In this document: one piece after another, positions 1-64,000 of the stretch
How the letters are laid out: each line of letters starts with the position of its first letter
Position numbering within the stretch: position 1 is the first letter of the stretch
Assembly: GCA_016208165.1 (NCBI GenBank)
Contig: JACQYL010000051.1
Span: 1-64,000, forward strand
Source of the DNA: Deltaproteobacteria bacterium
GTDB taxonomy: Bacteria; Desulfobacterota; Desulfarculia; JACQYL01
Direction of reading: 5' to 3'
Length of the DNA stretch: 64,000 nucleotides
Translations under genes and position numbers: made by a program
The notes under the pieces: model-generated
Database searches by the model: none
What the model saw: only the letters and a program-made list of their open reading frames with translations
Told to the model about the DNA's origin: nothing

Positions 1-79
1 GGGGAATGGGAAACGCGAGCACCGCGCCGCCTCGGTTGTTGAGATTGTTGCAGAGTTCGATTCTGAGCTTCTCGTTCAT
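1..79 (-). CDS. N-terminus of an unidentified protein, cut by the window edge
   Basis: Only the first 26 codons are in the window. The protein begins MNEKLRIELCNNLNNRGGAV and continues off the left edge. The start is well supported: an AAGGAG Shine-Dalgarno sequence lies eight bases before the ATG at 79. The visible part has no signal peptide or membrane segment and no motif I can assign. Short leaders of this kind occur in iron-sulfur and small cytoplasmic proteins of Desulfobacterota, but too little is visible to name a family. Its promoter should lie in or beside the hairpin-rich stretch to its right. Confidence 0.6.
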   Translation of the reverse strand, partial: MNEKLRIELCNNLNNRGGAVLAFPIP

Positions 80-203
80 GCGTTTCGCTCCTTACCGTGT
101 AAAAGATGGAGGATCCGTGATCCTGTTTCGGCTGTTACCGAAACCATTCTTATCATAATTTCGGTCCCTGTCGCAAAGGCTTGCCGATCGGGATGGAAGG
201 CAC

Positions 204-267
204 GGGGGAACGACGTTCCCCCGGACCCCCTGATGCGGGCTCCGCCCCGCCGGGGCGGGTCGGAGCC
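204..267. repeat. Two adjacent GC-rich hairpins (REP-like)
   Basis: Hairpin one is GGGGGAAC, a 3-base loop, then GTTCCCCC (204-222). Hairpin two spans about 238-267, with GGCTCCG pairing with CGGAGCC around an inner CCCCG/CGGGG stem. The blocks GGACCCCC (223-230), TGATGCGGGC (231-240) and GGTCGGAG (258-265) recur in the same order at 62386-62420, so this belongs to a dispersed repeat family and is not a gene. No open reading frame here looks protein-like. Confidence 0.6.
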
Positions 268-322
268 GAACTGGCGCGCCTCTCCGAGAAATACCCGTAA
301 CTGACTTGGAATATGCACATAT

Positions 323-362
323 GTTGGGTTACGCTCGTTGCGCTCGCTAACCCAATCTACAA
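323..362. repeat. Dispersed palindromic repeat, copy A
   Basis: A 40-base element beginning GTTGGGTTACGC and ending AACCCAATCTACAA. The arms TTGGGTTA and TAACCCAA can pair. It matches a second copy at 62328-62367 with three differences. Similar GTAGGTTGGGTTA...TAACCCAAC elements are familiar from intergenic DNA of many unrelated bacteria. I infer a REP-like, non-coding repeat. Confidence 0.7.
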
Positions 363-378
363 ACCCATGCCTTTCGCA

Positions 379-403
379 GCCTCTCCGCCGAAGGCGGCGA
401 GGC
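379..403. repeat. 11-bp stem hairpin in repeat cluster
   Basis: GCCTCTCCGCC and GGCGGCGAGGC pair at 10 of 11 positions across a GAA loop. It sits between the palindromic repeat at 323-362 and the terminator-like hairpin at 429-464, and makes 204-464 an almost continuous run of foldable elements. Confidence 0.55.
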
Positions 404-428
404 CTGCCTGAAAAGCTTTGAAAAGGGG

Positions 429-464
429 TGCGGGGGAAGACTTTCTCGAAAGTCTTCCCCCGCA
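429..464. terminator. 17-bp perfect inverted repeat, likely bidirectional terminator
   Basis: TGCGGGGGAAGACTTTC and its exact reverse complement are separated by only two bases. It lies 35 bp past the restored stop codon (499) of the minus-strand MBL-fold gene. On the minus strand it is followed by CCCCTTTTCAAAGCTTTT, which is moderately T-rich, so a role in ending that transcript is plausible. It may also simply be another member of the local repeat cluster. Confidence 0.55.
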
Positions 465-498
465 AGACATTACAAGGCGTTCGATCGCCGCGAATCTC

Positions 499-1579
499 CT
501 AATCGCCGGGCTGAATGGCGCGGATGACGGATTCGATATGGTCGGTCCCGGTAGCGAGGAAGGTATCGGATTCACGTAGGACGACGTCTCCGCTCGAGAG
601 GAGCAACTCGAGATGGCTGAGGATTTCGTGTACGGCCAGCAGGCTGCCGTGTCCTCTCAGCAGGGATTCTTCGAAGTTCCCCGCAGCGCTGGATGTGATG
701 CCCGATCAGCTCGTCCACCCGTTCGTCCAGGCTCATCCAGTTCCACACGGATTTGTAGTACAGGCGGTGCGCCGGAAGCACGATCATGCCGGGGTGGGCT
801 TGAGCGATCCGTCCGAGCTTTTTCAGCGAGCGTATATACGCCCTGAGGCCATAGATCCGATCGCCCTGTTCATAGCCGGGCGGAAGAATGCCCTTCGTCA
901 GGTTGTGAAACTCCTCCCGGGTGGGATGTGGGGTGATATCCGGCAGCACGGTGTCGCCCACCAGGATGGCTTCTTCACCGATTCGGACGGCCAGGGAGTC
1001 GGGGCTGTGGCCCGGAACGTAATACACGTGGGTCGCGCCGTCGAGGGTGCTGTCAGCGCCCGGAATGGTTTGGATCCGCAAGCTGCTTCTGGTTTTGTGG
1101 TACTGAACGCAATGAGTGTCGGAAAAGGCTTTGGGCATGGGACAGTGCCAGCAGGAAGCGGGAAATCCCCGGGCGGCGCGGGGAGGTGTTTTCGTGGGAT
1201 AGAAGCGTATCAGGCGATCGTAATTTTCATGAGCCCTGATGTTTACAGGGGCCACGCGGGCGATCTCGGCGAGGCCTCCGTCATGATCTTCATGCCCGTG
1301 GCTCAAAAGGATGCACTCGAGGTCTTTGACGGCCAGGCCCAAGCGATCCATGAGCCCGAGGAGTTTAGCGCCCATGCCTTTGTTGCCCGTGTCCACCATG
1401 AAAGGGGTGTCCGCGAGCACGATGTAGTTCCACGTGGGCCCGAGGTCCCAGTCGCCGCCGTAATCATTCTCCGTGCCCAGGGCGAAGATCTTCACGCCCG
1501 ACGGGAGGTCCACCCGAAAGGCCATGTTGTTTCCCCGGTCATCTCCTTTTTGAATAACTTCAATCGAGTTTCTCGACAT
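499..1579 (-). pseudogene. Metallo-beta-lactamase-fold hydrolase, internally disrupted
   Basis: An MBL-fold metal hydrolase of the glyoxalase II/RNase Z superfamily; substrate unknown. The N-terminal part is intact: the zinc-binding HxHxDH motif is SHGHEDHDGG at residues 93-102, followed by later metal ligands in YYVPGHSPDS, GDTV and LPAHR. The frame runs open to 572, but after HHIQRC it turns into arginine-rich non-protein sequence. Shifting by one base at the C4 run (679-682) gives a natural C-terminus, NFEESLLRGHGSLLAVHEIL and onward, ending in TAG at 499-501. Relatives as I recall them have about 20-25 residues between these two blocks, so the lesion is probably a small deletion with frame change rather than a one-base error. 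The start ATG at 1579 has a GAGGA site. Family call is secure; whether the break is real is not. Confidence 0.8.
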
Positions 1580-1905
1580 GATACGGTTCCTCTAAAACGG
1601 CCTCAGCGGACAAAGACCGTAAGCGTATGAACATGGATGAAGGTTCGCATGGGTACGGATGTCGGGTTTATGAATCAGGTGCAGGATGCGATCTACTGGT
1701 GTACACCCCTCGGAGCCATTTATCCAGAAAAAGAAGCCGCATCCGTGCAGGGGTCTTTGGGCATCTTTTCGAATGCAACCAATTCACCCTACAGTAAGGT
1801 ACGAAATGGAACCGTAGGAAATCCGGCCGGATCCGGAGGGATTTGGGGATGGACGAAGGGTTCCCCATTGGAAACCTGAAACGCGAGCCGGCCCTGCCGT
1901 CCGTG
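1580..1905. other. 326-bp gene-free interval
   Basis: Between the GNAT gene and the MBL-fold gene, both on the minus strand. Short open frames exist on both strands but none has a ribosome binding site or protein-like composition. I see only an imperfect palindrome around 1819-1845 (GGCCGGATCC region). The promoter of the MBL-fold gene presumably lies at its right-hand (low-coordinate) end. Confidence 0.5.
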
Positions 1906-2340
1906 TTAGTCCAGGTAGCCGCTCTCCGGATCGGACATGAAGGGATTCAACACCGCCATGGCCGTACGCATTCTCCTGAAGCCGCATTTTTCGTAAAACC
2001 CTTCCCGGCCCGGAACCGCGTATAATATGATATTGTCCACGGGCAGTTGCTCGACCAAACGGCGCATGATTTCCTTGCCCATGCCCTTGCCCTGATATTC
2101 GGGAAGCAGCACGACGTCGTACACCGCCGCCTGATATTCCCCGTCGCTGAGGGCCCTCCCAAGCCCTACAAGTCTCGTCGAATCAAACACGAACACGGCG
2201 GCGGCGCTTGCCTCGAAAGCCCTCCTCAGCTTTTCAGGATCCCGCTTGTTCTTACCAAGGGGTGCGCGTTCAAAAACGGTGGCCGCTTCGTTCCAGTCCA
2301 CCCGGGTTCGGTCCGTCGAGTATTCCATGGGACGTATCAC
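1906..2340 (-). CDS. GNAT-family N-acetyltransferase
   Basis: A 144-residue single-domain acetyltransferase of the GNAT fold, which transfers an acetyl group from acetyl-CoA to an amine. The acetyl-CoA-binding motif A is clear at about residues 76-98: VVLLPEYQGKGMGKEIMRRL (the Q/R-x-x-G-x-G/A pattern). It is followed by the usual C-terminal block with ILYAVPGREGFYEKCGFRRM. The GTG start overlaps the TGA of the upstream zinc-finger gene (GTGA), so the two are translationally coupled; an in-frame ATG four codons later is an alternative start. Substrate cannot be read from sequence. Confidence 0.85.
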   Translation of the reverse strand: MIRPMEYSTDRTRVDWNEAATVFERAPLGKNKRDPEKLRRAFEASAAAVFVFDSTRLVGLGRALSDGEYQAAVYDVVLLPEYQGKGMGKEIMRRLVEQLPVDNIILYAVPGREGFYEKCGFRRMRTAMAVLNPFMSDPESGYLD

Positions 2341-2699
2341 CAGAGAACCAGAACCCGTTTACCATCCTCCAACATTTTGCCCCGGAGCTTTTCCATGTGC
2401 CGGAGGGTGGCTACTTCCCGCTGCAATTGCTCGGGTCTGATGTTCAACCTTCGAGCCACTTCCGCGGGTTCCGCCCCGCCGGTTTGCTCGAGGATTTCGA
2501 GGATCCGCGTCTGCAACTGCGTGAGCTGAGTATCGGCCGTTCCGGTCCGAGGGAATGACTTGGCGCTGTGGACGGCCCAAGGGTCGCACGTACGGGATGG
2601 TGAAAGGTGATCCATGTAACAGTCTTCGCATACCATTTGACCGAAGAGGTCTCTCTCTTCTCCGCTCTCCATTTCAGCGCCGCATTTTTGGCAATTCAT
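2337..2699 (-). CDS. Small zinc-finger plus winged-helix-like protein, function unknown
   Basis: About 120 residues starting MNCQKCGAEMESGEERDLFG. The N-terminus holds two CxxC pairs (CQKC and CEDC, about 20 residues apart), typical of a treble-clef or ribbon zinc site. The C-terminal half (from LTQLQTRILEILEQTGGAEP) reads like a winged-helix DNA-binding domain with a recognition helix near RRLNIRPEQLQREVATL. ATG 2699 was chosen because AAGGAG lies nine bases upstream; a frame start twelve codons earlier lacks such a site. It is coupled to the GNAT gene that follows. A regulatory role is inference. Confidence 0.7.
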   Translation of the reverse strand: MNCQKCGAEMESGEERDLFGQMVCEDCYMDHLSPSRTCDPWAVHSAKSFPRTGTADTQLTQLQTRILEILEQTGGAEPAEVARRLNIRPEQLQREVATLRHMEKLRGKMLEDGKRVLVLW

Positions 2700-2919
2700 C
2701 CGATTACTCCTTGTCTCTGACTGGACGGTTTCCATGGAAACCGGTAAGGGCTGTCACCGTGCGAGACGAAACGGTCGTCCGCTGCGTCGGCCGGGATTAT
2801 CCAATCAGATTCCAGTGGAAAAGGAATCGCCCATTTGGGCCATAAGACGATTTTTTTTGCATTTGAAGAGTCCGGCCGGTTCAATTTTTTCCCGCGTGCG
2901 CGCTGCTCCATGGGGGCTT

Positions 2920-3906
2920 TCATTTTCGCGGGAGAGAAGCCTTCAGGGACTCCAGGTCCGATTCCACCATGGTTTGGATCAGTTCCTCGAACCGGACTTT
3001 AGGCTTCCAGCCCAACCTTTTTTTCGCTTTGGAGTAGTCTCCCCTCAACTCGAGTATATCCGCAGGCCGGAGGAACCGCTCGTCCACGACCACGTATTTT
3101 CCCCAGTCCAGGCCGGCGCAGTTGAACGCGTACTTGAGCAGCTCCCGAACGGAATGCGTTTTCCCCGTGGCGATGACGAAGTCTTCAGGCTGGTCCTGTT
3201 GCAGCATCAGCCACATGGCCTCCACGTATTCCCCCGCAAAGCCCCAATCCCGTTTGGCTTCGAGATTACCCAGTCTCAGTTCATCGGTCAGACCCAATCG
3301 TATGCGGGCCAGTGTTCTGGTCACCTTTCGCGTTACGAATTCGAACCCTCGTCTGGGAGACTCGTGGTTGAACGAGATACCGCTCACGGCATACATATTA
3401 TGAGCGTCTCTGTAATGGGTGGTCAGGTGATATCCGGCCACCTTGGAAATACCATAAGCGGATCTGGGTCTGAACGGCGAATCCTCGTTCTGCGGAGTCT
3501 GAGTGGTGTTTCCGTACATTTCGCTGGACGCGGCAAAAAAGAATCTGCAGGACGGCGCTATTTTCCGCAGGGCCGCCAGAACATAATGGGTCCCGTTGAT
3601 GTTGGTGTTCAGGGTGGAAAACTCGTCCTCGAAGGAATAGCTGACGAAGCTCTGGGCCGCCAGGTGGTAGCATTCGTCGGGCCGGACCGATTCGATGACG
3701 TTGAAAATGCTGGCGAAATTGTCCACAGAGGCGGCGTGAAGTTTCAGGCGATCCCTGAGGTGTCGAATCCGCCATAACCTGTGTTCCGGGTCCAAGAGCG
3801 CTATCCTTCGCAGCGTTCCGTGGACCTCGTACCCTTTGTTCAACAGCAGTTCGGCCAGATAGGATCCGTCCTGGCCGGTGATTCCGGTGATCAATGCTCG
3901 TTTCAT
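2920..3906 (-). CDS. gmd: GDP-mannose 4,6-dehydratase
   Basis: A 328-residue extended short-chain dehydrogenase that converts GDP-mannose to GDP-4-keto-6-deoxymannose, the precursor of GDP-fucose, rhamnose and perosamine in cell-surface glycans. The Rossmann motif is GITGQDGSY near residue 7, typical of Gmd. The catalytic YxxxK is in SAYGISK, with the Ser/Thr partner in AASSEMYGN; NHESPRRGFEFVTRKVT is the Gmd substrate-loop signature. The open frame extends about 108 codons upstream, but that part has no homology, and ATG 3906 begins directly with the conserved MKRALITGITGQDGS. The gene stands alone. Length is at the short end of the family but all blocks are present. Confidence 0.93.
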   Translation of the reverse strand: MKRALITGITGQDGSYLAELLLNKGYEVHGTLRRIALLDPEHRLWRIRHLRDRLKLHAASVDNFASIFNVIESVRPDECYHLAAQSFVSYSFEDEFSTLNTNINGTHYVLAALRKIAPSCRFFFAASSEMYGNTTQTPQNEDSPFRPRSAYGISKVAGYHLTTHYRDAHNMYAVSGISFNHESPRRGFEFVTRKVTRTLARIRLGLTDELRLGNLEAKRDWGFAGEYVEAMWLMLQQDQPEDFVIATGKTHSVRELLKYAFNCAGLDWGKYVVVDERFLRPADILELRGDYSKAKKRLGWKPKVRFEELIQTMVESDLESLKASLPRK

Positions 3907-4410
3907 AGTAGTTTCGCTTGCCGGAGCTAATGCGGAATGCGCCGGCTCCGGTTGAATGCCGTTAAAGGGCAAATGACAAAAAAAGCGACACCCTTCCGGA
4001 CTTCGGAATTCGGTCGGACGCACGGATGGACTTGACACCCGTCGAAAGCAGCCCCATTTTGGCACAAAATCGGGCTCATTTAAAGTTACGCGAGGGGCAA
4101 ATTTTGGTTTTTTCAATCTTGTTCGGTGCGACAGACAAAGATCGTAACCTGAGTGACAAATTCCGCCGCCCCCGTTCGGCCGATCCCGGCGCTGAAGGTC
4201 CGCAAAATCCGGGTATGTGGCATAAGTCACGGGAATCCAAGAAACTACCTCATGCCGGCTCCTGACATCCGATTGGTACGAAGCTTGCTTGTAATTCCTG
4301 TTGACTGAAGCGTTAGAGACCTAAAACGAGCCATGGCCCCGTTCTTGTTATTGCAGATGGGCCGGCTTTAGATACCGCCCGGCACAGAGGGATGTGAGGT
4401 TTAGATTGTG
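3907..4410. other. About 500-bp divergent intergenic region
   Basis: Lies between gmd (minus) and the secreted metalloprotease (plus), so it should carry both promoters. It contains AT-richer stretches near 3965-3985 and 4075-4125. A TTGGCAC at about 4057 resembles half of a sigma-54 site, but the spacing to the following GC is wrong. Short open frames here look non-coding. Confidence 0.4.
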
Positions 4411-6129
4411 ATGTATGCTCGCCGTCCGACTTGGATGGGCCTGGCGGCCTTCCTCGTATTCGTACTGATATCTTCGGGTGTTTCCGTTGGCCCTGCTCGG
4501 GCTGAAGACAATCCGAAAGCGATTTCAGCCCCGGGGTTGGGAGCCGATCGGATAAAAAGCGCCTTGTTTGCCGCGCCCGGCCGACGGGGAACCCTGGACT
4601 GGAGTGACGATCTCACGGTTAATCGCAGTCGATTCGTGGATGTGAAGACGGCCCTGCTTTCGGGCGCCGAAACCAGGGGGGCTGCAGCGCTCCCCGCAGG
4701 GGCCGTTGTCGACTTGAACCTCTTCGATGACGTGGAGTTTCCAGCCGTACTGGAGAGATTAGACCCCCTTGCTTCGGGCGGTTTTACCTGGGTCGGCCGG
4801 CTTGAAAATGTGGACCGAAGCCTGGTCACGCTTGTCGTCGAGAACGACATCGTTATGGGCAACATCGCACTGCCCGGCGGTGTCATGTATCAGGTGCGTT
4901 ACGCGGGGAACGGTGTTCACGCGGTGCGAGAGATAGATCAAAGCATGTTTCCTCCCGAAGCCGAGCCGATTCCGGCGGCACTGAGGCCGAGCGTTCAGGA
5001 GCCCGGGATGAGCTCTTCCGCGGTGGCGGCGGACAGTGGTTCCACCATAGATGTTTTGGTGGTGTATACGCCTCTTGCGCGAGTCGCTGCCGGCGAAACC
5101 GCGGACGCCATCCAAGCCCTGATTGCATTGGCTGTGAGCGAGACCAATTCGACGTACCAAAATAGCGGGATCGATCAGCGTTTGAACCTGGTTCACACGG
5201 CTGAAGTCAATTATACGGAAGGAGACATGACGAATGCCTTGTACCAGCTCACAAGCACCACGGACGGCATCATGGACGAGGTTCACTCCCTGCGCAACAC
5301 CTATTGCGCGGATGAGGTGGTGTTGATTGTGGCCACCGGGGCCTACTGCGGTATTTCGTGGGTCATGAGCTACGTTTCCGCCGGTTTCGAGTCACACGCC
5401 TTTGCGGTGGTGCTGAGCAACTGCGCTGCAGGATACTTCAGCTTCGGCCACGAACTGGGGCACAACATGGGAGCTCAGCACGATTGGTTCGTCAGCTCGG
5501 CCACCCTGCCCTATCCATACAGCCACGGCTACGTCAATACCGTGGACCGATGGCGCACGGTGATGGCCTATAACGATGCATGCAGCAGTAACGGGTTCAA
5601 TTGTACGCGAATACCGTACTGGTCGAATCCCGACGTCACTTATGGGGGAGCGCCCACGGGTGTGCCTGAAGGTGAGGCCGGCGCCGCGGACAATCGCAAG
5701 ACACTCAACACGACCGCCTTCACCGTTGCAAACTTCCGACAGAGCTGCGCCGGTTCGCCTCCGGCTGCCGCCGTACCGATGTCTCCCACTGGAATCGTTA
5801 ATGACACCACTCCTACCTATATCTGGAGTTCGGCGTCGGACAGCACGACGTATTACCTGGCCGTAACCGGGACCGGGGGCAGTGTACTGCAAACGAGTTA
5901 CACTTCCGAGGAGGTGTGCTTCGAAGACACGTGTTCCGTCACTCCCGCGGCGGCTCTGGTTGCGGGCGACTACACCTGGAAAATTCAGACGTGGAACTCG
6001 TTTGGATACGGGCCCTGGAGTTTCGATACCTCCTTCACGGTCAAGTCGGGTGGCCCGGCAGGAGACGGGGGGATTGCTCTAAATAAGATTCTGATGATTT
6101 TACTCGACCTCCTCGATGAGGAGAATTGA
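4411..6129 (+). CDS. Secreted reprolysin-like zinc metalloprotease (metzincin)
   Basis: A 572-residue exported endopeptidase. An N-terminal signal peptide (hydrophobic AAFLVFVLISSGVSV, cleavage after PARA near residue 31) is followed by a prodomain-like region. The metzincin catalytic site HELGHNMGAQHD (H347, E348, H351, H357) is followed by a Met-turn in TVMAYND. These features match the M12B-like bacterial metallopeptidases. The C-terminal 120 residues (after PMSPTGIVNDTTPTYIWSSA) resemble a beta-sandwich carbohydrate- or surface-binding module. The last 20 residues are hydrophobic and then acidic (ILMILLDLLDEEN), which could act in sorting. Start: ATG 4411 or the GTG just before it. It has no operon partner and ends before a strong hairpin. 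Confidence 0.88.
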   Translation: MYARRPTWMGLAAFLVFVLISSGVSVGPARAEDNPKAISAPGLGADRIKSALFAAPGRRGTLDWSDDLTVNRSRFVDVKTALLSGAETRGAAALPAGAVVDLNLFDDVEFPAVLERLDPLASGGFTWVGRLENVDRSLVTLVVENDIVMGNIALPGGVMYQVRYAGNGVHAVREIDQSMFPPEAEPIPAALRPSVQEPGMSSSAVAADSGSTIDVLVVYTPLARVAAGETADAIQALIALAVSETNSTYQNSGIDQRLNLVHTAEVNYTEGDMTNALYQLTSTTDGIMDEVHSLRNTYCADEVVLIVATGAYCGISWVMSYVSAGFESHAFAVVLSNCAAGYFSFGHELGHNMGAQHDWFVSSATLPYPYSHGYVNTVDRWRTVMAYNDACSSNGFNCTRIPYWSNPDVTYGGAPTGVPEGEAGAADNRKTLNTTAFTVANFRQSCAGSPPAAAVPMSPTGIVNDTTPTYIWSSASDSTTYYLAVTGTGGSVLQTSYTSEEVCFEDTCSVTPAAALVAGDYTWKIQTWNSFGYGPWSFDTSFTVKSGGPAGDGGIALNKILMILLDLLDEEN

Positions 6130-6174
6130 TTCCGCGGCGTTGACAGGCCCGATCATACCCTTCGACGTGAAACG

Positions 6175-6195
6175 AACGCGGTCATTGACCGCGTT
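6175..6195. terminator. Bidirectional hairpin between convergent genes
   Basis: AACGCGGTCA and TGACCGCGTT form a perfect 10-bp inverted repeat around a single base; on the plus strand it runs into TTTGGATTT. It lies between the convergent ends of the metalloprotease gene (6129) and the RemA-like gene (6347), the expected place for a shared terminator. Confidence 0.65.
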
Positions 6196-6346
6196 TGGAT
6201 TTCGTTACGCAGGAACCGACGATCCCTTGAGCACGTTCTCATCCTCTCGTGCGTCCCGGACCGCGGACTCCGTCCTGTGCGTTTCGATCGGAACCATGCC
6301 GGAAGGATTCCGGCGAAAACGGCGACGTCCGGCGGACACGCCGGCG

Positions 6347-6610
6347 TCAGCGATTTGCGGAATCGGGCGCCAACGACTGTGTTAAAGGCTCGGGAGACTT
6401 GCCCGTCAAAATCACGTGACCGGAATTCATAATCAAGATGCTCTGAGACGCCTTTCCCTGTCCCGTATTTAACAATTTGCCTTCCCGCTTGGCCTGCGCT
6501 CGCATCTTCCTGGCTATCGAAGGTCGCCCATCGGTTATCGGAACGATCTTGATCACTCGTCCGGAAACCACATAATTGCCGGGTTCCAGATTTAGCAAGG
6601 GATTTTTCAT
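6347..6610 (-). CDS. RemA-like (DUF370) small DNA-binding regulator
   Basis: An 87-residue protein starting MKNPLLNLEPGNYVVSGRVI. It follows the DUF370/RemA pattern closely: a short beta-strand opening with GNYVVSGRVIKIV, a central basic helix (ARKMRAQAKREGKLLNTGQG) and the closing strand block SILIMNSGHVILTGKSPEPL. In Bacillus, RemA is a DNA-binding activator of extracellular matrix operons that forms ring-shaped oligomers. The start ATG 6610 has an AGAGGAA site five bases upstream and begins exactly at the family N-terminus; longer frames through the same region are not protein-like. An exact 16-bp tandem repeat lies about 125 bp upstream and may be its binding site. Target genes are unknown; the gene encoding PBP1A is divergent. 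Confidence 0.8.
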   Translation of the reverse strand: MKNPLLNLEPGNYVVSGRVIKIVPITDGRPSIARKMRAQAKREGKLLNTGQGKASQSILIMNSGHVILTGKSPEPLTQSLAPDSANR

Positions 6611-6734
6611 TCCAATTCCTCTGATAGTTTGATGATGCGCCAGCAGTGGTTTGCATGCTTTGGATATAGGGATCGGAGCGTGACCGGCGCCGAACGACCG
6701 CAAGCCCATGGCGGAAGGACAAAGATTGAATCGT

Positions 6735-6766
6735 TCGGTTTCCATACATATCGGTTTCCATACATA
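6735..6766. repeat. Exact tandem duplication of a 16-bp unit
   Basis: TCGGTTTCCATACATA occurs twice head-to-tail with no mismatch. It lies in the 556-bp divergent region between the RemA-like gene (minus, start 6610) and the gene for PBP1A (plus, start 7167). Two identical sites about 1.5 helical turns apart suggest a regulator-binding array. The rest of this region (6611-7166) holds no convincing gene. Confidence 0.75.
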
Positions 6767-7166
6767 GTAGACGTAAACAGTTGCTACGGTCAAGAGGGGC
6801 GGGGCGATCGAAGCCATTTTCCCGATGCGCCTGCCGGATCCCCCTCCGGATCTTGGTCCTATGTTGGGCCGGCGGATGCATGAGGCATCCGGAGCGGATT
6901 TCAGCACGATCAAGAGCAAGAAGTGGAAACCGGTTGCATTCGATAGGTCCTATTGGAGGAAGTGGATGTACCCGAACATATCCGATCTTGCCGGGACGGG
7001 TTTCCGAGGGAGAAGCGAAGTCTGGTTGCAACCGGCGAAGTGTTGGTTTAGCATATATTGAGTGTCCCGGTTTGTTCGGGATCGGCGATTTCGATTATGA
7101 TTCCGGCCGTCCGGATGAGTCGAGAGAAGAAAGGAACCGGCGGGGCCGGGTGAATTCGAAACGAAT

Positions 7167-9623
7167 ATGTATAAAGCTGAACGCGGCAATGACAAAATGA
7201 GTACGATGCAAGGCAACGGCCCGAAGGAAGGGCCCAAAACGGTCCAGGGCATCAAAAAGCGGCGAGCGTCAGGCAGATGGGGGTGGAGGCTCCTGTATAT
7301 CTTTTTGACGGTGTTGGTGCTTTGCGCCGGAACTCTGACGATGGGTTATTTCTATTTTACGCATGACCTGCCCAAACTATTTACGGTGGAGGATTATAAT
7401 CCCCCTGTAATCAGTCGGGTATACGACGTGAACCAGCGACTGGTCGGAGAGTTCTACAGAGAGATGCGTGATTTGGCGCCCTTGTCCAAGATGCCGGATC
7501 TGTTGATCAAGGCTTTTGTGGCTGCGGAGGACGATCGATTCTTTCAGCATCCGGGCATTGATTTGACCGGGATTCTGAGAGCGGTGATTAAGAATATCGT
7601 GGCGGGCCGGAAGATTCAGGGAGGCAGCACGATCACCCAGCAGGTGACCCGTTCATTATTGCTTTCGCCGGAGAAAAGCTACACCCGTAAGATCAAAGAA
7701 CTCATACTCGCCTACAGAATCGAGAATCGTCTGAGCAAGGAGGATATTCTATATATTTACTTGAATCAGATCTACCTCGGACACGGTGCGTATGGTGTGG
7801 AGGCGGCCAGCCATGTCTATTTTGGAAAATCCGTAGGAGATCTCAACCTGGCTGAATGCGCTCTGCTGGCAGGCCTGCCGCGTGCGCCCAACCGATACTC
7901 GCCGATACGGGATCCGGAAAAGGCCGGAGAGCGACAGGCATACGTACTGAGACGCATGGTGGAAGAGGGGTATATCACTCAGGCGCAGGCTGACGCAGCA
8001 AAAGCCGGACCCTTGCGTCCGGCCGCGAATGGAGAGGCTCCGTTCGACCAGGCTCCTTATTTTACGGAGTACGTCCGCCGGCATCTCGAAGAGGTATACG
8101 GAGCCACTCAGCTGTTCGAGGGCGGGCTCAGAGTGTATACGACGTTGGATCTGCGTCTTCAGGAAGTGGCTCAGGAGGCGATTCAAAGAGGGGTTGACGC
8201 CCTGGATAAACGCATCGGCTATCGCGGCCCCATAGAGTCCGTAGCAAAAAACCGACGAGATGAATTTTGCAGTGAACTGCTAAAACAGGACCTCAAGGAA
8301 GGGGAGATTGTTCACGGGTTAGTGACGGGCGTGGATGATAAGAACCAGCGCGTCACGGTGTGCCTCGGACAAGCCACCGGCATCATTGAAATGGAACGCA
8401 TGAAGTGGGCCCGTAAACCAAACCCTGAAATCGCTTCCGACTATGCCGCGATCAAGAAACCTTCACAAGCGTTGAAGTCGGGAGACCACATTCTCGTCAA
8501 AGTGCTGGCGATTCCGGACAAAGAAACCCCTGCACAGCAAGGGGCGGCCCCAAAGCCGCTGATCTTGGCGCTGGAGCAAGAGCCGGAACCGCAAGCCGCC
8601 TTGCTCTGCATGGACGGGTATACGGGTGAGATTCGGGCCATGGTGGGTGGAACGGATTTCAGGAAATCCCAGTTTAACCGGGCAACACAGGCAAAAAGGC
8701 AGCCCGGTTCCGCTTTCAAGCCATTTATTTACGCCGCGGCAATCGACAAGGGATTCACACCGGTTTCCGTCATCATAGATTCTCCTATTGTGTTCGATGA
8801 CCCGGTGCAGAAGGAAAAATGGAAGCCGATGAATTACGAAATGAAGTTTTTCGGCCCCACACTGTTCCGGGAAGCGCTGATTCATTCCCGCAACGTAGTG
8901 ACTGTAAAACTGCTCCAGGCCGTTGGGGTGGACTATGTCATCAACTACGCCAAAAACATGGGGATCGAATCCGAATTGGGATCCAACCTTTCTCTCGGGC
9001 TGGGTTCTTCGGAGGTGACATTGTTGGAACTGGTGAAATCCTATGGGGTGTTCGCCAGCGGGGGCCTTCTCCTGAAACCCATGTTCATCGATAAGATCGT
9101 TAACCGGAAAGGGGAGACGGTCGAAAAGAACTTGCCTGAAAAAAGACGTGTGATCAGTGACGAGACCGCATTCATCATGACACACCTTATGACGGAAGTG
9201 GTGAAGTATGGAACGGGACGGAGCGTTCAGCCCCTGGAACGACCGGCTGCGGGAAAGACGGGCACCACGAACGATTTGAAGGATGCCTGGTTCATCGGGT
9301 ATACCCCGGAACTGATCACGGGCGTGTGGGTCGGATTCGATCAATTTCAATCCATGGGCCGGTTTGAAACCGGGTCCAGGGCCGCCAGTCCCATATGGCT
9401 GGATTTTATGAAGGAAGCGCTCAAGAACCGGAGCGTAACTCCATTCAGTCCTCCGGGTGGCGTCACGTTTGCCAAAATCGATCCCGAATCAGGAAAACTG
9501 GCATCGGCCGACACCAGGAATCCGGTGTTCGAGTGCTTCAAAGTCGGGACCGAGCCTACGGAGCGGGCGGACAAGAAAGAGGAGAAGGACCTCTCGGTTG
9601 ATTTCTTTAAAACCAATCTGTGA
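7167..9623 (+). CDS. mrcA: Penicillin-binding protein 1A (bifunctional class A PBP)
   Basis: An 818-residue membrane-anchored peptidoglycan synthase that polymerises glycan strands and cross-links peptides in the periplasm. Order: short basic cytoplasmic tail, one transmembrane helix (about 42-64), GT51 glycosyltransferase domain with catalytic Glu121 in AAEDDRFFQH and the GGSTITQQVTRSLL block, an OB-like insert (about 385-490), then the transpeptidase domain. The transpeptidase motifs are SAFK (Ser515, Lys518), SRN in IHSRNVVTVKL and KTG (697-699). A second start at MSTMQG (7197) is possible; neither has a strong ribosome site. All catalytic residues are present. The next gene encodes a lipoprotein with a muramidase-like domain, so this may be a small cell-wall operon. 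Confidence 0.95.
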   Translation: MYKAERGNDKMSTMQGNGPKEGPKTVQGIKKRRASGRWGWRLLYIFLTVLVLCAGTLTMGYFYFTHDLPKLFTVEDYNPPVISRVYDVNQRLVGEFYREMRDLAPLSKMPDLLIKAFVAAEDDRFFQHPGIDLTGILRAVIKNIVAGRKIQGGSTITQQVTRSLLLSPEKSYTRKIKELILAYRIENRLSKEDILYIYLNQIYLGHGAYGVEAASHVYFGKSVGDLNLAECALLAGLPRAPNRYSPIRDPEKAGERQAYVLRRMVEEGYITQAQADAAKAGPLRPAANGEAPFDQAPYFTEYVRRHLEEVYGATQLFEGGLRVYTTLDLRLQEVAQEAIQRGVDALDKRIGYRGPIESVAKNRRDEFCSELLKQDLKEGEIVHGLVTGVDDKNQRVTVCLGQATGIIEMERMKWARKPNPEIASDYAAIKKPSQALKSGDHILVKVLAIPDKETPAQQGAAPKPLILALEQEPEPQAALLCMDGYTGEIRAMVGGTDFRKSQFNRATQAKRQPGSAFKPFIYAAAIDKGFTPVSVIIDSPIVFDDPVQKEKWKPMNYEMKFFGPTLFREALIHSRNVVTVKLLQAVGVDYVINYAKNMGIESELGSNLSLGLGSSEVTLLELVKSYGVFASGGLLLKPMFIDKIVNRKGETVEKNLPEKRRVISDETAFIMTHLMTEVVKYGTGRSVQPLERPAAGKTGTTNDLKDAWFIGYTPELITGVWVGFDQFQSMGRFETGSRAASPIWLDFMKEALKNRSVTPFSPPGGVTFAKIDPESGKLASADTRNPVFECFKVGTEPTERADKKEEKDLSVDFFKTNL

Positions 9624-9709
9624 ATTAAACCCACCGCATATCCGTTACTTGGTTGAATCCACGGCCGGGCCGGCCGTATGCTCCATCTCGGAACACGGGA
9701 GAACGTTTG

Positions 9710-11899
9710 ATGATCCATCGAGAGCACGGTTTTCCCTTCCATGTTCTTAGGTCCTGTGTAGCAGCAGCCGTCTGCGTATTCGTGCTGACCACATGCGCGG
9801 GTCCGCCTAAGCGACCCACCACGCAGGCCGAATTCCTGAAGATCCTGGACGATGATTTGAACCTCCTCGAGGTGGATTTTGACTGGGGCAAGGACAACCT
9901 GCTCGAGCAACGTTTCGCGGAACGGTTCAAACGATCGCTAAAGGAAGAAGTTGTCCGCCGGAATCGTACCGCCAAAACTCCGCTCTCCATAACCAACCCC
10001 GCTTTCATAGAGGCTTTCGATCAGGCCATTTCGGATTTTGTCGCTGAAGGCCTTCTGGATCGAATTACACGGAGCGGCGATATTGACCTCCGGTCCGCTT
10101 TCTGGGACTTGGGCGAAGGCAACCGGCTTCACGCAGAGTTTCGTTTCGAAGAGCAGGAAGATTATCTATCTCGCATACTTCTGATTCACCGGCCGGATAA
10201 AGACTCCGCAAAGGTGAAGGTGACTCACCTCGAAAAGGGCTACATTGCCTATGAGCCTCCGGAATTTACGATTGGTTCCTTCAAGAAATTTCGTGTTCTC
10301 ATAAACGACATGTTTTCCTATCTGAATGAATTGGAGACGATTCGGGTGCAGTTTACGGCTCCTGACGGCAGCGCTCAGACCCGGTACCGCTGTTTTTCAT
10401 CCGAGAATCCTAAAGAAGCGGTATTTTATCGCTCTTACGCGCTGCCGGTAAGACAGATCGATGCGGACTTGAAAAAACTCGACAACTCTATTCAGGTCTC
10501 CGATCGAACCGTGTTTCGCAGCCTGGCTAGGGATGTGAGGCGACTTTACTACGAAGTCGGCCTGTTCAAGCCCGAAGCCTCGGAACGCGACCGTGTGGCG
10601 AGGTTCTTCGAAATCTTAGCCGATTCGAAGGAGGAAGAGTTCCTACGCGGCTTGAAACGCGTAGGCTTCCCCGGAGGCATCCGAGCCGAGGTGGACGAAC
10701 AGGAATATAGCCGAACGCTGATTCGCCTGCACTTCGATGGGAGTCAACGCAGGCTGGTGTTTCTTACGCCTCAGACATTGGATCGAGTGTACGATTCGGG
10801 TTGGGTCGACGCCGGTATGGTGGCCCGCGCCGAGGAGGCGAGTTTCAATTTCGGGACCTGGCTTCCCGATCTTTGGCACGCACGAAATGAAAAATTATTC
10901 ATGGAGGTATTTGCCATCAACAAGGCCAAAGCCCGCATAGCCGACGGCAAGACAGGGGACCGACCGGTATTCGATCACACCATTCGTGATATGAAGCGCA
11001 TCGGGGCCTATTTCCAAGAACAAAAAGTGCGGATCGATTCCGTCGTGTTTCAACTCAAGATCGACGAGGCGGACATTTCCACTTTCCTGGCAAAATTGGA
11101 CAAGGAATCGCCCGAAGAAGTACAAGCCCTGGTCCAGCCCGAACAGCCTCCCAAGCATCGACAGACCGAATGGCAACTGACCCGGTTCACCGAAAAAGGG
11201 ATGACCTTCATTCGAGACGCTGATTTCGTGTATTACGTTGTGGAGGAATCGGACCTGAAAACGAAAGAACCGTTGAATGTCATTCGAGAAAAACTTCGCT
11301 CCCGTTTCCCTCAGACCTATACGTACAAGCTTGTCTTCAGCGGTTTTCAGGACAAGCACATTCAGGCGGGAATGCTGCTCCCGATCCCCAGCCATCCGGA
11401 CAAACGCAAGTTGTCCAATCAGGAGCTCAAGGGAATGATTCTCGAAGCGTGTTCGGCCCACGACTACGACTACCCGGAGTTGGTCTTCGCTATCGTCTGG
11501 AACGAGTGCAGAGCCGGAAGGGATAACTTTTTTCGATTCGAACCGAATCGGCTTGACAAGGTGATGGAGTTGAGCGAACGGTTGTCGGGTTCGGAGCGTC
11601 AGCGTTTTGAAGAGATTTACGGTAAGTTCTCTTATCTTCTGGCCGGTTCGTGGGGACCGGGGCACATACTTTACGAGAATGCGTGGAGGCTGGGTTTCCG
11701 AGGGTCACCCGGCGAACTGGCCTTGCCGCATCTCAATATTCCCCTCATCGTTAAGTTTTTAAAAGCCAACGGGATCGATCGGAATTCGTCTCTGAGTGAA
11801 ATCAGTCGAACGTATAACGGCCCTTTGTACGCCAGGAATAATTACGACAGCCGGTTGAAAAAGAACCTCGAGCGGGCGGAACAGGTATTTCAGATATGA
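9710..11899 (+). CDS. Lipoprotein with C-terminal N-acetylmuramidase-like domain
   Basis: About 729 residues. The N-terminus is a lipoprotein signal with the lipobox LTTC (Cys29). Residues 35-560 are a long, mostly helical, charged region I do not recognise. From about 590 the sequence reads as a lysozyme-like fold: a candidate catalytic Glu599 in IVWNECRAGRD, then FRFEPNR, then AGSWGPGHILYENAWRLGF, and finally SRTYNGPLYARNNYDSRLKK. These blocks line up in order with phage-type N-acetylmuramidases of the DUF3380 family (FEP..., SWGLGQIMG..., YNGP.YA.N.YD). I therefore infer a peptidoglycan hydrolase tethered to the outer membrane. Start ATG 9710 was chosen for its GGGAG site; an earlier frame start lacks one. 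It follows the gene for PBP1A by 86 bp. Confidence 0.75.
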   Translation: MIHREHGFPFHVLRSCVAAAVCVFVLTTCAGPPKRPTTQAEFLKILDDDLNLLEVDFDWGKDNLLEQRFAERFKRSLKEEVVRRNRTAKTPLSITNPAFIEAFDQAISDFVAEGLLDRITRSGDIDLRSAFWDLGEGNRLHAEFRFEEQEDYLSRILLIHRPDKDSAKVKVTHLEKGYIAYEPPEFTIGSFKKFRVLINDMFSYLNELETIRVQFTAPDGSAQTRYRCFSSENPKEAVFYRSYALPVRQIDADLKKLDNSIQVSDRTVFRSLARDVRRLYYEVGLFKPEASERDRVARFFEILADSKEEEFLRGLKRVGFPGGIRAEVDEQEYSRTLIRLHFDGSQRRLVFLTPQTLDRVYDSGWVDAGMVARAEEASFNFGTWLPDLWHARNEKLFMEVFAINKAKARIADGKTGDRPVFDHTIRDMKRIGAYFQEQKVRIDSVVFQLKIDEADISTFLAKLDKESPEEVQALVQPEQPPKHRQTEWQLTRFTEKGMTFIRDADFVYYVVEESDLKTKEPLNVIREKLRSRFPQTYTYKLVFSGFQDKHIQAGMLLPIPSHPDKRKLSNQELKGMILEACSAHDYDYPELVFAIVWNECRAGRDNFFRFEPNRLDKVMELSERLSGSERQRFEEIYGKFSYLLAGSWGPGHILYENAWRLGFRGSPGELALPHLNIPLIVKFLKANGIDRNSSLSEISRTYNGPLYARNNYDSRLKKNLERAEQVFQI

Positions 11900-12219
11900 A
11901 ACGGATCAGCGGGGAACAGACCCATCGCTCGTGGACTGGATTGAGAAACCGGAGACGAGGCGTTGGCGCCGGTCCAGGGACGGGGGCCTTCAAGCCCCGA
12001 AGATGATCCCCGGGTATGATCGAAAACGCCCGGCTTGCGGATTTGAGTGATAGCTCGTCATTTCGAGCGGAATTCGGTTGCATCGAAAGTCGGGACGACC
12101 GTCCGGAACCCTCGAGCAAGGATCCCGGTTCGTCCTGTTCCGAGCCGGGTGTCCAACTATCCGTCACTGGTGGAAGGTTCTCACCCCATTTCAAAAGGAA
12201 CGAGCCACGAGTTGAACAG

Positions 12220-14418
12220 GTGAAATCCATCAGCGTAAAAAGCATAAGTCTGAAATGGAAACTGATTTTCCCGTTTGTCGCTTTGTGCATCGTAGGTATC
12301 GGGATCACCGTTTATTTCAGTGTGGACTCTCTCCTTTCAACCATCACATCTCAGGAACGCCGCGTCCTGTTGGGACACTACAACAATCTGCTTATTCAGA
12401 TGCAAGTCAGAAGCGAGATGATGGGGTCTCTCGCATCCAGTATTGCCAATGACCAGGAAGCGGCCAACATTTTCGCCGAAAGAGATCGCGACAAGCTCTA
12501 CGACCTGATGCTTCCCCTCTATAAGAAACTGGAAAAAAGTTTCGGAGTCCACCAGGTTCATTTCCACGTTCCGATGGCCCGCTCATTCTTGAGGATGCAC
12601 AGGCCCACTCAGTACGGGGATGATATGTCTCTGTACCGGGGCACCATTCTGGAAGCTTACAAGACAGGGCGAGTAGTTTGCGGACTGGAACACGGCGCGT
12701 TTGGGCTGGGGTTGCGCGGCGTGGCGCCGATCCGACGGAACGACGTCATCATTGGGACCGTAGAGGTCGGCTGGAACCTGGATGCACGGTTCCTGGGATT
12801 CCTGAAATCCGAGCTGGATGTGGACTTCAGTATCTACGAACTGCAGGAAAACGGCTTGTTCGGTGTCGTGGTCTCCACTTTGAATCGCGAGCTGCCTCTC
12901 CAGATCCGGACATTCGCGGAAGCCCTTGCATCACCCGTTCCCCTGATTCTGATCGAACCTCCGAGTGAGCCGAGCAAGTCCGTACTCCTTGGAACCCTGT
13001 CGGACTATTCGGGGCTTCCCATCCTGCTCGTAACCGTGGTCCTCGATCGCTCCGACATCAAGCGGGAAATGGGCTACACCCGGAACATGATGCTGGCCGT
13101 GGGGCTGATTACGATCTTGCTGGCCGCCGTGCTGGTGTATTGGATCGTCGGAGTCTTTCTGCGTCCGGTTCACGAGATGGTCCGTCTCGCCGGAGAGATC
13201 GCTTCCGGCAAGCGGCATAGGCGTTTGCCCGACCGTCCCCTGGATGAAATGGGTCTGCTGACCCAATCGCTCAATCAGATGTTGGACGCGATCAACAAAT
13301 CGAGGGAACAGCTTGAACGATACGCGAAACACCTCAAGGGGACAGTTGAAGAACGAACCAGCGATCTGATCGCTTCAGAGGTGAAATATCGGACCCTGGT
13401 GGAAAACGTCCCGCTGGTCGTCTATCGGTTGGCGTCGGACGGCAGGCTGATATTCATCAACCAATATTTCGAGACTCTGCTGGACATACGCGTCGAGCAA
13501 GTGATCGGGCGTGAGCAATGGAGGAGGGACTTTGTCCTGCAGGATGATGCGAGCCGAATGGAGAAGGCTTTGCAAAATATGCTCGAAAAGGGGCTCCCCA
13601 TGCGAGTGGACTACCGCTGCAAAAACACGGCGGGAGATCTGTTGTATATAGTGGACCAGGCGATTCCGGAAAAGGACGAGGAAGGAAACATCGTATTCAT
13701 AGATGGGATCATGGTGGACGACACGGAACATCATGCCTTGCGGGAGAAGACACTTAAGGCGGAGGAGTTGAAAACGCTCCACGACGTTTCCATGCAATTG
13801 GCGCACGAGATTCGTAATCCTTTGACAACCGTGGGCGGATTTGCCCGCAGGTTGTTGAAAGCCGTCCCAAGAGAGGATTCAAATCGCTCTGCGCTCGAAA
13901 TCATCGTTCAGGAAGTGGCCCGTCTCGAGTCTATTCTAAAGATGATCCTATCGTATATCGAGCCACTGGAACTGCACCCCCACCCCACGGATTTGAACCG
14001 CCTGGTTGCAGCAGTGCTCGAGAAGCAGGAAAGCGTAAGCCGCGATCGGGGTGTGTCCCTTAAAACGAACCTGGACCCTGAGTTGGAACCGGTGTCGGTG
14101 GACCCCGCGCTGATGACCGCGGCGCTCCACGCGCTGATCGGGAACGCGGTGATGCGTATGAATGGGGGCGGGACCCTGCTGGTCTCCACGCAGCATCTGC
14201 CGGAAACGTGCCACGTCTCTATAGAATACCCCATGGAGAGAGTGACACAGGAGGATATCGAACACTTCTTCTTTCCGTTTGTCGGGAAGGAGAGGGATTT
14301 TTACGATTTGGATCTTCCCAAGGCAAAGATGATCGTGTACAAACATGGAGGCTTGATCGAAGTGGCCGAGGACCACAATGGAAGCATCCTAATCACCATA
14401 GATCTTCCCAGGGCGTGA
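12220..14418 (+). CDS. Membrane PAS sensor histidine kinase with degenerate ATPase boxes
   Basis: About 732 residues. Layout: transmembrane helix (about 12-34), a periplasmic dCache_3-like sensor (35-275, with HFHVPMARSFLRMHRPTQYG), second helix (about 290-313), HAMP, PAS (about 385-505), then HisKA with His529 in QLAHEIRNPLTTVGG. The C-terminal ATPase has an N-box-like LIGNAVMRMNGGG, but the G1 box (DxGxG) is replaced by YPMERVTQED and the G2 glycine stretch by DFYDLDLPKAK, while the closing KHGG block is kept. Start is uncertain: GTG 12220 gives a tidy N-terminus (KSISLKWKLIFPF); the frame stays open back to 12016 without recognisable sequence. No response regulator is adjacent, so it is an orphan kinase. 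Confidence 0.85.
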   Translation: MKSISVKSISLKWKLIFPFVALCIVGIGITVYFSVDSLLSTITSQERRVLLGHYNNLLIQMQVRSEMMGSLASSIANDQEAANIFAERDRDKLYDLMLPLYKKLEKSFGVHQVHFHVPMARSFLRMHRPTQYGDDMSLYRGTILEAYKTGRVVCGLEHGAFGLGLRGVAPIRRNDVIIGTVEVGWNLDARFLGFLKSELDVDFSIYELQENGLFGVVVSTLNRELPLQIRTFAEALASPVPLILIEPPSEPSKSVLLGTLSDYSGLPILLVTVVLDRSDIKREMGYTRNMMLAVGLITILLAAVLVYWIVGVFLRPVHEMVRLAGEIASGKRHRRLPDRPLDEMGLLTQSLNQMLDAINKSREQLERYAKHLKGTVEERTSDLIASEVKYRTLVENVPLVVYRLASDGRLIFINQYFETLLDIRVEQVIGREQWRRDFVLQDDASRMEKALQNMLEKGLPMRVDYRCKNTAGDLLYIVDQAIPEKDEEGNIVFIDGIMVDDTEHHALREKTLKAEELKTLHDVSMQLAHEIRNPLTTVGGFARRLLKAVPREDSNRSALEIIVQEVARLESILKMILSYIEPLELHPHPTDLNRLVAAVLEKQESVSRDRGVSLKTNLDPELEPVSVDPALMTAALHALIGNAVMRMNGGGTLLVSTQHLPETCHVSIEYPMERVTQEDIEHFFFPFVGKERDFYDLDLPKAKMIVYKHGGLIEVAEDHNGSILITIDLPRA

Positions 14419-14459
14419 TTGGACATGGGGAGTCGTCTAGGACAAAAGGAGTCGGAACG

Positions 14460-15074
14460 ATGATCTGCGGGGACATCATAAGGAGTCACAGCGGATGGGA
14501 GAGACCGAAACGAGGCGCGAGCGTCCTGTTGCTTGCGCTCTTCCTGGCCTTCGCCGGCGGGGCGTTCTTGTTGGGTTGGGCGTCGAAAAGCGTTGCAGTC
14601 GAGACGCAGAAGGAAGCGGTGGAAGTTCAGAGCGAGGCCGGAGAAGCGCCAAACGATGCGGCCGAGGCGCAGGATGAAGCCGCGGAAACGTCCGCCCCCG
14701 CTGAAAAAGAGAAGAGCACGTTTGACTCCGTGAAAGGCGTTTTCTCGTCCTGGGGTCATAAGGCCGGCATAAAAAAGGACAAACTTTCCATCAAGTATGA
14801 CATGCGCAAACTACGGGGTAAGATCGACAAGGATTATCAGGAGCTGGGCCGCGTGTTCTTCGCGCTCTACCGGGACGGGGCTAAGGATGTCCTGAACGAT
14901 CCTAAACTGAAAGACCTCCTGGGATCCATCGTAGAAAAACAGGCGGAACTCGAGAAACTCGAAGCCCGGCTCGCGGAACTGAAAACGGAAGAAGGGGATG
15001 AAGAATCCGGGGAGGGGACGGAGGAGGTACAGGAAGACGCGGGCTCCGCTGTAGAGGAGAAGCCTTCCCAATAG
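14460..15074 (+). CDS. Membrane-anchored coiled-coil protein, unknown function
   Basis: A 204-residue protein. It has one N-terminal transmembrane or signal-anchor helix (SVLLLALFLAFAGGAFLLGW, about 21-40), then a low-complexity Ala/Glu-rich linker with repeated EAQDEAAE-like units. The central region (KGVFSSWGHKAGIKKDKL to YRDGAKDVL) is the most conserved-looking part, and the end is an acidic coiled coil (KQAELEKLEARLAELKTEEG). Start ATG 14460 has AAGGAG nine bases upstream. It lies 41 bp after the histidine kinase gene, probably co-transcribed. I do not recognise the family. Confidence 0.75.
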   Translation: MICGDIIRSHSGWERPKRGASVLLLALFLAFAGGAFLLGWASKSVAVETQKEAVEVQSEAGEAPNDAAEAQDEAAETSAPAEKEKSTFDSVKGVFSSWGHKAGIKKDKLSIKYDMRKLRGKIDKDYQELGRVFFALYRDGAKDVLNDPKLKDLLGSIVEKQAELEKLEARLAELKTEEGDEESGEGTEEVQEDAGSAVEEKPSQ

Positions 15075-15286
15075 GCTCCGTGGGGCGTTGTCGCTCTGTG
15101 GATGCGGATATGGGGTGTGCGCCGAGCACCAGAGTTTATGCCTCTGTAATTTTCGTATGTGAAGTTGCGTGATTCGACACTTGAGGCGGAGCCGCCTACT
15201 GCTTCGCGGGGCGCGGAGCAACAAGCGACTGTGGCCTAGCAGGTAGACAGACAGAAAAGAAAGAACTGCATCCGAATGTCAATCTG

Positions 15287-16558
15287 TCACGGATGTCCCT
15301 TAACTTTTTTCCTTCGTCCGACAATAACGAAAAATACCGTACCCAGCAACATCACCAGGGCGCCGAGTTGGAACGCCCGCTCGAAGGGAACCCGGTCCAA
15401 CATGTAACCGGCGACGAGCGGTCCGAAGAACATGCCCGCGCTGTGGGCCATGGCCAGAAGGCCCATGAGGGCTCCCATGGCCTGGGTGCCTCTCCCGGCG
15501 ATCACGGCCGCGGCCATGATGGCGGGTAACGATATTCCGCCGGCCAGTCCGAACAAACCATTGGCTGCCATTAGAGACCCGAAAGAGGCGCTGACGGAGA
15601 GCCACAGCAAAGCAAACACGGACAGAAAACCTCCAAGAACAATCAGAAGCGCCTTGGAGACACGATCGGCCAGGGCTCCCATGGGGATCATCAAAGCGCC
15701 CGATACGGCCACGTTCAGACTTACGATCAGGCCTATGGAAGAACCGCTGAGCCGTCCCTGGTCAATGGCCCATATGGGCAGAAAGGCCCATACGATACCC
15801 ACGCACGTGGTAAAGGAGAAACGGAACAGGGTCAGAGCCACTACAGTGGGATTTTTCATGAAATCCCTGTACGTCGTCCTCTTGGAGGACGTTGCCTCCT
15901 GTGGTTTTGCGGGTTCCTTGGGAAGGAGAACCAGGCACAGAAAGCTTCCGATCAACGTAAGTATTCCCATGCTTAGAAAGGAGGCCCGGATGCCGAACAG
16001 GTCCATTACGATCCCGCCGAAGAGGGGGCCGGCGGCCAGCCCGGCGAACAGGGACAGGTTGAAGAGGCCCATGACGCGGCCTTCTTTGCTTTCCGGGGAA
16101 AGCTCCCCTATGTAGGCCTGCGCCACGGGAAGAATCATGGCGGAAGCAAACCCCTGTCCCAGTCGGATCCACACCAGGGAGACCACTTCCGTGGTGAAGG
16201 CGAACAGAAGAGAGACCACAAAATAGAGAAAAAGGCCTGTTACAAGAAAGCCTCTTTTCCCGTATCGGTCCGACAAGGATCCGAAAACGGGCAGAAACAG
16301 GGTCCGGGTCACCGAAAAGGAACCGAATATAAGGCCGATCAGAAAGGCGCTTGCACCGAGGTCCCGTGCATATACGGGCAGTAAGGGAGCGATAATTCCA
16401 ACGCCCAGGGTGACAAGAAAGATCGCCAGAAACAGGACAACAAAGATTTTACGGCGCGTGTGTTGCGGGATCGGGTTCAAATCATCCGCACCCGATTTCG
16501 CCGTGGAGGGCCTGGGCCATGGAATACGTGATATCGGCCGGAACCGGTCGGCCGGCAC
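15287..16558 (-). CDS. MFS transporter (multidrug/sugar-type)
   Basis: A major facilitator with 12 predicted membrane helices in two six-helix halves and a basic central loop (KPQEATSSKRTTYRDFMKNP). The loop 2-3 signature GSLSDRYGKRG and its counterpart GALADRVSKAL in the second half are clear, as is the helix-5 segment AAGPLFGGIV. Direction (drug or metabolite export) and substrate cannot be told. The upstream cysteine-cluster gene ends at 16482 and the frame overlaps it by 77 bp. A TTG start just past that stop (about 16480, giving LNPIPQHTRRK) may be the true start, which would remove the overlap. Confidence 0.88.
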   Translation of the reverse strand: MPADRFRPISRIPWPRPSTAKSGADDLNPIPQHTRRKIFVVLFLAIFLVTLGVGIIAPLLPVYARDLGASAFLIGLIFGSFSVTRTLFLPVFGSLSDRYGKRGFLVTGLFLYFVVSLLFAFTTEVVSLVWIRLGQGFASAMILPVAQAYIGELSPESKEGRVMGLFNLSLFAGLAAGPLFGGIVMDLFGIRASFLSMGILTLIGSFLCLVLLPKEPAKPQEATSSKRTTYRDFMKNPTVVALTLFRFSFTTCVGIVWAFLPIWAIDQGRLSGSSIGLIVSLNVAVSGALMIPMGALADRVSKALLIVLGGFLSVFALLWLSVSASFGSLMAANGLFGLAGGISLPAIMAAAVIAGRGTQAMGALMGLLAMAHSAGMFFGPLVAGYMLDRVPFERAFQLGALVMLLGTVFFVIVGRRKKVKGHP

Positions 16559-17138
16559 CGGCTATCAGGTCACGCGAGAGGATAAACAGTTTATTCTGGA
16601 TGCCGTCCAGATTCACCGTAGGGTAGGCCACACCCGGCTCGAATCCCGACTTGCCACAGGTGACCCCTTTCCCGTGGACCACAGTGGGAATACCGTACAC
16701 GCGGCAGGTGACGGGGCGGTGCTCATGTAACAGGCATCGATGTTCGTGGTGCAACGGACACTCCACCCGGGCCCGGGCGATTTCCAGACACAGCTCGCTT
16801 TTTGAAATAGGTCTTTCGCGAGTCTTCAGATACAGGGTGCGGAGTTGCTCCTGGGATCTGTCCGCCTTTCGGAGCGCCTTCCTTCGTTCCGTCCGCGGCG
16901 CCTCCGACTGAAAAGCGAAGTGCACATAGGCCGCTTCGACGAGTGTCAGCTCGAATACCGCATTGCAACAGTCGTCACATCCCAGACGACATCGGACGAG
17001 GTCGGCGTGCCGGGAACGGACGGTTTCGAAAAGCCGATCCACCTCGGTCCGTAGTGTTACATAAGGTTCGAAATCCAGGTTTGGGTCCAACAGGTCTTTT
17101 CCAGTCCCTTGTTTGTGATGAAACCAGCGTAATTCCAT
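16482..17138 (-). CDS. YkgJ-family cysteine cluster protein
   Basis: A 218-residue soluble protein of the YkgJ/UPF0153 family, named for a conserved cysteine cluster that probably binds a zinc or iron-sulfur centre. Visible cysteines: CRLGCDDCC near residues 50-58, then CPLHHEHRCLLHEHRPVTCR (positions about 126-145) and CGKSG. The family often accompanies transporters or modifies partner proteins, but no reaction is established. It is upstream of, and probably co-transcribed with, the MFS transporter gene. There is no strong ribosome site before ATG 17138. Confidence 0.85.
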   Translation of the reverse strand: MELRWFHHKQGTGKDLLDPNLDFEPYVTLRTEVDRLFETVRSRHADLVRCRLGCDDCCNAVFELTLVEAAYVHFAFQSEAPRTERRKALRKADRSQEQLRTLYLKTRERPISKSELCLEIARARVECPLHHEHRCLLHEHRPVTCRVYGIPTVVHGKGVTCGKSGFEPGVAYPTVNLDGIQNKLFILSRDLIAGAGRPVPADITYSMAQALHGEIGCG

Positions 17139-17958
17139 TGTGTCGAGGGAAACGAGCGGCCCTCCTCCCTCGGACTCGCTTCACGCCTCTGGATCGTAGC
17201 CGCAGCGACCCGCTGGAGCGGTTTCGGCGTTGACCTTCAGACGATTGGCGCCGAAGCAAGGTTTCTCGAACTTGGTGCATCGGCAAGGGCTGAGTCCAGG
17301 ATGGGCCTTTCTCGCTTACCGAGATGCATCACCCTCGACGCATCCGCTTAAAAATAGGACAAAAACTCGGTCAAGTCAAATGACCGTTTCCCTTTATTGA
17401 TTGATCGTTTGCACGAGTTATGATATAAGTACAGATCATAATTAATAATATAGGATCCGGATCATGGTAAGCGTTTAAACTTGACAAAAATGTCCGCCAT
17501 AGCGCCGATCAGTCCTCCTTCTCTCGCATTCCTCTCGTCTCTCATTCCTCCGGCAGTCCCACATGGATTGAATCATGGACACACATGACGGCGCCCGGCT
17601 ATGGGGGAGGGTCGCTTCGACCCTAAAGAAATGGGTAAAATGGACGATACCAATGCCGTGTGTGCGTCTGCAATTCAATATAAGTCAATCTCTGTATCCT
17701 GTGAAACGGCCTCCGTCTTTCCCGGCGTTCACGGCCGTGCATTGGTTCCCTCCTCGGTGAGCGAGGCTTGAGGAACCGCTCGATGAGGGCGCTTAAACCT
17801 GAACCTTTGATTACACATGTTCAGACGGCGTCAGAAAACCATGACGCCGGGTTGGGTGATAAACAGACCGAGATTGGAAAAATTTCAAACAAACCCGGTC
17901 GATTTTGAAGCTGTAGCAGATGCAGGTCGCTTTCTGAGAGTTCGAAGCGGAGAAAATC
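17139..17958. other. 820-bp gene-free region upstream of the subtilase
   Basis: No reading frame here looks like a gene. It contains an AT-rich promoter-like patch at about 17385-17455 and a hairpin at 17828-17851, where GGCGTCA pairs with TGACGCC over an 8-base loop. If the promoter at 17401 drives the subtilase gene, its mRNA has an untranslated leader of about 500 bases. Confidence 0.45.
17401..17429 (+). promoter_or_regulatory. Sigma-70-like promoter
   Basis: TTGATC (17401-17406), a 17-base spacer and TATAAG (17424-17429) in an AT-rich island inside GC-rich DNA. It points toward the subtilase gene, whose start is 530 bp away. Prediction from sequence only. Confidence 0.4.
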
Positions 17959-20907
17959 ATGTTCCATAGAAGAGTGTTTGCCGGGATTGTGTTGGCCGCA
18001 TGCTTTGTCGCATGCGGTTGCGTATTGATTCCTGCCACGGACGCTTTTTGTCAGGATTCGACGGTGCGCAGTGCGATAGAGGTCCTGTTGCAAAGTGAAA
18101 AGCTGATCGCGCCCGAGGCGATTACGGCTCCCTTTCTCGCGGGAAAGACAAAAGCCCGTGTTATCGTAACCCTGCGGGAGCCTGCCGGTTTTCGGCGCAG
18201 TCAAGACCTCCGTCGCGAGGAAGAGCGAACGAAGCTTTCGGGGGCGGTTCGTGATGTCCAGAATCGATTCCTGCCGGGGCTGAACACCAAAGAAGTACAT
18301 TTGACCAATCGCTTTACGTACCTTTTCGGATTCTCTGCGGAACTGAGCCTTGACGGGCTCCGCCAACTGGAAGCCGCGCCAGAGGTGGTTTCCATTGAAG
18401 AGGATGCAATCCTCCATGCCCATCTCGGTCAGGGCATTCCCCTGATGAACGCTATCACTGCCCGAAGCACCTACAATGGGTCCGGTGTAGCCATAGCCAT
18501 CTGCGACACGGGAATCGACTACCGGCATCCCCGCTTGGGCGGAGGTGGTTTCCCGAACAGCAAGGTCATTGGAGGGTATGATTGCGGCGATGATGACAGC
18601 AACCCCATGGACGCCCAGGGACACGGCACGGCCTGCGCGGGAATCGCCGCCGGGGATTTGGGAACGTCCGGAGATTATATAGGCGGAGTGGCGCATAACG
18701 CCAAGTTGTATGCGGTAAAAATCGCATTTGGGACCAGTGGCACTGCTTTTACCTCCGATATGATCGAGGGATGGGAATGGTGCATTACCCATCAAAACGA
18801 TGATCCCAATAATCCCATCATGATCATCAGCACCAGTTTCGGCGGCTCCAAGTATAGCGGATACTGCGACGGTGATTCTCCGGGAATGACAACCGCCGCG
18901 GCCAACGCGACGGCCGCCGGCATTACAATCTTTGTTTCATCCGGCAACGACGGTTATTGCGGGGCCATGGGGTGGCCCGCGTGCATTTCACACGTCATAT
19001 CGGTGGGCGCCGTGTACGACGCCGATTTCGGACTATATACTCCGTGCGTATCGATCGACTCGTGTGCAAACAAGCTACCTACCAGCGGTTGCTCTTCAGG
19101 ATGGTACGTCATAGACGACACCACAGGCGACATGGTTACCTCCTATTCCAACAGCGCATCTTTTCTGGGCGTGTTTGCGCCCTCCAACGCAGCATATACC
19201 ACGGATATTCTGGCGGCAGGCGGATATTCAACGGGCGATTACTATTGGGCCTTTGGAGGAACCTCGGCGGCGTCTCCTTATGCGGCCGGCGCCGCCGCGT
19301 GTCTTCAGAGTGCCTCCAAAGTACTCCTGGGCTCTTTTCTGAGCGCCTCCGAGGTCAGATCCACCTTATACGATACCGGGGATCTGATAACGGACGCCAA
19401 AATACCTTCAGTCGTCAGGCCGAGGATTAACCTGGGCAACGCCGTCAACTCGATTATCGGCACGGCTCCCGCATCCATCGATTACCCGGCCGTGGATTGC
19501 GACGGGGAGTTTACAGTGAGTTGGGACGCCGCGACCGGCGCCACGAACTACACCCTCGAACGGGCTCAGAACGAGTCGTTTTCCGACGCTCAGGAAGTGT
19601 ACAGCGGGGCTTCCACTTCCTACGACGAGTCCGGATTATCGGAAGGTACTTACTGGTATCGCGTAAGGGCCGTTGTGGACGGAGTCAACAGCGCCTGGAC
19701 TGCGGGCGGATCCTTAACGGTGAGCTCTCCGCAAGCGCCTTCGACCCTGACCGTTCCCTCCGGCGATTGCGACGGATCGTTTCTTGTGACCTGGTCATCG
19801 GTAGCAGGAGCAGAAAGCTACACCGTAGAACGGGCTACCGATGCCTCTTTCTCTGATGCGAGCGAGGTCTACAGCGGTGCGTCGACTTCGCATAACGAAA
19901 GCGGACTGGACGACGGCGCCTACTATTACCGCGTGAAGGCGGGCAGCTCCTGCGGCGACAGTGATTGGACGACGGCGGGACCCGTGGAAGTAGGCATCCC
20001 CTCGGCCATGCCCGAGAGCATCCTATATCCTTCCGAAAGCTGTGAAGGCGCATTCACGGTGACGTGGTCATCGGCGGCGGAAGCGACCGGATACGTACTG
20101 GAGCGGGCTGAAGAAGAGTCGTTCTCCGTGGCCACGCAGGTTTACAGTGGAGCAGCGACCACTTACGACGAAAACGGCCTGGGGGTGGGCGTCTACTACT
20201 ATCGGGTACGGGCCCAGGATAGTTGCGGTCCCGGCGAATGGAGAGACGGACCGGCCGTTCAGGTAACCGGAGTCGGTACCATTTCGCTGGATCAGACAGT
20301 GAATGGATCATGGGCCGACACGTGCTATTCCCGAAATCGGATTTCCAGCTACGGCCAATACTACGCTTTTTCCCTGTCTGTGGCCACGCAAGTTCAAATA
20401 GACCTGATGTCCACGGCGGACACCGTCATGTTTCTGCTCCAAGGCGCAGGCATGGACGGCAGCGTCATTACGTACGACGACGATGGCGGAGACGGCCTGA
20501 ATTCACGCATCATTACATGGCTGAATCCCGGCTCCTATACGATAGAAGCCACGACGTGGTGGTCTTTTGTGGCGGCGGATTTTACACTTTCGCTGACGAA
20601 ACTATGCACAACCCCGAATGTCCTCTCTTTCAATGCAAGTCCTAAAGTGATTTGGAAGCTCGGAGGAAAGAGCGTGTTGAGCTGGTCCATCGCGGGAGCG
20701 GACACGGCGTGGATCAATCCTGGTGGAATCCAGGTGAATCCCACTTCCGGCACGCTGGACGTCTTTCCCACGACCACCACCGACTATACGCTGCAGGCAT
20801 CCTCCTGTGGCCAATCGGACGAAGCTTCCGTACGGGTGAAAGTTTCCATTGGAGCGAACCCGATGCCGTGGAACTATTTTCTGCTCTACAGCCCGACCGC
20901 GCCATGA
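17959..20907 (+). CDS. Secreted subtilisin-family serine protease with FnIII-like repeats
   Basis: A 982-residue exported protease. Signal peptide (about 1-32), inhibitor-I9-like propeptide (TKARVIVTLREPAG to VVSIEEDAIL), then peptidase S8. Catalytic residues: Asp183 in ICDTGID, His222 in GHGTACAG, oxyanion Asn330 in SSGNDG and Ser436 in GGTSAASP. After the protease come three FnIII-like units of about 90 residues (starting near 504, 594, 684), each with a tyrosine-rich YYYRVKA/YRVRA strand. Then there is a pre-peptidase C-terminal (PPC) domain (about 774-875, YDDDGGDGLNSRI) and a final Ig-like domain. PPC domains are often removed during export, so a type II secreted, surface-acting enzyme is likely. 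No partner genes. Confidence 0.93.
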   Translation: MFHRRVFAGIVLAACFVACGCVLIPATDAFCQDSTVRSAIEVLLQSEKLIAPEAITAPFLAGKTKARVIVTLREPAGFRRSQDLRREEERTKLSGAVRDVQNRFLPGLNTKEVHLTNRFTYLFGFSAELSLDGLRQLEAAPEVVSIEEDAILHAHLGQGIPLMNAITARSTYNGSGVAIAICDTGIDYRHPRLGGGGFPNSKVIGGYDCGDDDSNPMDAQGHGTACAGIAAGDLGTSGDYIGGVAHNAKLYAVKIAFGTSGTAFTSDMIEGWEWCITHQNDDPNNPIMIISTSFGGSKYSGYCDGDSPGMTTAAANATAAGITIFVSSGNDGYCGAMGWPACISHVISVGAVYDADFGLYTPCVSIDSCANKLPTSGCSSGWYVIDDTTGDMVTSYSNSASFLGVFAPSNAAYTTDILAAGGYSTGDYYWAFGGTSAASPYAAGAAACLQSASKVLLGSFLSASEVRSTLYDTGDLITDAKIPSVVRPRINLGNAVNSIIGTAPASIDYPAVDCDGEFTVSWDAATGATNYTLERAQNESFSDAQEVYSGASTSYDESGLSEGTYWYRVRAVVDGVNSAWTAGGSLTVSSPQAPSTLTVPSGDCDGSFLVTWSSVAGAESYTVERATDASFSDASEVYSGASTSHNESGLDDGAYYYRVKAGSSCGDSDWTTAGPVEVGIPSAMPESILYPSESCEGAFTVTWSSAAEATGYVLERAEEESFSVATQVYSGAATTYDENGLGVGVYYYRVRAQDSCGPGEWRDGPAVQVTGVGTISLDQTVNGSWADTCYSRNRISSYGQYYAFSLSVATQVQIDLMSTADTVMFLLQGAGMDGSVITYDDDGGDGLNSRIITWLNPGSYTIEATTWWSFVAADFTLSLTKLCTTPNVLSFNASPKVIWKLGGKSVLSWSIAGADTAWINPGGIQVNPTSGTLDVFPTTTTDYTLQASSCGQSDEASVRVKVSIGANPMPWNYFLLYSPTAP

Positions 20908-21120
20908 GCGGCATCCACCCGGCCGCACGCCGCTGCCGGCCCGGATGGAGGAAGGGGGACGGTAGGATTCGAGGTCAAGGACAGGAGCTGAGGAAGCCGT
21001 CTGTCTTGACGGATCCGGAGCAGGTTCACGTGCCTGGGGAGCGTCAGGGATTCTAAAGCGCAGTCTGGGGGATCGTCACGGATTGTTTGGATCCCGCGAT
21101 ATCGAGGACCGGGGTGTCTT

Positions 21121-21321
21121 CTATCCTCCGAACGCCGCATGGATCAACTCTACCTTGTCGCCTTCCTGAACTTTGGTAGAGCCGTATTTGTCCGGGTATA
21201 CGAAGCGTCCGTTCAGTTCCACGATAAGAGCCGGGTCAAATTCACCCAATCGGTCGATCAAATCGGCCAGCGACTGATCGGGTTGGGTATCTTCCGGCCA
21301 TCCATTCAGCAAAATCTGCAT
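21121..21321 (-). CDS. thiS: ThiS sulfur-carrier protein
   Basis: A 66-residue beta-grasp protein ending in the diagnostic Gly-Gly (IHAAFGG), which is adenylated and then thiocarboxylated to donate sulfur to the thiazole of thiamine. It starts MQILLNGWPEDTQPDQSLAD and contains the usual ALIVELNGRFV strand and KVQEGDKVELI turn. ThiF, ThiG and ThiH are not in the window, so it stands apart from its partners. A related role as sulfur carrier in another pathway (MoaD-like) is possible, but length and sequence fit ThiS best. Confidence 0.85.
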   Translation of the reverse strand: MQILLNGWPEDTQPDQSLADLIDRLGEFDPALIVELNGRFVYPDKYGSTKVQEGDKVELIHAAFGG

Positions 21322-21851
21322 CCGTTGTTCATCTTTCTTCCAGTCGGATACGTGACCGTCCGCTCACGGTACGGGCTGCGGACGTGGCGCCTTGCCCCTG
21401 AAGGAACTCCCTCTGTTGATACCGTGATGGCGTATCATCCAAAACCAACCGGAGCGAACCGGGGCCGATCCGTTGGTAAGTCAGCGCGTCCTCGGGGGGT
21501 GGAGAGGCTCCGGAAATCACATGTTCGATGTTGAGATCCGTTTCCACGGAATGCTTATTGATAGCTAAATTGTAGCTACTCTGTCAAGATAAACCTATCG
21601 CGAAAAGCGGCTGGATTGGTCGCCCTGTCCACCCTATTCTCGCCCGGCGAGGCTCGAACGCAGTTGCAGGACAGAACGGACTTGGCAAACATCGGAGGCA
21701 TGGGCGAGGGAAGTGCAAGGCCCATGCGGATGGCCTTTGAAGCAATGTTTTGCTTTACAAAACACCGTAAGGTTTTTTATAGTAACCAATTCTTTAGAGC
21801 CCGGCGGAATGCGGGGATCGAGTTTCTTCTGAAGGGAATGGAACGCGTCTG
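21322..21851. other. 530-bp region upstream of aspS
   Basis: A minus-strand frame (21329-21547, GTG start, VETDLNIEHVISGASPPPED) is open and mildly protein-like but has no ribosome site, so I do not call it. Near aspS, TGTTTTG and CAAAACA form a hairpin (about 21748-21766) followed after eight bases by TTTTTT. This could attenuate or terminate a leader transcript ahead of aspS. Confidence 0.35.
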
Positions 21852-23624
21852 ATGGCAAAAAGAACGCACTATTGCGGGGAAATCGGGGAGCCGCTGGTGG
21901 GGCATGAGGTATGTCTCTGCGGTTGGACTCAAACCATAAGAGACCATGGCGGCGTTATCTTTCTTGACTTGAGGGATCGCAGCGGAGTGGTGCAGATCGT
22001 CTGTAATCCGGAGGTTTCCGATGATGTTCATCGCGCAGGGGAATCGTTGCGGTCGGAATATGTGATCGCGGTTCGTGGTGCGGTTCGGATTCGATCCGAG
22101 GATACGGTCAACCCTGCACTGCCCACGGGCACAGTGGAAGTTTTGGCCACTTGGTTGGAGATTCTGAATCGTTCCGATACGCCTCCCTTCAGCCTCGACG
22201 AAGACGATGTCAGCGACGCGGTAAGGCTGAAATATCGCTATCTGGACATACGTCGTCCTGCCATGATGCGCAATCTGCTGTTCCGGCACAAAGTAAATGA
22301 AACCATTCGCGGATTTCTCAATGAACGTGGGTTTGTGGAGGTGGAGACTCCGATTCTGACACGAAGCACTCCCGAAGGCGCCCGTGACTTTCTCGTTCCG
22401 AGCCGTTTGAATCCCGGAACGTTCTACGCCCTGCCTCAGTCGCCCCAATTGTTCAAACAGCTTCTGATGGCAGCCGGACTGGACCGCTATTACCAGATCG
22501 TCCGATGTTTCCGGGATGAAGACCTCCGTGCGGACCGCCAGCCGGAGTTTACCCAGTTGGACCTTGAGCTATCTTTCATCGACGAATCGGATATTATGGA
22601 CGTGATCGAGACGCTTCTGGTTCGACTGTTCCGGGAGACGCTGGGCCGGGAAATCAAGACACCGTTTCCTCGGATTTCTTATGATGAAGCCATGTTGAAG
22701 TACGGCACCGATTGTCCGGACACGCGTTTCGGACTTGAATTGACGGACGTGTCGCATCTGTTCCGGGAGACCGGAGTCAATGTCTTCCGAAAGGCCATTG
22801 CTGAAGGGGGGATTGTAAAGGCCATAAACGTTAAGCAAGGTCACGAGCTTTCCCGGAAGGAACTGGATGAACTGACCCAACTGGCGGGACGGTTCGGGGC
22901 CAAAGGCATGGCGTGGATCAAGGTGGAAGGATCGGAATGGCTCTCCCCCATCGTAAAATTTTTCAGCAAAGAAGAAAAATCGGGCCTCAGAGAGGCGGTG
23001 GAGATGGAGGATGGGGATCTCGTTCTGTTCGGGGCGGATCATGCAAAAGTCGTCAACGATTCGCTGAGTCAGGTTCGATTGGCAGTGGGTGAGCGTATGG
23101 GCTTGATCGATTCCGACCGTCTGAACTTCTTATGGATCACTGAGTTCCCCCTGCTCAAATACGACGCGAACGATCAGCGATACGTGGCGGTCCATCATCC
23201 GTTCACGGCCCCGATCCTGGAGGACCTGGACCTACTGGAGGAAAACCCGGAACGTGTGAGATCGCGGGCGTACGACGTGGTCCTCAATGGAATCGAGATC
23301 GGCGGAGGGAGTATCCGAATTCATGATTGCGAGCTGCAGGAGCGCATGTTCGAAGCCCTTTCCATATCGAGAGAAGAGGCCCACAAAAAGTTCAGTTTTC
23401 TGTTGGAAGCATTCCGATACGGCGCACCACCCCATGGGGGCATCGCACTGGGTCTCGATCGGCTGGTGATGCTCATGCTGGGTGGGAAGACGATTCGAGA
23501 AGTGATTGCGTTTCCCAAGACGCAGAGAGGCGCATGCCTGGTGACTTCAGCCCCCGCCGAGGTTGAAGTCATGCAGCTGACTGAACTGGGGCTGCGGCTT
23601 GAAGTGAGCCAGAAGAAGAAATGA
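21852..23624 (+). CDS. aspS: Aspartyl-tRNA synthetase
   Basis: A 590-residue class II aminoacyl-tRNA synthetase that charges tRNA-Asp (and possibly tRNA-Asn in the non-discriminating form). N-terminal OB anticodon-binding domain (VCLCGWTQTIRDHGGVIFLD). Catalytic motif 2 is FRDEDLRADRQPEFTQLDLE, a bacterial GAD insertion lies around 290-410, and motif 3 is GGIALGLDRLVMLMLG. The length matches bacterial AspRS. The bacterial type with GAD domain often aspartylates tRNA-Asn where GatCAB is present, but that cannot be judged here. Stands alone, convergent with ligA. Confidence 0.97.
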   Translation: MAKRTHYCGEIGEPLVGHEVCLCGWTQTIRDHGGVIFLDLRDRSGVVQIVCNPEVSDDVHRAGESLRSEYVIAVRGAVRIRSEDTVNPALPTGTVEVLATWLEILNRSDTPPFSLDEDDVSDAVRLKYRYLDIRRPAMMRNLLFRHKVNETIRGFLNERGFVEVETPILTRSTPEGARDFLVPSRLNPGTFYALPQSPQLFKQLLMAAGLDRYYQIVRCFRDEDLRADRQPEFTQLDLELSFIDESDIMDVIETLLVRLFRETLGREIKTPFPRISYDEAMLKYGTDCPDTRFGLELTDVSHLFRETGVNVFRKAIAEGGIVKAINVKQGHELSRKELDELTQLAGRFGAKGMAWIKVEGSEWLSPIVKFFSKEEKSGLREAVEMEDGDLVLFGADHAKVVNDSLSQVRLAVGERMGLIDSDRLNFLWITEFPLLKYDANDQRYVAVHHPFTAPILEDLDLLEENPERVRSRAYDVVLNGIEIGGGSIRIHDCELQERMFEALSISREEAHKKFSFLLEAFRYGAPPHGGIALGLDRLVMLMLGGKTIREVIAFPKTQRGACLVTSAPAEVEVMQLTELGLRLEVSQKKK

Positions 23625-23887
23625 CCGGAAGGGCCGTGTTCAAAAGGTTGTGTTGAAGAAGGCCGACGTCTTAGCCGGCGATCATGGGGCGTATTCGAGG
23701 GAAGGCGCCGCGTCCGCCGGCCGGCTCGGAAGATGAGGAGAGAGCCGTTCGCAAGTTCCACGGAGGGAGAACTCACGGCCGAACTTCACCACCCGATCTC
23801 AACCGTAGTTTTATGTCCGTCAATTCACGAAGCGCGTCCCGAGCGATCCACCGGGCTGCTTTGGAATCGACATCAAGGATCTTCCTT

Positions 23888-25942
<2,055 letters not shown>

Positions 25943-26066
25943 TCAAGAGAAGTTGTGGAATTGCTTCATCGGTCGGTGTGCCCCGTTCCTTCTGGAATCA
26001 ATAATAAAACTCGAAAAGAGGGGATGGAGTTTGAGTCCCCCGGCGCCATTGCAAAGGCCCGATTCC

Positions 26067-28028
26067 TCAGGGCTGCACATGTGCTGTTTGAGGCCGTTCC
26101 CCAAGCATCTTGTAGACCTTGGGAAAGTACTTTTGCTCGGTATGGGGCAGAAACATGCTTGCTACGTAGTGGTCCATATACCGGGGTGTTTCGCTCAGCT
26201 CGAAATTGGTGATCCGTGATACCGTCTCTTTCACGTCAATACGAACTTCGTTGCTGAGGGAGGCCATCTTGGCGCCCAACAGGGCGCCATTGCCGACGAA
26301 CACAAAACGGTCCAGGTCGAGTTCGGGCAACAGACCTATGGTAATCGCGTTTTCGAGGTTGATGTGGTATCCGAACCCCCCTGCAATGACGACCTGTTCC
26401 AAGTCTTCCATGGTCAGACCCACCCCCTCGAGAAGCGTCAGATAGCCCGCAAACATGGCGCCTTTGGCTCGAATGAGGTTATCGATATCGATTTCAGTAA
26501 GTACGATATCCTCACCCGTTTGTGTGTTTTGCCCCGACGCGAGAACGAATTCGAAACACACGTCGTTCTTTCTGATTCGATCCGTGGGCAGGTCGGGGTC
26601 GAACTTGCCTTTTTCATTGATAATGCCCGTCCTCAACATGGCGGCCACCGTGTTGATGAGACCGGAGCCGCAAATACCTCGGGGCTTGCTCTTGCCAACG
26701 GTTACCAGCATGGGTTCATAGGTCTGCGGGTGGATCAGGATTTCCTCGATGGCGCCCAGACTCGCGCGCATGCCGTGCTTGATTCCTCCGCCCTCGAAAG
26801 CCGGACCCGCCGAACATGCGGCGCAGACCATCCAGTCCTTGTTACCCACCACAATCTCTCCGTTGGTGCCCAGGTCGATGAACAACGTGAGCTTTTCCGA
26901 TCTGTGGACTCCCGATCCTACGACCCCGGACACAATGTCCCCGCCCACATAAGAGGCGATGGCGGGAAAAACCACGGCCAGCACGTCACGCGGGACACCG
27001 ATGCCGAGGTTGGCCGCCCGGACCGGTGGGAAATAGTTAGCCGTGGGAACGTACGGCCGGAGCCGTATGTACTGCGGGTCCACGCCGAGCAGCAGTTGGG
27101 TCATCGTGGTGTTCCCCGCCAGATTGATCCGGGTAATGTCATGAATGGATACTTTACTCTTGCGCAGAAGCACTTCGATGATGGAGTTGATGTTGGATAC
27201 CACGAGTTCCTGCATCTTCTGGAGCCCGCCCGGACGGGAGGCGTAGTTGATTCTGGAAATCACATCCTCGCCGTATCCGATCTGAGAATTGTACTCTCCG
27301 TGCTCGGCCATAACTTCGCCGGTCGTCACGTTCATGAGCGCCCCCCAAACCGTGGTGGTGCCCACGTCAACAGCCACGTGGTAGTTGTGGTCGGAGCGGT
27401 CGCCGGATTCCACACTCACCAGATGAACCCGCTGATGTTCGAGACGAGGCGCGAAAGCCACTACGGCCGTTACTTCAAAATCGTTTTTTCGCAAGGTTTG
27501 AGGCAGCTTACGGATCACCTCGATGTCCACCAGCACATTGTGTACGTTGTGCTGTTCGGCAAGGGCTCGAAGCAGTCGTGAGACGTCGCTGGACTGATCC
27601 TGGATCGACGGCGGCGTTACTTTAACCCGCAGTTTTTGAGTGGGCGGATTAAGTCGGTTTTCCTCGATCAGTTTTGCCAGGCCGAAATCCTGAATGGTCC
27701 GGTAGGCATTCTTCGAGGTCGCCAACAGATTCAGTGTCTTGCTATCCAGTGCGGCTTCCGGCGGCAGGTGAACCGTGACGTTGCTCTGTACTGTCGAGAT
27801 ACAAGCCTGACGTACTCCGGCCGCGTACTCTGAATCCGAGATGAATTGAGTCTTGGGAGACTCCACCTCTCCTTCGTCCAAAATAATCCGGCACTTTCCG
27901 CAAACTCCCGCCCCGCCGCAAGAGGCGTTCAGGTGGATTCCGGCCTGAATAGCGGCATCGAGAATGGTCTGGCCTTTCCGGACATCGACTGAGATATCGA
28001 CGGGTAAAAAGCGTACAGAGACCGTCAT
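26067..28028 (-). CDS. Ferredoxin-ASKHA protein, corrinoid-activase (RACo)-type
   Basis: A 653-residue protein. N-terminal plant-type [2Fe-2S] ferredoxin domain with Cys37, Cys43, Cys46 and Cys76 (SCGGAGVCGKC ... QACIST). A linker follows, then an ASKHA ATPase core of the DUF4445/RACo type with VAVDVGTTTVWGA, LAGNTTMTQLLLG, DLGTNGEIVVG and GICGSGLI. Characterised relatives use ATP hydrolysis to reduce inactive Co(II) corrinoid proteins to Co(I). Methyltransferase corrinoid partners are not in the window. Instead it sits just downstream of icmF and a small cysteine-rich protein, so a role in keeping that B12 enzyme active is a reasonable inference. Gap to the upstream gene is 194 bp. Confidence 0.88.
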   Translation of the reverse strand: MTVSVRFLPVDISVDVRKGQTILDAAIQAGIHLNASCGGAGVCGKCRIILDEGEVESPKTQFISDSEYAAGVRQACISTVQSNVTVHLPPEAALDSKTLNLLATSKNAYRTIQDFGLAKLIEENRLNPPTQKLRVKVTPPSIQDQSSDVSRLLRALAEQHNVHNVLVDIEVIRKLPQTLRKNDFEVTAVVAFAPRLEHQRVHLVSVESGDRSDHNYHVAVDVGTTTVWGALMNVTTGEVMAEHGEYNSQIGYGEDVISRINYASRPGGLQKMQELVVSNINSIIEVLLRKSKVSIHDITRINLAGNTTMTQLLLGVDPQYIRLRPYVPTANYFPPVRAANLGIGVPRDVLAVVFPAIASYVGGDIVSGVVGSGVHRSEKLTLFIDLGTNGEIVVGNKDWMVCAACSAGPAFEGGGIKHGMRASLGAIEEILIHPQTYEPMLVTVGKSKPRGICGSGLINTVAAMLRTGIINEKGKFDPDLPTDRIRKNDVCFEFVLASGQNTQTGEDIVLTEIDIDNLIRAKGAMFAGYLTLLEGVGLTMEDLEQVVIAGGFGYHINLENAITIGLLPELDLDRFVFVGNGALLGAKMASLSNEVRIDVKETVSRITNFELSETPRYMDHYVASMFLPHTEQKYFPKVYKMLGERPQTAHVQP

Positions 28029-28222
28029 GCAGATTCTCTTTTCATAAGGACACGGGGTCTTGCCCGGTTTTAAATGGTTTCAGGGCGCCTGAGCTGACGG
28101 CATTCCATCGAAGTCGTGAACAAAATGGATTCCATCCCCCCTCGGCTGGAATGATGCATATGGGTTCACCCTTCCGTTGGGATGAGACGCCCCCGGCGGC
28201 AGGTTCAGACTCGGAAAGGAGA

Positions 28223-28423
28223 CTAGGCTTCGACGGCGCGTCTTCTTTCCCGCAACCGTTCTTTCATGAGTTCATTGATTACGCATTGGGTCCGGAATTT
28301 GCAATACAATTCGGGGTCCATGCAAGACGGGTCCGAATGCAGGCACTCCCGGCACAGCCCGGTCTGATGTTTCTGGCACGACACGAAAGCATCCCTGTCC
28401 GGGTGATTTCTGCAACCCGCCAT
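28223..28423 (-). CDS. 66-aa cysteine/histidine-rich protein downstream of icmF
   Basis: A small protein (MAGCRNHPDRDAFVSCQKHQ...) with six cysteines and two histidines arranged as CxNH, CxKH, CxxC, then two later cysteines, resembling a B-box-type zinc-binding module. A basic amphipathic helix (INELMKERLRERRRAVEA) forms the C-terminus. Its ATG follows the icmF stop codon without a gap, so it is almost certainly translated from the same message. Function unknown; a chaperone or assembly role for the mutase is only a guess from position. Confidence 0.75.
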   Translation of the reverse strand: MAGCRNHPDRDAFVSCQKHQTGLCRECLHSDPSCMDPELYCKFRTQCVINELMKERLRERRRAVEA

Positions 28424-31400
28424 CTACATGGCCCTCCGATACTGCCCCCCGACCTCATACAATGCTTTGGTGATCTGACCCAAGGAACAGATGCGCGTGG
28501 TCTTCATCAATTCTTCGAAGATGTTGCCTCCGGTGAGGGCCGTCTCCTTGAGCCGTTCGAGGGCCGGAGGGGTTTCCTCCGCGTGCATTGAGTGAAATTC
28601 ATGTAATCGCTTGAGTTGATTTTGTTTTTCCTCTTCCGTAGCGCGGGTCAGTTCCACGAGACAGAATTCCTCTTCACCCTCGGTAGCGTGTGGACTCAGG
28701 AATGTATTCACGCCGATGATCGGCAGTTCTCCCGTATGCTTTCGCGCCTCGTACACCAGGGATTCTTCCTGGATCTTGCTGCGCTGGTAACCGGTCTCCA
28801 TGGCTCCAAGGACACCGCCGCGCTCGGTGAGCCGGTCGAATTCCTCAAGCACGGCCTCTTCCACCAGCTTCGTCAATTCTTCCACGATGAAACTGCCCTG
28901 ATAGGGGTTTTCGTTTTTGGCCAGCCCCCACTCCCGATTGATGATCAATTGAATGGCGAGCGCCCTTCGGACGGACTCCTCCGAGGGGGTCGTAATCGCT
29001 TCATCGTAGGCGTTCGTATGCAACGAATTGCAGTTGTCGTAAATGGCGCACAATGCCTGAAGAGTGGTCCGAATATCGTTGAAATTCACCTCCAGGGAAT
29101 GCAACGAACGGCCGGACGTTTGGATATGATACTTCAGCATCTGGGAACGTTCCGCCCCTCCGTACTTCTTCTTCATGGCAATAGCCCATATTCGCCGGGC
29201 AACGCGCCCGATAACGGTGTATTCGGCGTCCATTCCGTTGGAGAAGAAGAAGGACAGATTCGGGGCAAAGGAGTCGATGTGCATGCCGCGGCTCAAGTAG
29301 TACTCAACGTAGGTGAATCCGTTGGCCATTGTGAACGCCAGTTGGGTGATGGGATTGGCCCCCGCCTCGGCGATATGGTATCCGGAAATGGAAACCGAAT
29401 AGTAGTTTCGCACGTTGTGATCGATGAAGTACTGCTGAATATCGCCCATCATGCGCAGTGCGAACTCGATGGAAAAGATGCAGGTGTTTTGGCCCTGATC
29501 TTCCTTGAGAACATCGGCCTGGACCGTACCCCGGATGTTTTGAAGTACCGATGCCTTCATTTTTTCGAGTTCTTCGGGTGTGGGAGTCCGTCCTTGTTCG
29601 CTCTGGAATGCGGCCACCTGCTGGTCTAAGGCCGCGTTGAAAAACATGGCCAACATGATGGGAGCGGGCCCGTTAATGGTCATGGAGACGCTGGTGTTGG
29701 GAGCGCAAAGATCGAAACCGCCGTACAGGACTCTGACATCGTCAAGCGTGCAGACGCTGACACCGGAATTGCCCACTTTTCCATAGATATCCGGTCGGGT
29801 ATCCGGGTCCTGTCCGTATAACGTGACGGAATCGAAGGCCGTGCTGAGTCGCTTGGCCTCGCTGTTCCTCGAAAGATATTTGAACCTGCGATTCGTACGA
29901 ACGGGATCGCCTTCACCGGCGAACATTCGGGTGGGGTCCTCGTCTACTCTCTTGAAGGGGAACACGCCGGCCGTGAAAGGAAATTTCCCGGGTACGTTCT
30001 CTTCCCGAAGCCAGCGGATGATTTCTCCCGGATCGCTGAACTTGGGCAGAGAGACCTTTGGGATCTTCTTTCCGGCGAGGCTGACGGTATTCAACGGGAC
30101 CTTGACTTCTTTGCCCCGAACCAAATAAGCGAACTCCTCCGCGGAATACCTCTCAACCAGACGAGGCCAATCCTCTAAAAGCTTCACGGATTCCGGAGAA
30201 AGGCCTTGTTCCGCTTTTGCGATCTCTTTCTTCAACAGATCCAGGGCGCTCTGGCCGGTTTCGGCCAGAGCCTGTTCCACCTGTTTCAGCGCTTCCTTGA
30301 GAGCCCATGCCTTGCGGGCCAGATCGGACTGTTCTTCTGTTTCACGGTGATACGCCCGGACGTTTTCGCCGATCTCGGATAAGTACCGCGTTCGTTCCGC
30401 GGGGATGATGATGGACTTGCTGGAGGAGACTTTGTAACCGGATCGGGGCATCCGGGTCTTCCATTCAACTCCGAGTTTGCGTCTCGCCGTATCCAGAATG
30501 CCGTGGTATAGGGCCGTGACGCCGTCGTCGTTGAATTTGGCGGCAATGGTCCCGTATACCGGCATGGTGTCCGGGGACTGATCCCAGAGTTCATGATTCC
30601 GTTGGTATTGTTTGCGTACGTCACGTAGGGCATCCTCCGAACCCTTGCGTTCGAATTTGTTGATGGCCACCAGATCCGCAAAATCGAGCATGTCGATCTT
30701 TTCAAGCTGCGAGGCGGCTCCGAACTCGGATGTCATCACATACAGGGCAATATCCACCAATTCGGCAACGGCGGCGTCACCTTGACCGATCCCCGCCGTT
30801 TCCACGATGACCAGGTCGTATCCCGCGGCCTTCAGAACCCAAATTCCTTCACGCAATACCTCGGAAAGCTCGTTTTGGGACTGCCGAGTAGCCAGAGATC
30901 GAAGGTACACGCGCGGGTTGTTGATGGCGTTCATGCGGATGCGGTCCCCCAGCAGAGCTCCCCCGCTTTTCCTCCGAGTCGGATCCACGGCGAGAATGCC
31001 CACGGTCTTATCCGGGAAATCATATAAAAAGCGAAGGACCAGCTCGTCCGTCAATGATGACTTTCCCGAGCCCCCGGTGCCGGTGATTCCCAGTACGGGA
31101 ACCGCAGCCTGTTCGGCTTTCTCGCGTAACCGGTTTCGGAGCGCCGTCAGGTGGCCGTCTTCGCCCATCAGAGTCTGCTCCATCAAGGTAATCGTACGAG
31201 CCACGTGGAGTTTTCTGTCAGGGGAGAGGCTGTCGACACTCAGGCCCGGAATGTCCTCTTTCACGGGCTTGTCAATCGACTTGAGAAGGTGGTTGATCAT
31301 TCCCTGGAGACCCATTTTCCGGCCGTGGTCCGGAGAGTATATTTTACTGACGCCATACGCCTCCAGTTCCTTGATCTCTTCGGGTACGATGACGCCTCCG

Positions 31401-31705
31401 CCGCCGCCGAAGATCTGGATGTGCTTAGCGCCACGTTCGTTCAAAAGGTCCCTCATGTACTTGAAAAATTCGATGTGGCCGCCCTGATAGCAGCTCGCGG
31501 CTACGGCCCCGGCATCTTCGTCGATGGCCGCAGTGACAATGTCGTCAACCGAACGGTTGTGTCCCAGGTGGATGACTTCGCCGCCGCTGGCCTGCATAAT
31601 CCGGCGCATGATGTTGATCGAGGCGTCGTGGCCGTCGAACAGGGATGCGGCGGTTACTATGCGGACGGGGTTCCTGAGCGTGTACGTCTGTGGATTTTGA
31701 GGCAT
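28424..31705 (-). CDS. icmF: Fused acyl-CoA mutase/GTPase IcmF (isobutyryl-CoA mutase type)
   Basis: A 1093-residue adenosylcobalamin enzyme that interconverts isobutyryl-CoA and n-butyryl-CoA, or a related branched pair. Domain order is that of IcmF: B12-binding domain with the DxHxx(G/S) loop (DGHDAS, His26 as cobalt ligand), then a MeaI-type G-protein chaperone with P-loop GTGGSGKSS (about 209-217). The TIM-barrel mutase follows ([51 protein letters not shown]). Start ATG 31705 has a GGAGG site and opens at the family N-terminus; the frame extends 27 codons upstream without homology. It is the second gene after the TetR regulator and is coupled to the 66-aa protein. Substrate could also be a longer acyl-CoA. 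Confidence 0.94.
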
Positions 31706-31804
31706 TGGGTGTTCCTCCGCTTTCCAATGAGTCGATACCGGATCATGACGGGTAGACGACGGACCACGAACAAAGGGGCACGGCAATGTCCATAGGGGTG
31801 TCGT

Positions 31805-32440
31805 TCAGTCAATGAAATTCAGTATCATCTCAGTCTGGGTCTTGGTATATTCTCCCAGTGTAAAATTCCGATGTAAGGACCATCTCCGGAAGGTCCACAT
31901 GTGCCCTAAGACGGCTATGGTATGCGCTATGATGGTTAGCGTCTTTCCGTCCCTGATCTTAATGGCGCCGGTTTCAACGCCCTGCTCCAGGATGTCTCGG
32001 AAAATGTGGGTAATGCGCTCCTCGTCTTGCAGCACGTATCGCAGCGAATCGGGAGGCAACGAATTGGTTTCCTGGTAGATGAGGAGGATCATATCGGCCA
32101 TCTCGTCGCAAACCTGGAAGTACTCGTTGATGGCCTGTTCGAGTTGGGTTCTGCCGTTGCTTTGAGTGTGAATGTTCTTCTCGAGCCGCTCGCGGATGGC
32201 GGCGTGGATCGTTTCACAGACGAGGTACAGCACGTCTTCTTTGGATTGAATGTATTCGTACAGGCTTCCGATGCTCAGACCGGAAACGCGGGCGATTTCT
32301 CTTGTAGTGGTTTTGTGGAATCCTTTATCAACGAAAAGTCGGACGGCCGCGTCGACGATTTGGCGACGACGTTTTTCCACAAGGCTGGGGTCCTTGACGA
32401 GGGTGGGGATGTCTCTCTTGTGCGCCGGCTGGTCTTGCAT
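31805..32440 (-). CDS. TetR-family regulator, FadR-like, of acyl-CoA metabolism
   Basis: A 211-residue repressor. The N-terminal helix-turn-helix spans about residues 23-68 (RQIVDAAVRLFVDKGFHKTT, then EIARVSGLSIGSLYEYIQSK). The C-terminal ligand domain resembles regulators that bind acyl-CoAs (EYFQVCDEMADMILLIYQET). It lies 99 bp upstream of icmF on the same strand, so it likely controls itself and icmF. A near-palindromic operator sits 18 bp before its start codon. The inducer is unknown; butyryl- or isobutyryl-CoA is a reasonable guess given its neighbour. Confidence 0.88.
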   Translation of the reverse strand: MQDQPAHKRDIPTLVKDPSLVEKRRRQIVDAAVRLFVDKGFHKTTTREIARVSGLSIGSLYEYIQSKEDVLYLVCETIHAAIRERLEKNIHTQSNGRTQLEQAINEYFQVCDEMADMILLIYQETNSLPPDSLRYVLQDEERITHIFRDILEQGVETGAIKIRDGKTLTIIAHTIAVLGHMWTFRRWSLHRNFTLGEYTKTQTEMILNFID

Positions 32441-32457
32441 GGGTCCTCGATTCTGAC

Positions 32458-32471
32458 TGAACGCTCGCTCA
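32458..32471. promoter_or_regulatory. Probable TetR operator (imperfect palindrome)
   Basis: TGAACGCTCGCTCA: the arms TGAACG and CGCTCA pair at five of six positions around CT. Size, spacing and the TGA-x-CG half-site match operators of TetR regulators of fatty-acid degradation. Position just upstream of the tetR start codon points to autoregulation. Confidence 0.55.
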
Positions 32472-32655
32472 GATCAAAACCAGTTTACCTGCTGAGGATT
32501 CCGGAGTCAATGCTTTCTTGCCGAAGGAAGCGCGCAATGATGTAAAAAGCTCTTCACCGGGCGGGGTGTGCAACCGATGCCCTCGTTTGGCGATCGGGAA
32601 CGGACGGGTCCAACCATCGCTTGGCGGCAATCCGGCGACATCGCATCCGTTGCTG

Positions 32656-33441
32656 TCAGCACCTGGATATCCGCACCTCCAGACTCGGGTCTCCCATCAC
32701 GTCCGCTCGACCTGAATTCCTCGATATCTCGAGGCGTCCGCTGCTTCCGAACAAAGCTGCCAGAGATCCCGGCGGCGCACTCGAATAAGACGTCTTTAAG
32801 CCTTCGAGCGTATGCTCTCCCCAATGAACTTGAAACGGCTCACGCAAGTGGGCCTTCTCCAGATGCATACCCGAAATATTCGTGATCAGATTTCCGAAAC
32901 GGTCTATGTGGATGATCGATCCTCGAATACACCCCTCTCGCACGGCAGGCTCCGGTATATCCAGATACACCATGGACTTCAGAGGACTCCCCATTTCCTC
33001 GAGAGGTGCGCCCATAGCCAGATGGGCCCCCACGGGGGCAAACACGTCCCGTCCGTGAAAGGTCGAACTCACCTCGTTCAGGAAAAAACGTTTCTCACGA
33101 AGTTGAAAGATCTCGACACTGTCACACGCTCGAACCGCTAGAGTGAACAGGCCGTTGTCCGGCCCGACAAAAATCCCGGATTCCGTTCGAATGCCGATAG
33201 GCTTGCGTTCGGACCCTACTCCGGGGTCGACCACGGCAACGTGTACGGCGTGTTCCGGGAAGAAAGCGGAGGCGGTCTCGATCGCCATTGCGCCGCACAT
33301 GATGTCCTGAGGAGGTATTTCATGCGTGATATCGACCACATTTACGCGCGCATGGATAGATAGAATGACGCCCTTCATGGCCCCGACATATCCGTCGGAT
33401 GTGCCAAAATCCGTGGTCAGGGTGACTATCGGGTTGTTCAC
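32656..33441 (-). CDS. SAM hydroxide adenosyltransferase (SAM hydrolase, DUF62)
   Basis: About 261 residues. Family members split S-adenosylmethionine with water to adenosine and methionine and are related to fluorinase/chlorinase. The diagnostic Asp-Arg-His set is present: Asp in VVDPGVGSERK, the Arg in the same block, and His in FHGRDVFAP. The opening TLTTDFGTSDGYVGAMKGVI and the C-terminal FGNLITNI are family blocks. I place the start at GTG 33441 because GGAGG lies five bases upstream; a GTG four codons earlier overlaps that site. It is divergent from the cobalamin adenosyltransferase gene. Confidence 0.9.
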   Translation of the reverse strand: MNNPIVTLTTDFGTSDGYVGAMKGVILSIHARVNVVDITHEIPPQDIMCGAMAIETASAFFPEHAVHVAVVDPGVGSERKPIGIRTESGIFVGPDNGLFTLAVRACDSVEIFQLREKRFFLNEVSSTFHGRDVFAPVGAHLAMGAPLEEMGSPLKSMVYLDIPEPAVREGCIRGSIIHIDRFGNLITNISGMHLEKAHLREPFQVHWGEHTLEGLKTSYSSAPPGSLAALFGSSGRLEISRNSGRADVMGDPSLEVRISRC

Positions 33442-33513
33442 GGGGTCCTCCACAATCTATATCACCGGATCATGGCGATACTTTTTTCATCCGTTTGCGA
33501 TCCATTTGAGGTA

Positions 33514-33519
33514 TATAAT
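33514..33519 (+). promoter_or_regulatory. Consensus -10 box upstream of cobO
   Basis: TATAAT within the 175-bp divergent region between the SAM hydrolase and cobO genes, about 98 bp before the cobO ATG. No good -35 match at 17 bases, so an activator may be needed. No cobalamin riboswitch elements (B12 box) were seen in the leader. Confidence 0.35.
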
Positions 33520-33616
33520 AACAACAGGGCGACACCGGGAATCCGATGATGGAAACCTCTGAGCCGAAGAGCCTCCGCGCCCATGTTCACGCACTTGGAG
33601 CAGGAAGAAGCGAACG

Positions 33617-34144
33617 ATGTCTGAAGGATTCATTCGAGTCTATACTGGAAGCGGAAAGGGAAAAACCACTACGGCCTTAGGGGAGGCCCTTTCGGCTCTC
33701 GTCGACGAGCGGCGCGTATTTATTATGCAGTTCATGAAGCCCTCCCTCGGAAAGGGCGAACAGCTGCTCATGCACCGATTCCCCCTGAATCTGGTGTTTC
33801 TTCCCGTGGGGCGAACGGGGTTCATCCTCCAGCAAAAAGGTCAGGACCCACTGGATTCGATCATGGCGTTAAGAGCGCTCAATCTGGTCAGTGAAGTCAT
33901 GCTTCGCGGAGTATACCACTTAATCATTCTGGATGAGATCAATATGGCCGTATGGTTCGGTCTCATACCCCCTGAAGAAGTTCTCAGATTTATTCAAAGA
34001 AAGCCTCCGGCGACGAATCTGATTCTGACGGGACGAAATTTGCATCCGAAAATCGCCGATCAGGCCCATCAAATCGTCGAACTACGGGAAATCAAGCACT
34101 ATTATAGGCGGGGAATCAGAGCCCGACAGGGCATCGAGTTCTGA
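33617..34144 (+). CDS. cobO: Cob(I)alamin/cobyrinic acid a,c-diamide adenosyltransferase
   Basis: A 175-residue CobA/CobO/BtuR-type enzyme that moves the adenosyl group of ATP to reduced corrinoid, making the coenzyme used by IcmF. P-loop GSGKGKTTTALG (residues 11-22), Walker-B-like IILDEINMAV and the C-terminal block GRNLHPKIADQAHQIVELRE followed by KHYYRRGIRARQGIEF are typical. ATG 33617 is preceded by AGGAAGAA. Its placement near icmF and the activase-type gene fits supply of adenosylcobalamin, although it is transcribed in the opposite direction. Confidence 0.93.
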   Translation: MSEGFIRVYTGSGKGKTTTALGEALSALVDERRVFIMQFMKPSLGKGEQLLMHRFPLNLVFLPVGRTGFILQQKGQDPLDSIMALRALNLVSEVMLRGVYHLIILDEINMAVWFGLIPPEEVLRFIQRKPPATNLILTGRNLHPKIADQAHQIVELREIKHYYRRGIRARQGIEF

Positions 34145-34173
34145 CCGGCGCCGTCGGCTTAAAGCAGTCGTTC

Positions 34174-34479
34174 TCAACTCGATCTCGAGCCGGATTCGTA
34201 CAGGAAATCCAATGCGGCGGTCAACAAGCGTGAGGGGATAAAACCGTACTGGATGCATTCAGGAATGGATATGCCGCCTTCGAGGGTCATGCTCAGCAAG
34301 TGCGGGAAGGATTGAAATCGGGGCCATCGAGGATTGAGAACCCAGATATAGTCTCCGTCGTCTTTGGCTTCGGCGGTCAGGTTCCTCACGGCAAACCCGC
34401 ATTCTTCGCATACCAGGAGTCCGGTTGCGATGTCCAATACGTAGTAACGGTCGTTGGGAGCCGTGCATTTGATGCACAT
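34174..34479 (-). CDS. Small zinc-ribbon protein, unknown function
   Basis: A 101-residue protein beginning MCIKCTAPNDRYYVLDIATG, with CIKC and CEEC pairs about 20 residues apart that would form one zinc ribbon. The rest (GGISIPECIQYGFIPSRLLT) is not recognised. AGAGG lies seven bases before the ATG. It is convergent with cobO and divergent from the FmdB-family gene. Confidence 0.65.
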   Translation of the reverse strand: MCIKCTAPNDRYYVLDIATGLLVCEECGFAVRNLTAEAKDDGDYIWVLNPRWPRFQSFPHLLSMTLEGGISIPECIQYGFIPSRLLTAALDFLYESGSRSS

Positions 34480-34580
34480 GTATTCCTCTCCGAAATGCCT
34501 GAAAAATGCGGAAATGTCGACTCTGCTTGAGTTCGTCTGATACCGAAATCCCGATTTTCGGATCTTTTAGGGAGCACATT

Positions 34581-35069
34581 ATGCCTATTTATGAGTTCTA
34601 TTGCAAAGACTGCAACCGGATCTTCAGCTTTTTCTCCGGTTCCGTGAATACGGACACGAGGCCCCGTTGCCCTAAGTGTAACGTGGTTGAGCTCGAAAGA
34701 ATGATGAGCCGATTTTCGACCATACGCCGTGGCGAACGCGACGAGAGCGATTTGCCTGACCTGGACGAGAGCCGGTTAGAGAGAGCCATGGGAGAGCTTT
34801 CTCGGGACGCGGAGTCTATAGACGAGAACGATCCCAGACAGGCGGCCAAATTGATGCGCAAATTCTCTGAAGTCACGGGGATGAACTTGGGCCCCCAGTT
34901 CGAGGAAGCGTTGCACCGCCTCGAGAAGGGTGAAGATCCTGAGGCCATTGAAGAAGAGATGGGAGACCTGCTTGACCAGGATCCTTTTGCGGGCGGAGAG
35001 AGTGGTGGAGCCGGAAGAAAGCCCAAACGCCGGCCACCCTCCGTGGACGAGAAGCTCTATTTCCTTTGA
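34581..35069 (+). CDS. FmdB-family zinc-ribbon protein (long form)
   Basis: A 162-residue protein that starts with the FmdB zinc ribbon MPIYEFYCKDCNRIFSFFSG and a second pair CPKC (residues about 30-33). Beyond residue 50 is an acidic helical extension (ESRLERAMGELSRDAESIDE) with a Gly/Lys/Arg-rich tail. FmdB-type proteins are putative regulators of one-carbon genes, but their action is unproven. Start ATG 34581 has a GGGAG site. A shorter relative is encoded at 63632-63922. Confidence 0.85.
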   Translation: MPIYEFYCKDCNRIFSFFSGSVNTDTRPRCPKCNVVELERMMSRFSTIRRGERDESDLPDLDESRLERAMGELSRDAESIDENDPRQAAKLMRKFSEVTGMNLGPQFEEALHRLEKGEDPEAIEEEMGDLLDQDPFAGGESGGAGRKPKRRPPSVDEKLYFL

Positions 35070-35163
35070 ACACTCGGTTCACCCGGCGCCGCCGAGGGGC
35101 GGTGGCTAAAGCGGCGGACGTTTCAGCGATAAGCCCAAATCAAAAGGGAAGGATAGCATCCAG

Positions 35164-36228
35164 ATGGAACTGCATCTGAAAAGACAGGCTAAGAAGGCGG
35201 GGCTTCCGCCCGGTTCTCTGGTCCACGTCGGCACCCTCAAAATGGATAAAGTACGGATTACGGTAACAGAGTACAATGAAACCGAGCTTCGAGAAAATGT
35301 GGTGGAACGAGCTGATGAGTGCTTCCCTCCGGAAGAACGCGGGATCACTACCTGGATCGATATTGTGGGTCTTCACGATACGGAGGCCATAGGCAAGATC
35401 GGTCATAACTTCGGGCTCCATCCGCTTTTGGTGGAAGATGTGCTGAATACGGGCCAGAGAGCCAAAATCGAAGAATATGACGGGAGTATCTTCGTTGTTT
35501 TGAAGGTGTACTATATTGACGAAGAGACCCGTGGGGCCTCAGCGGAACAGGTGAGTGTGGTTTTCAACAGCGACACGGTCATTTCGTTTCAGGAGGGTGA
35601 CCCGGACGCGTTTGAGCCGATCAGAAAACGCCTGATGAAGTCCGGCGGACGCCTCCGAACCACGCAGGCGGACTATTTGGCTTACTCGCTGATCGACGCC
35701 CTGGTCGATCACTATTTCATCGCGCTGGAGTCCTTGGGCGGCTGGATCGAAGCCGTGGAAGAAGAGCTCATGCTCGATCCGTCGGTGGAGACGATGCAAG
35801 AGATCCATCGATTGAGAAGAACCGTTCTCTTCTTGAGAAAATCGGTATGGCCCATGCGTGAACTTGCGGCCAGTCTGGAACGATCCGACACTCCGGTGAT
35901 CCGGGATTCCACAAGGCTCTATTTAAGGGATTTGACCGACCATGCCGTGCAGCTCGTCGATATCATCGAGACCTTCCGGGACATGATTGCCGGCATGCAG
36001 GACATTTACCTTTCCGCCGTGAGCAACCGGATGAACGAGGTAATGAAGGTGCTGACCATTTTTGCCAGCATCTTCATTCCGTTTACCTTCGTCGCGGGCA
36101 TTTATGGAATGAATTTCAAATACATGCCTGAACTTGAATGGCGGTGGAGCTACCCCGCTCTTTGGGGAGTCATACTGGTTACAGGCGTCTGTATGCTGAT
36201 CTATTTCAAAAGGAAAAGATGGTTATAG
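35164..36228 (+). CDS. corA: CorA magnesium/cobalt channel
   Basis: A 354-residue inner-membrane divalent cation channel. Large cytoplasmic alpha/beta domain, a long helical stalk (FIALESLGGWIEAVEEELML onward), then two C-terminal membrane helices with the essential YGMNF loop (GMN at 315-317) between them and a basic tail (YFKRKRWL). Imports Mg2+, and in some cases Co2+, of possible relevance to the B12 genes nearby. Start 35164 is the first ATG; MDKVRITV (codon 26) is an alternative. Ends 14 bp from the convergent isomerase gene. Confidence 0.94.
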   Translation: MELHLKRQAKKAGLPPGSLVHVGTLKMDKVRITVTEYNETELRENVVERADECFPPEERGITTWIDIVGLHDTEAIGKIGHNFGLHPLLVEDVLNTGQRAKIEEYDGSIFVVLKVYYIDEETRGASAEQVSVVFNSDTVISFQEGDPDAFEPIRKRLMKSGGRLRTTQADYLAYSLIDALVDHYFIALESLGGWIEAVEEELMLDPSVETMQEIHRLRRTVLFLRKSVWPMRELAASLERSDTPVIRDSTRLYLRDLTDHAVQLVDIIETFRDMIAGMQDIYLSAVSNRMNEVMKVLTIFASIFIPFTFVAGIYGMNFKYMPELEWRWSYPALWGVILVTGVCMLIYFKRKRWL

Positions 36229-36242
36229 CCTTTAGTCCGCGC

Positions 36243-37037
36243 CTATACTTCCTCCCACGGCCAGATGACGGCCAGATTCCGAAGGCTTGTCCAGACCCAC
36301 TCTTCTTTATGGGCTTCCAGTGTGACAATGGGGCGAAGGCCTCTTTGCGCCAGATCCTGAAAGAAAGCATGGAAAGGAAACGACCCTTCTCCCACGGCGC
36401 GGTGTTCGTCAAAACCTCCGAGATTGTCGTGGATATGAAGTTGGCCGAGGCGAGTGTGAAGCCGCCCTACCCATTCCTCCCAAGAGGCGTGACTGAACGC
36501 CAGGCAATGTCCCGTGTCGAAACAGAACTTCAATAAGGGCGAGGGCAGCACGGCGAAAATACGTTCAAAGACCTCGGGATCCCATTCAAACACGTTTTCG
36601 ATCATCAGAGGGACGCCATAGGTCGCTAATATGGGGCTGCATTCTTCCCAGAATCCGGTCCATCGTTCGACCCAGGCTTCCATTTCTTCGAGATGCAATC
36701 TGGGTTCAAACCCGAGATGGGCGACAATGGACCGCGGCCGGAACACCTCGATCAATTCCAAAACCTGAAAGATTCGGCGCCGTGAGGCGTCGCGAATGAG
36801 CGGATCCTCTGAAGCCGGGCACAAGTCCGTGAAGGGCGCGTGGATCGTTGTGTGAAGCCCGGTATCTTCCAGTTTTCGCGCCACACCGGCGAAATCCTCG
36901 AGGGTAAATCGATCCAGAGCTTGTGCCGATAGGCCGATTTCCGGATGGACATGATTCTTCAGGATGAGGTCCAGGTATAACTCGACAAGGTCCGCATAAG
37001 GGACCGCTATCTGAATTCGGTTCAATTGTCTTTCCAT
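36243..37037 (-). CDS. Sugar phosphate isomerase/epimerase-like TIM-barrel protein
   Basis: A 264-residue protein of the xylose-isomerase-like/AP-endonuclease-2 superfamily. Metal-binding residues typical of the barrel are seen: HAPF near residue 66, HLGFEP, the Glu in MIENVFEW, the DTGHC block, HIHDN (His-x-His) and the final Glu in VTLEAHK. Members isomerise or epimerise sugars using a divalent metal. The substrate cannot be told and no pathway genes lie next to it. Confidence 0.85.
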   Translation of the reverse strand: MERQLNRIQIAVPYADLVELYLDLILKNHVHPEIGLSAQALDRFTLEDFAGVARKLEDTGLHTTIHAPFTDLCPASEDPLIRDASRRRIFQVLELIEVFRPRSIVAHLGFEPRLHLEEMEAWVERWTGFWEECSPILATYGVPLMIENVFEWDPEVFERIFAVLPSPLLKFCFDTGHCLAFSHASWEEWVGRLHTRLGQLHIHDNLGGFDEHRAVGEGSFPFHAFFQDLAQRGLRPIVTLEAHKEEWVWTSLRNLAVIWPWEEV

Positions 37038-37347
37038 GGGGGACGAGTTCTCCTTGTATGAGCTGTCACTGCACGATCTGTCGCTGTCGTGGCCGGAAGG
37101 GGATGTCGGTCAAGGCGTTCGACGCGACGCCCGGTCTTTTCGGGGACTTCGAGAGCCTGGTGTTCTCATCTTTCCTTTCGGAAATCCGGTGTATGCGGAG
37201 ACCGGATAAACCGCTTCCGCTCTCGGGGCGCACCCATATGAAAAGAGCTTCCCGTTGAGACCGTCAAACGCGAACCGCCTGTGTGTCAAACGCGGATGAG
37301 GGAGGCTGAGGCCCTGTGAAAATGGGTGCAGGCCTCGGGTTCGGCCG
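37038..37347. other. 310-bp interval without a convincing gene
   Basis: Sits upstream of the isomerase gene and downstream of the secreted-protein gene, both on the minus strand. Short frames look non-coding, and I see no strong hairpin or promoter. Confidence 0.4.
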
Positions 37348-38145
37348 TCAATCGACTTCATCGAATATGCAGGAAACGGCCGTTGTCATCGATCCGGAAG
37401 GCAATGTGATGGATAAAGAGCCATTGAACGAGTCCGTCAGCAGCAACCGGACAGCATAGTTTTGACTGTCCACATCGTTGGATACATAGATGCCGTTCCG
37501 GTAGTTCTCGTCCAAAAATGCGACCATATCGGTCCCGTCCGTGCTCGCGATGATGAGACAGGATCCTGTCATATGTTTCTGGACAAATACCTTTATGACC
37601 CTATGGGGGTCGCTCCAGAGTCCATTTTGGGGCACGGGAAGCGGTTCCCCGATTCCCACCTGGTCGGAGCCGTTGTCCGGAGTTCCCGGAGTAACGCCGT
37701 CGTTCGGATCCTCGTCCGCACCCCCGGAATCCGATTCCCGGAGAACGACAAACGGGTCACCGTTTGCCGGGGGGGACCAGCCGGCGTCATTGCCCGCCCA
37801 GACTCTCCAGTAGTATACCGTCTCGCCCGGAGGGAAAGGACCTACTCGAACATAGGATGTTGCTCCAAAATCTTCAAAAAAGGCGAACCGGCCCTCCTGA
37901 TCCCAGTCCGACCGAGTGTTGATTTCGATGCGGAACTTGGTCGCCAGGTGAGATGCGTCCCAACTGAGTTCGAGAACAGGGGACGAGACGGTCAGAGGCA
38001 AGTCAACGGCTGCTGAAACCCGGTCGACTCCCGTGAGACTGACATTGACAAACGAGAGCAGCGCGGCGACAGAAAACACGAGCAACACCCCTCTTCCGAT
38101 GTGTGGCATCGTGCTTTTTGAGCGATGGAATATGGGTGACGCCAT
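37348..38145 (-). CDS. Secreted protein with FnIII-like domain, unknown function
   Basis: A 265-residue exported protein. Signal peptide in the first 45 residues (hydrophobic GVLLVFSVAALLSFVNVSL, cleavage near VSAAVD). An FnIII-like segment follows (SSPVLELSWDASHLATKFRI ... YYWRVWAGNDAGWSPP), similar in style to the repeats of the subtilase. After an acidic linker (ESDSGGADEDPNDG) there is a C-terminal beta-rich module I do not recognise. ATG 38145 has a GAGGA site; a second Met at codon 13 is possible. Confidence 0.75.
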   Translation of the reverse strand: MASPIFHRSKSTMPHIGRGVLLVFSVAALLSFVNVSLTGVDRVSAAVDLPLTVSSPVLELSWDASHLATKFRIEINTRSDWDQEGRFAFFEDFGATSYVRVGPFPPGETVYYWRVWAGNDAGWSPPANGDPFVVLRESDSGGADEDPNDGVTPGTPDNGSDQVGIGEPLPVPQNGLWSDPHRVIKVFVQKHMTGSCLIIASTDGTDMVAFLDENYRNGIYVSNDVDSQNYAVRLLLTDSFNGSLSITLPSGSMTTAVSCIFDEVD

Positions 38146-38417
38146 GCTGCCGTCCTCGAATGTTTCGTAGGAGTTCCATTTCGCCGATTCACAGAATTCA
38201 CAAAGCCTCTTTTTCTACTAGTAGTAATATGCGGGAGACCTGTCAACCCGTTCGACTGCCCGGGGTGGCTTTCCAACATGCCCCCTCGGAAGCCGAGTAG
38301 TACCGTCCCGGGAATCACGGCGTTGGATATGCCGTGAAAGACAGGCCATACCAAATGAGTGTCGCTCGCGGAGGTGCAATTCTCGATAGGATGTTCGGCA
38401 AGTCCTGTTAGCGGCCA

Positions 38418-38457
38418 AAAAGAAGCCGACGGATGTTTTGTGCCTTCATCCGCCGGC
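38418..38457 (-). terminator. Rho-independent terminator, minus strand
   Basis: On the minus strand GCCGGCGGATG pairs with CATCCGTCGGC (11 bp with one G-U) over an 11-base loop and is followed by TTCTTTTT. It points away from the ferritin gene and has no annotated gene upstream. Confidence 0.6.
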
Positions 38458-38483
38458 CTTAGCCAGGAGAAAACGGTTAACGT

Positions 38484-38516
38484 CCGTGACGCCCCAGCCA
38501 CCGACGGGCGTCACGG
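38484..38516. repeat. Perfect 11-bp stem-loop
   Basis: CCGTGACGCCC and its exact complement GGGCGTCACGG flank an 11-base loop. It lies 26 bp from the terminator hairpin, which has the same stem and loop lengths. Confidence 0.6.
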
Positions 38517-39065
38517 TTACTCATTCGGACCTGAGACGCGGAGCTTGGAGGACCCATCCTGCCGTTGTCTAATCCAGCCCCAACCTCCAGTAATTTTGTT
38601 TTGAAGGGAGGCCGCAAGAAGAGATGCACGGTCAGTCGAGACATTTGCCGAGCCGAATCGCCAGGCCGACCGTTAAAAGTGCATTTTTTGTGCCATCGAT
38701 GCTATCTGCAACCTATTGATAATACGCATAGTTTTTTTAACTAGAATCAGAAGCTTTTCCGTGTGTGCGATATCGGCCGAATTGCGGCGAACAGTGGCCG
38801 AATCCGACCGCCTCTGGCATCCAAGAAACAGCCGTACCGCCCGGACGAGTGAGATCCCTGTACGGGTCCGTTTCCCCCCGCGGCTAACTTTTAACGAAGC
38901 ATCACCAGCGCTTGCGTTCGAAGGGTCGGAAAGTCAGGGAAGTGAGATCCTCCCGGCAAAAACGCTTTCAAATCGACTCGAGTTATGGCACACTGAGCAC
39001 CTTCGTAGACAAGGACCCATCCCGGGTGTGACTTTGAACATTACCACTCTTGGAGGTAGAGCGAA

Positions 39066-39533
39066 ATGACCTTGAATTCAGCTGAAGGAATCCTTGATTT
39101 CGCTATTGAAAAAGAACAGGACGCCGTTGATTTCTATACGGAACTGGCAGGGAAAGTGGCTGCCCAGCATATGCGTGACCTGCTGCGCAGCTTCGCAAAG
39201 GAAGAGCAGCGCCATAAGGCCAAGCTTCAGGAAGTCAAGAAGGGCGGCATCCACCTTTTTGTGCCCAAGAAGGTGATGGACCTGAAGATAGCGGACTATT
39301 TGCCGGACGCGGATGTGGCCGGCGCAGCAGGGGCGGCGGAAATCGACTATCAGGATGCGCTGATCATAGCCATGAAACGGGAAAAATCGGCGTTCAAACT
39401 GTACAAGGACCTGTCCACCACAACCGAAGATGCCGATTTGAAAGAACTCTTCCTGTCGCTGGCGCAAGAAGAGGCCAAACACAAACTGTTCTTCGAGATC
39501 GAATACGACGAGCACATCTTGACCGACAACTAG
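39066..39533 (+). CDS. Rubrerythrin-like diiron ferritin-family protein
   Basis: A 155-residue four-helix-bundle protein. Paired carboxylate/His iron ligands appear as E..D in FAIEKEQDAVDFYTELA, EEQRH in AKEEQRHKAKL, E in MKREKSAFKLYKDL and EEAKHK near the C-terminus (ExxH motifs). It lacks the C-terminal rubredoxin domain of full rubrerythrins. Such proteins reduce peroxide or store iron in anaerobes. ATG 39066 has GGAGG nine bases upstream. Stands alone. Confidence 0.9.
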   Translation: MTLNSAEGILDFAIEKEQDAVDFYTELAGKVAAQHMRDLLRSFAKEEQRHKAKLQEVKKGGIHLFVPKKVMDLKIADYLPDADVAGAAGAAEIDYQDALIIAMKREKSAFKLYKDLSTTTEDADLKELFLSLAQEEAKHKLFFEIEYDEHILTDN

Positions 39534-40148
39534 CCCTGAGCACCATACGTTCGCGAAATGCGGGATGGGTTGTTCCATCGAGCGTTACATAAGGGCCTCC
39601 GGCCTGTCCTCTGTGATCGGAGCGGCCGAATGTCCGGGGACGTTGAGGTCGTTGGACGGATCGTTCTTGAAGGTTCCCCGTGGTGAATAGGAATACGGCT
39701 ATTCAGGGAAGCAGGAATCCATCAACTTGAAGAAGCGGACAGCGCCGTTTCTCTGCAGGAAGCCTTGCCCGAGGCGTCGGAAGAGGCCCGGATGTTTGCC
39801 CGCGGGCCGGCGAAGGCGGGCGCCTGGAGCCCATGGCATCGTGTTCCAGGGAAAGAAGGCCTGGCAGACTGGTCTTCGAAGGCGCTTAGGGACCCAAATG
39901 GAGTCCTCCAAATGATGCAAGGGCTTCCATGCTGACGTGTCACGGTTGTACGTATCGGAAAGGAGCCGGGTGCGCCTATTACAGAAGGAGCGATCTGGAG
40001 CCTTCCAGGCGATGCCGTCACTATCGTACCGACGCCCGGCCGGGCGCCTCTCAGGAATCCTTCGAGGCGCTTTTCTTGAAGTATAGAACGGTCTTTCCCA
40101 GACCCCGTTGACCCTGCTTTCAGAGGATTTCCCTTTTTCGTTTTTCAC
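39534..40148. other. 615-bp interval, mostly non-coding
   Basis: Apart from the possible small cysteine protein at 39929-40111, I see no gene. A long minus-strand frame across 39699-40262 has arginine- and proline-rich, non-protein-like translation. Confidence 0.4.
39929..40111 (+). CDS. Possible 60-aa cysteine-rich protein
   Basis: A short frame starting MLTCHGCTYRKGAGCAYYRR and continuing to a fourth cysteine in SRRCRHY. The CxxC-x7-C-x13-C spacing and adjacent aromatic residues resemble other small metal-binding proteins in this window. An AAGGG lies eight bases before the ATG. It is short and isolated, so it could be chance. Confidence 0.35.
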   Translation: MLTCHGCTYRKGAGCAYYRRSDLEPSRRCRHYRTDARPGASQESFEALFLKYRTVFPRPR

Positions 40149-40191
40149 TTGAAACTCAGCTACATTCCGCATAAAGTACAAGGATATTGTA
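40149..40191 (+). promoter_or_regulatory. Promoter with overlapping operator for the glutaconyl-CoA operon
   Basis: TTGAAA (40149-40154), a 17-base spacer and TAAAGT (40172-40177) make a reasonable sigma-70 promoter. Immediately after, TACAA-GGATA-TTGTA (40177-40191) is an inverted repeat over the expected start of transcription, a typical repressor position. First gene starts at 40261. Confidence 0.45.
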
Positions 40192-40260
40192 TACAAAAAC
40201 GTTGCGTTTCCCGCCCGATTTCGTATGATCTTAACCAGAAATGTCAAAGAATCGAGCATC

Positions 40261-40671
40261 ATGTCCGAAGACTATTTGAAGGCGTTGAAAAAGAAAACCG
40301 CCCGCACGGCCCAAACCTATTTTGAGGGTTACACAGGCGAACGGCCCTTTGATTTGTGGTCCTCGTTCGACAAGGGTTTGGGTATGGATCTGTCTTTGTT
40401 CATCACGGGGCAGATGTACGCGCGTGAGCGCATTCCACATCAGACGCGCCAGATGGTTGCGGTGGCCGCGCTGACGGCTCTCGAACGCACTGAAGAGTTG
40501 CGGCTGCACTTGCATGCCGCCCTGAACGTGGGCTGTTCGCCCCGAGAATTGGCTGAAGTTATTTTTCAGGTTGGCGTCTATGCAGGTATGCCCGTTGTGA
40601 ACGCCGGTTTGAAAACGCTGAAGTCCCTTCTCGAAGAGCGAGGTGAATGGCCTTTATCCGAAGAGGACTGA
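40261..40671 (+). CDS. Carboxymuconolactone decarboxylase-like protein
   Basis: A 136-residue AhpD-fold protein of the carboxymuconolactone decarboxylase family. The core RQMVAVAALTALERTEELRL, then HLHAALNVGCSPRELAEVIF and QVGVYAGMPVVNAGL match the decarboxylase-like branch. The CxxC pair of AhpD peroxidases is absent, so a redox role is unlikely. The classical substrate (from the aerobic protocatechuate path) makes no sense in an anaerobe; the real substrate is unknown. First gene of the operon with the crotonase, gcdA and lyase-like genes. An ATG twelve codons upstream (40225) is an alternative start. Confidence 0.85.
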   Translation: MSEDYLKALKKKTARTAQTYFEGYTGERPFDLWSSFDKGLGMDLSLFITGQMYARERIPHQTRQMVAVAALTALERTEELRLHLHAALNVGCSPRELAEVIFQVGVYAGMPVVNAGLKTLKSLLEERGEWPLSEED

Positions 40672-40858
40672 GTCCTTTTAACGCTTCGGGTATACTCCGC
40701 GATTACCATGAAACCGGATCTGTTCGGAGAAGCGGACATGGTCTCCGGCCGCTCGGGAGCGAACGCGCTTCCACGGGAGGCTCAGGAGACGAGCTTTCGC
40801 CGGGGGTTCGGTTTGATCCTTTGAACGCAAACCGCGTTTTTTCATGGAGGCTCCCCGC

Positions 40859-42067
40859 ATGCAAGGACCCATGCGATCTGTACGGCAGTTGTGCTTGGAT
40901 GGACTGGACCTGGGGCAAGAGATATGCCACTGGGAAGATGGCGCGTCCTATCTCTATCGTATACCGCTCCGTTTTCGGGGAAAGAATGGAACTCTGATTT
41001 GTTACTCGAATCCTCCGGTGCACCAGGTCGGCAATCCGGGCCTTGATGCCTATTTGAGCGCCCTGGAAGACCTGTCCATGGATCGGGCGGAAATGGATTT
41101 CCTTCTTCTCTATGGCGCCAATGATCCGGTGCATGCCGGGGGCGACTTGAAAGAGTCGCTACGCCGCCTGGAAACGACCCTGGAGCACAGAAGGGAACTC
41201 GAGGCGCGGAACGCGCCTGCGGAGCAAATCGAACTTCTTTTTAAATGGGCGGACGACCGTCTTAAGAAGGGACTGGCCCTATACAGGGGCATGCGCAGCC
41301 TGGCGGAGGGCATGAGAATCGTGGCCGTTTGCGGAGGGGGTTCCCGGTATGGCGGATCGGCCGAGATAGCGCTAATGGCGGACGTGATCGTCGGCGATTC
41401 ACGTTCGGCGATGTGCTTTAGCGAAGCTCAAATCGGATTGATTCCGGGTTGGGCGGGCATGGGTCGCGTCATAACGAAGGCCGGAACGGGTAATGCCGAA
41501 GCCATGGCGCTCACGGCGCGAGAAACATCCTCCCGGGACCTACTGGCCATTGGTATCTATAACGAAGTCGTGGACGTATCGGATCCCCTGCCGCGTATGA
41601 AGAACACGGGCGACCGCGCAAGAGACAAGCAGGACTACATGGAAGCGCTCCAGGCCAACGACGATTCCACAGGCGGGAAGTTGCTGCCCCGGGCTTTCGA
41701 GTTGGCCGTTATTTCCGGCGAGCATATTCCTTTGCCGGCTCCCGGACAACGCAAGATCCTGGCATCGGATGCCGACATAAGGAAGGAAGTGAACCGGCGC
41801 AAGGACCCCCTCCAGTATTCCAACTCGTGGGGTAAAACGCTCAAAGAGGCTGCGTCTCAATTGGAGACACTCGGTCGCCCGCTCGCTCCCCAATCCATCG
41901 AGGCGATGGAGGAGTTGATGAGCGCAGTGGACCAGGCTGCTTTCGAAGAAGATGCGTTCGTCGAGAAAGAGATGCTCGCTGACGCGGCCTTATATAGAGA
42001 TCCTCGTCTTCTTTCAGGCATAGTAGCCACGTTGGAACAAAAAGTGGCGGACTTCAGGGAGGTATGA
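40859..42067 (+). CDS. Large enoyl-CoA hydratase/isomerase-family protein
   Basis: A 402-residue crotonase-fold protein, longer than the usual 260. The CoA/oxyanion region is seen in LLYGANDPVHAGGDLKESL and, after an insert, CGGGSRYGGSAEIALMADVI; the IGLIPGWAGMGRVI loop is also typical. The usual catalytic glutamates are not obvious, so hydratase, hydrolase or lyase activity is open. The C-terminal 130 residues are helical and unassigned. Start ATG 40859 was chosen because GGAGG lies eight bases before it. Its stop is four bases from gcdA, so the two are coupled and probably work on the same dicarboxylyl- or enoyl-CoA. Confidence 0.85.
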   Translation: MQGPMRSVRQLCLDGLDLGQEICHWEDGASYLYRIPLRFRGKNGTLICYSNPPVHQVGNPGLDAYLSALEDLSMDRAEMDFLLLYGANDPVHAGGDLKESLRRLETTLEHRRELEARNAPAEQIELLFKWADDRLKKGLALYRGMRSLAEGMRIVAVCGGGSRYGGSAEIALMADVIVGDSRSAMCFSEAQIGLIPGWAGMGRVITKAGTGNAEAMALTARETSSRDLLAIGIYNEVVDVSDPLPRMKNTGDRARDKQDYMEALQANDDSTGGKLLPRAFELAVISGEHIPLPAPGQRKILASDADIRKEVNRRKDPLQYSNSWGKTLKEAASQLETLGRPLAPQSIEAMEELMSAVDQAAFEEDAFVEKEMLADAALYRDPRLLSGIVATLEQKVADFREV

Positions 42068-42070
42068 TTC

Positions 42071-43804
42071 ATGCGGCAGTATTTTCAGAATATGGCGCCT
42101 ATAGGCAAGCCCCTCAAAGAAAAAGAAATCCGGAAAATGGAAGCGAACGCGGCCCGGATCAAGGAGGTCGAGGCCCAGGTAAACGAAGCCATTGAGAAGG
42201 TCCGGAATGCGGGTCTCCCCGCCGAAAAGATCAGGCAGCGCGGCGAACAAACGGCGTTCGAACGCCTCGAGCAACTGGTGGATCCCGGCACCTGGCTGCC
42301 TATGAACTCACTCTACGATCCCGAATTCAACCAGGAGGGCAGCACCGGCGTCATCAACGGTCTGGGACGGATTTCAGGACGTTATGCTTCCATCATTGCT
42401 TCCGACAACAAAGTGCTGGCGGGCGCCTGGGTTCCCGGCCAAATGGAAAACATTTTTCGGGCGCAAGACATGGCCGAACAACTGCACATCCCTCTGGTGT
42501 GGGTTTTGAACTGTTCAGGCGTCAAACTGACGGAGCAGGAGGAGGTCTATGCCGGAAGACGATCCGGAGGCCGCACCTTTTTCCGCCACGATGAACTGAT
42601 TCAGAAAGGAATTCCGGTCATCTGCGGCATTTTTGGAACCAATCCGGCCGGCGGCGGGTACCACGGCATCAGTCCGTCCATTATTTTCGCCCATGAGAAA
42701 GCCAACATGGCCGTGGGAGGAGGCGGGATCGTAAGTGGAATGAGCCCGAAAGGGTCCTTCGACCTCGAGGGGGCGGAGCAGATCATCCAAGCCACACGCG
42801 CCTTCAAGGAGGAACCTCCGGGAGGAGTCAAAATCCATTACGATCATACGGGGTTTTTCAGAAAGAAATTTGACACGGAAGAAGGCGTACTGAACGCCAT
42901 CAAGCAATGCATGCAAGGCATGCCGCAGTACGATGCCGAATATTTCCGTGTTGACGAGCCGCGGTCTCCCAAATACGCGCCCGGGGAACTCGATTATGTG
43001 GTGGCGTTCAACCAGAAGATGACCTATTCCATCGAGCAGGTTCTGGCGCGCTTCCTGGACAACAGCGACCACATGGAATATCGACCCGACTTTGGTCCCG
43101 AAGTGTACTGCGGGTTGGCTAAAATGGATGGTTTTCCGGTGGGCGTGATTGCCAACCGGCAGGGCTTCCTGCCCAAGGGCTATCCCGAGTATGCACCCTA
43201 TCCCGGCGTAGGCGGCAAGCTTTACCGACAGGGACTGATCAAGATGAACGAACTGGTCACTCTCTGCGGTCGCGATCGAATCCCCATGATCTGGCTCCAG
43301 GACACATCGGGCATCGATGTCGGCGATATTGCCGAGAAAGCCGAACTTTTGGGGCTGGGACAGTCTCTCATCTATTCCATCGAACATTCGCTGGTTCCCA
43401 TGATGTGTGTCGTTCTCCGCAAAGGTACGGCAGCAGCCCACTACATCATGGGAGGCCCGCAGGCTACTCGGAACAACGCCTTTACACTGGGCGCGCCCAC
43501 CACCGAAATCTACGTAATGCACGGCGAGACCGCTTCGGTGGCCGCATTTGCCCGCCGGCTTGTCAAGGAAAAGGACGCTGGAAAGGATCTGAAGCCGGTC
43601 ATAGATAAAATGAACGCATTGGCTCAGCAGTACTATGATCAGTCTCGACCCGTGTACTGCGCCCAGCGAGGATTCGTCGACGAGATCGTTCCCCTCGCCG
43701 GGATGAGGGATTACGCAGTGGGTTTTGTCAGAAGTGCGTACCAGAATCCTCTCAGCGTGTGTCCGCACCACCAGATGCTGCTTCCCCGCTCTATACGCGG
43801 CTGA
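42071..43804 (+). CDS. gcdA: Glutaconyl-CoA decarboxylase alpha subunit (carboxyltransferase)
   Basis: A 577-residue carboxyltransferase that moves CO2 from glutaconyl-CoA to biotin, giving crotonyl-CoA; in the full complex a membrane subunit then releases CO2 and pumps sodium. The N-terminus RQYFQNMAPIGKPLKEKEI, the blocks DNKVLAGAWVPGQ, NCSGVKLTEQEEVYAGRR, GTNPAGGGYHGISPSIIFAH and LRKGTAAAHYIMGGPQ, and the end CPHHQMLLPRSI follow the GcdA of glutamate fermenters closely. The length also matches GcdA better than methylcrotonyl-CoA carboxylase. The beta, gamma and biotin subunits are not here. GGAGG precedes the ATG. Expected role: late step of benzoyl-CoA breakdown after glutaryl-CoA. A methylglutaconyl-type substrate is also possible given the neighbours. 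Confidence 0.9.
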   Translation: MRQYFQNMAPIGKPLKEKEIRKMEANAARIKEVEAQVNEAIEKVRNAGLPAEKIRQRGEQTAFERLEQLVDPGTWLPMNSLYDPEFNQEGSTGVINGLGRISGRYASIIASDNKVLAGAWVPGQMENIFRAQDMAEQLHIPLVWVLNCSGVKLTEQEEVYAGRRSGGRTFFRHDELIQKGIPVICGIFGTNPAGGGYHGISPSIIFAHEKANMAVGGGGIVSGMSPKGSFDLEGAEQIIQATRAFKEEPPGGVKIHYDHTGFFRKKFDTEEGVLNAIKQCMQGMPQYDAEYFRVDEPRSPKYAPGELDYVVAFNQKMTYSIEQVLARFLDNSDHMEYRPDFGPEVYCGLAKMDGFPVGVIANRQGFLPKGYPEYAPYPGVGGKLYRQGLIKMNELVTLCGRDRIPMIWLQDTSGIDVGDIAEKAELLGLGQSLIYSIEHSLVPMMCVVLRKGTAAAHYIMGGPQATRNNAFTLGAPTTEIYVMHGETASVAAFARRLVKEKDAGKDLKPVIDKMNALAQQYYDQSRPVYCAQRGFVDEIVPLAGMRDYAVGFVRSAYQNPLSVCPHHQMLLPRSIRG

Positions 43805-43970
43805 GGGATTCAGCGGCCGAGGTTGTTCCGGGCGCCGCGGGAAACGCTGTCGAAAAGGCCTCCTCGGATTCGTTGACTCAAACCCCGCTTCGAAGAGCGT
43901 TTCGGAGGGGCGAGTCGGAAGTCGTTCGCTGCTGCGGGACGACTTTCGGCAAACCAAAAGGAGTAGGAGA

Positions 43971-45263
43971 ATGCCAGGTAAACGATTACAGCTCCCCAAA
44001 TCCGTCGAGATCGGGGACATTACGGTTCGCGATGGCTTTCAATCTCTTGAACACTATTTTTCCGTCGAGGAAAAAGTACGTCTGACGGAAATGCTCGTGT
44101 CGGCCGGACTCAAACACATCGAGGTTACCAATTTCGGACATCCCAAGTTCCTGCCCCAGTTCAAGGATGCCGAAGACCTGTTGCTGGGCATGTTCAACAG
44201 CGAGAAAATCGGTCCCATGCTTCGGGCCAATGGAGGCGACGTTTGGGTTACCGCGGTGACCATTAATGAGAAGGCCGTGGTGAGGGCCCTGGACTTCAAG
44301 GCCAAGCACGGCGTGGGTGTGGATTACCTTCTCCAGATGGTGTCCACGGATCCGGCCCATCACCAGACGAACTCCGGGATGGCTCTGGATGATTATTGGA
44401 AGATGACCGAAAGATGCACCAAGATGGCCGCCGAACAGGGCATAGGAATGTGCGGAACGGTGAGCACTATCTGGGGCAGTCCCATCGAGGGAAGCCGGGT
44501 GACCGACCTCCGGACGGGCGTCGAGTTTTCGAAGATCTATCTCGATCTAGGGGCGTCCTACATCGAACAGGCGGATCACGACGGTTCCGGAGATCCTCAG
44601 AGGGTCTACGAGTACTTCACCATGATCTTGGATCCCGCGCTCATGGGAAAGTGGGCGGATCCCAAGTATCACCTGGCGCATTTTCACACGAGCCGCGGCA
44701 TGGGGCTCTCGAATGTGCTCGCCGCCCTGATGGCGGGGATCTATCGATTCGAGTCCACATTGAGCGGCATTGGCGGGCAGCCCGCGAATCTGGTCGACGG
44801 ATCCCTGATCCGGGGAACCGGCAAGTACTATCATAAGGAACACCTTCTCAGCGGTCTGGTCGGTACCGAAGACGTGGTCGTGATGCTCGAGAGTATGGGG
44901 GTCAAAACCGGCATAGACGTAAAGAAGCTGCTGGAAACAGGTCGGGTGTTTCGTGACGAGTATCTCCGCATAACTCCGAAACAGATGGACCAAATGCTTC
45001 AGACGGTCCAAACCTTCAGCGGAATCCCAAGGGAACGTCTCCTGGGCCTCGGAGAGGGCAAAGAATCGGTGGACGGACTGGCGGAGGAGGCTCTGAAGCA
45101 CGTGGCGCAGCCGGAAGAGGACGTGCAGCTGGTGAAAGATAATCTGGAATTGCTTTTTCACTCTCTGGATATCTATGTTCGCACGGGAAGCTGGGGTGTT
45201 TCCCGGGCGGAAACGCTCGTGTCCGGAGTACCTCCGGCTCCCCCGTTAGCTCACTTGCTGTAA
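43971..45263 (+). CDS. HMG-CoA lyase-like (DRE-TIM) protein, catalytic Cys absent
   Basis: A 430-residue HMGL-like TIM-barrel protein. It opens GDITVRDGFQSLEHYFSVEE with the R-D-G metal/substrate motif, and the metal-binding HxH is in LAHFHTSRGMGLSN. In true HMG-CoA lyases the later signature has a catalytic cysteine (GLGGCP); here the same place reads SGIGGQPANLVDG, with Gln instead. The C-terminus is about 120 residues longer than in HMG-CoA lyase. A different cleavage or aldol reaction on an acyl-CoA is therefore likely. ATG 43971 has a strong AAGGAG/AGGAG site. Last gene of the operon; it ends 23 bp from the convergent kinase gene. Confidence 0.85.
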   Translation: MPGKRLQLPKSVEIGDITVRDGFQSLEHYFSVEEKVRLTEMLVSAGLKHIEVTNFGHPKFLPQFKDAEDLLLGMFNSEKIGPMLRANGGDVWVTAVTINEKAVVRALDFKAKHGVGVDYLLQMVSTDPAHHQTNSGMALDDYWKMTERCTKMAAEQGIGMCGTVSTIWGSPIEGSRVTDLRTGVEFSKIYLDLGASYIEQADHDGSGDPQRVYEYFTMILDPALMGKWADPKYHLAHFHTSRGMGLSNVLAALMAGIYRFESTLSGIGGQPANLVDGSLIRGTGKYYHKEHLLSGLVGTEDVVVMLESMGVKTGIDVKKLLETGRVFRDEYLRITPKQMDQMLQTVQTFSGIPRERLLGLGEGKESVDGLAEEALKHVAQPEEDVQLVKDNLELLFHSLDIYVRTGSWGVSRAETLVSGVPPAPPLAHLL

Positions 45264-45286
45264 CAGAAGGAGTAGAAGGGCTCGGC

Positions 45287-46768
45287 TCAGGTGGCCTGGT
45301 GGAGGGGGAGTTGAAAACGGAAGGTGGTTCCCCGGCCGGTGGTGCTTTCCACGGAGATGGATCCTCCGTGAAGTTCCACGATGCGTTTGGTTATGGCCAG
45401 CCCAAGGCCGACCCTTCCCTCTTTGACGTCGGCACAATGACTTCGATGATGGAACCGGTCAAAGATGTGGGGTAAATCTTCTTCGGAAATTCCGTAGCCC
45501 GAGTCCTGAACCCTGATGGCGACTTTGTCTTGCTCTCGGGTCAGCATGAGTTGAATCAGCCCCTTTTCCGGGGTGCACCGAATGGCGTTCTCCAAAAGGT
45601 TTTCCAACACACGTTCGATAAGCGCAATATCGGCGTCGACGACAGGGAGATCTTGTTCGATCTCCACCTGCAATCGAATCTGCTTTTCCTTGGCGGTCAG
45701 ATCGAATTTCTGAATGACGTCATGCGCGAGTTCCATAATATTGAAAGGTTCCCGGTGCATGACGGCTTCGTCGGCTTCTAGCTTCGCGAGTTCGAAAAGC
45801 TCCTTGACCAATGTGCTCAGCCAGTGGCAATGCTTATTTGCGATTTCGAGATATCGCTTGCGCTCTTTTGGATCGAGCTGCTGATCCTTGAGCAACAGAG
45901 TCTCGATATACCCCTGCAGGTTTGCGAGGGGAGTTCGAAGATCGTGGGAAACATTGGCGATCAGCTCTCTTCGCTTTGCGTCCAATCGGGTGATCTTTCC
46001 GATTTGGTACTCGATCCGGGCCACCATCCGTCTGAAATCCGCATCCAGTCGGTCGATTTCATCACCGCTCCGTTTACCTTGCATGGGAACCGCTGTGGTA
46101 TGATCTTCCGCAGGTCCCTCGCCGTAGGAATCCATCGCGGCCGCCAAACGCCTGAGTCTTCGGGTCAACAATCCAAAAAACAACAGGCCTGCTGCAAAGG
46201 TAAACAACAGACTGGCGAGGATCCACCAGGCCGTCAATTTGAGTATGTAGCTTCCTTTCAGTTTCTCTACGACGCTGTCGTAACCCTCTCCACTCAGAAT
46301 AACGTATAAGTATCCGAGAAGTTGGTCGTTCTTCGTAACGCGCGCCGCGCTGAAGGCTTTTTTCCCTTTCAGGCTGCGCGGGTCGTCGCCTAACAGAGGC
46401 GCTCTTGTCCTACCATGTATCCATTGCATTATCGGCTGAATATCGACAACCCGGCGCTTGACTCTGCCGGAAGGGGCCGAAAACGCCAAAACGTTTCCGT
46501 CGGGATCGAGGAGATACAGCTCGATGCTGGGATTGACCAGCATCAGCATGTGGAAGATCTCTTTCAAGGCGTCCCCATTGATGCGGCCGTCCTTGATCAG
46601 ATCCGTATTTTCGGCGATCTGCCTTGCCAGATCGCGATTCAGCTTCTGATTCACCTCCTGCTGATACATCTCCGTGGAGTACTGCGTTACGATGAGAACC
46701 GACAGGCCGATTAAGCCGAACAGGAGGAGCAGCACGATGGCGAGTTTAGAATATAATGTCTTAAACAT
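45287..46768 (-). CDS. Two-component sensor histidine kinase
   Basis: A 493-residue membrane kinase. Two transmembrane helices (about 8-28 and 181-201) flank a periplasmic sensor of about 150 residues of PhoQ/CZB-unlike, unassigned type. HAMP follows (202-255), then HisKA with His275 in ANVSHDLRTPLANLQGY, and a complete ATPase: N box ENLLENAIRCTP, G1 VQDSGYGIS, F box IFDRFHHRS and G2 GRVGLGLAI. Its ATG overlaps the last eight bases of the response regulator gene, so they are one operon. Position between the glutaconyl operon and bam genes suggests a role in sensing aromatic or acid substrates, but that is inference. Confidence 0.93.
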   Translation of the reverse strand: MFKTLYSKLAIVLLLLFGLIGLSVLIVTQYSTEMYQQEVNQKLNRDLARQIAENTDLIKDGRINGDALKEIFHMLMLVNPSIELYLLDPDGNVLAFSAPSGRVKRRVVDIQPIMQWIHGRTRAPLLGDDPRSLKGKKAFSAARVTKNDQLLGYLYVILSGEGYDSVVEKLKGSYILKLTAWWILASLLFTFAAGLLFFGLLTRRLRRLAAAMDSYGEGPAEDHTTAVPMQGKRSGDEIDRLDADFRRMVARIEYQIGKITRLDAKRRELIANVSHDLRTPLANLQGYIETLLLKDQQLDPKERKRYLEIANKHCHWLSTLVKELFELAKLEADEAVMHREPFNIMELAHDVIQKFDLTAKEKQIRLQVEIEQDLPVVDADIALIERVLENLLENAIRCTPEKGLIQLMLTREQDKVAIRVQDSGYGISEEDLPHIFDRFHHRSHCADVKEGRVGLGLAITKRIVELHGGSISVESTTGRGTTFRFQLPLHQAT

Positions 46769-47330
46769 CGGATGCTTCGATGTCGGCGAACTTGTAGCCG
46801 ACCCCCCGCACCGTTCGAACAAAATGGAGCAATAGGTCGAATTCCTTTGCCGTAAGATCGATGGGCTTTTCTTTCAGGAGGGCCGTTCTCTTTTCAACAT
46901 CGAGCGTAAGGTCGCCGACTCGTAACTCCGTCTGAACATCCGATGTCCCGGATTGTTTCAATTCTTCGACCCGTCTCAAAATAGCTTTGACCCTTGCGAG
47001 CAGTTCCGGAACACTGAACGGCTTGGTTACGTAATCGTCTGCTCCGATTTCGAGTCCTACCACTCGATCTACTTCAGAAGACTTTGCGGTGAGCATGAGG
47101 ATGGGAGTGTACGATTTCTCGCGCCGCAATCGTTTGCATAGTTCCAAACCATCCAGCCCCGGGAGCATCAGATCGAGAATAATTAGATCATATGTGCGGG
47201 TTAATGCCTTGGATAGGCCCGCAAGACCATCATAGGCCAAATCGACCTGAAAATTCATATCACGAAGATGAATGTCCAGCAGCCCGCAAAGGTCCCGGTT
47301 GTCCTCGACGATCAATATGGCTTTTGACAT
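46761..47330 (-). CDS. OmpR-type response regulator lacking most of its DNA-binding domain
   Basis: A 189-residue protein with an intact receiver domain: acidic pair Glu9/Asp10, phosphorylated Asp53 in LIILDLMLPG, Thr81 and Lys103 in VTKPF. The C-terminal winged helix begins normally (LRVGDLTLDVEKRTALLKEK ... LTAKEFDLLLHF) but jumps at residue 170 straight to VRTVRGVGYKFADIE. Relatives have about 45-50 residues between these blocks, including the recognition helix and the R-xL-RxK segment. The frame is kept, so the protein would be made but could not bind DNA in the usual way. It is paired with the histidine kinase gene. Either a real in-frame deletion or an assembly error. Confidence 0.85.
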   Translation of the reverse strand: MSKAILIVEDNRDLCGLLDIHLRDMNFQVDLAYDGLAGLSKALTRTYDLIILDLMLPGLDGLELCKRLRREKSYTPILMLTAKSSEVDRVVGLEIGADDYVTKPFSVPELLARVKAILRRVEELKQSGTSDVQTELRVGDLTLDVEKRTALLKEKPIDLTAKEFDLLLHFVRTVRGVGYKFADIEASDV

Positions 47331-47458
47331 GACGCGATCATACCTGAAACAGCCTAAGATGATTGCGGAAGTCGGAAAGGATCTCGTCGCGGCCGGCAAC
47401 GGCCCGCCGGATTCGCAGATTGAGAAAGAGGACCGGAAGATTAGATGGAGTTCACTCT

Positions 47459-47680
47459 TTACGGCTTCCCGGCAAGCTGCCTTAGCTCAAATAACACTCC
47501 CACGAAATCCTGTACCGACACGAACACTCGTTTGTTGGAGCGGTTTTGATCGGCATACCGTCTGAAGCATTCATCAGCCTCCGCTGGTAATCCGATGTTT
47601 CGCAGCAGGACACATGTGTTCGGTTTCCAGGGCGGGGGGTTAACAAATCCGCTCTCAGCCTTCCGGTAAGCGTCCAACAC
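47459..47680 (-). CDS. Possible small protein or gene remnant
   Basis: A 73-codon frame from GTG 47680 with protein-like sequence (LDAYRKAESGFVNPPPWKPN, then CVLLRNIGLPAEADECFRRY). It is in the same frame as, and directly follows, the flavodoxin-like gene, separated only by that gene's TAA. It has no ribosome site. The LPAEADECFRRYA segment hints at a TPR-type helix pair, so it may be the tail of a lost larger gene. Weak call. Confidence 0.3.
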   Translation of the reverse strand: MLDAYRKAESGFVNPPPWKPNTCVLLRNIGLPAEADECFRRYADQNRSNKRVFVSVQDFVGVLFELRQLAGKP

Positions 47681-47737
47681 GCGCCTGAACCGCGCCGGCG
47701 GCGCTTCGCCGGGCGCCGGAAACCCATCGGATCCTTG

Positions 47738-48298
47738 TTAGGATACCATCCACCTGCGGATCAGTGCTTCCGTCTGCCTCAGTAAGTCCTGCTTCCCTTC
47801 CACCTGACCGGGCTTTTGCACTCCCGCGGCCACGACAAGTTCGTTTTCTCCGAAACCGTACACCTTCAACCACCGCTCGTGCCTGGGATATATGGAGGGG
47901 TAGGCCTTCGGGTCCGGGTTGCCCTGGGTGAGTATAAACACCGACTTTTTGCCGGGATCGAGCCGTCCCGTATAGTCGGGATTGAGGAACGAATAGGTAC
48001 GGTCAAAGAAGCACTTGAATTGACCGGAAACCTCGCCAAAATAGTTGGGAGTCGCCAGAATCATGATGTCGGCGCTTTTGATGGATTCCAGCACCTGGGT
48101 CAGATCGTCTTCCAGGACGCAGGAGACGGTCTTTGTCTTGCAGCTGTTGCAGGCAATGCACCCGCTGTAATCCATATCCTTCAAAACGAATGTTTCCGTT
48201 ATTGCTCCGAGCTTTGAAGCCGTATCGAGCATTGTTTGGGCAATAATGGAACTATTGGCTCCCTTCCGAGGACTGCCGAGTATGGCCAGGCATTTCAT
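47738..48298 (-). CDS. Flavodoxin-like NAD(P)H/iron-sulfur flavoprotein reductase
   Basis: A 186-residue FMN-binding protein of the NADPH-dependent FMN reductase/iron-sulfur flavoprotein group. The FMN phosphate loop is GSPRKGANSSIIAQ near residue 8. A CxxCxxC motif follows (GCIACNSCKTK, about 47-57), as in ISF proteins of anaerobes that hold a [4Fe-4S] cluster, and TPNYFGEVSGQFKCFFDR is the flavin-binding block. Likely an electron-transfer or oxygen-protection enzyme. It is 23 bp from the upstream membrane-protein gene and probably in its operon. Confidence 0.88.
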   Translation of the reverse strand: MKCLAILGSPRKGANSSIIAQTMLDTASKLGAITETFVLKDMDYSGCIACNSCKTKTVSCVLEDDLTQVLESIKSADIMILATPNYFGEVSGQFKCFFDRTYSFLNPDYTGRLDPGKKSVFILTQGNPDPKAYPSIYPRHERWLKVYGFGENELVVAAGVQKPGQVEGKQDLLRQTEALIRRWMVS

Positions 48299-48321
48299 TT
48301 GAAACCTCCTTGCCTATCGTT

Positions 48322-48996
48322 CTAAGGAACAAAGAAGTAAATGGCGAACGGAATACAAACGTACAACAAATGGGCCCAAAAAACCACCTTCATGAACTCC
48401 AACAGCGGCAGCGACGATTCTTCGCCGCAGACCAGAGCTGCTCCCCCGCCGCCGCCGACGACTACATTGATCGGCAAAATGAGCAGCAGAAAAATGATCG
48501 TCTTTTCCGAAAGTCGAATCTTGAAGGGCAACTTGAATATTAGACGATTGATTTTAGTTCCGAAGCGGTCTTCTTCCAGGTAATGCTGTATGATGTGGAA
48601 AATGCTGACGGACTCTCCCTTGGGCCACCAGTCTTTCTTGGCCAGCCGTTTTTCGAGCAGCTTCTTGAAAATCTTCATCACGATGGGATACCGGCGTCCG
48701 ACCAGAAAATTCACTCCCATGGAAACGAATGTTCCCGCCATGAAGTAGAGCACGCCTGTAAATCCCGCGAAGATGACCAGCAACAGACCTATCCCGCCCG
48801 GAACGTAGGGAATGGAGAGGCAGACAGCATACACCACTGTCACGTATAACAGAATATCCGGCCGGGTTTCCATCATCTCTTTCAGTTGGACGAGCCTTTC
48901 CCCGATATTGCGCGGTGAGGCTTCCAGTAGCCAGCAGAGAAAGATGAAAAGAGCTCCAAAAAAGAGGGCCAGGTAGATCAGGTGGCGATATTTCAT
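48322..48996 (-). CDS. Membrane protein, VTT/DedA-like
   Basis: About 224 residues with four to five hydrophobic segments. The central part (YAVCLSIPYVPGGIGLLLVI, FAGFTGVLYFMAGTFVSMGV, NFLVGRRYP) resembles the VTT (SNARE-associated) domain, with its proline-rich turn, glycine-rich helix and final GRR. A long cytoplasmic insert (KIFKKLLEKRLAKKDWWPKG) follows, then a glycine run (VVVGGGGGAA). VTT proteins are lipid scramblases or flippases. The match is partial. ATG 48996 is the first Met before the first membrane helix. Confidence 0.65.
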   Translation of the reverse strand: MKYRHLIYLALFFGALFIFLCWLLEASPRNIGERLVQLKEMMETRPDILLYVTVVYAVCLSIPYVPGGIGLLLVIFAGFTGVLYFMAGTFVSMGVNFLVGRRYPIVMKIFKKLLEKRLAKKDWWPKGESVSIFHIIQHYLEEDRFGTKINRLIFKLPFKIRLSEKTIIFLLLILPINVVVGGGGGAALVCGEESSLPLLEFMKVVFWAHLLYVCIPFAIYFFVP

Positions 48997-49124
48997 GAAT
49001 GGTTGCGTTCTCCCGAGACGCACCTTTATTACACATATGGTTTTCAAAAATAAAGCAATAAAGTGAAGAGGCTGCAGCGAAATTCCCCTGATTTGCCTTT
49101 GGATACGGAGTGGAGGGGGGAGGA

Positions 49125-49146
49125 GGGGCGAATGACGATTCGCCCC
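49125..49146. repeat. REP-like hairpin GGGGCGAAT/ATTCGCCCC
   Basis: A perfect 9-bp stem with GACG loop. GGGGCGAAT...ATTCGCCCC palindromes are common dispersed elements in bacterial intergenic DNA. A second GC-rich hairpin (CCCCCTCG, CC, GAGGGGGG) follows at about 49166-49185. Both sit in the 251-bp space between bamR and the VTT-like gene. Confidence 0.55.
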
Positions 49147-49247
49147 TGCCTGATGACATCGCCGCCCCCTCGCCGAGGGGGGAAAGGGCAAGGGGGCGTG
49201 CACGGACAAGCACCGCCGATTGGTATCTTTTCAGCGTGGTCTATATA

Positions 49248-50012
49248 TTATCGATCTTTCCATGCCGGAGGGCGTTTGTTCAAAAAGGCTTCCAGTCCTT
49301 CGGCGGCATCATGCGTCTTCATGAGTTTGTCCATGTACAGCTCTTCTATGCGATCAAGCCCTGTCCCGGGGTCATCCAGGAGTCCACACAAGGCGCTTTC
49401 GCGAGCGAGTTTCATCACAACGGAGCTGTTTCCGATGAACCTTCCGATAAAGGACTCCACGGCGGACTCGAACTCGTCCGCCGGCGCAACTTGGTTGATC
49501 ATCCCCGCGCGTTCGGCCGCTTCCGCGGACCAGGTATCGCCGCTCAAAATGAATTCCATGGCTTTTTTCCTGCCGATAATGCGGGGCAGGATCAGCGCGG
49601 CGATGGGTGGGAAGACTCCGACTTTGATCTCGGGTTGGCCGAATTTGGCCTTCTCTGAAGCAATGACCATATCGCAGTAGACGGCCAATTCGCACCCGCC
49701 ACCCAGTGCGGCTCCCTGCACGGCCGCTATGCTTGGAACGCCGAGTTCGTCCATACGTCGGAACATGCCATGAAATGCATCGATCATTTTAGGCATCAGG
49801 TCACCCACGTGCTCGCCCACATCGACCCCGGCGGAAAAGGCCTTCCCTTCGGCTCTGAACACCAGCAGCTTCGGAGGTTCACTCTTCAGCCTTTCCAGCT
49901 CCCGGTTCACTTCATTCATCATCTCGATATTCAAAACGTTGAGCGGAGGACGATTTAGGATAATCGTGGCTACGCCGTAGCTGGAAGCGGTCAGAATATG
50001 CCGGTAACTCAT
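49248..50012 (-). CDS. bamR: Cyclohexa-1,5-diene-1-carbonyl-CoA hydratase
   Basis: A 254-residue crotonase-fold hydratase (BamR/Dch) that adds water to cyclohexa-1,5-diene-1-carbonyl-CoA, the product of benzoyl-CoA reductase, to give 6-hydroxycyclohex-1-ene-1-carbonyl-CoA. Oxyanion-hole blocks are EGKAFSAGVDVGEHV and AVQGAALGGGCELAVYCDMV, and FGQPEIKVGVFPPIAALILP is characteristic. Assignment rests on these blocks plus the adjacent genes for the next two steps (bamQ, bamA). ATG 50012 has AAGGAG nine bases upstream. A 355-bp gap separates it from bamA, so it may have its own promoter. Confidence 0.9.
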   Translation of the reverse strand: MSYRHILTASSYGVATIILNRPPLNVLNIEMMNEVNRELERLKSEPPKLLVFRAEGKAFSAGVDVGEHVGDLMPKMIDAFHGMFRRMDELGVPSIAAVQGAALGGGCELAVYCDMVIASEKAKFGQPEIKVGVFPPIAALILPRIIGRKKAMEFILSGDTWSAEAAERAGMINQVAPADEFESAVESFIGRFIGNSSVVMKLARESALCGLLDDPGTGLDRIEELYMDKLMKTHDAAEGLEAFLNKRPPAWKDR

Positions 50013-50367
50013 AATGGTCTCCTTACACGGGATGGTTTTGAGGCTACGGTCCGGCCCCGGGATCCTGCAGACGGCCGTGACAACCTCGCGAAATGATCTG
50101 GAACGATCCGGCCCGGTCGCCAAGCAAAAACCAGGCCGAATCGGAAAACTCCGACAAGGGTCCCCGATACCGGTCTTTGCACTCCGTTCGGAATCCCTCG
50201 AGCGATCAAGCGCCCATGGTTACCGCATGGCCTCTTGCGTGAGGCCGCCACCGCGCAGGCGCTCCGTGCCGACACGATCCTTCGCTTGTAAAAAGCTCGG
50301 AGAGCGAACGGCCCATCGTCGTTGGGAGTACTGAAACGCGTCCCGAATCGAAACCGGGGTCATGACA
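50013..50367. other. 355-bp gap between bamA and bamR
   Basis: No protein-like frame on either strand and no clear promoter or terminator. It breaks what would otherwise be a compact bamQ-bamA-bamR operon. Confidence 0.4.
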
Positions 50368-51498
50368 TTATCTCTGTCGTTTTCCCAAAACCTCTTCGAA
50401 GAAGTTATCGTCGAATAGATCCCCGTTTGCGATCTTTTGACGCAGCCTTACGAAATCAATGGTGTCCCGACCCGTGATCTTCTTGGTGTTAAACGCGTTG
50501 AAGCCCAGGAAGGCTTCCCCCATCATGTTGGCGGCCAACCAATGGCGATTGGGCAACTTCATCTGATCCCAGAAGAATTTCTTTTTGGCCCTGACGCTGT
50601 CTATGGACTTGATCAGGCATCCGGGAAACAGGTTTGTAAAGGACCAAATGATGTTGTCCACTTCCTTATCCAGCAAGGAGAAGTCAATTTCGCATGTCTT
50701 GATGAACTCTCTCCCCTCTTTCAGTTCATCGCCTACTTTAGACTCTCCATAGACAATCTCCCCGTCCTCGACAAACGTGTCGGTGATTACCTGCGGGTTG
50801 CGGTAAAGCTGACCGGCTTTTCTGAGTACGGGCGTCGACTTGGAAATCAGCCCCTTGAGCTTCATCTTATAGGCGGACCAGAGTTCGCACGAAATGCAGT
50901 TCCACATAGCGTCTTCAATGGAGAGCATCCAGGGCAGAAAATCCGACGAGCCACCATCGGGAGCGGACCCGTGACGCGGGCCGGCCTGTCCGAAGATCGC
51001 GAGGTCGGACGAAATGGTCAGATCACAGGCCATCCCGATTTCCTGGCCGCCGGCGACCCTCATGCCGTTGACCCTGCAAATGGTGGGTTTCTTGCAATTC
51101 AGTATGGCGTCCACCATGCCGTTGAACAGGTCCATGTATTCGCCATATTCGTTCGGGCGTTTGCTGTAGTATTCGGCATATTCTTTGGTGTTCCCGCCGG
51201 TACAAAAGGCTTTGTCCCCCGTCCCGGTAAACACCACCGCCACCACGCTGCGATCCAAAGAGGCGGAGGAGAATCCTGCAATAACGCCTTTTACCATTCC
51301 CGTGGTATACGAATTATATTGGGCAGGGTTGTTCAGACGCACCCATGCGGTGTACAGACCTTCAATTTCCTTTCCCTTGGGATCTAATACGGGTTTCTTT
51401 TCGTAGACCGTACAGGGGGCTTCCGTTCCCCAATACTCGCCTCCCATCAGACTATGGTCTTTGAGCTGATCGTCTTTTCCGATCCAATCCAAACTCAT
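50368..51498 (-). CDS. bamA: 6-oxocyclohex-1-ene-1-carbonyl-CoA hydrolase (ring-opening)
   Basis: A 376-residue crotonase-family hydrolase (BamA/Oah) that adds water and cleaves the alicyclic ring to 3-hydroxypimelyl-CoA. It is the usual marker gene for anaerobic aromatic breakdown and unrelated to outer-membrane BamA. Diagnostic blocks: GGEYWGTEAPCTVYEKKPVL, VRLNNPAQYNSYTTGMVKGV, GDKAFCTGGNTKEYAEYYS, RVNGMRVAGGQEIGMACDLT, AGPRHGSAPDGGSSDFLPW and the C-terminal GRDTIDFVRLRQ. Length is standard. AGGAGGG precedes the ATG, and the gene follows bamQ by 28 bp, forming one operon. Confidence 0.97.
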   Translation of the reverse strand: MSLDWIGKDDQLKDHSLMGGEYWGTEAPCTVYEKKPVLDPKGKEIEGLYTAWVRLNNPAQYNSYTTGMVKGVIAGFSSASLDRSVVAVVFTGTGDKAFCTGGNTKEYAEYYSKRPNEYGEYMDLFNGMVDAILNCKKPTICRVNGMRVAGGQEIGMACDLTISSDLAIFGQAGPRHGSAPDGGSSDFLPWMLSIEDAMWNCISCELWSAYKMKLKGLISKSTPVLRKAGQLYRNPQVITDTFVEDGEIVYGESKVGDELKEGREFIKTCEIDFSLLDKEVDNIIWSFTNLFPGCLIKSIDSVRAKKKFFWDQMKLPNRHWLAANMMGEAFLGFNAFNTKKITGRDTIDFVRLRQKIANGDLFDDNFFEEVLGKRQR

Positions 51499-51526
51499 TG
51501 TAGTTCCCTCCTGTCTATGACAAGGC

Positions 51527-52636
51527 TTAAAAGTCGGGCTCCAAAACGATCCTTCGAGTGAATTTGCCGGCGTGCTGATCTTCCAAAACCTGCACGATCT
51601 TGCTCATGGGGCGGGTTTCAAGGAAAGGCTCGATCTGGACTTTGCCCGATTGCACCAGTTCCAGCACCTTGGGATAATATTCGGGCAAGCACGCCCAAGT
51701 GCCTATGATTTCCGCATCGAAGGCCATTAGGCGGCTGAACATATATTCGCTCGAATGCAGACCGAAACCGATAATGACGAGCTTGCTCACAAAGGTCAGG
51801 AGAGCCAGTCCCATTTGCTGACCGATTTGCGTGCCGCTGCATTCGAATATTTTCAGGCCGTACCCGGCTTGCACGCCGTTCGCCTTACATACATCCTTGA
51901 ATTCGTTTCGAATGGCTTGGACGTCCTTGTCCGCCGTGTGAATGGCGAGGTCCGCACCGTACTTGAGGCTCCGTGTCAGTTTTTCTTCGTCCCGCTCCAG
52001 GCCTATAACGGTCTTGGCTCCCAAGGCTTTTACGATCTGCACCATGTAGACGCCGATACCTCCTCCGGCGCCGATAACGACAGCCACGTCGCCATTGGTC
52101 ACGTCGGCGCGTTTCGCGGCCTGGTACGGAGTGGTGGCGGCGTCCGCTATAACGGCATAATGGGACAATGGGAGTCCCCGGGTGTCTTCGATAACGCAAA
52201 GTCCGTCGGAAGGCACGGGGACGTGGGACGAGAAACCGCCGTATATGTCGTGGGAATTGCCCAGCATTCTCTGTTTGAGGCAACGATTGCCACGATGCCT
52301 GTCGCAGATTTCACAGCGGCCGCAGGGCATGACCGCGGGTATGAGAACATTCTTTCCGATCATGTCGGATTTTCCGGCAATCACCGTCCCGCTGACTTCG
52401 TGTCCCAGACTCAAGGGAGGTTTGTTGACCGTAGGTACTCCGTCATAGAAGTATCCCAGGTCAGTGTGGCACACCCCACAACCGGCGACTTCAACTAGAA
52501 CTTCACCCTCCTTAAGCTCGGGAACCGGAATCTTCTTCAGCTCAATAAGACCGGGGATTTTCTGCCCCGTTTCCTTATCCTTAGCCCATGGCCGCACCAT
52601 CTGCCACGTCTGGATCGTCTGTGGAATGCCTGCCAT
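51527..52636 (-). CDS. bamQ: 6-hydroxycyclohex-1-ene-1-carbonyl-CoA dehydrogenase
   Basis: A 369-residue zinc-dependent medium-chain alcohol dehydrogenase (BamQ/Had) that oxidises the product of BamR to 6-oxocyclohex-1-ene-1-carbonyl-CoA with NAD+. Catalytic zinc site: GCGVCHTDLGYFYDG and GHEVSG. Structural zinc: CGRCEICDRHRGNRC. Rossmann motif VVIGAGGGIGVYMVQIVKAL. The blocks WQMVRPWAKDKETGQ and EYMFSRLMAFDAEIIGTW are typical of Had. A strong GAGGAGG site precedes ATG 52636. Directly upstream of bamA, whose substrate it makes. Confidence 0.96.
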   Translation of the reverse strand: MAGIPQTIQTWQMVRPWAKDKETGQKIPGLIELKKIPVPELKEGEVLVEVAGCGVCHTDLGYFYDGVPTVNKPPLSLGHEVSGTVIAGKSDMIGKNVLIPAVMPCGRCEICDRHRGNRCLKQRMLGNSHDIYGGFSSHVPVPSDGLCVIEDTRGLPLSHYAVIADAATTPYQAAKRADVTNGDVAVVIGAGGGIGVYMVQIVKALGAKTVIGLERDEEKLTRSLKYGADLAIHTADKDVQAIRNEFKDVCKANGVQAGYGLKIFECSGTQIGQQMGLALLTFVSKLVIIGFGLHSSEYMFSRLMAFDAEIIGTWACLPEYYPKVLELVQSGKVQIEPFLETRPMSKIVQVLEDQHAGKFTRRIVLEPDF

Positions 52637-52823
52637 TCGTTGCCTCCTCTCTGACTTGAATTCTATCTGTCCATACCGTACGGCGCTGCGCAGTCTTACC
52701 TGGTTTAATCGAAAATGGGTGTATCCGGCGCGTCCCTTTGCCTGCGCCTGATGCTTTTCCGGGAGGCAGCGCCTTCCTAATCCGCGGCCCCACTTTTCAG
52801 GGCACGGCGTTTCATCGGGCGAA

Positions 52824-53576
52824 TCAGATCATTCCATATCCGCCGTCAACGCAAACTAGCTGGCCGGTGATGTAATTGGCGTCGTCCGAGGCCAGGAATA
52901 CGAACGCGGGCGTAATATCATCGGGTTCCGCGAAGCGCCTGAGCAGTATCCGGTTCATATAAATATCACGGAGTTTCTCGTCGGTGCGGATCTTTTCCGT
53001 CATATCGGTGGCAACGATGCCCAGCGAAATCGTATTTGCGCACACATTGAACCGCGCCAGTTCTCGGGCTACGCTCTTGGTGAAAGCGATGATTCCGCCT
53101 TTGGCGGCGCTGTAGTTCACTTGGCCCACGGTGCCCACGATTCCCGCCACGGAGGTCACGTTGATGATTTTGCCCGAATTCTGCTCTTTCATGAACAACG
53201 CGGCCGCCTGCGTGCAGAAGAAAGCGCCTTTCAGATGCACGTCCAAAACCCGATCCCATTCCTCTTCACTCATTTTGATCAACAGGTTCGGGCGGGTTAT
53301 GCCGGCATTATTCACCAGGATGTCGACGCTTCCGAAGCGCTCCTTGGCGGCGGAGATGAGGCTGTTGGCCTCCGCTCTGTCGGACACGTCCGCCATGTGC
53401 AATATCGCCTGACTCCCAAGGGCCTCGATTTCTTTGACCGTAGCCTCGGCAGCGGCCTGGTTGCTCGAGTAGTTGACGACAACCCGTGCTCCTTCTCGCG
53501 CATAGGCAATAGCCACGGCCCGGCCAACACCACGACTGGCGCCCGTGACAACGGCGGTCTTGCCTTTCAGTTTCAT
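52824..53576 (-). CDS. Short-chain dehydrogenase (FabG-like 3-oxoacyl reductase)
   Basis: A 250-residue classical SDR. NAD(P) motif TGASRGVGRAVAIAYAREGA, the NNAG block, catalytic Ser in NVTSVAGIVG and YxxxK in YSAAKGG. The sequence and length are close to FabG-type 3-oxoacyl-ACP/CoA reductases. In this setting it could oxidise 3-hydroxypimelyl-CoA or a related 3-hydroxyacyl-CoA made by the bam enzymes. Start ATG 53576 was chosen over an ATG three codons earlier, which overlaps the GGAGG site. First gene of the minus-strand series; two direct repeats lie in its promoter. Confidence 0.92.
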   Translation of the reverse strand: MKLKGKTAVVTGASRGVGRAVAIAYAREGARVVVNYSSNQAAAEATVKEIEALGSQAILHMADVSDRAEANSLISAAKERFGSVDILVNNAGITRPNLLIKMSEEEWDRVLDVHLKGAFFCTQAAALFMKEQNSGKIINVTSVAGIVGTVGQVNYSAAKGGIIAFTKSVARELARFNVCANTISLGIVATDMTEKIRTDEKLRDIYMNRILLRRFAEPDDITPAFVFLASDDANYITGQLVCVDGGYGMI

Positions 53577-53603
53577 AAATCGCATCCTCCAACGCCTCTG
53601 AAA

Positions 53604-53641
53604 GTTACATCATAATTATAATATAGTTACATCATAGTTAT
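53604..53641 (-). promoter_or_regulatory. Promoter with two 16-bp direct repeats spaced 22 bp
   Basis: GTTACATCATAATTAT (53604-53619) and GTTACATCATAGTTAT (53626-53641) differ at one base and are exactly 22 bp apart, so a protein would bind both on the same face of the helix. On the minus strand a perfect TATAAT (53620-53615) lies between and over them; there is no good -35, as in activator-dependent promoters. The first gene, SDR, starts at 53576. Confidence 0.65.
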
Positions 53642-53812
53642 TGAAAACAAAGATCATTGTCAACGAAAAACGAGATTACAGACGATTCCACCGTCGGCGC
53701 CGCAGCAGAACGGCATCCGATTCAAGGGCATAACGGCTGCTCCGGGCAGTTTGTCCTTGAATTTCCACCCGCCATCGTTCCATAATTCATGTAAAAGAAA
53801 AGGAATCGAAAC

Positions 53813-54589
53813 ATGAATGAACGCGCGCTCACATTTCTACGGTTATGGTCAAAGCTTCTGGTACTGTGTCTGGTCATGTCTTTTTCGGCGTGCGCGTGGC
53901 TGAGCGCCAAGAAGCCCCCCGTCCGTCCGGAAGGCAAAGTGCCCGAGGGCTCCTACGAGGTCTTCGGACAGAGCTACAGTCCCTTGAAGACCGCCGACGG
54001 TTTTTCGCAAATCGGCGTCGCTTCCTGGTATGGCAGCGATTTTCACGGACGGAGGACCTCCAACGGCGAAGATTACAACATGTTTTCCATGACCGCCGCC
54101 CATACGATACTGCCTTTCGATACCGTAGTGTTGGTGCGAAATCTCGAGAGTGGAAAAGAAGCTAAAGTGAGGATCAATGATCGAGGTCCTTTTGTGAAAG
54201 GACGCGTGATCGATCTTTCTTTCAGAGCAGCCAAGGAGATCGGCGTCGTGGGACCGGGCACGGCGCGTGTTCAGGTTTTGGCTTTGGGCAAAGAAAAGAC
54301 GGTCACGAAAGGTGGCATGACGACAACTATATACGAGCCCGCGGCCGACTATGGTATCGGCACCTTCTTCATCCAGGTGGGCTCTTTCACCGTGAGAAAG
54401 AATGCGGAGCAATTGGTTTCAAAACTCAAGGATTCATATGGCGACGCACATATCGTTGAATACGATCGCGGAGACCAACTCTTTTACCAGGTACGGGTGG
54501 CTAAGGCCGGAACCCTGACCGGCGCTAAAGAAAAGGCCAGACAATTGAAGCAAGTTGGATTTGAAGACTCGTTTATTGTCTCCGATTGA
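53813..54589 (+). CDS. rlpA: RlpA lipoprotein, septal ring lytic transglycosylase with SPOR domain
   Basis: A 258-residue outer-membrane lipoprotein (lipobox-like FSAC at about residue 27) that cleaves peptide-free glycan strands at the division site. The double-psi beta-barrel domain contains GVASWYGSDFHGRRTSNGED, LPFDTVVLVRNLESGKEAKV and RINDRGPFVKGRVIDLS, with the catalytic Asp in INDRGPF. The C-terminal SPOR domain (FFIQVGSFTVRKNAEQLVSK) binds denuded peptidoglycan. AAGGAA precedes the ATG. Convergent with ihfA, 6 bp apart. Confidence 0.95.
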   Translation: MNERALTFLRLWSKLLVLCLVMSFSACAWLSAKKPPVRPEGKVPEGSYEVFGQSYSPLKTADGFSQIGVASWYGSDFHGRRTSNGEDYNMFSMTAAHTILPFDTVVLVRNLESGKEAKVRINDRGPFVKGRVIDLSFRAAKEIGVVGPGTARVQVLALGKEKTVTKGGMTTTIYEPAADYGIGTFFIQVGSFTVRKNAEQLVSKLKDSYGDAHIVEYDRGDQLFYQVRVAKAGTLTGAKEKARQLKQVGFEDSFIVSD

Positions 54590-54595
54590 AGCGGC

Positions 54596-54889
54596 CTATC
54601 TTTCCAAATCCGGATTCATCCTTCTGCGAAGCACTCCGGATGTCTTGAATACGACCACTTTGCGCGCGCGTAGTTGCAGGTCTGCTTTGGTCTGCGGGTT
54701 TCGTCCCCGGCGCGCTTTTTTGTCTTTCACCATGAACTTTCCAAACCCGCTAATAAGGAGATTGTCGCCCTCTTCCAAAGTAGACTTGACCAGTTCGAGA
54801 AGCTTTTCGACGACCCGCCTCGCTTGGCTTTTGCTCAATCCGGCTTGCTCATAGACGTTGTTGATAATTTTGTCTTTGGTTAACGCCAT
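54596..54889 (-). CDS. ihfA: Integration host factor alpha-type HU-family protein
   Basis: A 97-residue DNA-bending nucleoid protein. It starts MALTKDKIINNVYEQAGLSK, has GDNLLISGFGKFMVKDKKAR and the DNA-intercalating RRGRNPQT arm, and ends with a VVFKTSGVLRRRMN helix, all typical of IhfA. A beta subunit gene is not in the window, so an HU-like homodimer is possible. AAGGAG lies shortly before the ATG. A TTGACA at 54963-54958 (minus) may be its -35 box, but the -10 is weak. Confidence 0.92.
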   Translation of the reverse strand: MALTKDKIINNVYEQAGLSKSQARRVVEKLLELVKSTLEEGDNLLISGFGKFMVKDKKARRGRNPQTKADLQLRARKVVVFKTSGVLRRRMNPDLER

Positions 54890-55163
54890 GGACCCCTTCT
54901 CCTTTCGTGAGTCTGAAAAAGCCTTCTATAGCTCCTATGCCCTACAAGTAATGAATTTGTCAAGCTTTTTCTGGTAGTCAGGAAAACCTACGCGCCTTTA
55001 ACACAAACACGAGGTCTCGGTGTGTCCGTTTCTGGATCCGCACATGCGGAAGTACAGAGGCTCACCAGCTGAAACCTGCCGCCAAAAGCCGAAAAATCAT
55101 CTTAACAATCTAACATGATTGCCGGTTTGGGTCCTTTAATCCCCAAAAGGCCTGTTTGGCGCG

Positions 55164-55760
55164 TCATTGTGAAAAGGGTCCTTTGTCTGCGCCCGGATAG
55201 TCTTCCGCATGCCGGTATTGGAACATGGTAATACGGCTCTGTCCGTAACTACGCTGCGTCCATTGCGTGAGTCTCCGAAACGCCGGCATAGCCTCCGATT
55301 TCGCGGCATGCTCGGCGATTACGAGACAAGACGGCTGCAGGAGCACGGATGCATCGAGCCGTTCGAGGGTCGGAACCAGGAGACCGCTATCGTAAGGGGG
55401 ATCGATAAAAACCAATTGGAATGTCATGCCCAATCCTGCCAACGGACCCAATCCCTTGCGCAGGTCGTGCCGTATGATCCGCACCCGGTCCGTCAGATCC
55501 AACGAGGCCGCATTCCTTCGAATGGACTCCAGGGCTCTCGGGCTGAAGTCCACCACAACGGCCGCCTCGCACCCACGGCTTAATGCTTCAAGCGAGAGTA
55601 CGCCGGTTCCTGCGAAAAGATCCAGAAAAAAACAACCGCTCAGGTCGTGGCCGATGATGTTGAAGATGGCTTCCCGGACGAGATCGGCTGTAGGTCGGAT
55701 AGCAAGTCCTTTGGGGACTGTTATCTTCCTTCCCCTGAACGTGCCCCCGGTGATTCGCAA
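55164..55760 (-). CDS. rsmD: 16S rRNA (guanine966-N2)-methyltransferase
   Basis: A 198-residue SAM-dependent methyltransferase that modifies 16S rRNA. RITGGTFRGRKITVPKGLAI with RPTADLVREAIFNII is the RsmD N-terminal signature; LDLFAGTGVLSLEALSRGCE is the SAM site and DPPY the catalytic motif. The start is TTG 55760 with AAGGAA five bases upstream. The C-terminal 20 residues (AEDYPGADKGPFSQ) go beyond the usual end. Part of the minus-strand housekeeping series from miaB to ihfA. Confidence 0.94.
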   Translation of the reverse strand: MRITGGTFRGRKITVPKGLAIRPTADLVREAIFNIIGHDLSGCFFLDLFAGTGVLSLEALSRGCEAAVVVDFSPRALESIRRNAASLDLTDRVRIIRHDLRKGLGPLAGLGMTFQLVFIDPPYDSGLLVPTLERLDASVLLQPSCLVIAEHAAKSEAMPAFRRLTQWTQRSYGQSRITMFQYRHAEDYPGADKGPFSQ

Positions 55761-55916
55761 ACGGTTCCTTTCCAGGATGGGTTACAACGAACAGATGACT
55801 GGAGCTCTTTCGGTCCGCAGAGGGGTCTTGCTTAACCGGCATCCCGCCGTACCGGCTCGGATGTGCATATGTCGAAGCACCGTTACTACGCCGAAAAGGA
55901 CGACTTGATCGGAGGA

Positions 55917-56570
55917 TCACACGCCCAATGCTGTTCGAGCCAAGGACCTGGAATTGGAGAGCATTTCCTCGAAATCCGCCTCGGTCAAGCCTGCTCCGAG
56001 CACCACTTGCCGGGCAAAATGGCTTCCAATCAGGTCTCCGGGAGCATGGGCGTCCGTATTGAGAACCAGCCTGGCGCCGGCTTTTTTCGCCATCCGCGCC
56101 ACCCTCCCATTTCCCAGGCTATGTCCCTTTCGGGCGCTGATCTCCAGACAGACTCCGTTCGCAGCAGCCATTCGGGCTTCCTCTTCGGTAATCAGTCCCG
56201 GGTGAGCCAGGATATCCACTTTCGCCTGAATGGCGGCAAGATTGGTTCCCTCGGCCACAGGCTCAACGATGGTCTCGCCATGGACCAACACCAGTTTAGC
56301 CCCCAACTTGTACGCCTCTCCGGCCAACTCGGAAATCAGTGGAGGCGGGACGTGAGTCAATTCAACACCGGGGATGGTTTGTACGGCGGCATATCGATTG
56401 ACCCGCTGCGTCACCTTGACCACTCGCGGTATAATCCAGTCCAGATTCGAATCGTCGCCGTGATCGGTGATGGCCAGGTACTCGTAGTTCATGGCGTCGA
56501 TACGCCGAATCAGTTCAGAAGGAAGCAACTCACCGTCGCTAAAGAGGGAATGGGTATGAAGATCTATCAT
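55917..56570 (-). CDS. PHP-domain phosphoesterase (histidinol phosphatase family)
   Basis: A 217-residue metal-dependent phosphoesterase. PHP motifs in order: HTH in MIDLHTHSLFSDGEL, ITDHGD, the Glu in PGVELTH, VHGE, LAHPG and NTDAHAP near the C-terminus. These supply the trinuclear metal site. The substrate is not known; the histidinol phosphatase label is by family only. It lies 156 bp upstream of rsmD on the same strand. Confidence 0.88.
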   Translation of the reverse strand: MIDLHTHSLFSDGELLPSELIRRIDAMNYEYLAITDHGDDSNLDWIIPRVVKVTQRVNRYAAVQTIPGVELTHVPPPLISELAGEAYKLGAKLVLVHGETIVEPVAEGTNLAAIQAKVDILAHPGLITEEEARMAAANGVCLEISARKGHSLGNGRVARMAKKAGARLVLNTDAHAPGDLIGSHFARQVVLGAGLTEADFEEMLSNSRSLARTALGV

Positions 56571-56686
56571 TTTGGTCGGGGAAGATCCTTTCTAAGGGGG
56601 CCCACCATGTCTTCCGTGAAGAACAAGCGCAACGCCGTCCGATGTATGAATCCCGGGCGTGAAACCGTCGTCCGGGAGAGAAGGAA

Positions 56687-57184
56687 TTACATTTTGTATT
56701 TTCCGAAATCATCGGGATCGAGCCCCTCGAGGATCTCGGTCCATTTCTTGCCCTCTTCGCCGCTTACGGATTCCTTATAATGAGGTTCCATGTTTTTCGA
56801 TTTCTGGAACACGATCTCGTTCACAAAAATAGGCGCTTCGGCCCGCAGGGCAATGGCAATGGCATCCGATGGGCGCGCGTCAATCTGCAGGGTCTTATCC
56901 TGAAATTCAAAATGGATCAATGCATAGTAGGTGTTGTCTTTCAAGTCGCATATCTCTATACGCGACACTTTCGCACCCAGCAGTTCCGTGGTGTTCTTAT
57001 ACAGGTCATGGGTCATGGGCCTTGAAAAACGCACCTTTTCCAGTTCGCTGGCAATGGCCGTAGCTTCGAGTAGGCCGATCCAGATGGGGATTACCTTATC
57101 CCCGTCCTTCTCCTTCAGAATGAGGATCGGACTGTTGGTCATCGGGTCAACGGTCAGTCCGCTGATGTTCATTCTTACTGTCAT
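56687..57184 (-). CDS. Bifunctional nuclease family protein (DUF151)
   Basis: A 165-residue protein with the DUF151 pattern: VRMNISGLTVDPMTNSPILI, LKEKDGDKVIPIWIG, EATAIASELE, RPMTHDLYKNTTELLGAKV and RPSDAIAIALRAEAPIFVNE. Some members have RNase and DNase activity in vitro. Its ATGA start overlaps the stop of miaB, so it is co-translated with it, an arrangement frequent in Desulfobacterota. A GGAGG site lies before the ATG. Confidence 0.92.
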   Translation of the reverse strand: MTVRMNISGLTVDPMTNSPILILKEKDGDKVIPIWIGLLEATAIASELEKVRFSRPMTHDLYKNTTELLGAKVSRIEICDLKDNTYYALIHFEFQDKTLQIDARPSDAIAIALRAEAPIFVNEIVFQKSKNMEPHYKESVSGEEGKKWTEILEGLDPDDFGKYKM

Positions 57185-58527
57185 GGCGCCCCTCCTTGGC
57201 AGGTGAATAATGCGGGTCTCCCTCGAAGCGAGTGCAGAAGCCCTTCTTCAATCCGGATTGGGACGATTTGGCCTATGAGATCCTCGGATCCTTCAAAGTT
57301 GACGATCTGATTCCCGGCGATCCTGCCCGTCAGTTGAAGCGGATTTCTTTTATTGCGGCTCTCGACCAGCACCCACTCGATCCTTCGTTCGAACCTCATA
57401 TTGCGTTCCATGGTGATCTTTTTCTGGATCGCCTGAAGCGAACGAAGTCGTCGGCTTTTTGTTTCTTCGGAGATTTTGTCCTCAAATCGTACGGCCTTGG
57501 CCGGTACGCGGTCGGAATACTTGAATGAAAAGGCGCCATCGAACTTCACCATTTGGAGCATATCCAGCGTCTCCTGGAAATCCTCCTCCGATTCTCCTGG
57601 GAAACCAACGATAAGATCCGTAGTAATACTGATATCAGGGCAAACCTTTCGAAGATCCTCGATCTTGGTCAGATAGTCTTCGCGCGTGTAACGCCGATTC
57701 ATTCGTTTTAAGATTCGGTTGGAGCCGCTTTGCAGCGGCAGATGTATATGCGGGCAGAGCTTCGACAATCTTCCGAATGCGGAAACCAAGGCCGGCGACA
57801 AATCCTTTGGATGAGAGGTGGTAAACCGGATCCTTTGAAGCCCGTCCAACTCGTTCATCCGTTCGAGCAACTCCGAAAACCCCAACTGCTCGTCCGGGGA
57901 CAGGTAGGAATTGACGTTTTGTCCCAACAGGGTAATCTCCTTGACCCCGGCCCGCAGCAAACCCGTTGCTTCGTTCAAAATGCTTTCCGCCGACCGGCTC
58001 ACCTCCCGACCCCGAACGTACGGAACCACGCAGAATGTGCAGAAGTTGTCGCACCCCCGCATGATGGTGATCAATCCTTTGACTCCCGTCTCGCAGGCGG
58101 AGCCAGGCTGCGCAGCTGGGTTCTCTTCGAACCTGTAGTGGAGATCAGTATAACATAACCGCTTCGTGCCGTTCGACAATTCGGCCAAAATTTGGGGCAA
58201 GTCAAAAAAAGCGTGCGTCCCGAACACAAAGTCCAAGTGTCCCACCCGATCAAGAAGACTTTCACCTTTCTGTTGAGCGACGCATCCTCCCACTCCTATG
58301 AGGGTGGAAGGCTTTCGTTGCTTGAATCGTTTCAATCGGCCCAAGAGGCTGTAAACCTTCTGCTCGGCTTTTTCTCTGACACTGCACGTGTTGATCAGGA
58401 TCAGGTCCGCTTCCCTGATCTCGTCCGTCCGGATGTAGCCCACCGGCGCCAGAATGTTGGCGACTTTCGACGAGTCGTACTCATTCATCTGGCAACCGAA
58501 GGTAGTTATGTGAAACCGTTTAGTCAC
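57181..58527 (-). CDS. miaB: tRNA-2-methylthio-N6-dimethylallyladenosine synthase MiaB
   Basis: A 448-residue radical-SAM methylthiotransferase acting on A37 of tRNAs that read UNN codons. N-terminal auxiliary cluster cysteines are in TFGCQMNEYDS, INTCSVREKA and GVGGCVAQQ. The radical-SAM CxxxCxxC is MRGCDNFCTFCVVPYVRG, and a C-terminal TRAM domain starts near LVESRNKRNPLQLTGR. GTG 58527 is the start codon. The 298 bp upstream hold no gene. Confidence 0.96.
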   Translation of the reverse strand: MTKRFHITTFGCQMNEYDSSKVANILAPVGYIRTDEIREADLILINTCSVREKAEQKVYSLLGRLKRFKQRKPSTLIGVGGCVAQQKGESLLDRVGHLDFVFGTHAFFDLPQILAELSNGTKRLCYTDLHYRFEENPAAQPGSACETGVKGLITIMRGCDNFCTFCVVPYVRGREVSRSAESILNEATGLLRAGVKEITLLGQNVNSYLSPDEQLGFSELLERMNELDGLQRIRFTTSHPKDLSPALVSAFGRLSKLCPHIHLPLQSGSNRILKRMNRRYTREDYLTKIEDLRKVCPDISITTDLIVGFPGESEEDFQETLDMLQMVKFDGAFSFKYSDRVPAKAVRFEDKISEETKSRRLRSLQAIQKKITMERNMRFERRIEWVLVESRNKRNPLQLTGRIAGNQIVNFEGSEDLIGQIVPIRIEEGLLHSLRGRPALFTCQGGAP

Positions 58528-58825
58528 TATTTAACCTGTCTGGAGAGAACGGCAACGGTGCGATTACACCAAATGGGTTACACTTACCGGCACACAGGAC
58601 GGGACCGCGCTCTTAGCGATGGGAATCTTACGCGACAGCATAGAAAATCTCTCAATTTACGAGCATCTTATCAAGTTCGAAGTTGCTTTTCAAACTGAAT
58701 AAAAACGGACGTCGCCAAAATAAAGCTTGCCAACAACGCCCGGATAGGATCTTATGAAGAGTGAAAGGTGTCGGCAAACCACATGATTCGCAGGCTATAT
58801 TTCTCTTTTCCGCCTCTGTTATCGT

Positions 58826-59385
58826 ATGATTCGGCTGAAAGATGAAAACCCTTCTCGAACGCTGCCTTACATAACCATAAGTCTGGTGGGTTTAAACGTA
58901 TTGGTGTATCTGTACCAATCGGCACTAGGTCCCGGGCTGGAAACCAGGTTTGTTCTGCAGTTCGGCGTGATTCCCTACGAAATTACTCACTTTCAATCTA
59001 TTGGGGAGGTCACGAGGTACAGCCCGGCGCCCAGATTCCTCACACCACTCACCGCCATGTTTGTTCACGGTGGATTGCTCCATCTGGCTGGAAATATGCT
59101 TTATCTCTGGATCTTCGGGAATAATGTGGAGGACGCCTTGCCTATTTTCTGATGTATCCCCGCGCCAGGGTGACCACGCTTGTATTTGTGTTCATCATTG
59201 TTCGACTGGTCAGGATCCCGGCGGGTGTGCTGCTGGGAGCATGGTTGGTGCTGCAGATGGTAAGCGCCGTCTCGAGTCAGACCGGCGTAGCCTGGTTTGC
59301 TCACATAGGCGGGTTCCTAGCCGGAATGGTTCTACTCGTGTTAATGCTGGGAAAGCGGTCACCGTCGGTCCGAAACCGCGGCTGA
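58826..59385 (+). pseudogene. Rhomboid-family protease gene, split and missing its core
   Basis: Two reading frames together resemble one rhomboid protein. The first (58826-59152) gives the N-terminus, helix 1 and helix 2 with the typical FVHGGLLHLAGNMLYLWIFG and NNVED, then stops at TGA. The second begins at an ATG overlapping that stop (TGATG) with YPRARVTTLVFVFIIVRLVR and ends with VAWFAHIGGFLAGMVLL, which holds the catalytic histidine. Between NNVED and YPRARV family members have about 45-50 residues, including two membrane helices and the catalytic serine (GASG); all of this is missing. The product cannot be an active protease as read. Confidence 0.82.
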
Positions 59386-59400
59386 CAGCCCCTTCTTCAC

Positions 59401-59628
59401 TCAGCATTTGTCCTCGCCTTCGGCCGGACGAAGGCGGACCTCCGCTTCCAAGGCCTCCAGAATGGTATCCAACTCCCCTTCACGACCCGGGGGGACGAAC
59501 ACAGCGATCTTCCCGACTTTCGGATCCAGAGTCGTTATAAGAGCCAGGCCTTCATGCCCCTCGAGCACGAATTTGAAGAAGGCCAGTTGACTCCGATCTA
59601 TATAGTATACTCGTTGAATACAGTCCAT
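59401..59628 (-). CDS. DUF4911 domain protein
   Basis: A small protein of about 75 residues (MDCIQRVYYIDRSQLAFFKF ... GLALITTLDPKVGKIAVFVP). The pattern of a strand-helix module followed by GREGELDTILEAL matches DUF4911, a family of unknown function common in Desulfobacterota and Clostridia. The frame continues upstream to 59697, but that part (arginine-rich) does not look coding. No clear ribosome site. Convergent with the broken rhomboid gene. Confidence 0.72.
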   Translation of the reverse strand: MDCIQRVYYIDRSQLAFFKFVLEGHEGLALITTLDPKVGKIAVFVPPGREGELDTILEALEAEVRLRPAEGEDKC

Positions 59629-59809
59629 ACAAAGTAGTTTAGTTGAAAGTGGGACTCTTGTACCACGTTTACGGCATCCGCGCCACTCTTCAGACACACT
59701 TGGGACTCAGGTCAGCGACAACCGGGGTTGTCCTCCAGAGTTGGTTTGACAAAGCAAGGTTAAGCATTTACTAATTGGGATATCAGATTCGCCGGGAAGA
59801 AACGAGGTC

Positions 59810-60715
59810 GTGAAAGTGACTTGCAGACGCGTCTTAGTCGTGGATGACGAGATAGAGATTCGAAACCTCATGAAGGAATTCGTGGAGCACTTCGGATACG
59901 AGGCGGAAACCGCTGCGGACGGCAGGGAAGCCCTCGAACTGGTAGGCCGGAGGCCATTTGATATCATCATCACGGACATCCAGATGCCCGACATTAGCGG
60001 ACTCGATCTTATTGATAACATTAAGAAATCATATCCCGACATCGAGCTCATCGCCGTGACGGGGTATAACATGGAATATCGTTATACCGACGTGATCAAT
60101 GTGGGCGCCACTGACTTCATTACCAAGCCCGTCGACGCCAACGAGCTGCACGCCAAGATACTGCGCATCTTCAGGGAGCTGGATTTGAGGGCTGAGCTCC
60201 GGCGCTTGACCGTACGGGACGCACTTACGGACCTTTACAATCGACGGTTTTTCGACGAGCGCGGCAAAGAAGAGGTGGCCAGAGCCTTACGCCAGAAATT
60301 TTCTCTTTTTCTGATTTTGATCGACATAGACAAGTTCAAACCTTTTAATGACAGGTTCGGACATCAGGCCGGAGATGATGTCCTTCGGTTTCTGGCTGAA
60401 GTAATCTCCTGCTCCATTCGAAAGGATATGGATATCAGCTTCAGATATGGAGGAGATGAATTCGGAGTGCTCGTGCCTCAGGTCGCCGCCGAGCAGGCCA
60501 GGGGCGTCGCCGAACGGATTCGGAAGAAATATCTGAAAGGAAAGTATAACGCCACGTCCTTGAGCCTGGGACTTGCTCAACTCGAAGATGACGGAATGGA
60601 GCATGACAATCACTTCTATCTTTTGATCAAACGCGCCGACGATGCTTTGTATTCGGCTAAGAAACAGGGCGGGAACCTGGTAACCTTCTACTCCGACAAT
60701 CCTTCAAATGAGTAG
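59810..60715 (+). CDS. Response regulator with diguanylate cyclase (GGDEF) output
   Basis: A 301-residue protein. Receiver domain 5-122 with Asp12/Asp13, phosphorylated Asp56 in IIITDIQMPD and Lys107 in ITKPV. GGDEF domain from about 130, with the active-site motif RYGGDEFGV (214-218) intact and IDIDKFKPFND as the metal/nucleotide loop. The inhibitory I-site position reads KDMD, with Lys where Arg is usual, so product inhibition may be weak. It should make cyclic di-GMP when phosphorylated. GTG start with an AGGAAGAAACGAGG stretch upstream. No kinase is adjacent. Confidence 0.92.
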   Translation: MKVTCRRVLVVDDEIEIRNLMKEFVEHFGYEAETAADGREALELVGRRPFDIIITDIQMPDISGLDLIDNIKKSYPDIELIAVTGYNMEYRYTDVINVGATDFITKPVDANELHAKILRIFRELDLRAELRRLTVRDALTDLYNRRFFDERGKEEVARALRQKFSLFLILIDIDKFKPFNDRFGHQAGDDVLRFLAEVISCSIRKDMDISFRYGGDEFGVLVPQVAAEQARGVAERIRKKYLKGKYNATSLSLGLAQLEDDGMEHDNHFYLLIKRADDALYSAKKQGGNLVTFYSDNPSNE

Positions 60716-60802
60716 TGTCGCGGACTTGACGCCCCAGTGAAGCCGCCGGACTCTCGAGTTCAGCTCTTACTTGGAACGTTTCAAAACTTTTGGAGATCCG
60801 TA

Positions 60803-62227
60803 ATGTTTGCACGATTTCTGGTCATCCTGAGTGCGGTTTTGGCGGTATTACCGATCTCGATGGATGCATTCGCCGTATCCCCGGACGAGCCCGCCTCCAC
60901 GAGCGAAGAACAGCGACAGATCGCCCTGACGATCTATAACGAAGACCTTGGGCTCGTGAAGGACGTACGTCGTGTCAAATTAAAACAGGGGCCCTTCCTG
61001 ATGGAGTTTCTGGACGTCGCCGAAAAGATGGATCCCACGTCCGTTTTTCTGAAATCGCTGACGCATCCCGGCCAACTTTCCGTTTTGGAGCAGAACTACG
61101 AATTCGACCTGATAACGCCCCAGCGACTATTGGAGAAGTCCGTAGGGAGGAAAGTGATCCTTGTGGATCGCATCAAGGAAACCGGAGTGGAACAAAGGAC
61201 CGAAGCCACGCTTTTGTCCGTTCAATCCGGCACGGTCTACCAGGTTGGGGAAGAAATCGATATGAATCCTCCGGGACGCCCCGTGTTGCCCTCCCTGCCG
61301 GATGGTCTGCACTCCCAGCCGACTCTCGTATGGCTTCTTGAAAACCGGGGAGAGAAACATCAGACCATCGAGGTTTCGTACCTGACGCGAGGTATTTCCT
61401 GGAAGGCCGATTATGTTGCCGTCATCGACCAGGAAGATCGTTCCATGGATCTCACGTGCTGGGTGACCATTCGAAACGAGTCCGGTTCCTCCTACAAGGA
61501 CGCCCGGATCAAGCTGATCGCCGGTGACGTTCATCAGGAAACGGAGGCTCCGCCCAGGCGGGTCATGATGGCCATGGCCGAGGATAAGGCCGCCCCCGAA
61601 TTCAAAGAGACGCCGTTTTTCGAGTATCATCTCTATACCTTGGACAGACCCAGCACCATCAAAGACAGCCAGATCAAACAGATGACGTTGCTGTCCGCCA
61701 CCGGAACGCCGGTGAAAAAGGAATACTTCTACCGCGCCCCTCGCGGTTTCTGGGGGGAAAAGCTGGCGGATACCCAGAAAGATAAAGCCCAGGTGGAGCT
61801 GGTGTTTCGAAACGATCAGAAGAGCCGCCTCGGGGTACCCCTCCCCAAAGGAAAGTTACGCATTTACAAAGCGGACACGGACCAGACCCTGCAGTTTATC
61901 GGCGAGGATTCGCTGGATCACACGCCCAAGGACGAAGACGTTCGTGTGCGAGTGGGAAAAGCGTTCGACGTGGTGGTGGAGAGAAGTCAGACGAACTTCA
62001 GTCGGTTAAGTCCCACCGTGCTGGAAGAATCCTATGAGATTCGTGTAAGCAACCACAAAAACGACGCCGTTACCATTTTTGTCGAGGAGAATCTGGAAGG
62101 GGACTGGCAGATAACGAAGAGCAGCCGGGACTGGGTAAAAAAGGACGCGTTTACCATCCGATTCGAAGTCCGCGTGCAACCGGGGCAGGTCGAGACCGTC
62201 AGCTATTCGAGCGTATCCAAAAGGTAA
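60803..62227 (+). CDS. Exported DUF4139-domain protein
   Basis: A 474-residue protein with an N-terminal signal peptide (RFLVILSAVLAVLPISMDAFA). The first part has ALTIYNEDLGLVKDVRRVKL, typical of the conserved N-terminus. The DUF4139 region includes LENRGEKHQTIEVSYLTRGI, SWKADYVAVI, TCWVTIRNESGSSYKDARIK and the C-terminal beta domain ending RVQPGQVETVSYSSVSKR. Function is not established for bacterial members. ATG 60803 was chosen for its GGAGA site; a frame start 22 codons earlier lacks one. Confidence 0.85.
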   Translation: MFARFLVILSAVLAVLPISMDAFAVSPDEPASTSEEQRQIALTIYNEDLGLVKDVRRVKLKQGPFLMEFLDVAEKMDPTSVFLKSLTHPGQLSVLEQNYEFDLITPQRLLEKSVGRKVILVDRIKETGVEQRTEATLLSVQSGTVYQVGEEIDMNPPGRPVLPSLPDGLHSQPTLVWLLENRGEKHQTIEVSYLTRGISWKADYVAVIDQEDRSMDLTCWVTIRNESGSSYKDARIKLIAGDVHQETEAPPRRVMMAMAEDKAAPEFKETPFFEYHLYTLDRPSTIKDSQIKQMTLLSATGTPVKKEYFYRAPRGFWGEKLADTQKDKAQVELVFRNDQKSRLGVPLPKGKLRIYKADTDQTLQFIGEDSLDHTPKDEDVRVRVGKAFDVVVERSQTNFSRLSPTVLEESYEIRVSNHKNDAVTIFVEENLEGDWQITKSSRDWVKKDAFTIRFEVRVQPGQVETVSYSSVSKR

Positions 62228-62306
62228 GCCGGCCTTTGGGGTGGATTCAGCAAACCGTTCCCTCGACTCCGCGAACGGGGGCCCAGACCTCCGGGAGGGT
62301 GCGGCA

Positions 62307-62462
62307 TAAACCCAACAAATTCAATACGTTGGGTTACGCTCGCTGCGCTCCCTAACCCAACCTACAAGACCGATGCGACATACGCGGACCCCCTTCGGAT
62401 TGATGCGGGCACGGTCGGAGAGTAGCTTGGGTTGAGGAACGAAACCCAACAAATTCAATACC
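62307..62462. repeat. Composite dispersed repeat, copy B
   Basis: AAACCCAACAAATTCAATAC occurs twice (62308-62327 and 62443-62462), flanking the palindromic GTTGGGTTACGC element (62328-62367, 9-bp arms). Between them lie GGACCCCC, TGATGCGGGC and GGTCGGAG (62386-62420), shared with 223-265, and GTTGAGGAACGAAACCCAAC. The same modules appear in a different order at the left end of the window. No gene overlaps this region. Confidence 0.7.
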
Positions 62463-62474
62463 TTCGATAGGCCC

Positions 62475-62669
62475 CTATTTTTCAGTGTGTTTTATTTTCT
62501 TGGGTTTGAAGTAGAGGCACTCCTTGCCCGAGGTGGACCGGACGGCAATACAGGGCAGTTGGAGGGATTTCATCTTGAAACTGCGACAACCGTAGGGGAA
62601 CCGGGGGTCCCACGTTACGTAAAACCACCGGCACTCAAAACACGCCTGCACCTTTCCTTTCTGGTTCAC
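62475..62669 (-). CDS. 64-aa cysteine-rich protein
   Basis: A small protein (VQACFECRWFYVTWDPRFPY, then GCRSFKMKSLQLPCIAVRST and KECLYF) with six cysteines. I have seen this pattern of CxxCxxFYVTWDPxFPYGC as short proteins in Desulfobacterota, where it is probably a metal-binding protein. GTG start at 62669 with GGGGA nine bases upstream. It is 43 bp from another small cysteine protein on the same strand. Confidence 0.75.
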   Translation of the reverse strand: MNQKGKVQACFECRWFYVTWDPRFPYGCRSFKMKSLQLPCIAVRSTSGKECLYFKPKKIKHTEK

Positions 62670-62712
62670 AATGGAAAGTCCCCGGTAAATGCTGAACCAA
62701 TATCCGTCACGA

Positions 62713-62886
62713 TCACTGGTGGTTTTCGATCCGCTTTTCCTGATACAAACGATCCAGCGTCTCTCGGGCGCGCAGCAACAGGTCCTGGTTTTGAGGCGCC
62801 TGCTTCTCCGAATGCCTTTGGATCAGGCTCTCGAGAAACGCGATTTGGCGGTCGACTGCCGCCGTTTCCCGACATCCGTCGCACAT
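62713..62886 (-). CDS. 57-aa small protein, unknown
   Basis: Starts MCDGCRETAAVDRQIAFLES, with one CxxC pair followed by a charged helix (LIQRHSEKQAPQNQDLLLRA). GGAGC lies about nine bases before ATG 62886; the frame is open further upstream but without a ribosome site. Likely co-transcribed with the 64-aa cysteine-rich protein that follows. The function is unknown. Confidence 0.5.
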   Translation of the reverse strand: MCDGCRETAAVDRQIAFLESLIQRHSEKQAPQNQDLLLRARETLDRLYQEKRIENHQ

Positions 62887-63017
62887 GATTTGAAGCTCCG
62901 TGATTGAGGCTCGCGTGATTTGCCCAACGTTTGCCCTATGAGCGCGAGTGACGGACACCGATCAACCGGCTCCCACGACTTGCCATCCGGCAAATCACGC
63001 TTACTCAAGCGCTCAGG

Positions 63018-63500
63018 CTATTTGGCCAGCCGCTGGGCCAATTCCGCCACCCTGGCTCCCAACTTGGCGCCGTTCGTCAGGGCCGGACTGTCCGGCTTTC
63101 CTACGCAGGAAACGCCGTAATGGCCCGTGGCGTCCATAGGATCGCCAACAATGATCATACCGTAGATAAGCATGACCTGCAAAATACTTATCATGGTGGT
63201 CTCTTTGCCGCCGGAAACGTCTCCGGAAGTCGTAAAGGCGGCGCCCACCTTATTTTCCATCTTTTTTCGAACACCCACAAAGCGGTCGAACACGGACTTC
63301 AATTCCGCGGCCATGCACCCAAAATAAACCGGAGACCCGGCTATCACGCCCGCCGAATTCACGAAGTCCTCCTTGGTCACCTCTTCGGTGGACCGTAGAA
63401 CCGCTTCAACCCCGGACACTTCTTTAACGCCACCGGCTATGGCCTCGGCCAGTTTCAGCGTGTTTTTCGTTTTCGAGTGATACAGCACCAGAATCTGCAT
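63018..63500 (-). CDS. Flavodoxin-family (WrbA-like) oxidoreductase
   Basis: A 160-residue flavodoxin-fold protein. FMN phosphate loop YHSKTKNTLKLAEAIAGGV near residue 6, then AGVIAGSPVYFGCMAAELKS and FTTSGDVSGGKETTMISILQ, which match the flavin loops of WrbA/flavodoxin-like NAD(P)H quinone reductases. ATG 63500 follows a GAGGAG site at eight bases; a GTG three codons earlier overlaps that site. It may protect against quinone or oxygen stress. Confidence 0.87.
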   Translation of the reverse strand: MQILVLYHSKTKNTLKLAEAIAGGVKEVSGVEAVLRSTEEVTKEDFVNSAGVIAGSPVYFGCMAAELKSVFDRFVGVRKKMENKVGAAFTTSGDVSGGKETTMISILQVMLIYGMIIVGDPMDATGHYGVSCVGKPDSPALTNGAKLGARVAELAQRLAK

Positions 63501-63577
63501 AAGCCGCACTCCTCTTCTTCCGGTAACCCGCTATGGATTCACAACCGGGTCCCTGTGATCGAGTGGATGGTTCAGAC

Positions 63578-63600
63578 AAAAAACCCGCCGTTCGGCGGGT
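63578..63600 (-). terminator. Rho-independent terminator
   Basis: On the minus strand ACCCGCC-GAAC-GGCGGGT followed by TTTTTG. It lies 30 bp past the stop of the FmdB-family gene and so ends that transcript before the flavodoxin gene. Confidence 0.85.
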
Positions 63601-63631
63601 CAAGTTCATCGTCATGTATGATCGTGCATCG

Positions 63632-63922
63632 TTAGTCGGACGAGTCGGTCTTCTTGGAGCCGCTGTCGCTCTTGTTCGCCGACTCCCCTGAGTCTTTGCC
63701 GGCCGATGGTTTCGTAGGGCCGGGGGGGGAATACGAAGAAGATTTTCGAGCATAGTCCGTTGCGTACCACCCGGTTCCCTTCAGGTGAAAAGAACTCTGC
63801 GAAATCAATTTCTTCAGCTCGCCCTTGCAATGTTCGCAACACGTGAGCGGATCCTCGGAAAAGCGCTGCCACGCTTCCGTAATTCTTCCGCAACATGTGC
63901 ACTCGTATTCATATATCGGCAT
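63632..63922 (-). CDS. FmdB-family zinc-ribbon protein (short form)
   Basis: A 96-residue protein with the FmdB opening [20 protein letters not shown], second pair CCEHC, then [20 protein letters not shown], and a serine/lysine-rich disordered tail. AAAGGGG precedes the ATG. Unlike the long form at 34581-35069 it keeps the FHLKGTGWY block that is standard for the family. Role uncertain; single-gene unit with its own terminator. Confidence 0.9.
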
Positions 63923-64000
63923 ATCGAACCCCTTTGAAAACGTTTTCTTTAAAATAGTCGCTTTTCACCATTTGTCAAGCGGGTTCTGTCTCCGCGGAAC

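Follow-up and report, generated by a model that had tools for sequence, protein, structure and literature searches.

How does a protein of the HMG-CoA lyase branch work once the catalytic cysteine is gone, and what does it act on? The question is raised by a gene at 43971-45263 on the forward strand of the window, the whole 64,000-nucleotide stretch of Desulfobacterota DNA analyzed here. Its open reading frame starts with an ATG at 43971, just behind a strong ribosome-binding site, AAAGGAGTAGGAGA, and ends at 45263; it is a real gene and encodes a 430-residue HMG-CoA-lyase-like protein free of the catalytic cysteine, here called HMGL-Q.

Fold and family assignment

HMGL-Q scores 91.7 bits against PF00682 (HMGL-like; Pfam gathering score, 29), which places it in the DRE-TIM metallolyase superfamily. 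The metal-binding motifs of this superfamily are kept, with R20-D21 on strand 1 and the HxH pair H237/H239 on strand 7, and is conserved throughout the QL proteins, defined as homologs with Gln at the position of human Cys266 and Leu at that of Asn275; QN proteins have the same Gln with Asn275 kept. Solved HMG-CoA lyases rank first for HMGL-Q both by sequence (about 27% identity) and by fold. The top 14 Foldseek matches in the PDB are all HMG-CoA lyases (TM 0.84 to 0.90 by target length), with transcarboxylase 5S (1rqb) well behind them on overall fold (6.0e-13 versus 6.7e-22). The AlphaFold model of HMGL-Q has a mean pLDDT of 92. The Claisen branch, with the isopropylmalate and homocitrate synthases, was rejected, its best score of 43 bits falling far short of the cut-off, 463.

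Against the curated HMG-CoA lyase model NF004283 (cut-off, 246 bits), HMGL-Q reaches 139 bits and the QL protein of Desulfococcus multivorans 132 bits. HMGL-Q departs from HMG-CoA lyases in two defining residues and falls short of the curated score, and therefore it is not properly classified as one, even if it probably works like one.

Changes in the active site

The canonical GxGGCP motif reads GIGGQP in HMGL-Q (residues 266-271; 44766-44783), whereas R20-D21-G22 and H237-F-H239 are present, just as the preliminary description of this locus had reported. Gln270 stands at the position of human Cys266. A second loss had been missed. In HMG-CoA lyase, Arg41, Glu72, Tyr167, and Cys266 are the most critical residues, and Asp42, Asn275, His233, and His235 are the Mg ligands (PMC6941031). 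HMGL-Q keeps three of the four ligands and has Leu296, which is invariant in QL, in place of Asn275. Two further QL-specific invariants are His203 and Asp204, at the positions of human Thr205 and Ile206; Thr is invariant at the former position in Cys-type and QN proteins. The Tyr167 position is Thr163 in HMGL-Q, and Tyr is not conserved there among Cys-type lyases either.

The protein had also been described as about 120 residues longer than usual at its C-terminus. The extension is real, but it comprises only about 93 residues past residue 337, where the alignment to 1ydo ends (about residues 338-430; 44982-45260), and is mostly helical in the AlphaFold model. The remaining extra length is internal; part of it, about 17 residues, separates the Gln from the conserved motif that follows, so that Q270 and L296 are 26 residues apart compared to 9 between C266 and N275 in the human enzyme. 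Right after the Gln, this insertion carries a GTGxYY sequence (residues 282-287; 44814-44831) that is conserved in the QL clade, with G282, T283, G284, Y286, and Y287 at 97 to 100% in both QL groups, and absent from Cys-type lyases. Of the internal segments of the AlphaFold model, this loop has the lowest certainty (block mean, 57), and this low certainty might fit a mobile lid.

Phylogeny of the Gln-type proteins

Whether the Gln is fixed among homologs, a check proposed when the motif was first noted, can be answered in the affirmative, since every QL and QN homolog examined has Gln at this position. In a tree of 112 rows, all 65 homologs lacking the Cys (63 with Gln, 2 with Trp) lie on one side of a branch with an SH-aLRT support of 89; the 43 QL proteins lie on one side of a starred branch (98), with HMGL-Q inside a starred subclade. 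Because the tree was rooted at its midpoint, we infer, rather than observe, the direction of the Cys/Gln change. Read from an alignment on human HMGCL, the string of active-site residues R41, D42, E72, D204, H233, H235, C266, N275, E279, and D280 is RDEDHHQLED in HMGL-Q and 59 relatives; the pair for C266 and N275 is CN in canonical lyases and QN in another group. Chance or sequencing error was rejected as the source of the Gln, which is fixed in a supported clade.

The QL proteins are thus a well-supported new active-site variant, the loss of the catalytic Cys being fixed in one clade within the PF00682/HMGL fold. The preliminary description had gone further, to a new reaction, which is unproven. 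The literature searched, which took in few subscription papers, contained no description of an HMG-CoA lyase without the cysteine or of a subgroup of the DRE-TIM superfamily with Gln.

The two relatives with Trp at the Cys266 position (L119:9450-10511 and L120:8296-9417) both have Leu at that of Asn275. Separately, a divergent HMGL homolog with R-E for R-D and with Cys and Asn kept is encoded beside, or divergently from, HMGL-Q in several genomes (L011:8472-9419, L113:8333-9343, L158, and L160-L164).

Gene neighborhoods

In the window, HMGL-Q lies in a row of forward-strand genes. The row is headed by a CMD/AhpD-like protein (PF02627) at 40258-40671, with its start inferred and the longest ORF from 40225. 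It is followed by CROT407 at 40859-42067, an unusual crotonase-family protein of about 402 residues (PF00378, 46.9 bits; start inferred from relatives, longest ORF from 40844), and by a 577-residue biotin-dependent carboxyltransferase of the glutaconyl-CoA decarboxylase alpha (GcdA) type at 42071-43804, which scores 738 bits to 1PIX. Close relatives of HMGL-Q (62 to 73% identity) have the common order CROT407, GcdA-type carboxyltransferase, HMGL-Q, with an ACAD, a MeaB-like GTPase, and an MmdA/PccB-like carboxyltransferase added upstream at three such loci. The GcdA-type gene adjoins HMGL-Q in L003-L008, L011, and L113, and a CROT407 partner 48 to 53% identical occurs in the same gene order in L003-L008 and L011; CROT407 is the probable enoyl-CoA hydratase of the operon. 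Small CMD/AhpD-like proteins (50 to 65% identical) recur next to HMGL-Q (L106:11020-11352, L118:8628-8960) or GcdA (L242:9344-9682).

Among 53 QL loci, a crotonase-family (enoyl-CoA hydratase-type) gene is found within 6 kb of the QL gene in 50 and a carboxyltransferase gene in 33; an isovaleryl-CoA-DH-like ACAD lies within that distance in 16 and acetoacetyl-CoA synthetase in 12. Together, these form the gene set of isovalerate/leucine oxidation via 3-methylcrotonyl-CoA, 3-methylglutaconyl-CoA, and HMG-CoA. The identity given to the ACAD comes from its cluster and from orthology; it is not named by any NCBIfam model that scores above cut-off. One ACAD ortholog goes with both the MccB/EchA/HMGL-Q and the CROT407/GcdA/HMGL-Q sets. 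A canonical Cys-type lyase is encoded beside the QL protein in L045, L102, L104, L110, L112, and L116.

The GcdA family is known for glutaconyl-CoA. In a GcdA tree, operon-linked and glutaryl-linked copies intermingle, so that roles on glutaconyl-CoA and 3-methylglutaconyl-CoA are not separated. Elsewhere in the window, at 49248-53585, are SDR, Had, Oah, and Dch genes of the benzoyl-CoA pathway, with copies 85 to 91% identical on another contig of the same genome (C94:25026-31479); there, Had and Oah form one 637-residue ORF, and a GcdA copy 94% identical to that of the HMGL-Q row lies alongside in this benzoyl-CoA-type cluster.

Genomes without a Cys-type lyase

We searched for Cys-type lyases in 28 genomes, namely, 27 picked for carrying a QL protein and that of the window (G000). 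No RD..C..N lyase was found in nine of these 28 (G000, G265, G413, G325, G415, G285, G162, G130, and G344), which are 94 to 100% complete and six of which have only a distant RE-type homolog. Acetoacetyl-CoA synthetase is present in all 12 genomes tested for it, that of the window genome scoring above the TIGR01217 cut-off. The missing Cys-type lyase and the presence of this synthetase suggest that HMGL-Q makes acetoacetate in such genomes. One genome with a QL operon, G107, yielded no acyl-CoA carboxyltransferase at E<1e-40, and thus HMG-CoA may not be the substrate there.

The biotin carboxylase C-terminal domain (PF02785) was not found in five genomes that are 92 to 99% complete (G000, G074, G111, G146, and G227), all of which carry several biotin-type carboxyltransferases; it is present in 13 of 14 control genomes and in the other seven genomes tested. 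Carboxylation in the genomes lacking it may proceed by transcarboxylation or by a sodium-driven reverse decarboxylase.

Proposed reaction and alternatives

D. multivorans DSM 2059 (G218) carries a QL gene at 3210366-3211307, flanked by AacS (acetoacetyl-CoA synthetase), MccB, EchA, and ACAD; it is the only HMGL gene within 20 kb around 3.21 Mbp, and Cys lyases are encoded elsewhere in the genome. According to the genome paper, AcsA6, EchA2, Mcc, and HmgL of a cluster at 3.20 Mbp are formed exclusively in 3-methylbutanoate-adapted cells (PMC5109826). By map position, this HmgL appears to be the QL gene. Genome context and these published proteomics assign the HMGL-Q family to the point in isovalerate breakdown at which HMG-CoA is cleaved, which favors the same or a very similar retro-aldol reaction.

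Our best explanation, to which we give about an even chance of being right, is that HMGL-Q is a cysteine-free lyase of the HMG-CoA lyase branch that has a rebuilt metal site and carries out either HMG-CoA cleavage or a closely similar retro-aldol reaction in anaerobic isovalerate/leucine oxidation. From 3-methylcrotonyl-CoA, the carboxyltransferase and the crotonase-family hydratase would probably make 3-hydroxy-3-methylglutaryl-CoA or a closely related 3-hydroxyacyl-CoA; HMGL-Q would then cleave HMG-CoA into acetyl-CoA and acetoacetate by a divalent-metal-assisted retro-aldol reaction, and acetoacetyl-CoA synthetase would reactivate the acetoacetate. Proton transfer and metal binding could be taken over by His203/Asp204, by the Gln, or by a Tyr of the GTGxYY loop. 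An identical HMG-CoA reaction sits less easily with the Cys lyase in some QL operons, the absence of an acyl-CoA carboxyltransferase match in G107, and the low NF004283 score; in D. multivorans, the Cys lyases elsewhere mean that a duplicate activity is not needed.

We consider a distinct retro-aldol reaction, or its reverse, on another 3-hydroxyacyl-CoA of the same or a neighboring pathway a credible but less probable account; in genomes with both forms, HMG-CoA would then be left to the Cys-type lyase. Candidate substrates would include 3-hydroxy-3-methylbutyryl-CoA, giving acetone and acetyl-CoA, and 3-hydroxyglutaryl-CoA, giving malonate semialdehyde and acetyl-CoA. Cys and Gln forms share one operon in L045, L102, L104, and L110, G107 has the gap just mentioned, and the four invariant QL changes at or beside the active site (C266Q, N275L, T205H, and I206D) exceed the needs of a silent swap. 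Moreover, GcdA relatives of known function use glutaconyl-CoA, and the benzoyl-CoA-type cluster of the window genome includes the 94% identical copy. Yet nine genomes have a QL protein and no Cys lyase, linkage to acetoacetyl-CoA synthetase recurs, and the ACAD found by CROT407/GcdA/HMGL-Q is the isovalerate-cluster ortholog, not the glutaryl-CoA one. The isovalerate-specific HmgL of D. multivorans (PMC5109826) also speaks against a separate substrate.

In a more speculative proposal, which we think rather unlikely, the QL proteins would be a catalytic type of their own among DRE-TIM lyases, using His203/Asp204 and a mobile Tyr-bearing loop for a retro-aldol on a different 3-hydroxyacyl-CoA (3-hydroxyisovaleryl-CoA, for instance) when branched-chain acids are broken down anaerobically, in some organisms without a carboxylation step.

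It is improbable that HMGL-Q is retained as a noncatalytic or regulatory partner that forms a complex with another enzyme, be it the Cys-type lyase, the hydratase, or the carboxyltransferase. Such a role would agree with the loss of the catalytic Cys and one Mg ligand, the constant adjacency to a hydratase, and the extra helical C-terminal region. However, the equivalents of Arg41, Asp42, Glu72, Asp204, both His, and many pocket residues are 97 to 100% conserved in QL, the new invariant polar residues H203, D204, Y286, and Y287 are the opposite of decay, and HMGL-Q occurs in the nine genomes without any Cys lyase.

The only Cys residues of HMGL-Q are C149 and C161, and the latter, on strand 159-165, is found in 100% of the query clade and 86% of the rest of QL. 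That C161, which may face the barrel interior since the AlphaFold model has it on a barrel strand two residues before the Tyr167 equivalent, has replaced Cys266 in an ordinary HMG-CoA lyase is very doubtful, because C161 is incompletely conserved in QL, is not the majority residue in QN proteins that likewise lack Cys266, and by position should sit deeper in the barrel than the metal.

Significance and comparison with known systems

The QL clade is widespread, in that about one in four of the sampled Desulfobacterota genomes has a match at some 44% identity or higher, and cysteine-free HMGL relatives are carried by a large group of bacteria living without oxygen. Mechanistic models of HMG-CoA lyase are based on Cys266 and the four Mg ligands; a clade that lacks the Cys and one ligand and apparently works in the same pathway would reveal how acid/base chemistry can be rebuilt within the superfamily. 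The annotation of anaerobic isovalerate/leucine oxidation depends on a protein whose assigned reaction is predicted. Where the GcdA-linked version occurs in genomes in which no biotin carboxylase was detected, carboxylation might be driven by transcarboxylation or a sodium gradient.

HMGL-Q has the TIM-barrel fold in common with HMG-CoA lyase (EC 4.1.3.4; human HMGCL, 2CW6/3MP3; Bacillus YngG, 1YDO; NF004283/PRK05692), retains the equivalents of Arg41, Asp42, Glu72, Asp204, His233, and His235, and lies in the same leucine/isovalerate neighborhood. In contrast to that enzyme, it has Gln for Cys266, Leu for Asn275, His for Thr205, a GTGxYY loop insertion of about 17 residues, and a helical C-terminal extension.

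The HmgL of the D. multivorans 3-methylbutanoate cluster belongs, by map position, to the same QL clade, with Gln/Leu and 49% identity to HMGL-Q over 321 residues. It is annotated as a lyase, and the missing cysteine goes unmentioned in the available part of the paper (PMC5109826). Its C-terminus is shorter than that of HMGL-Q, and its partners are MccB and an ordinary EchA instead of GcdA and CROT407.

HMGL-like proteins whose role their authors left unexplained are induced by acetone in Desulfococcus biacutus and Desulfotomaculum species (PMC7888143, PMC8084838). The window genome has a second Gln-type paralog with Asn275 kept (L002; G000:C32:35846-57499, also L042 and L138), in a cluster with a ThDP enzyme, a benzoyl-CoA-reductase-like subunit, 2-oxoacid:ferredoxin oxidoreductase, carboxyltransferase, AMP-ligase, thiolase, and an oxaloacetate-decarboxylase beta-like subunit, which much resembles the published acetone-induced clusters. 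The likeness is one of neighborhood: the acetone-induced proteins, also from sulfate reducers, are encoded near carboxyltransferase, thiolase, and AMP-ligase genes, as is this second paralog.
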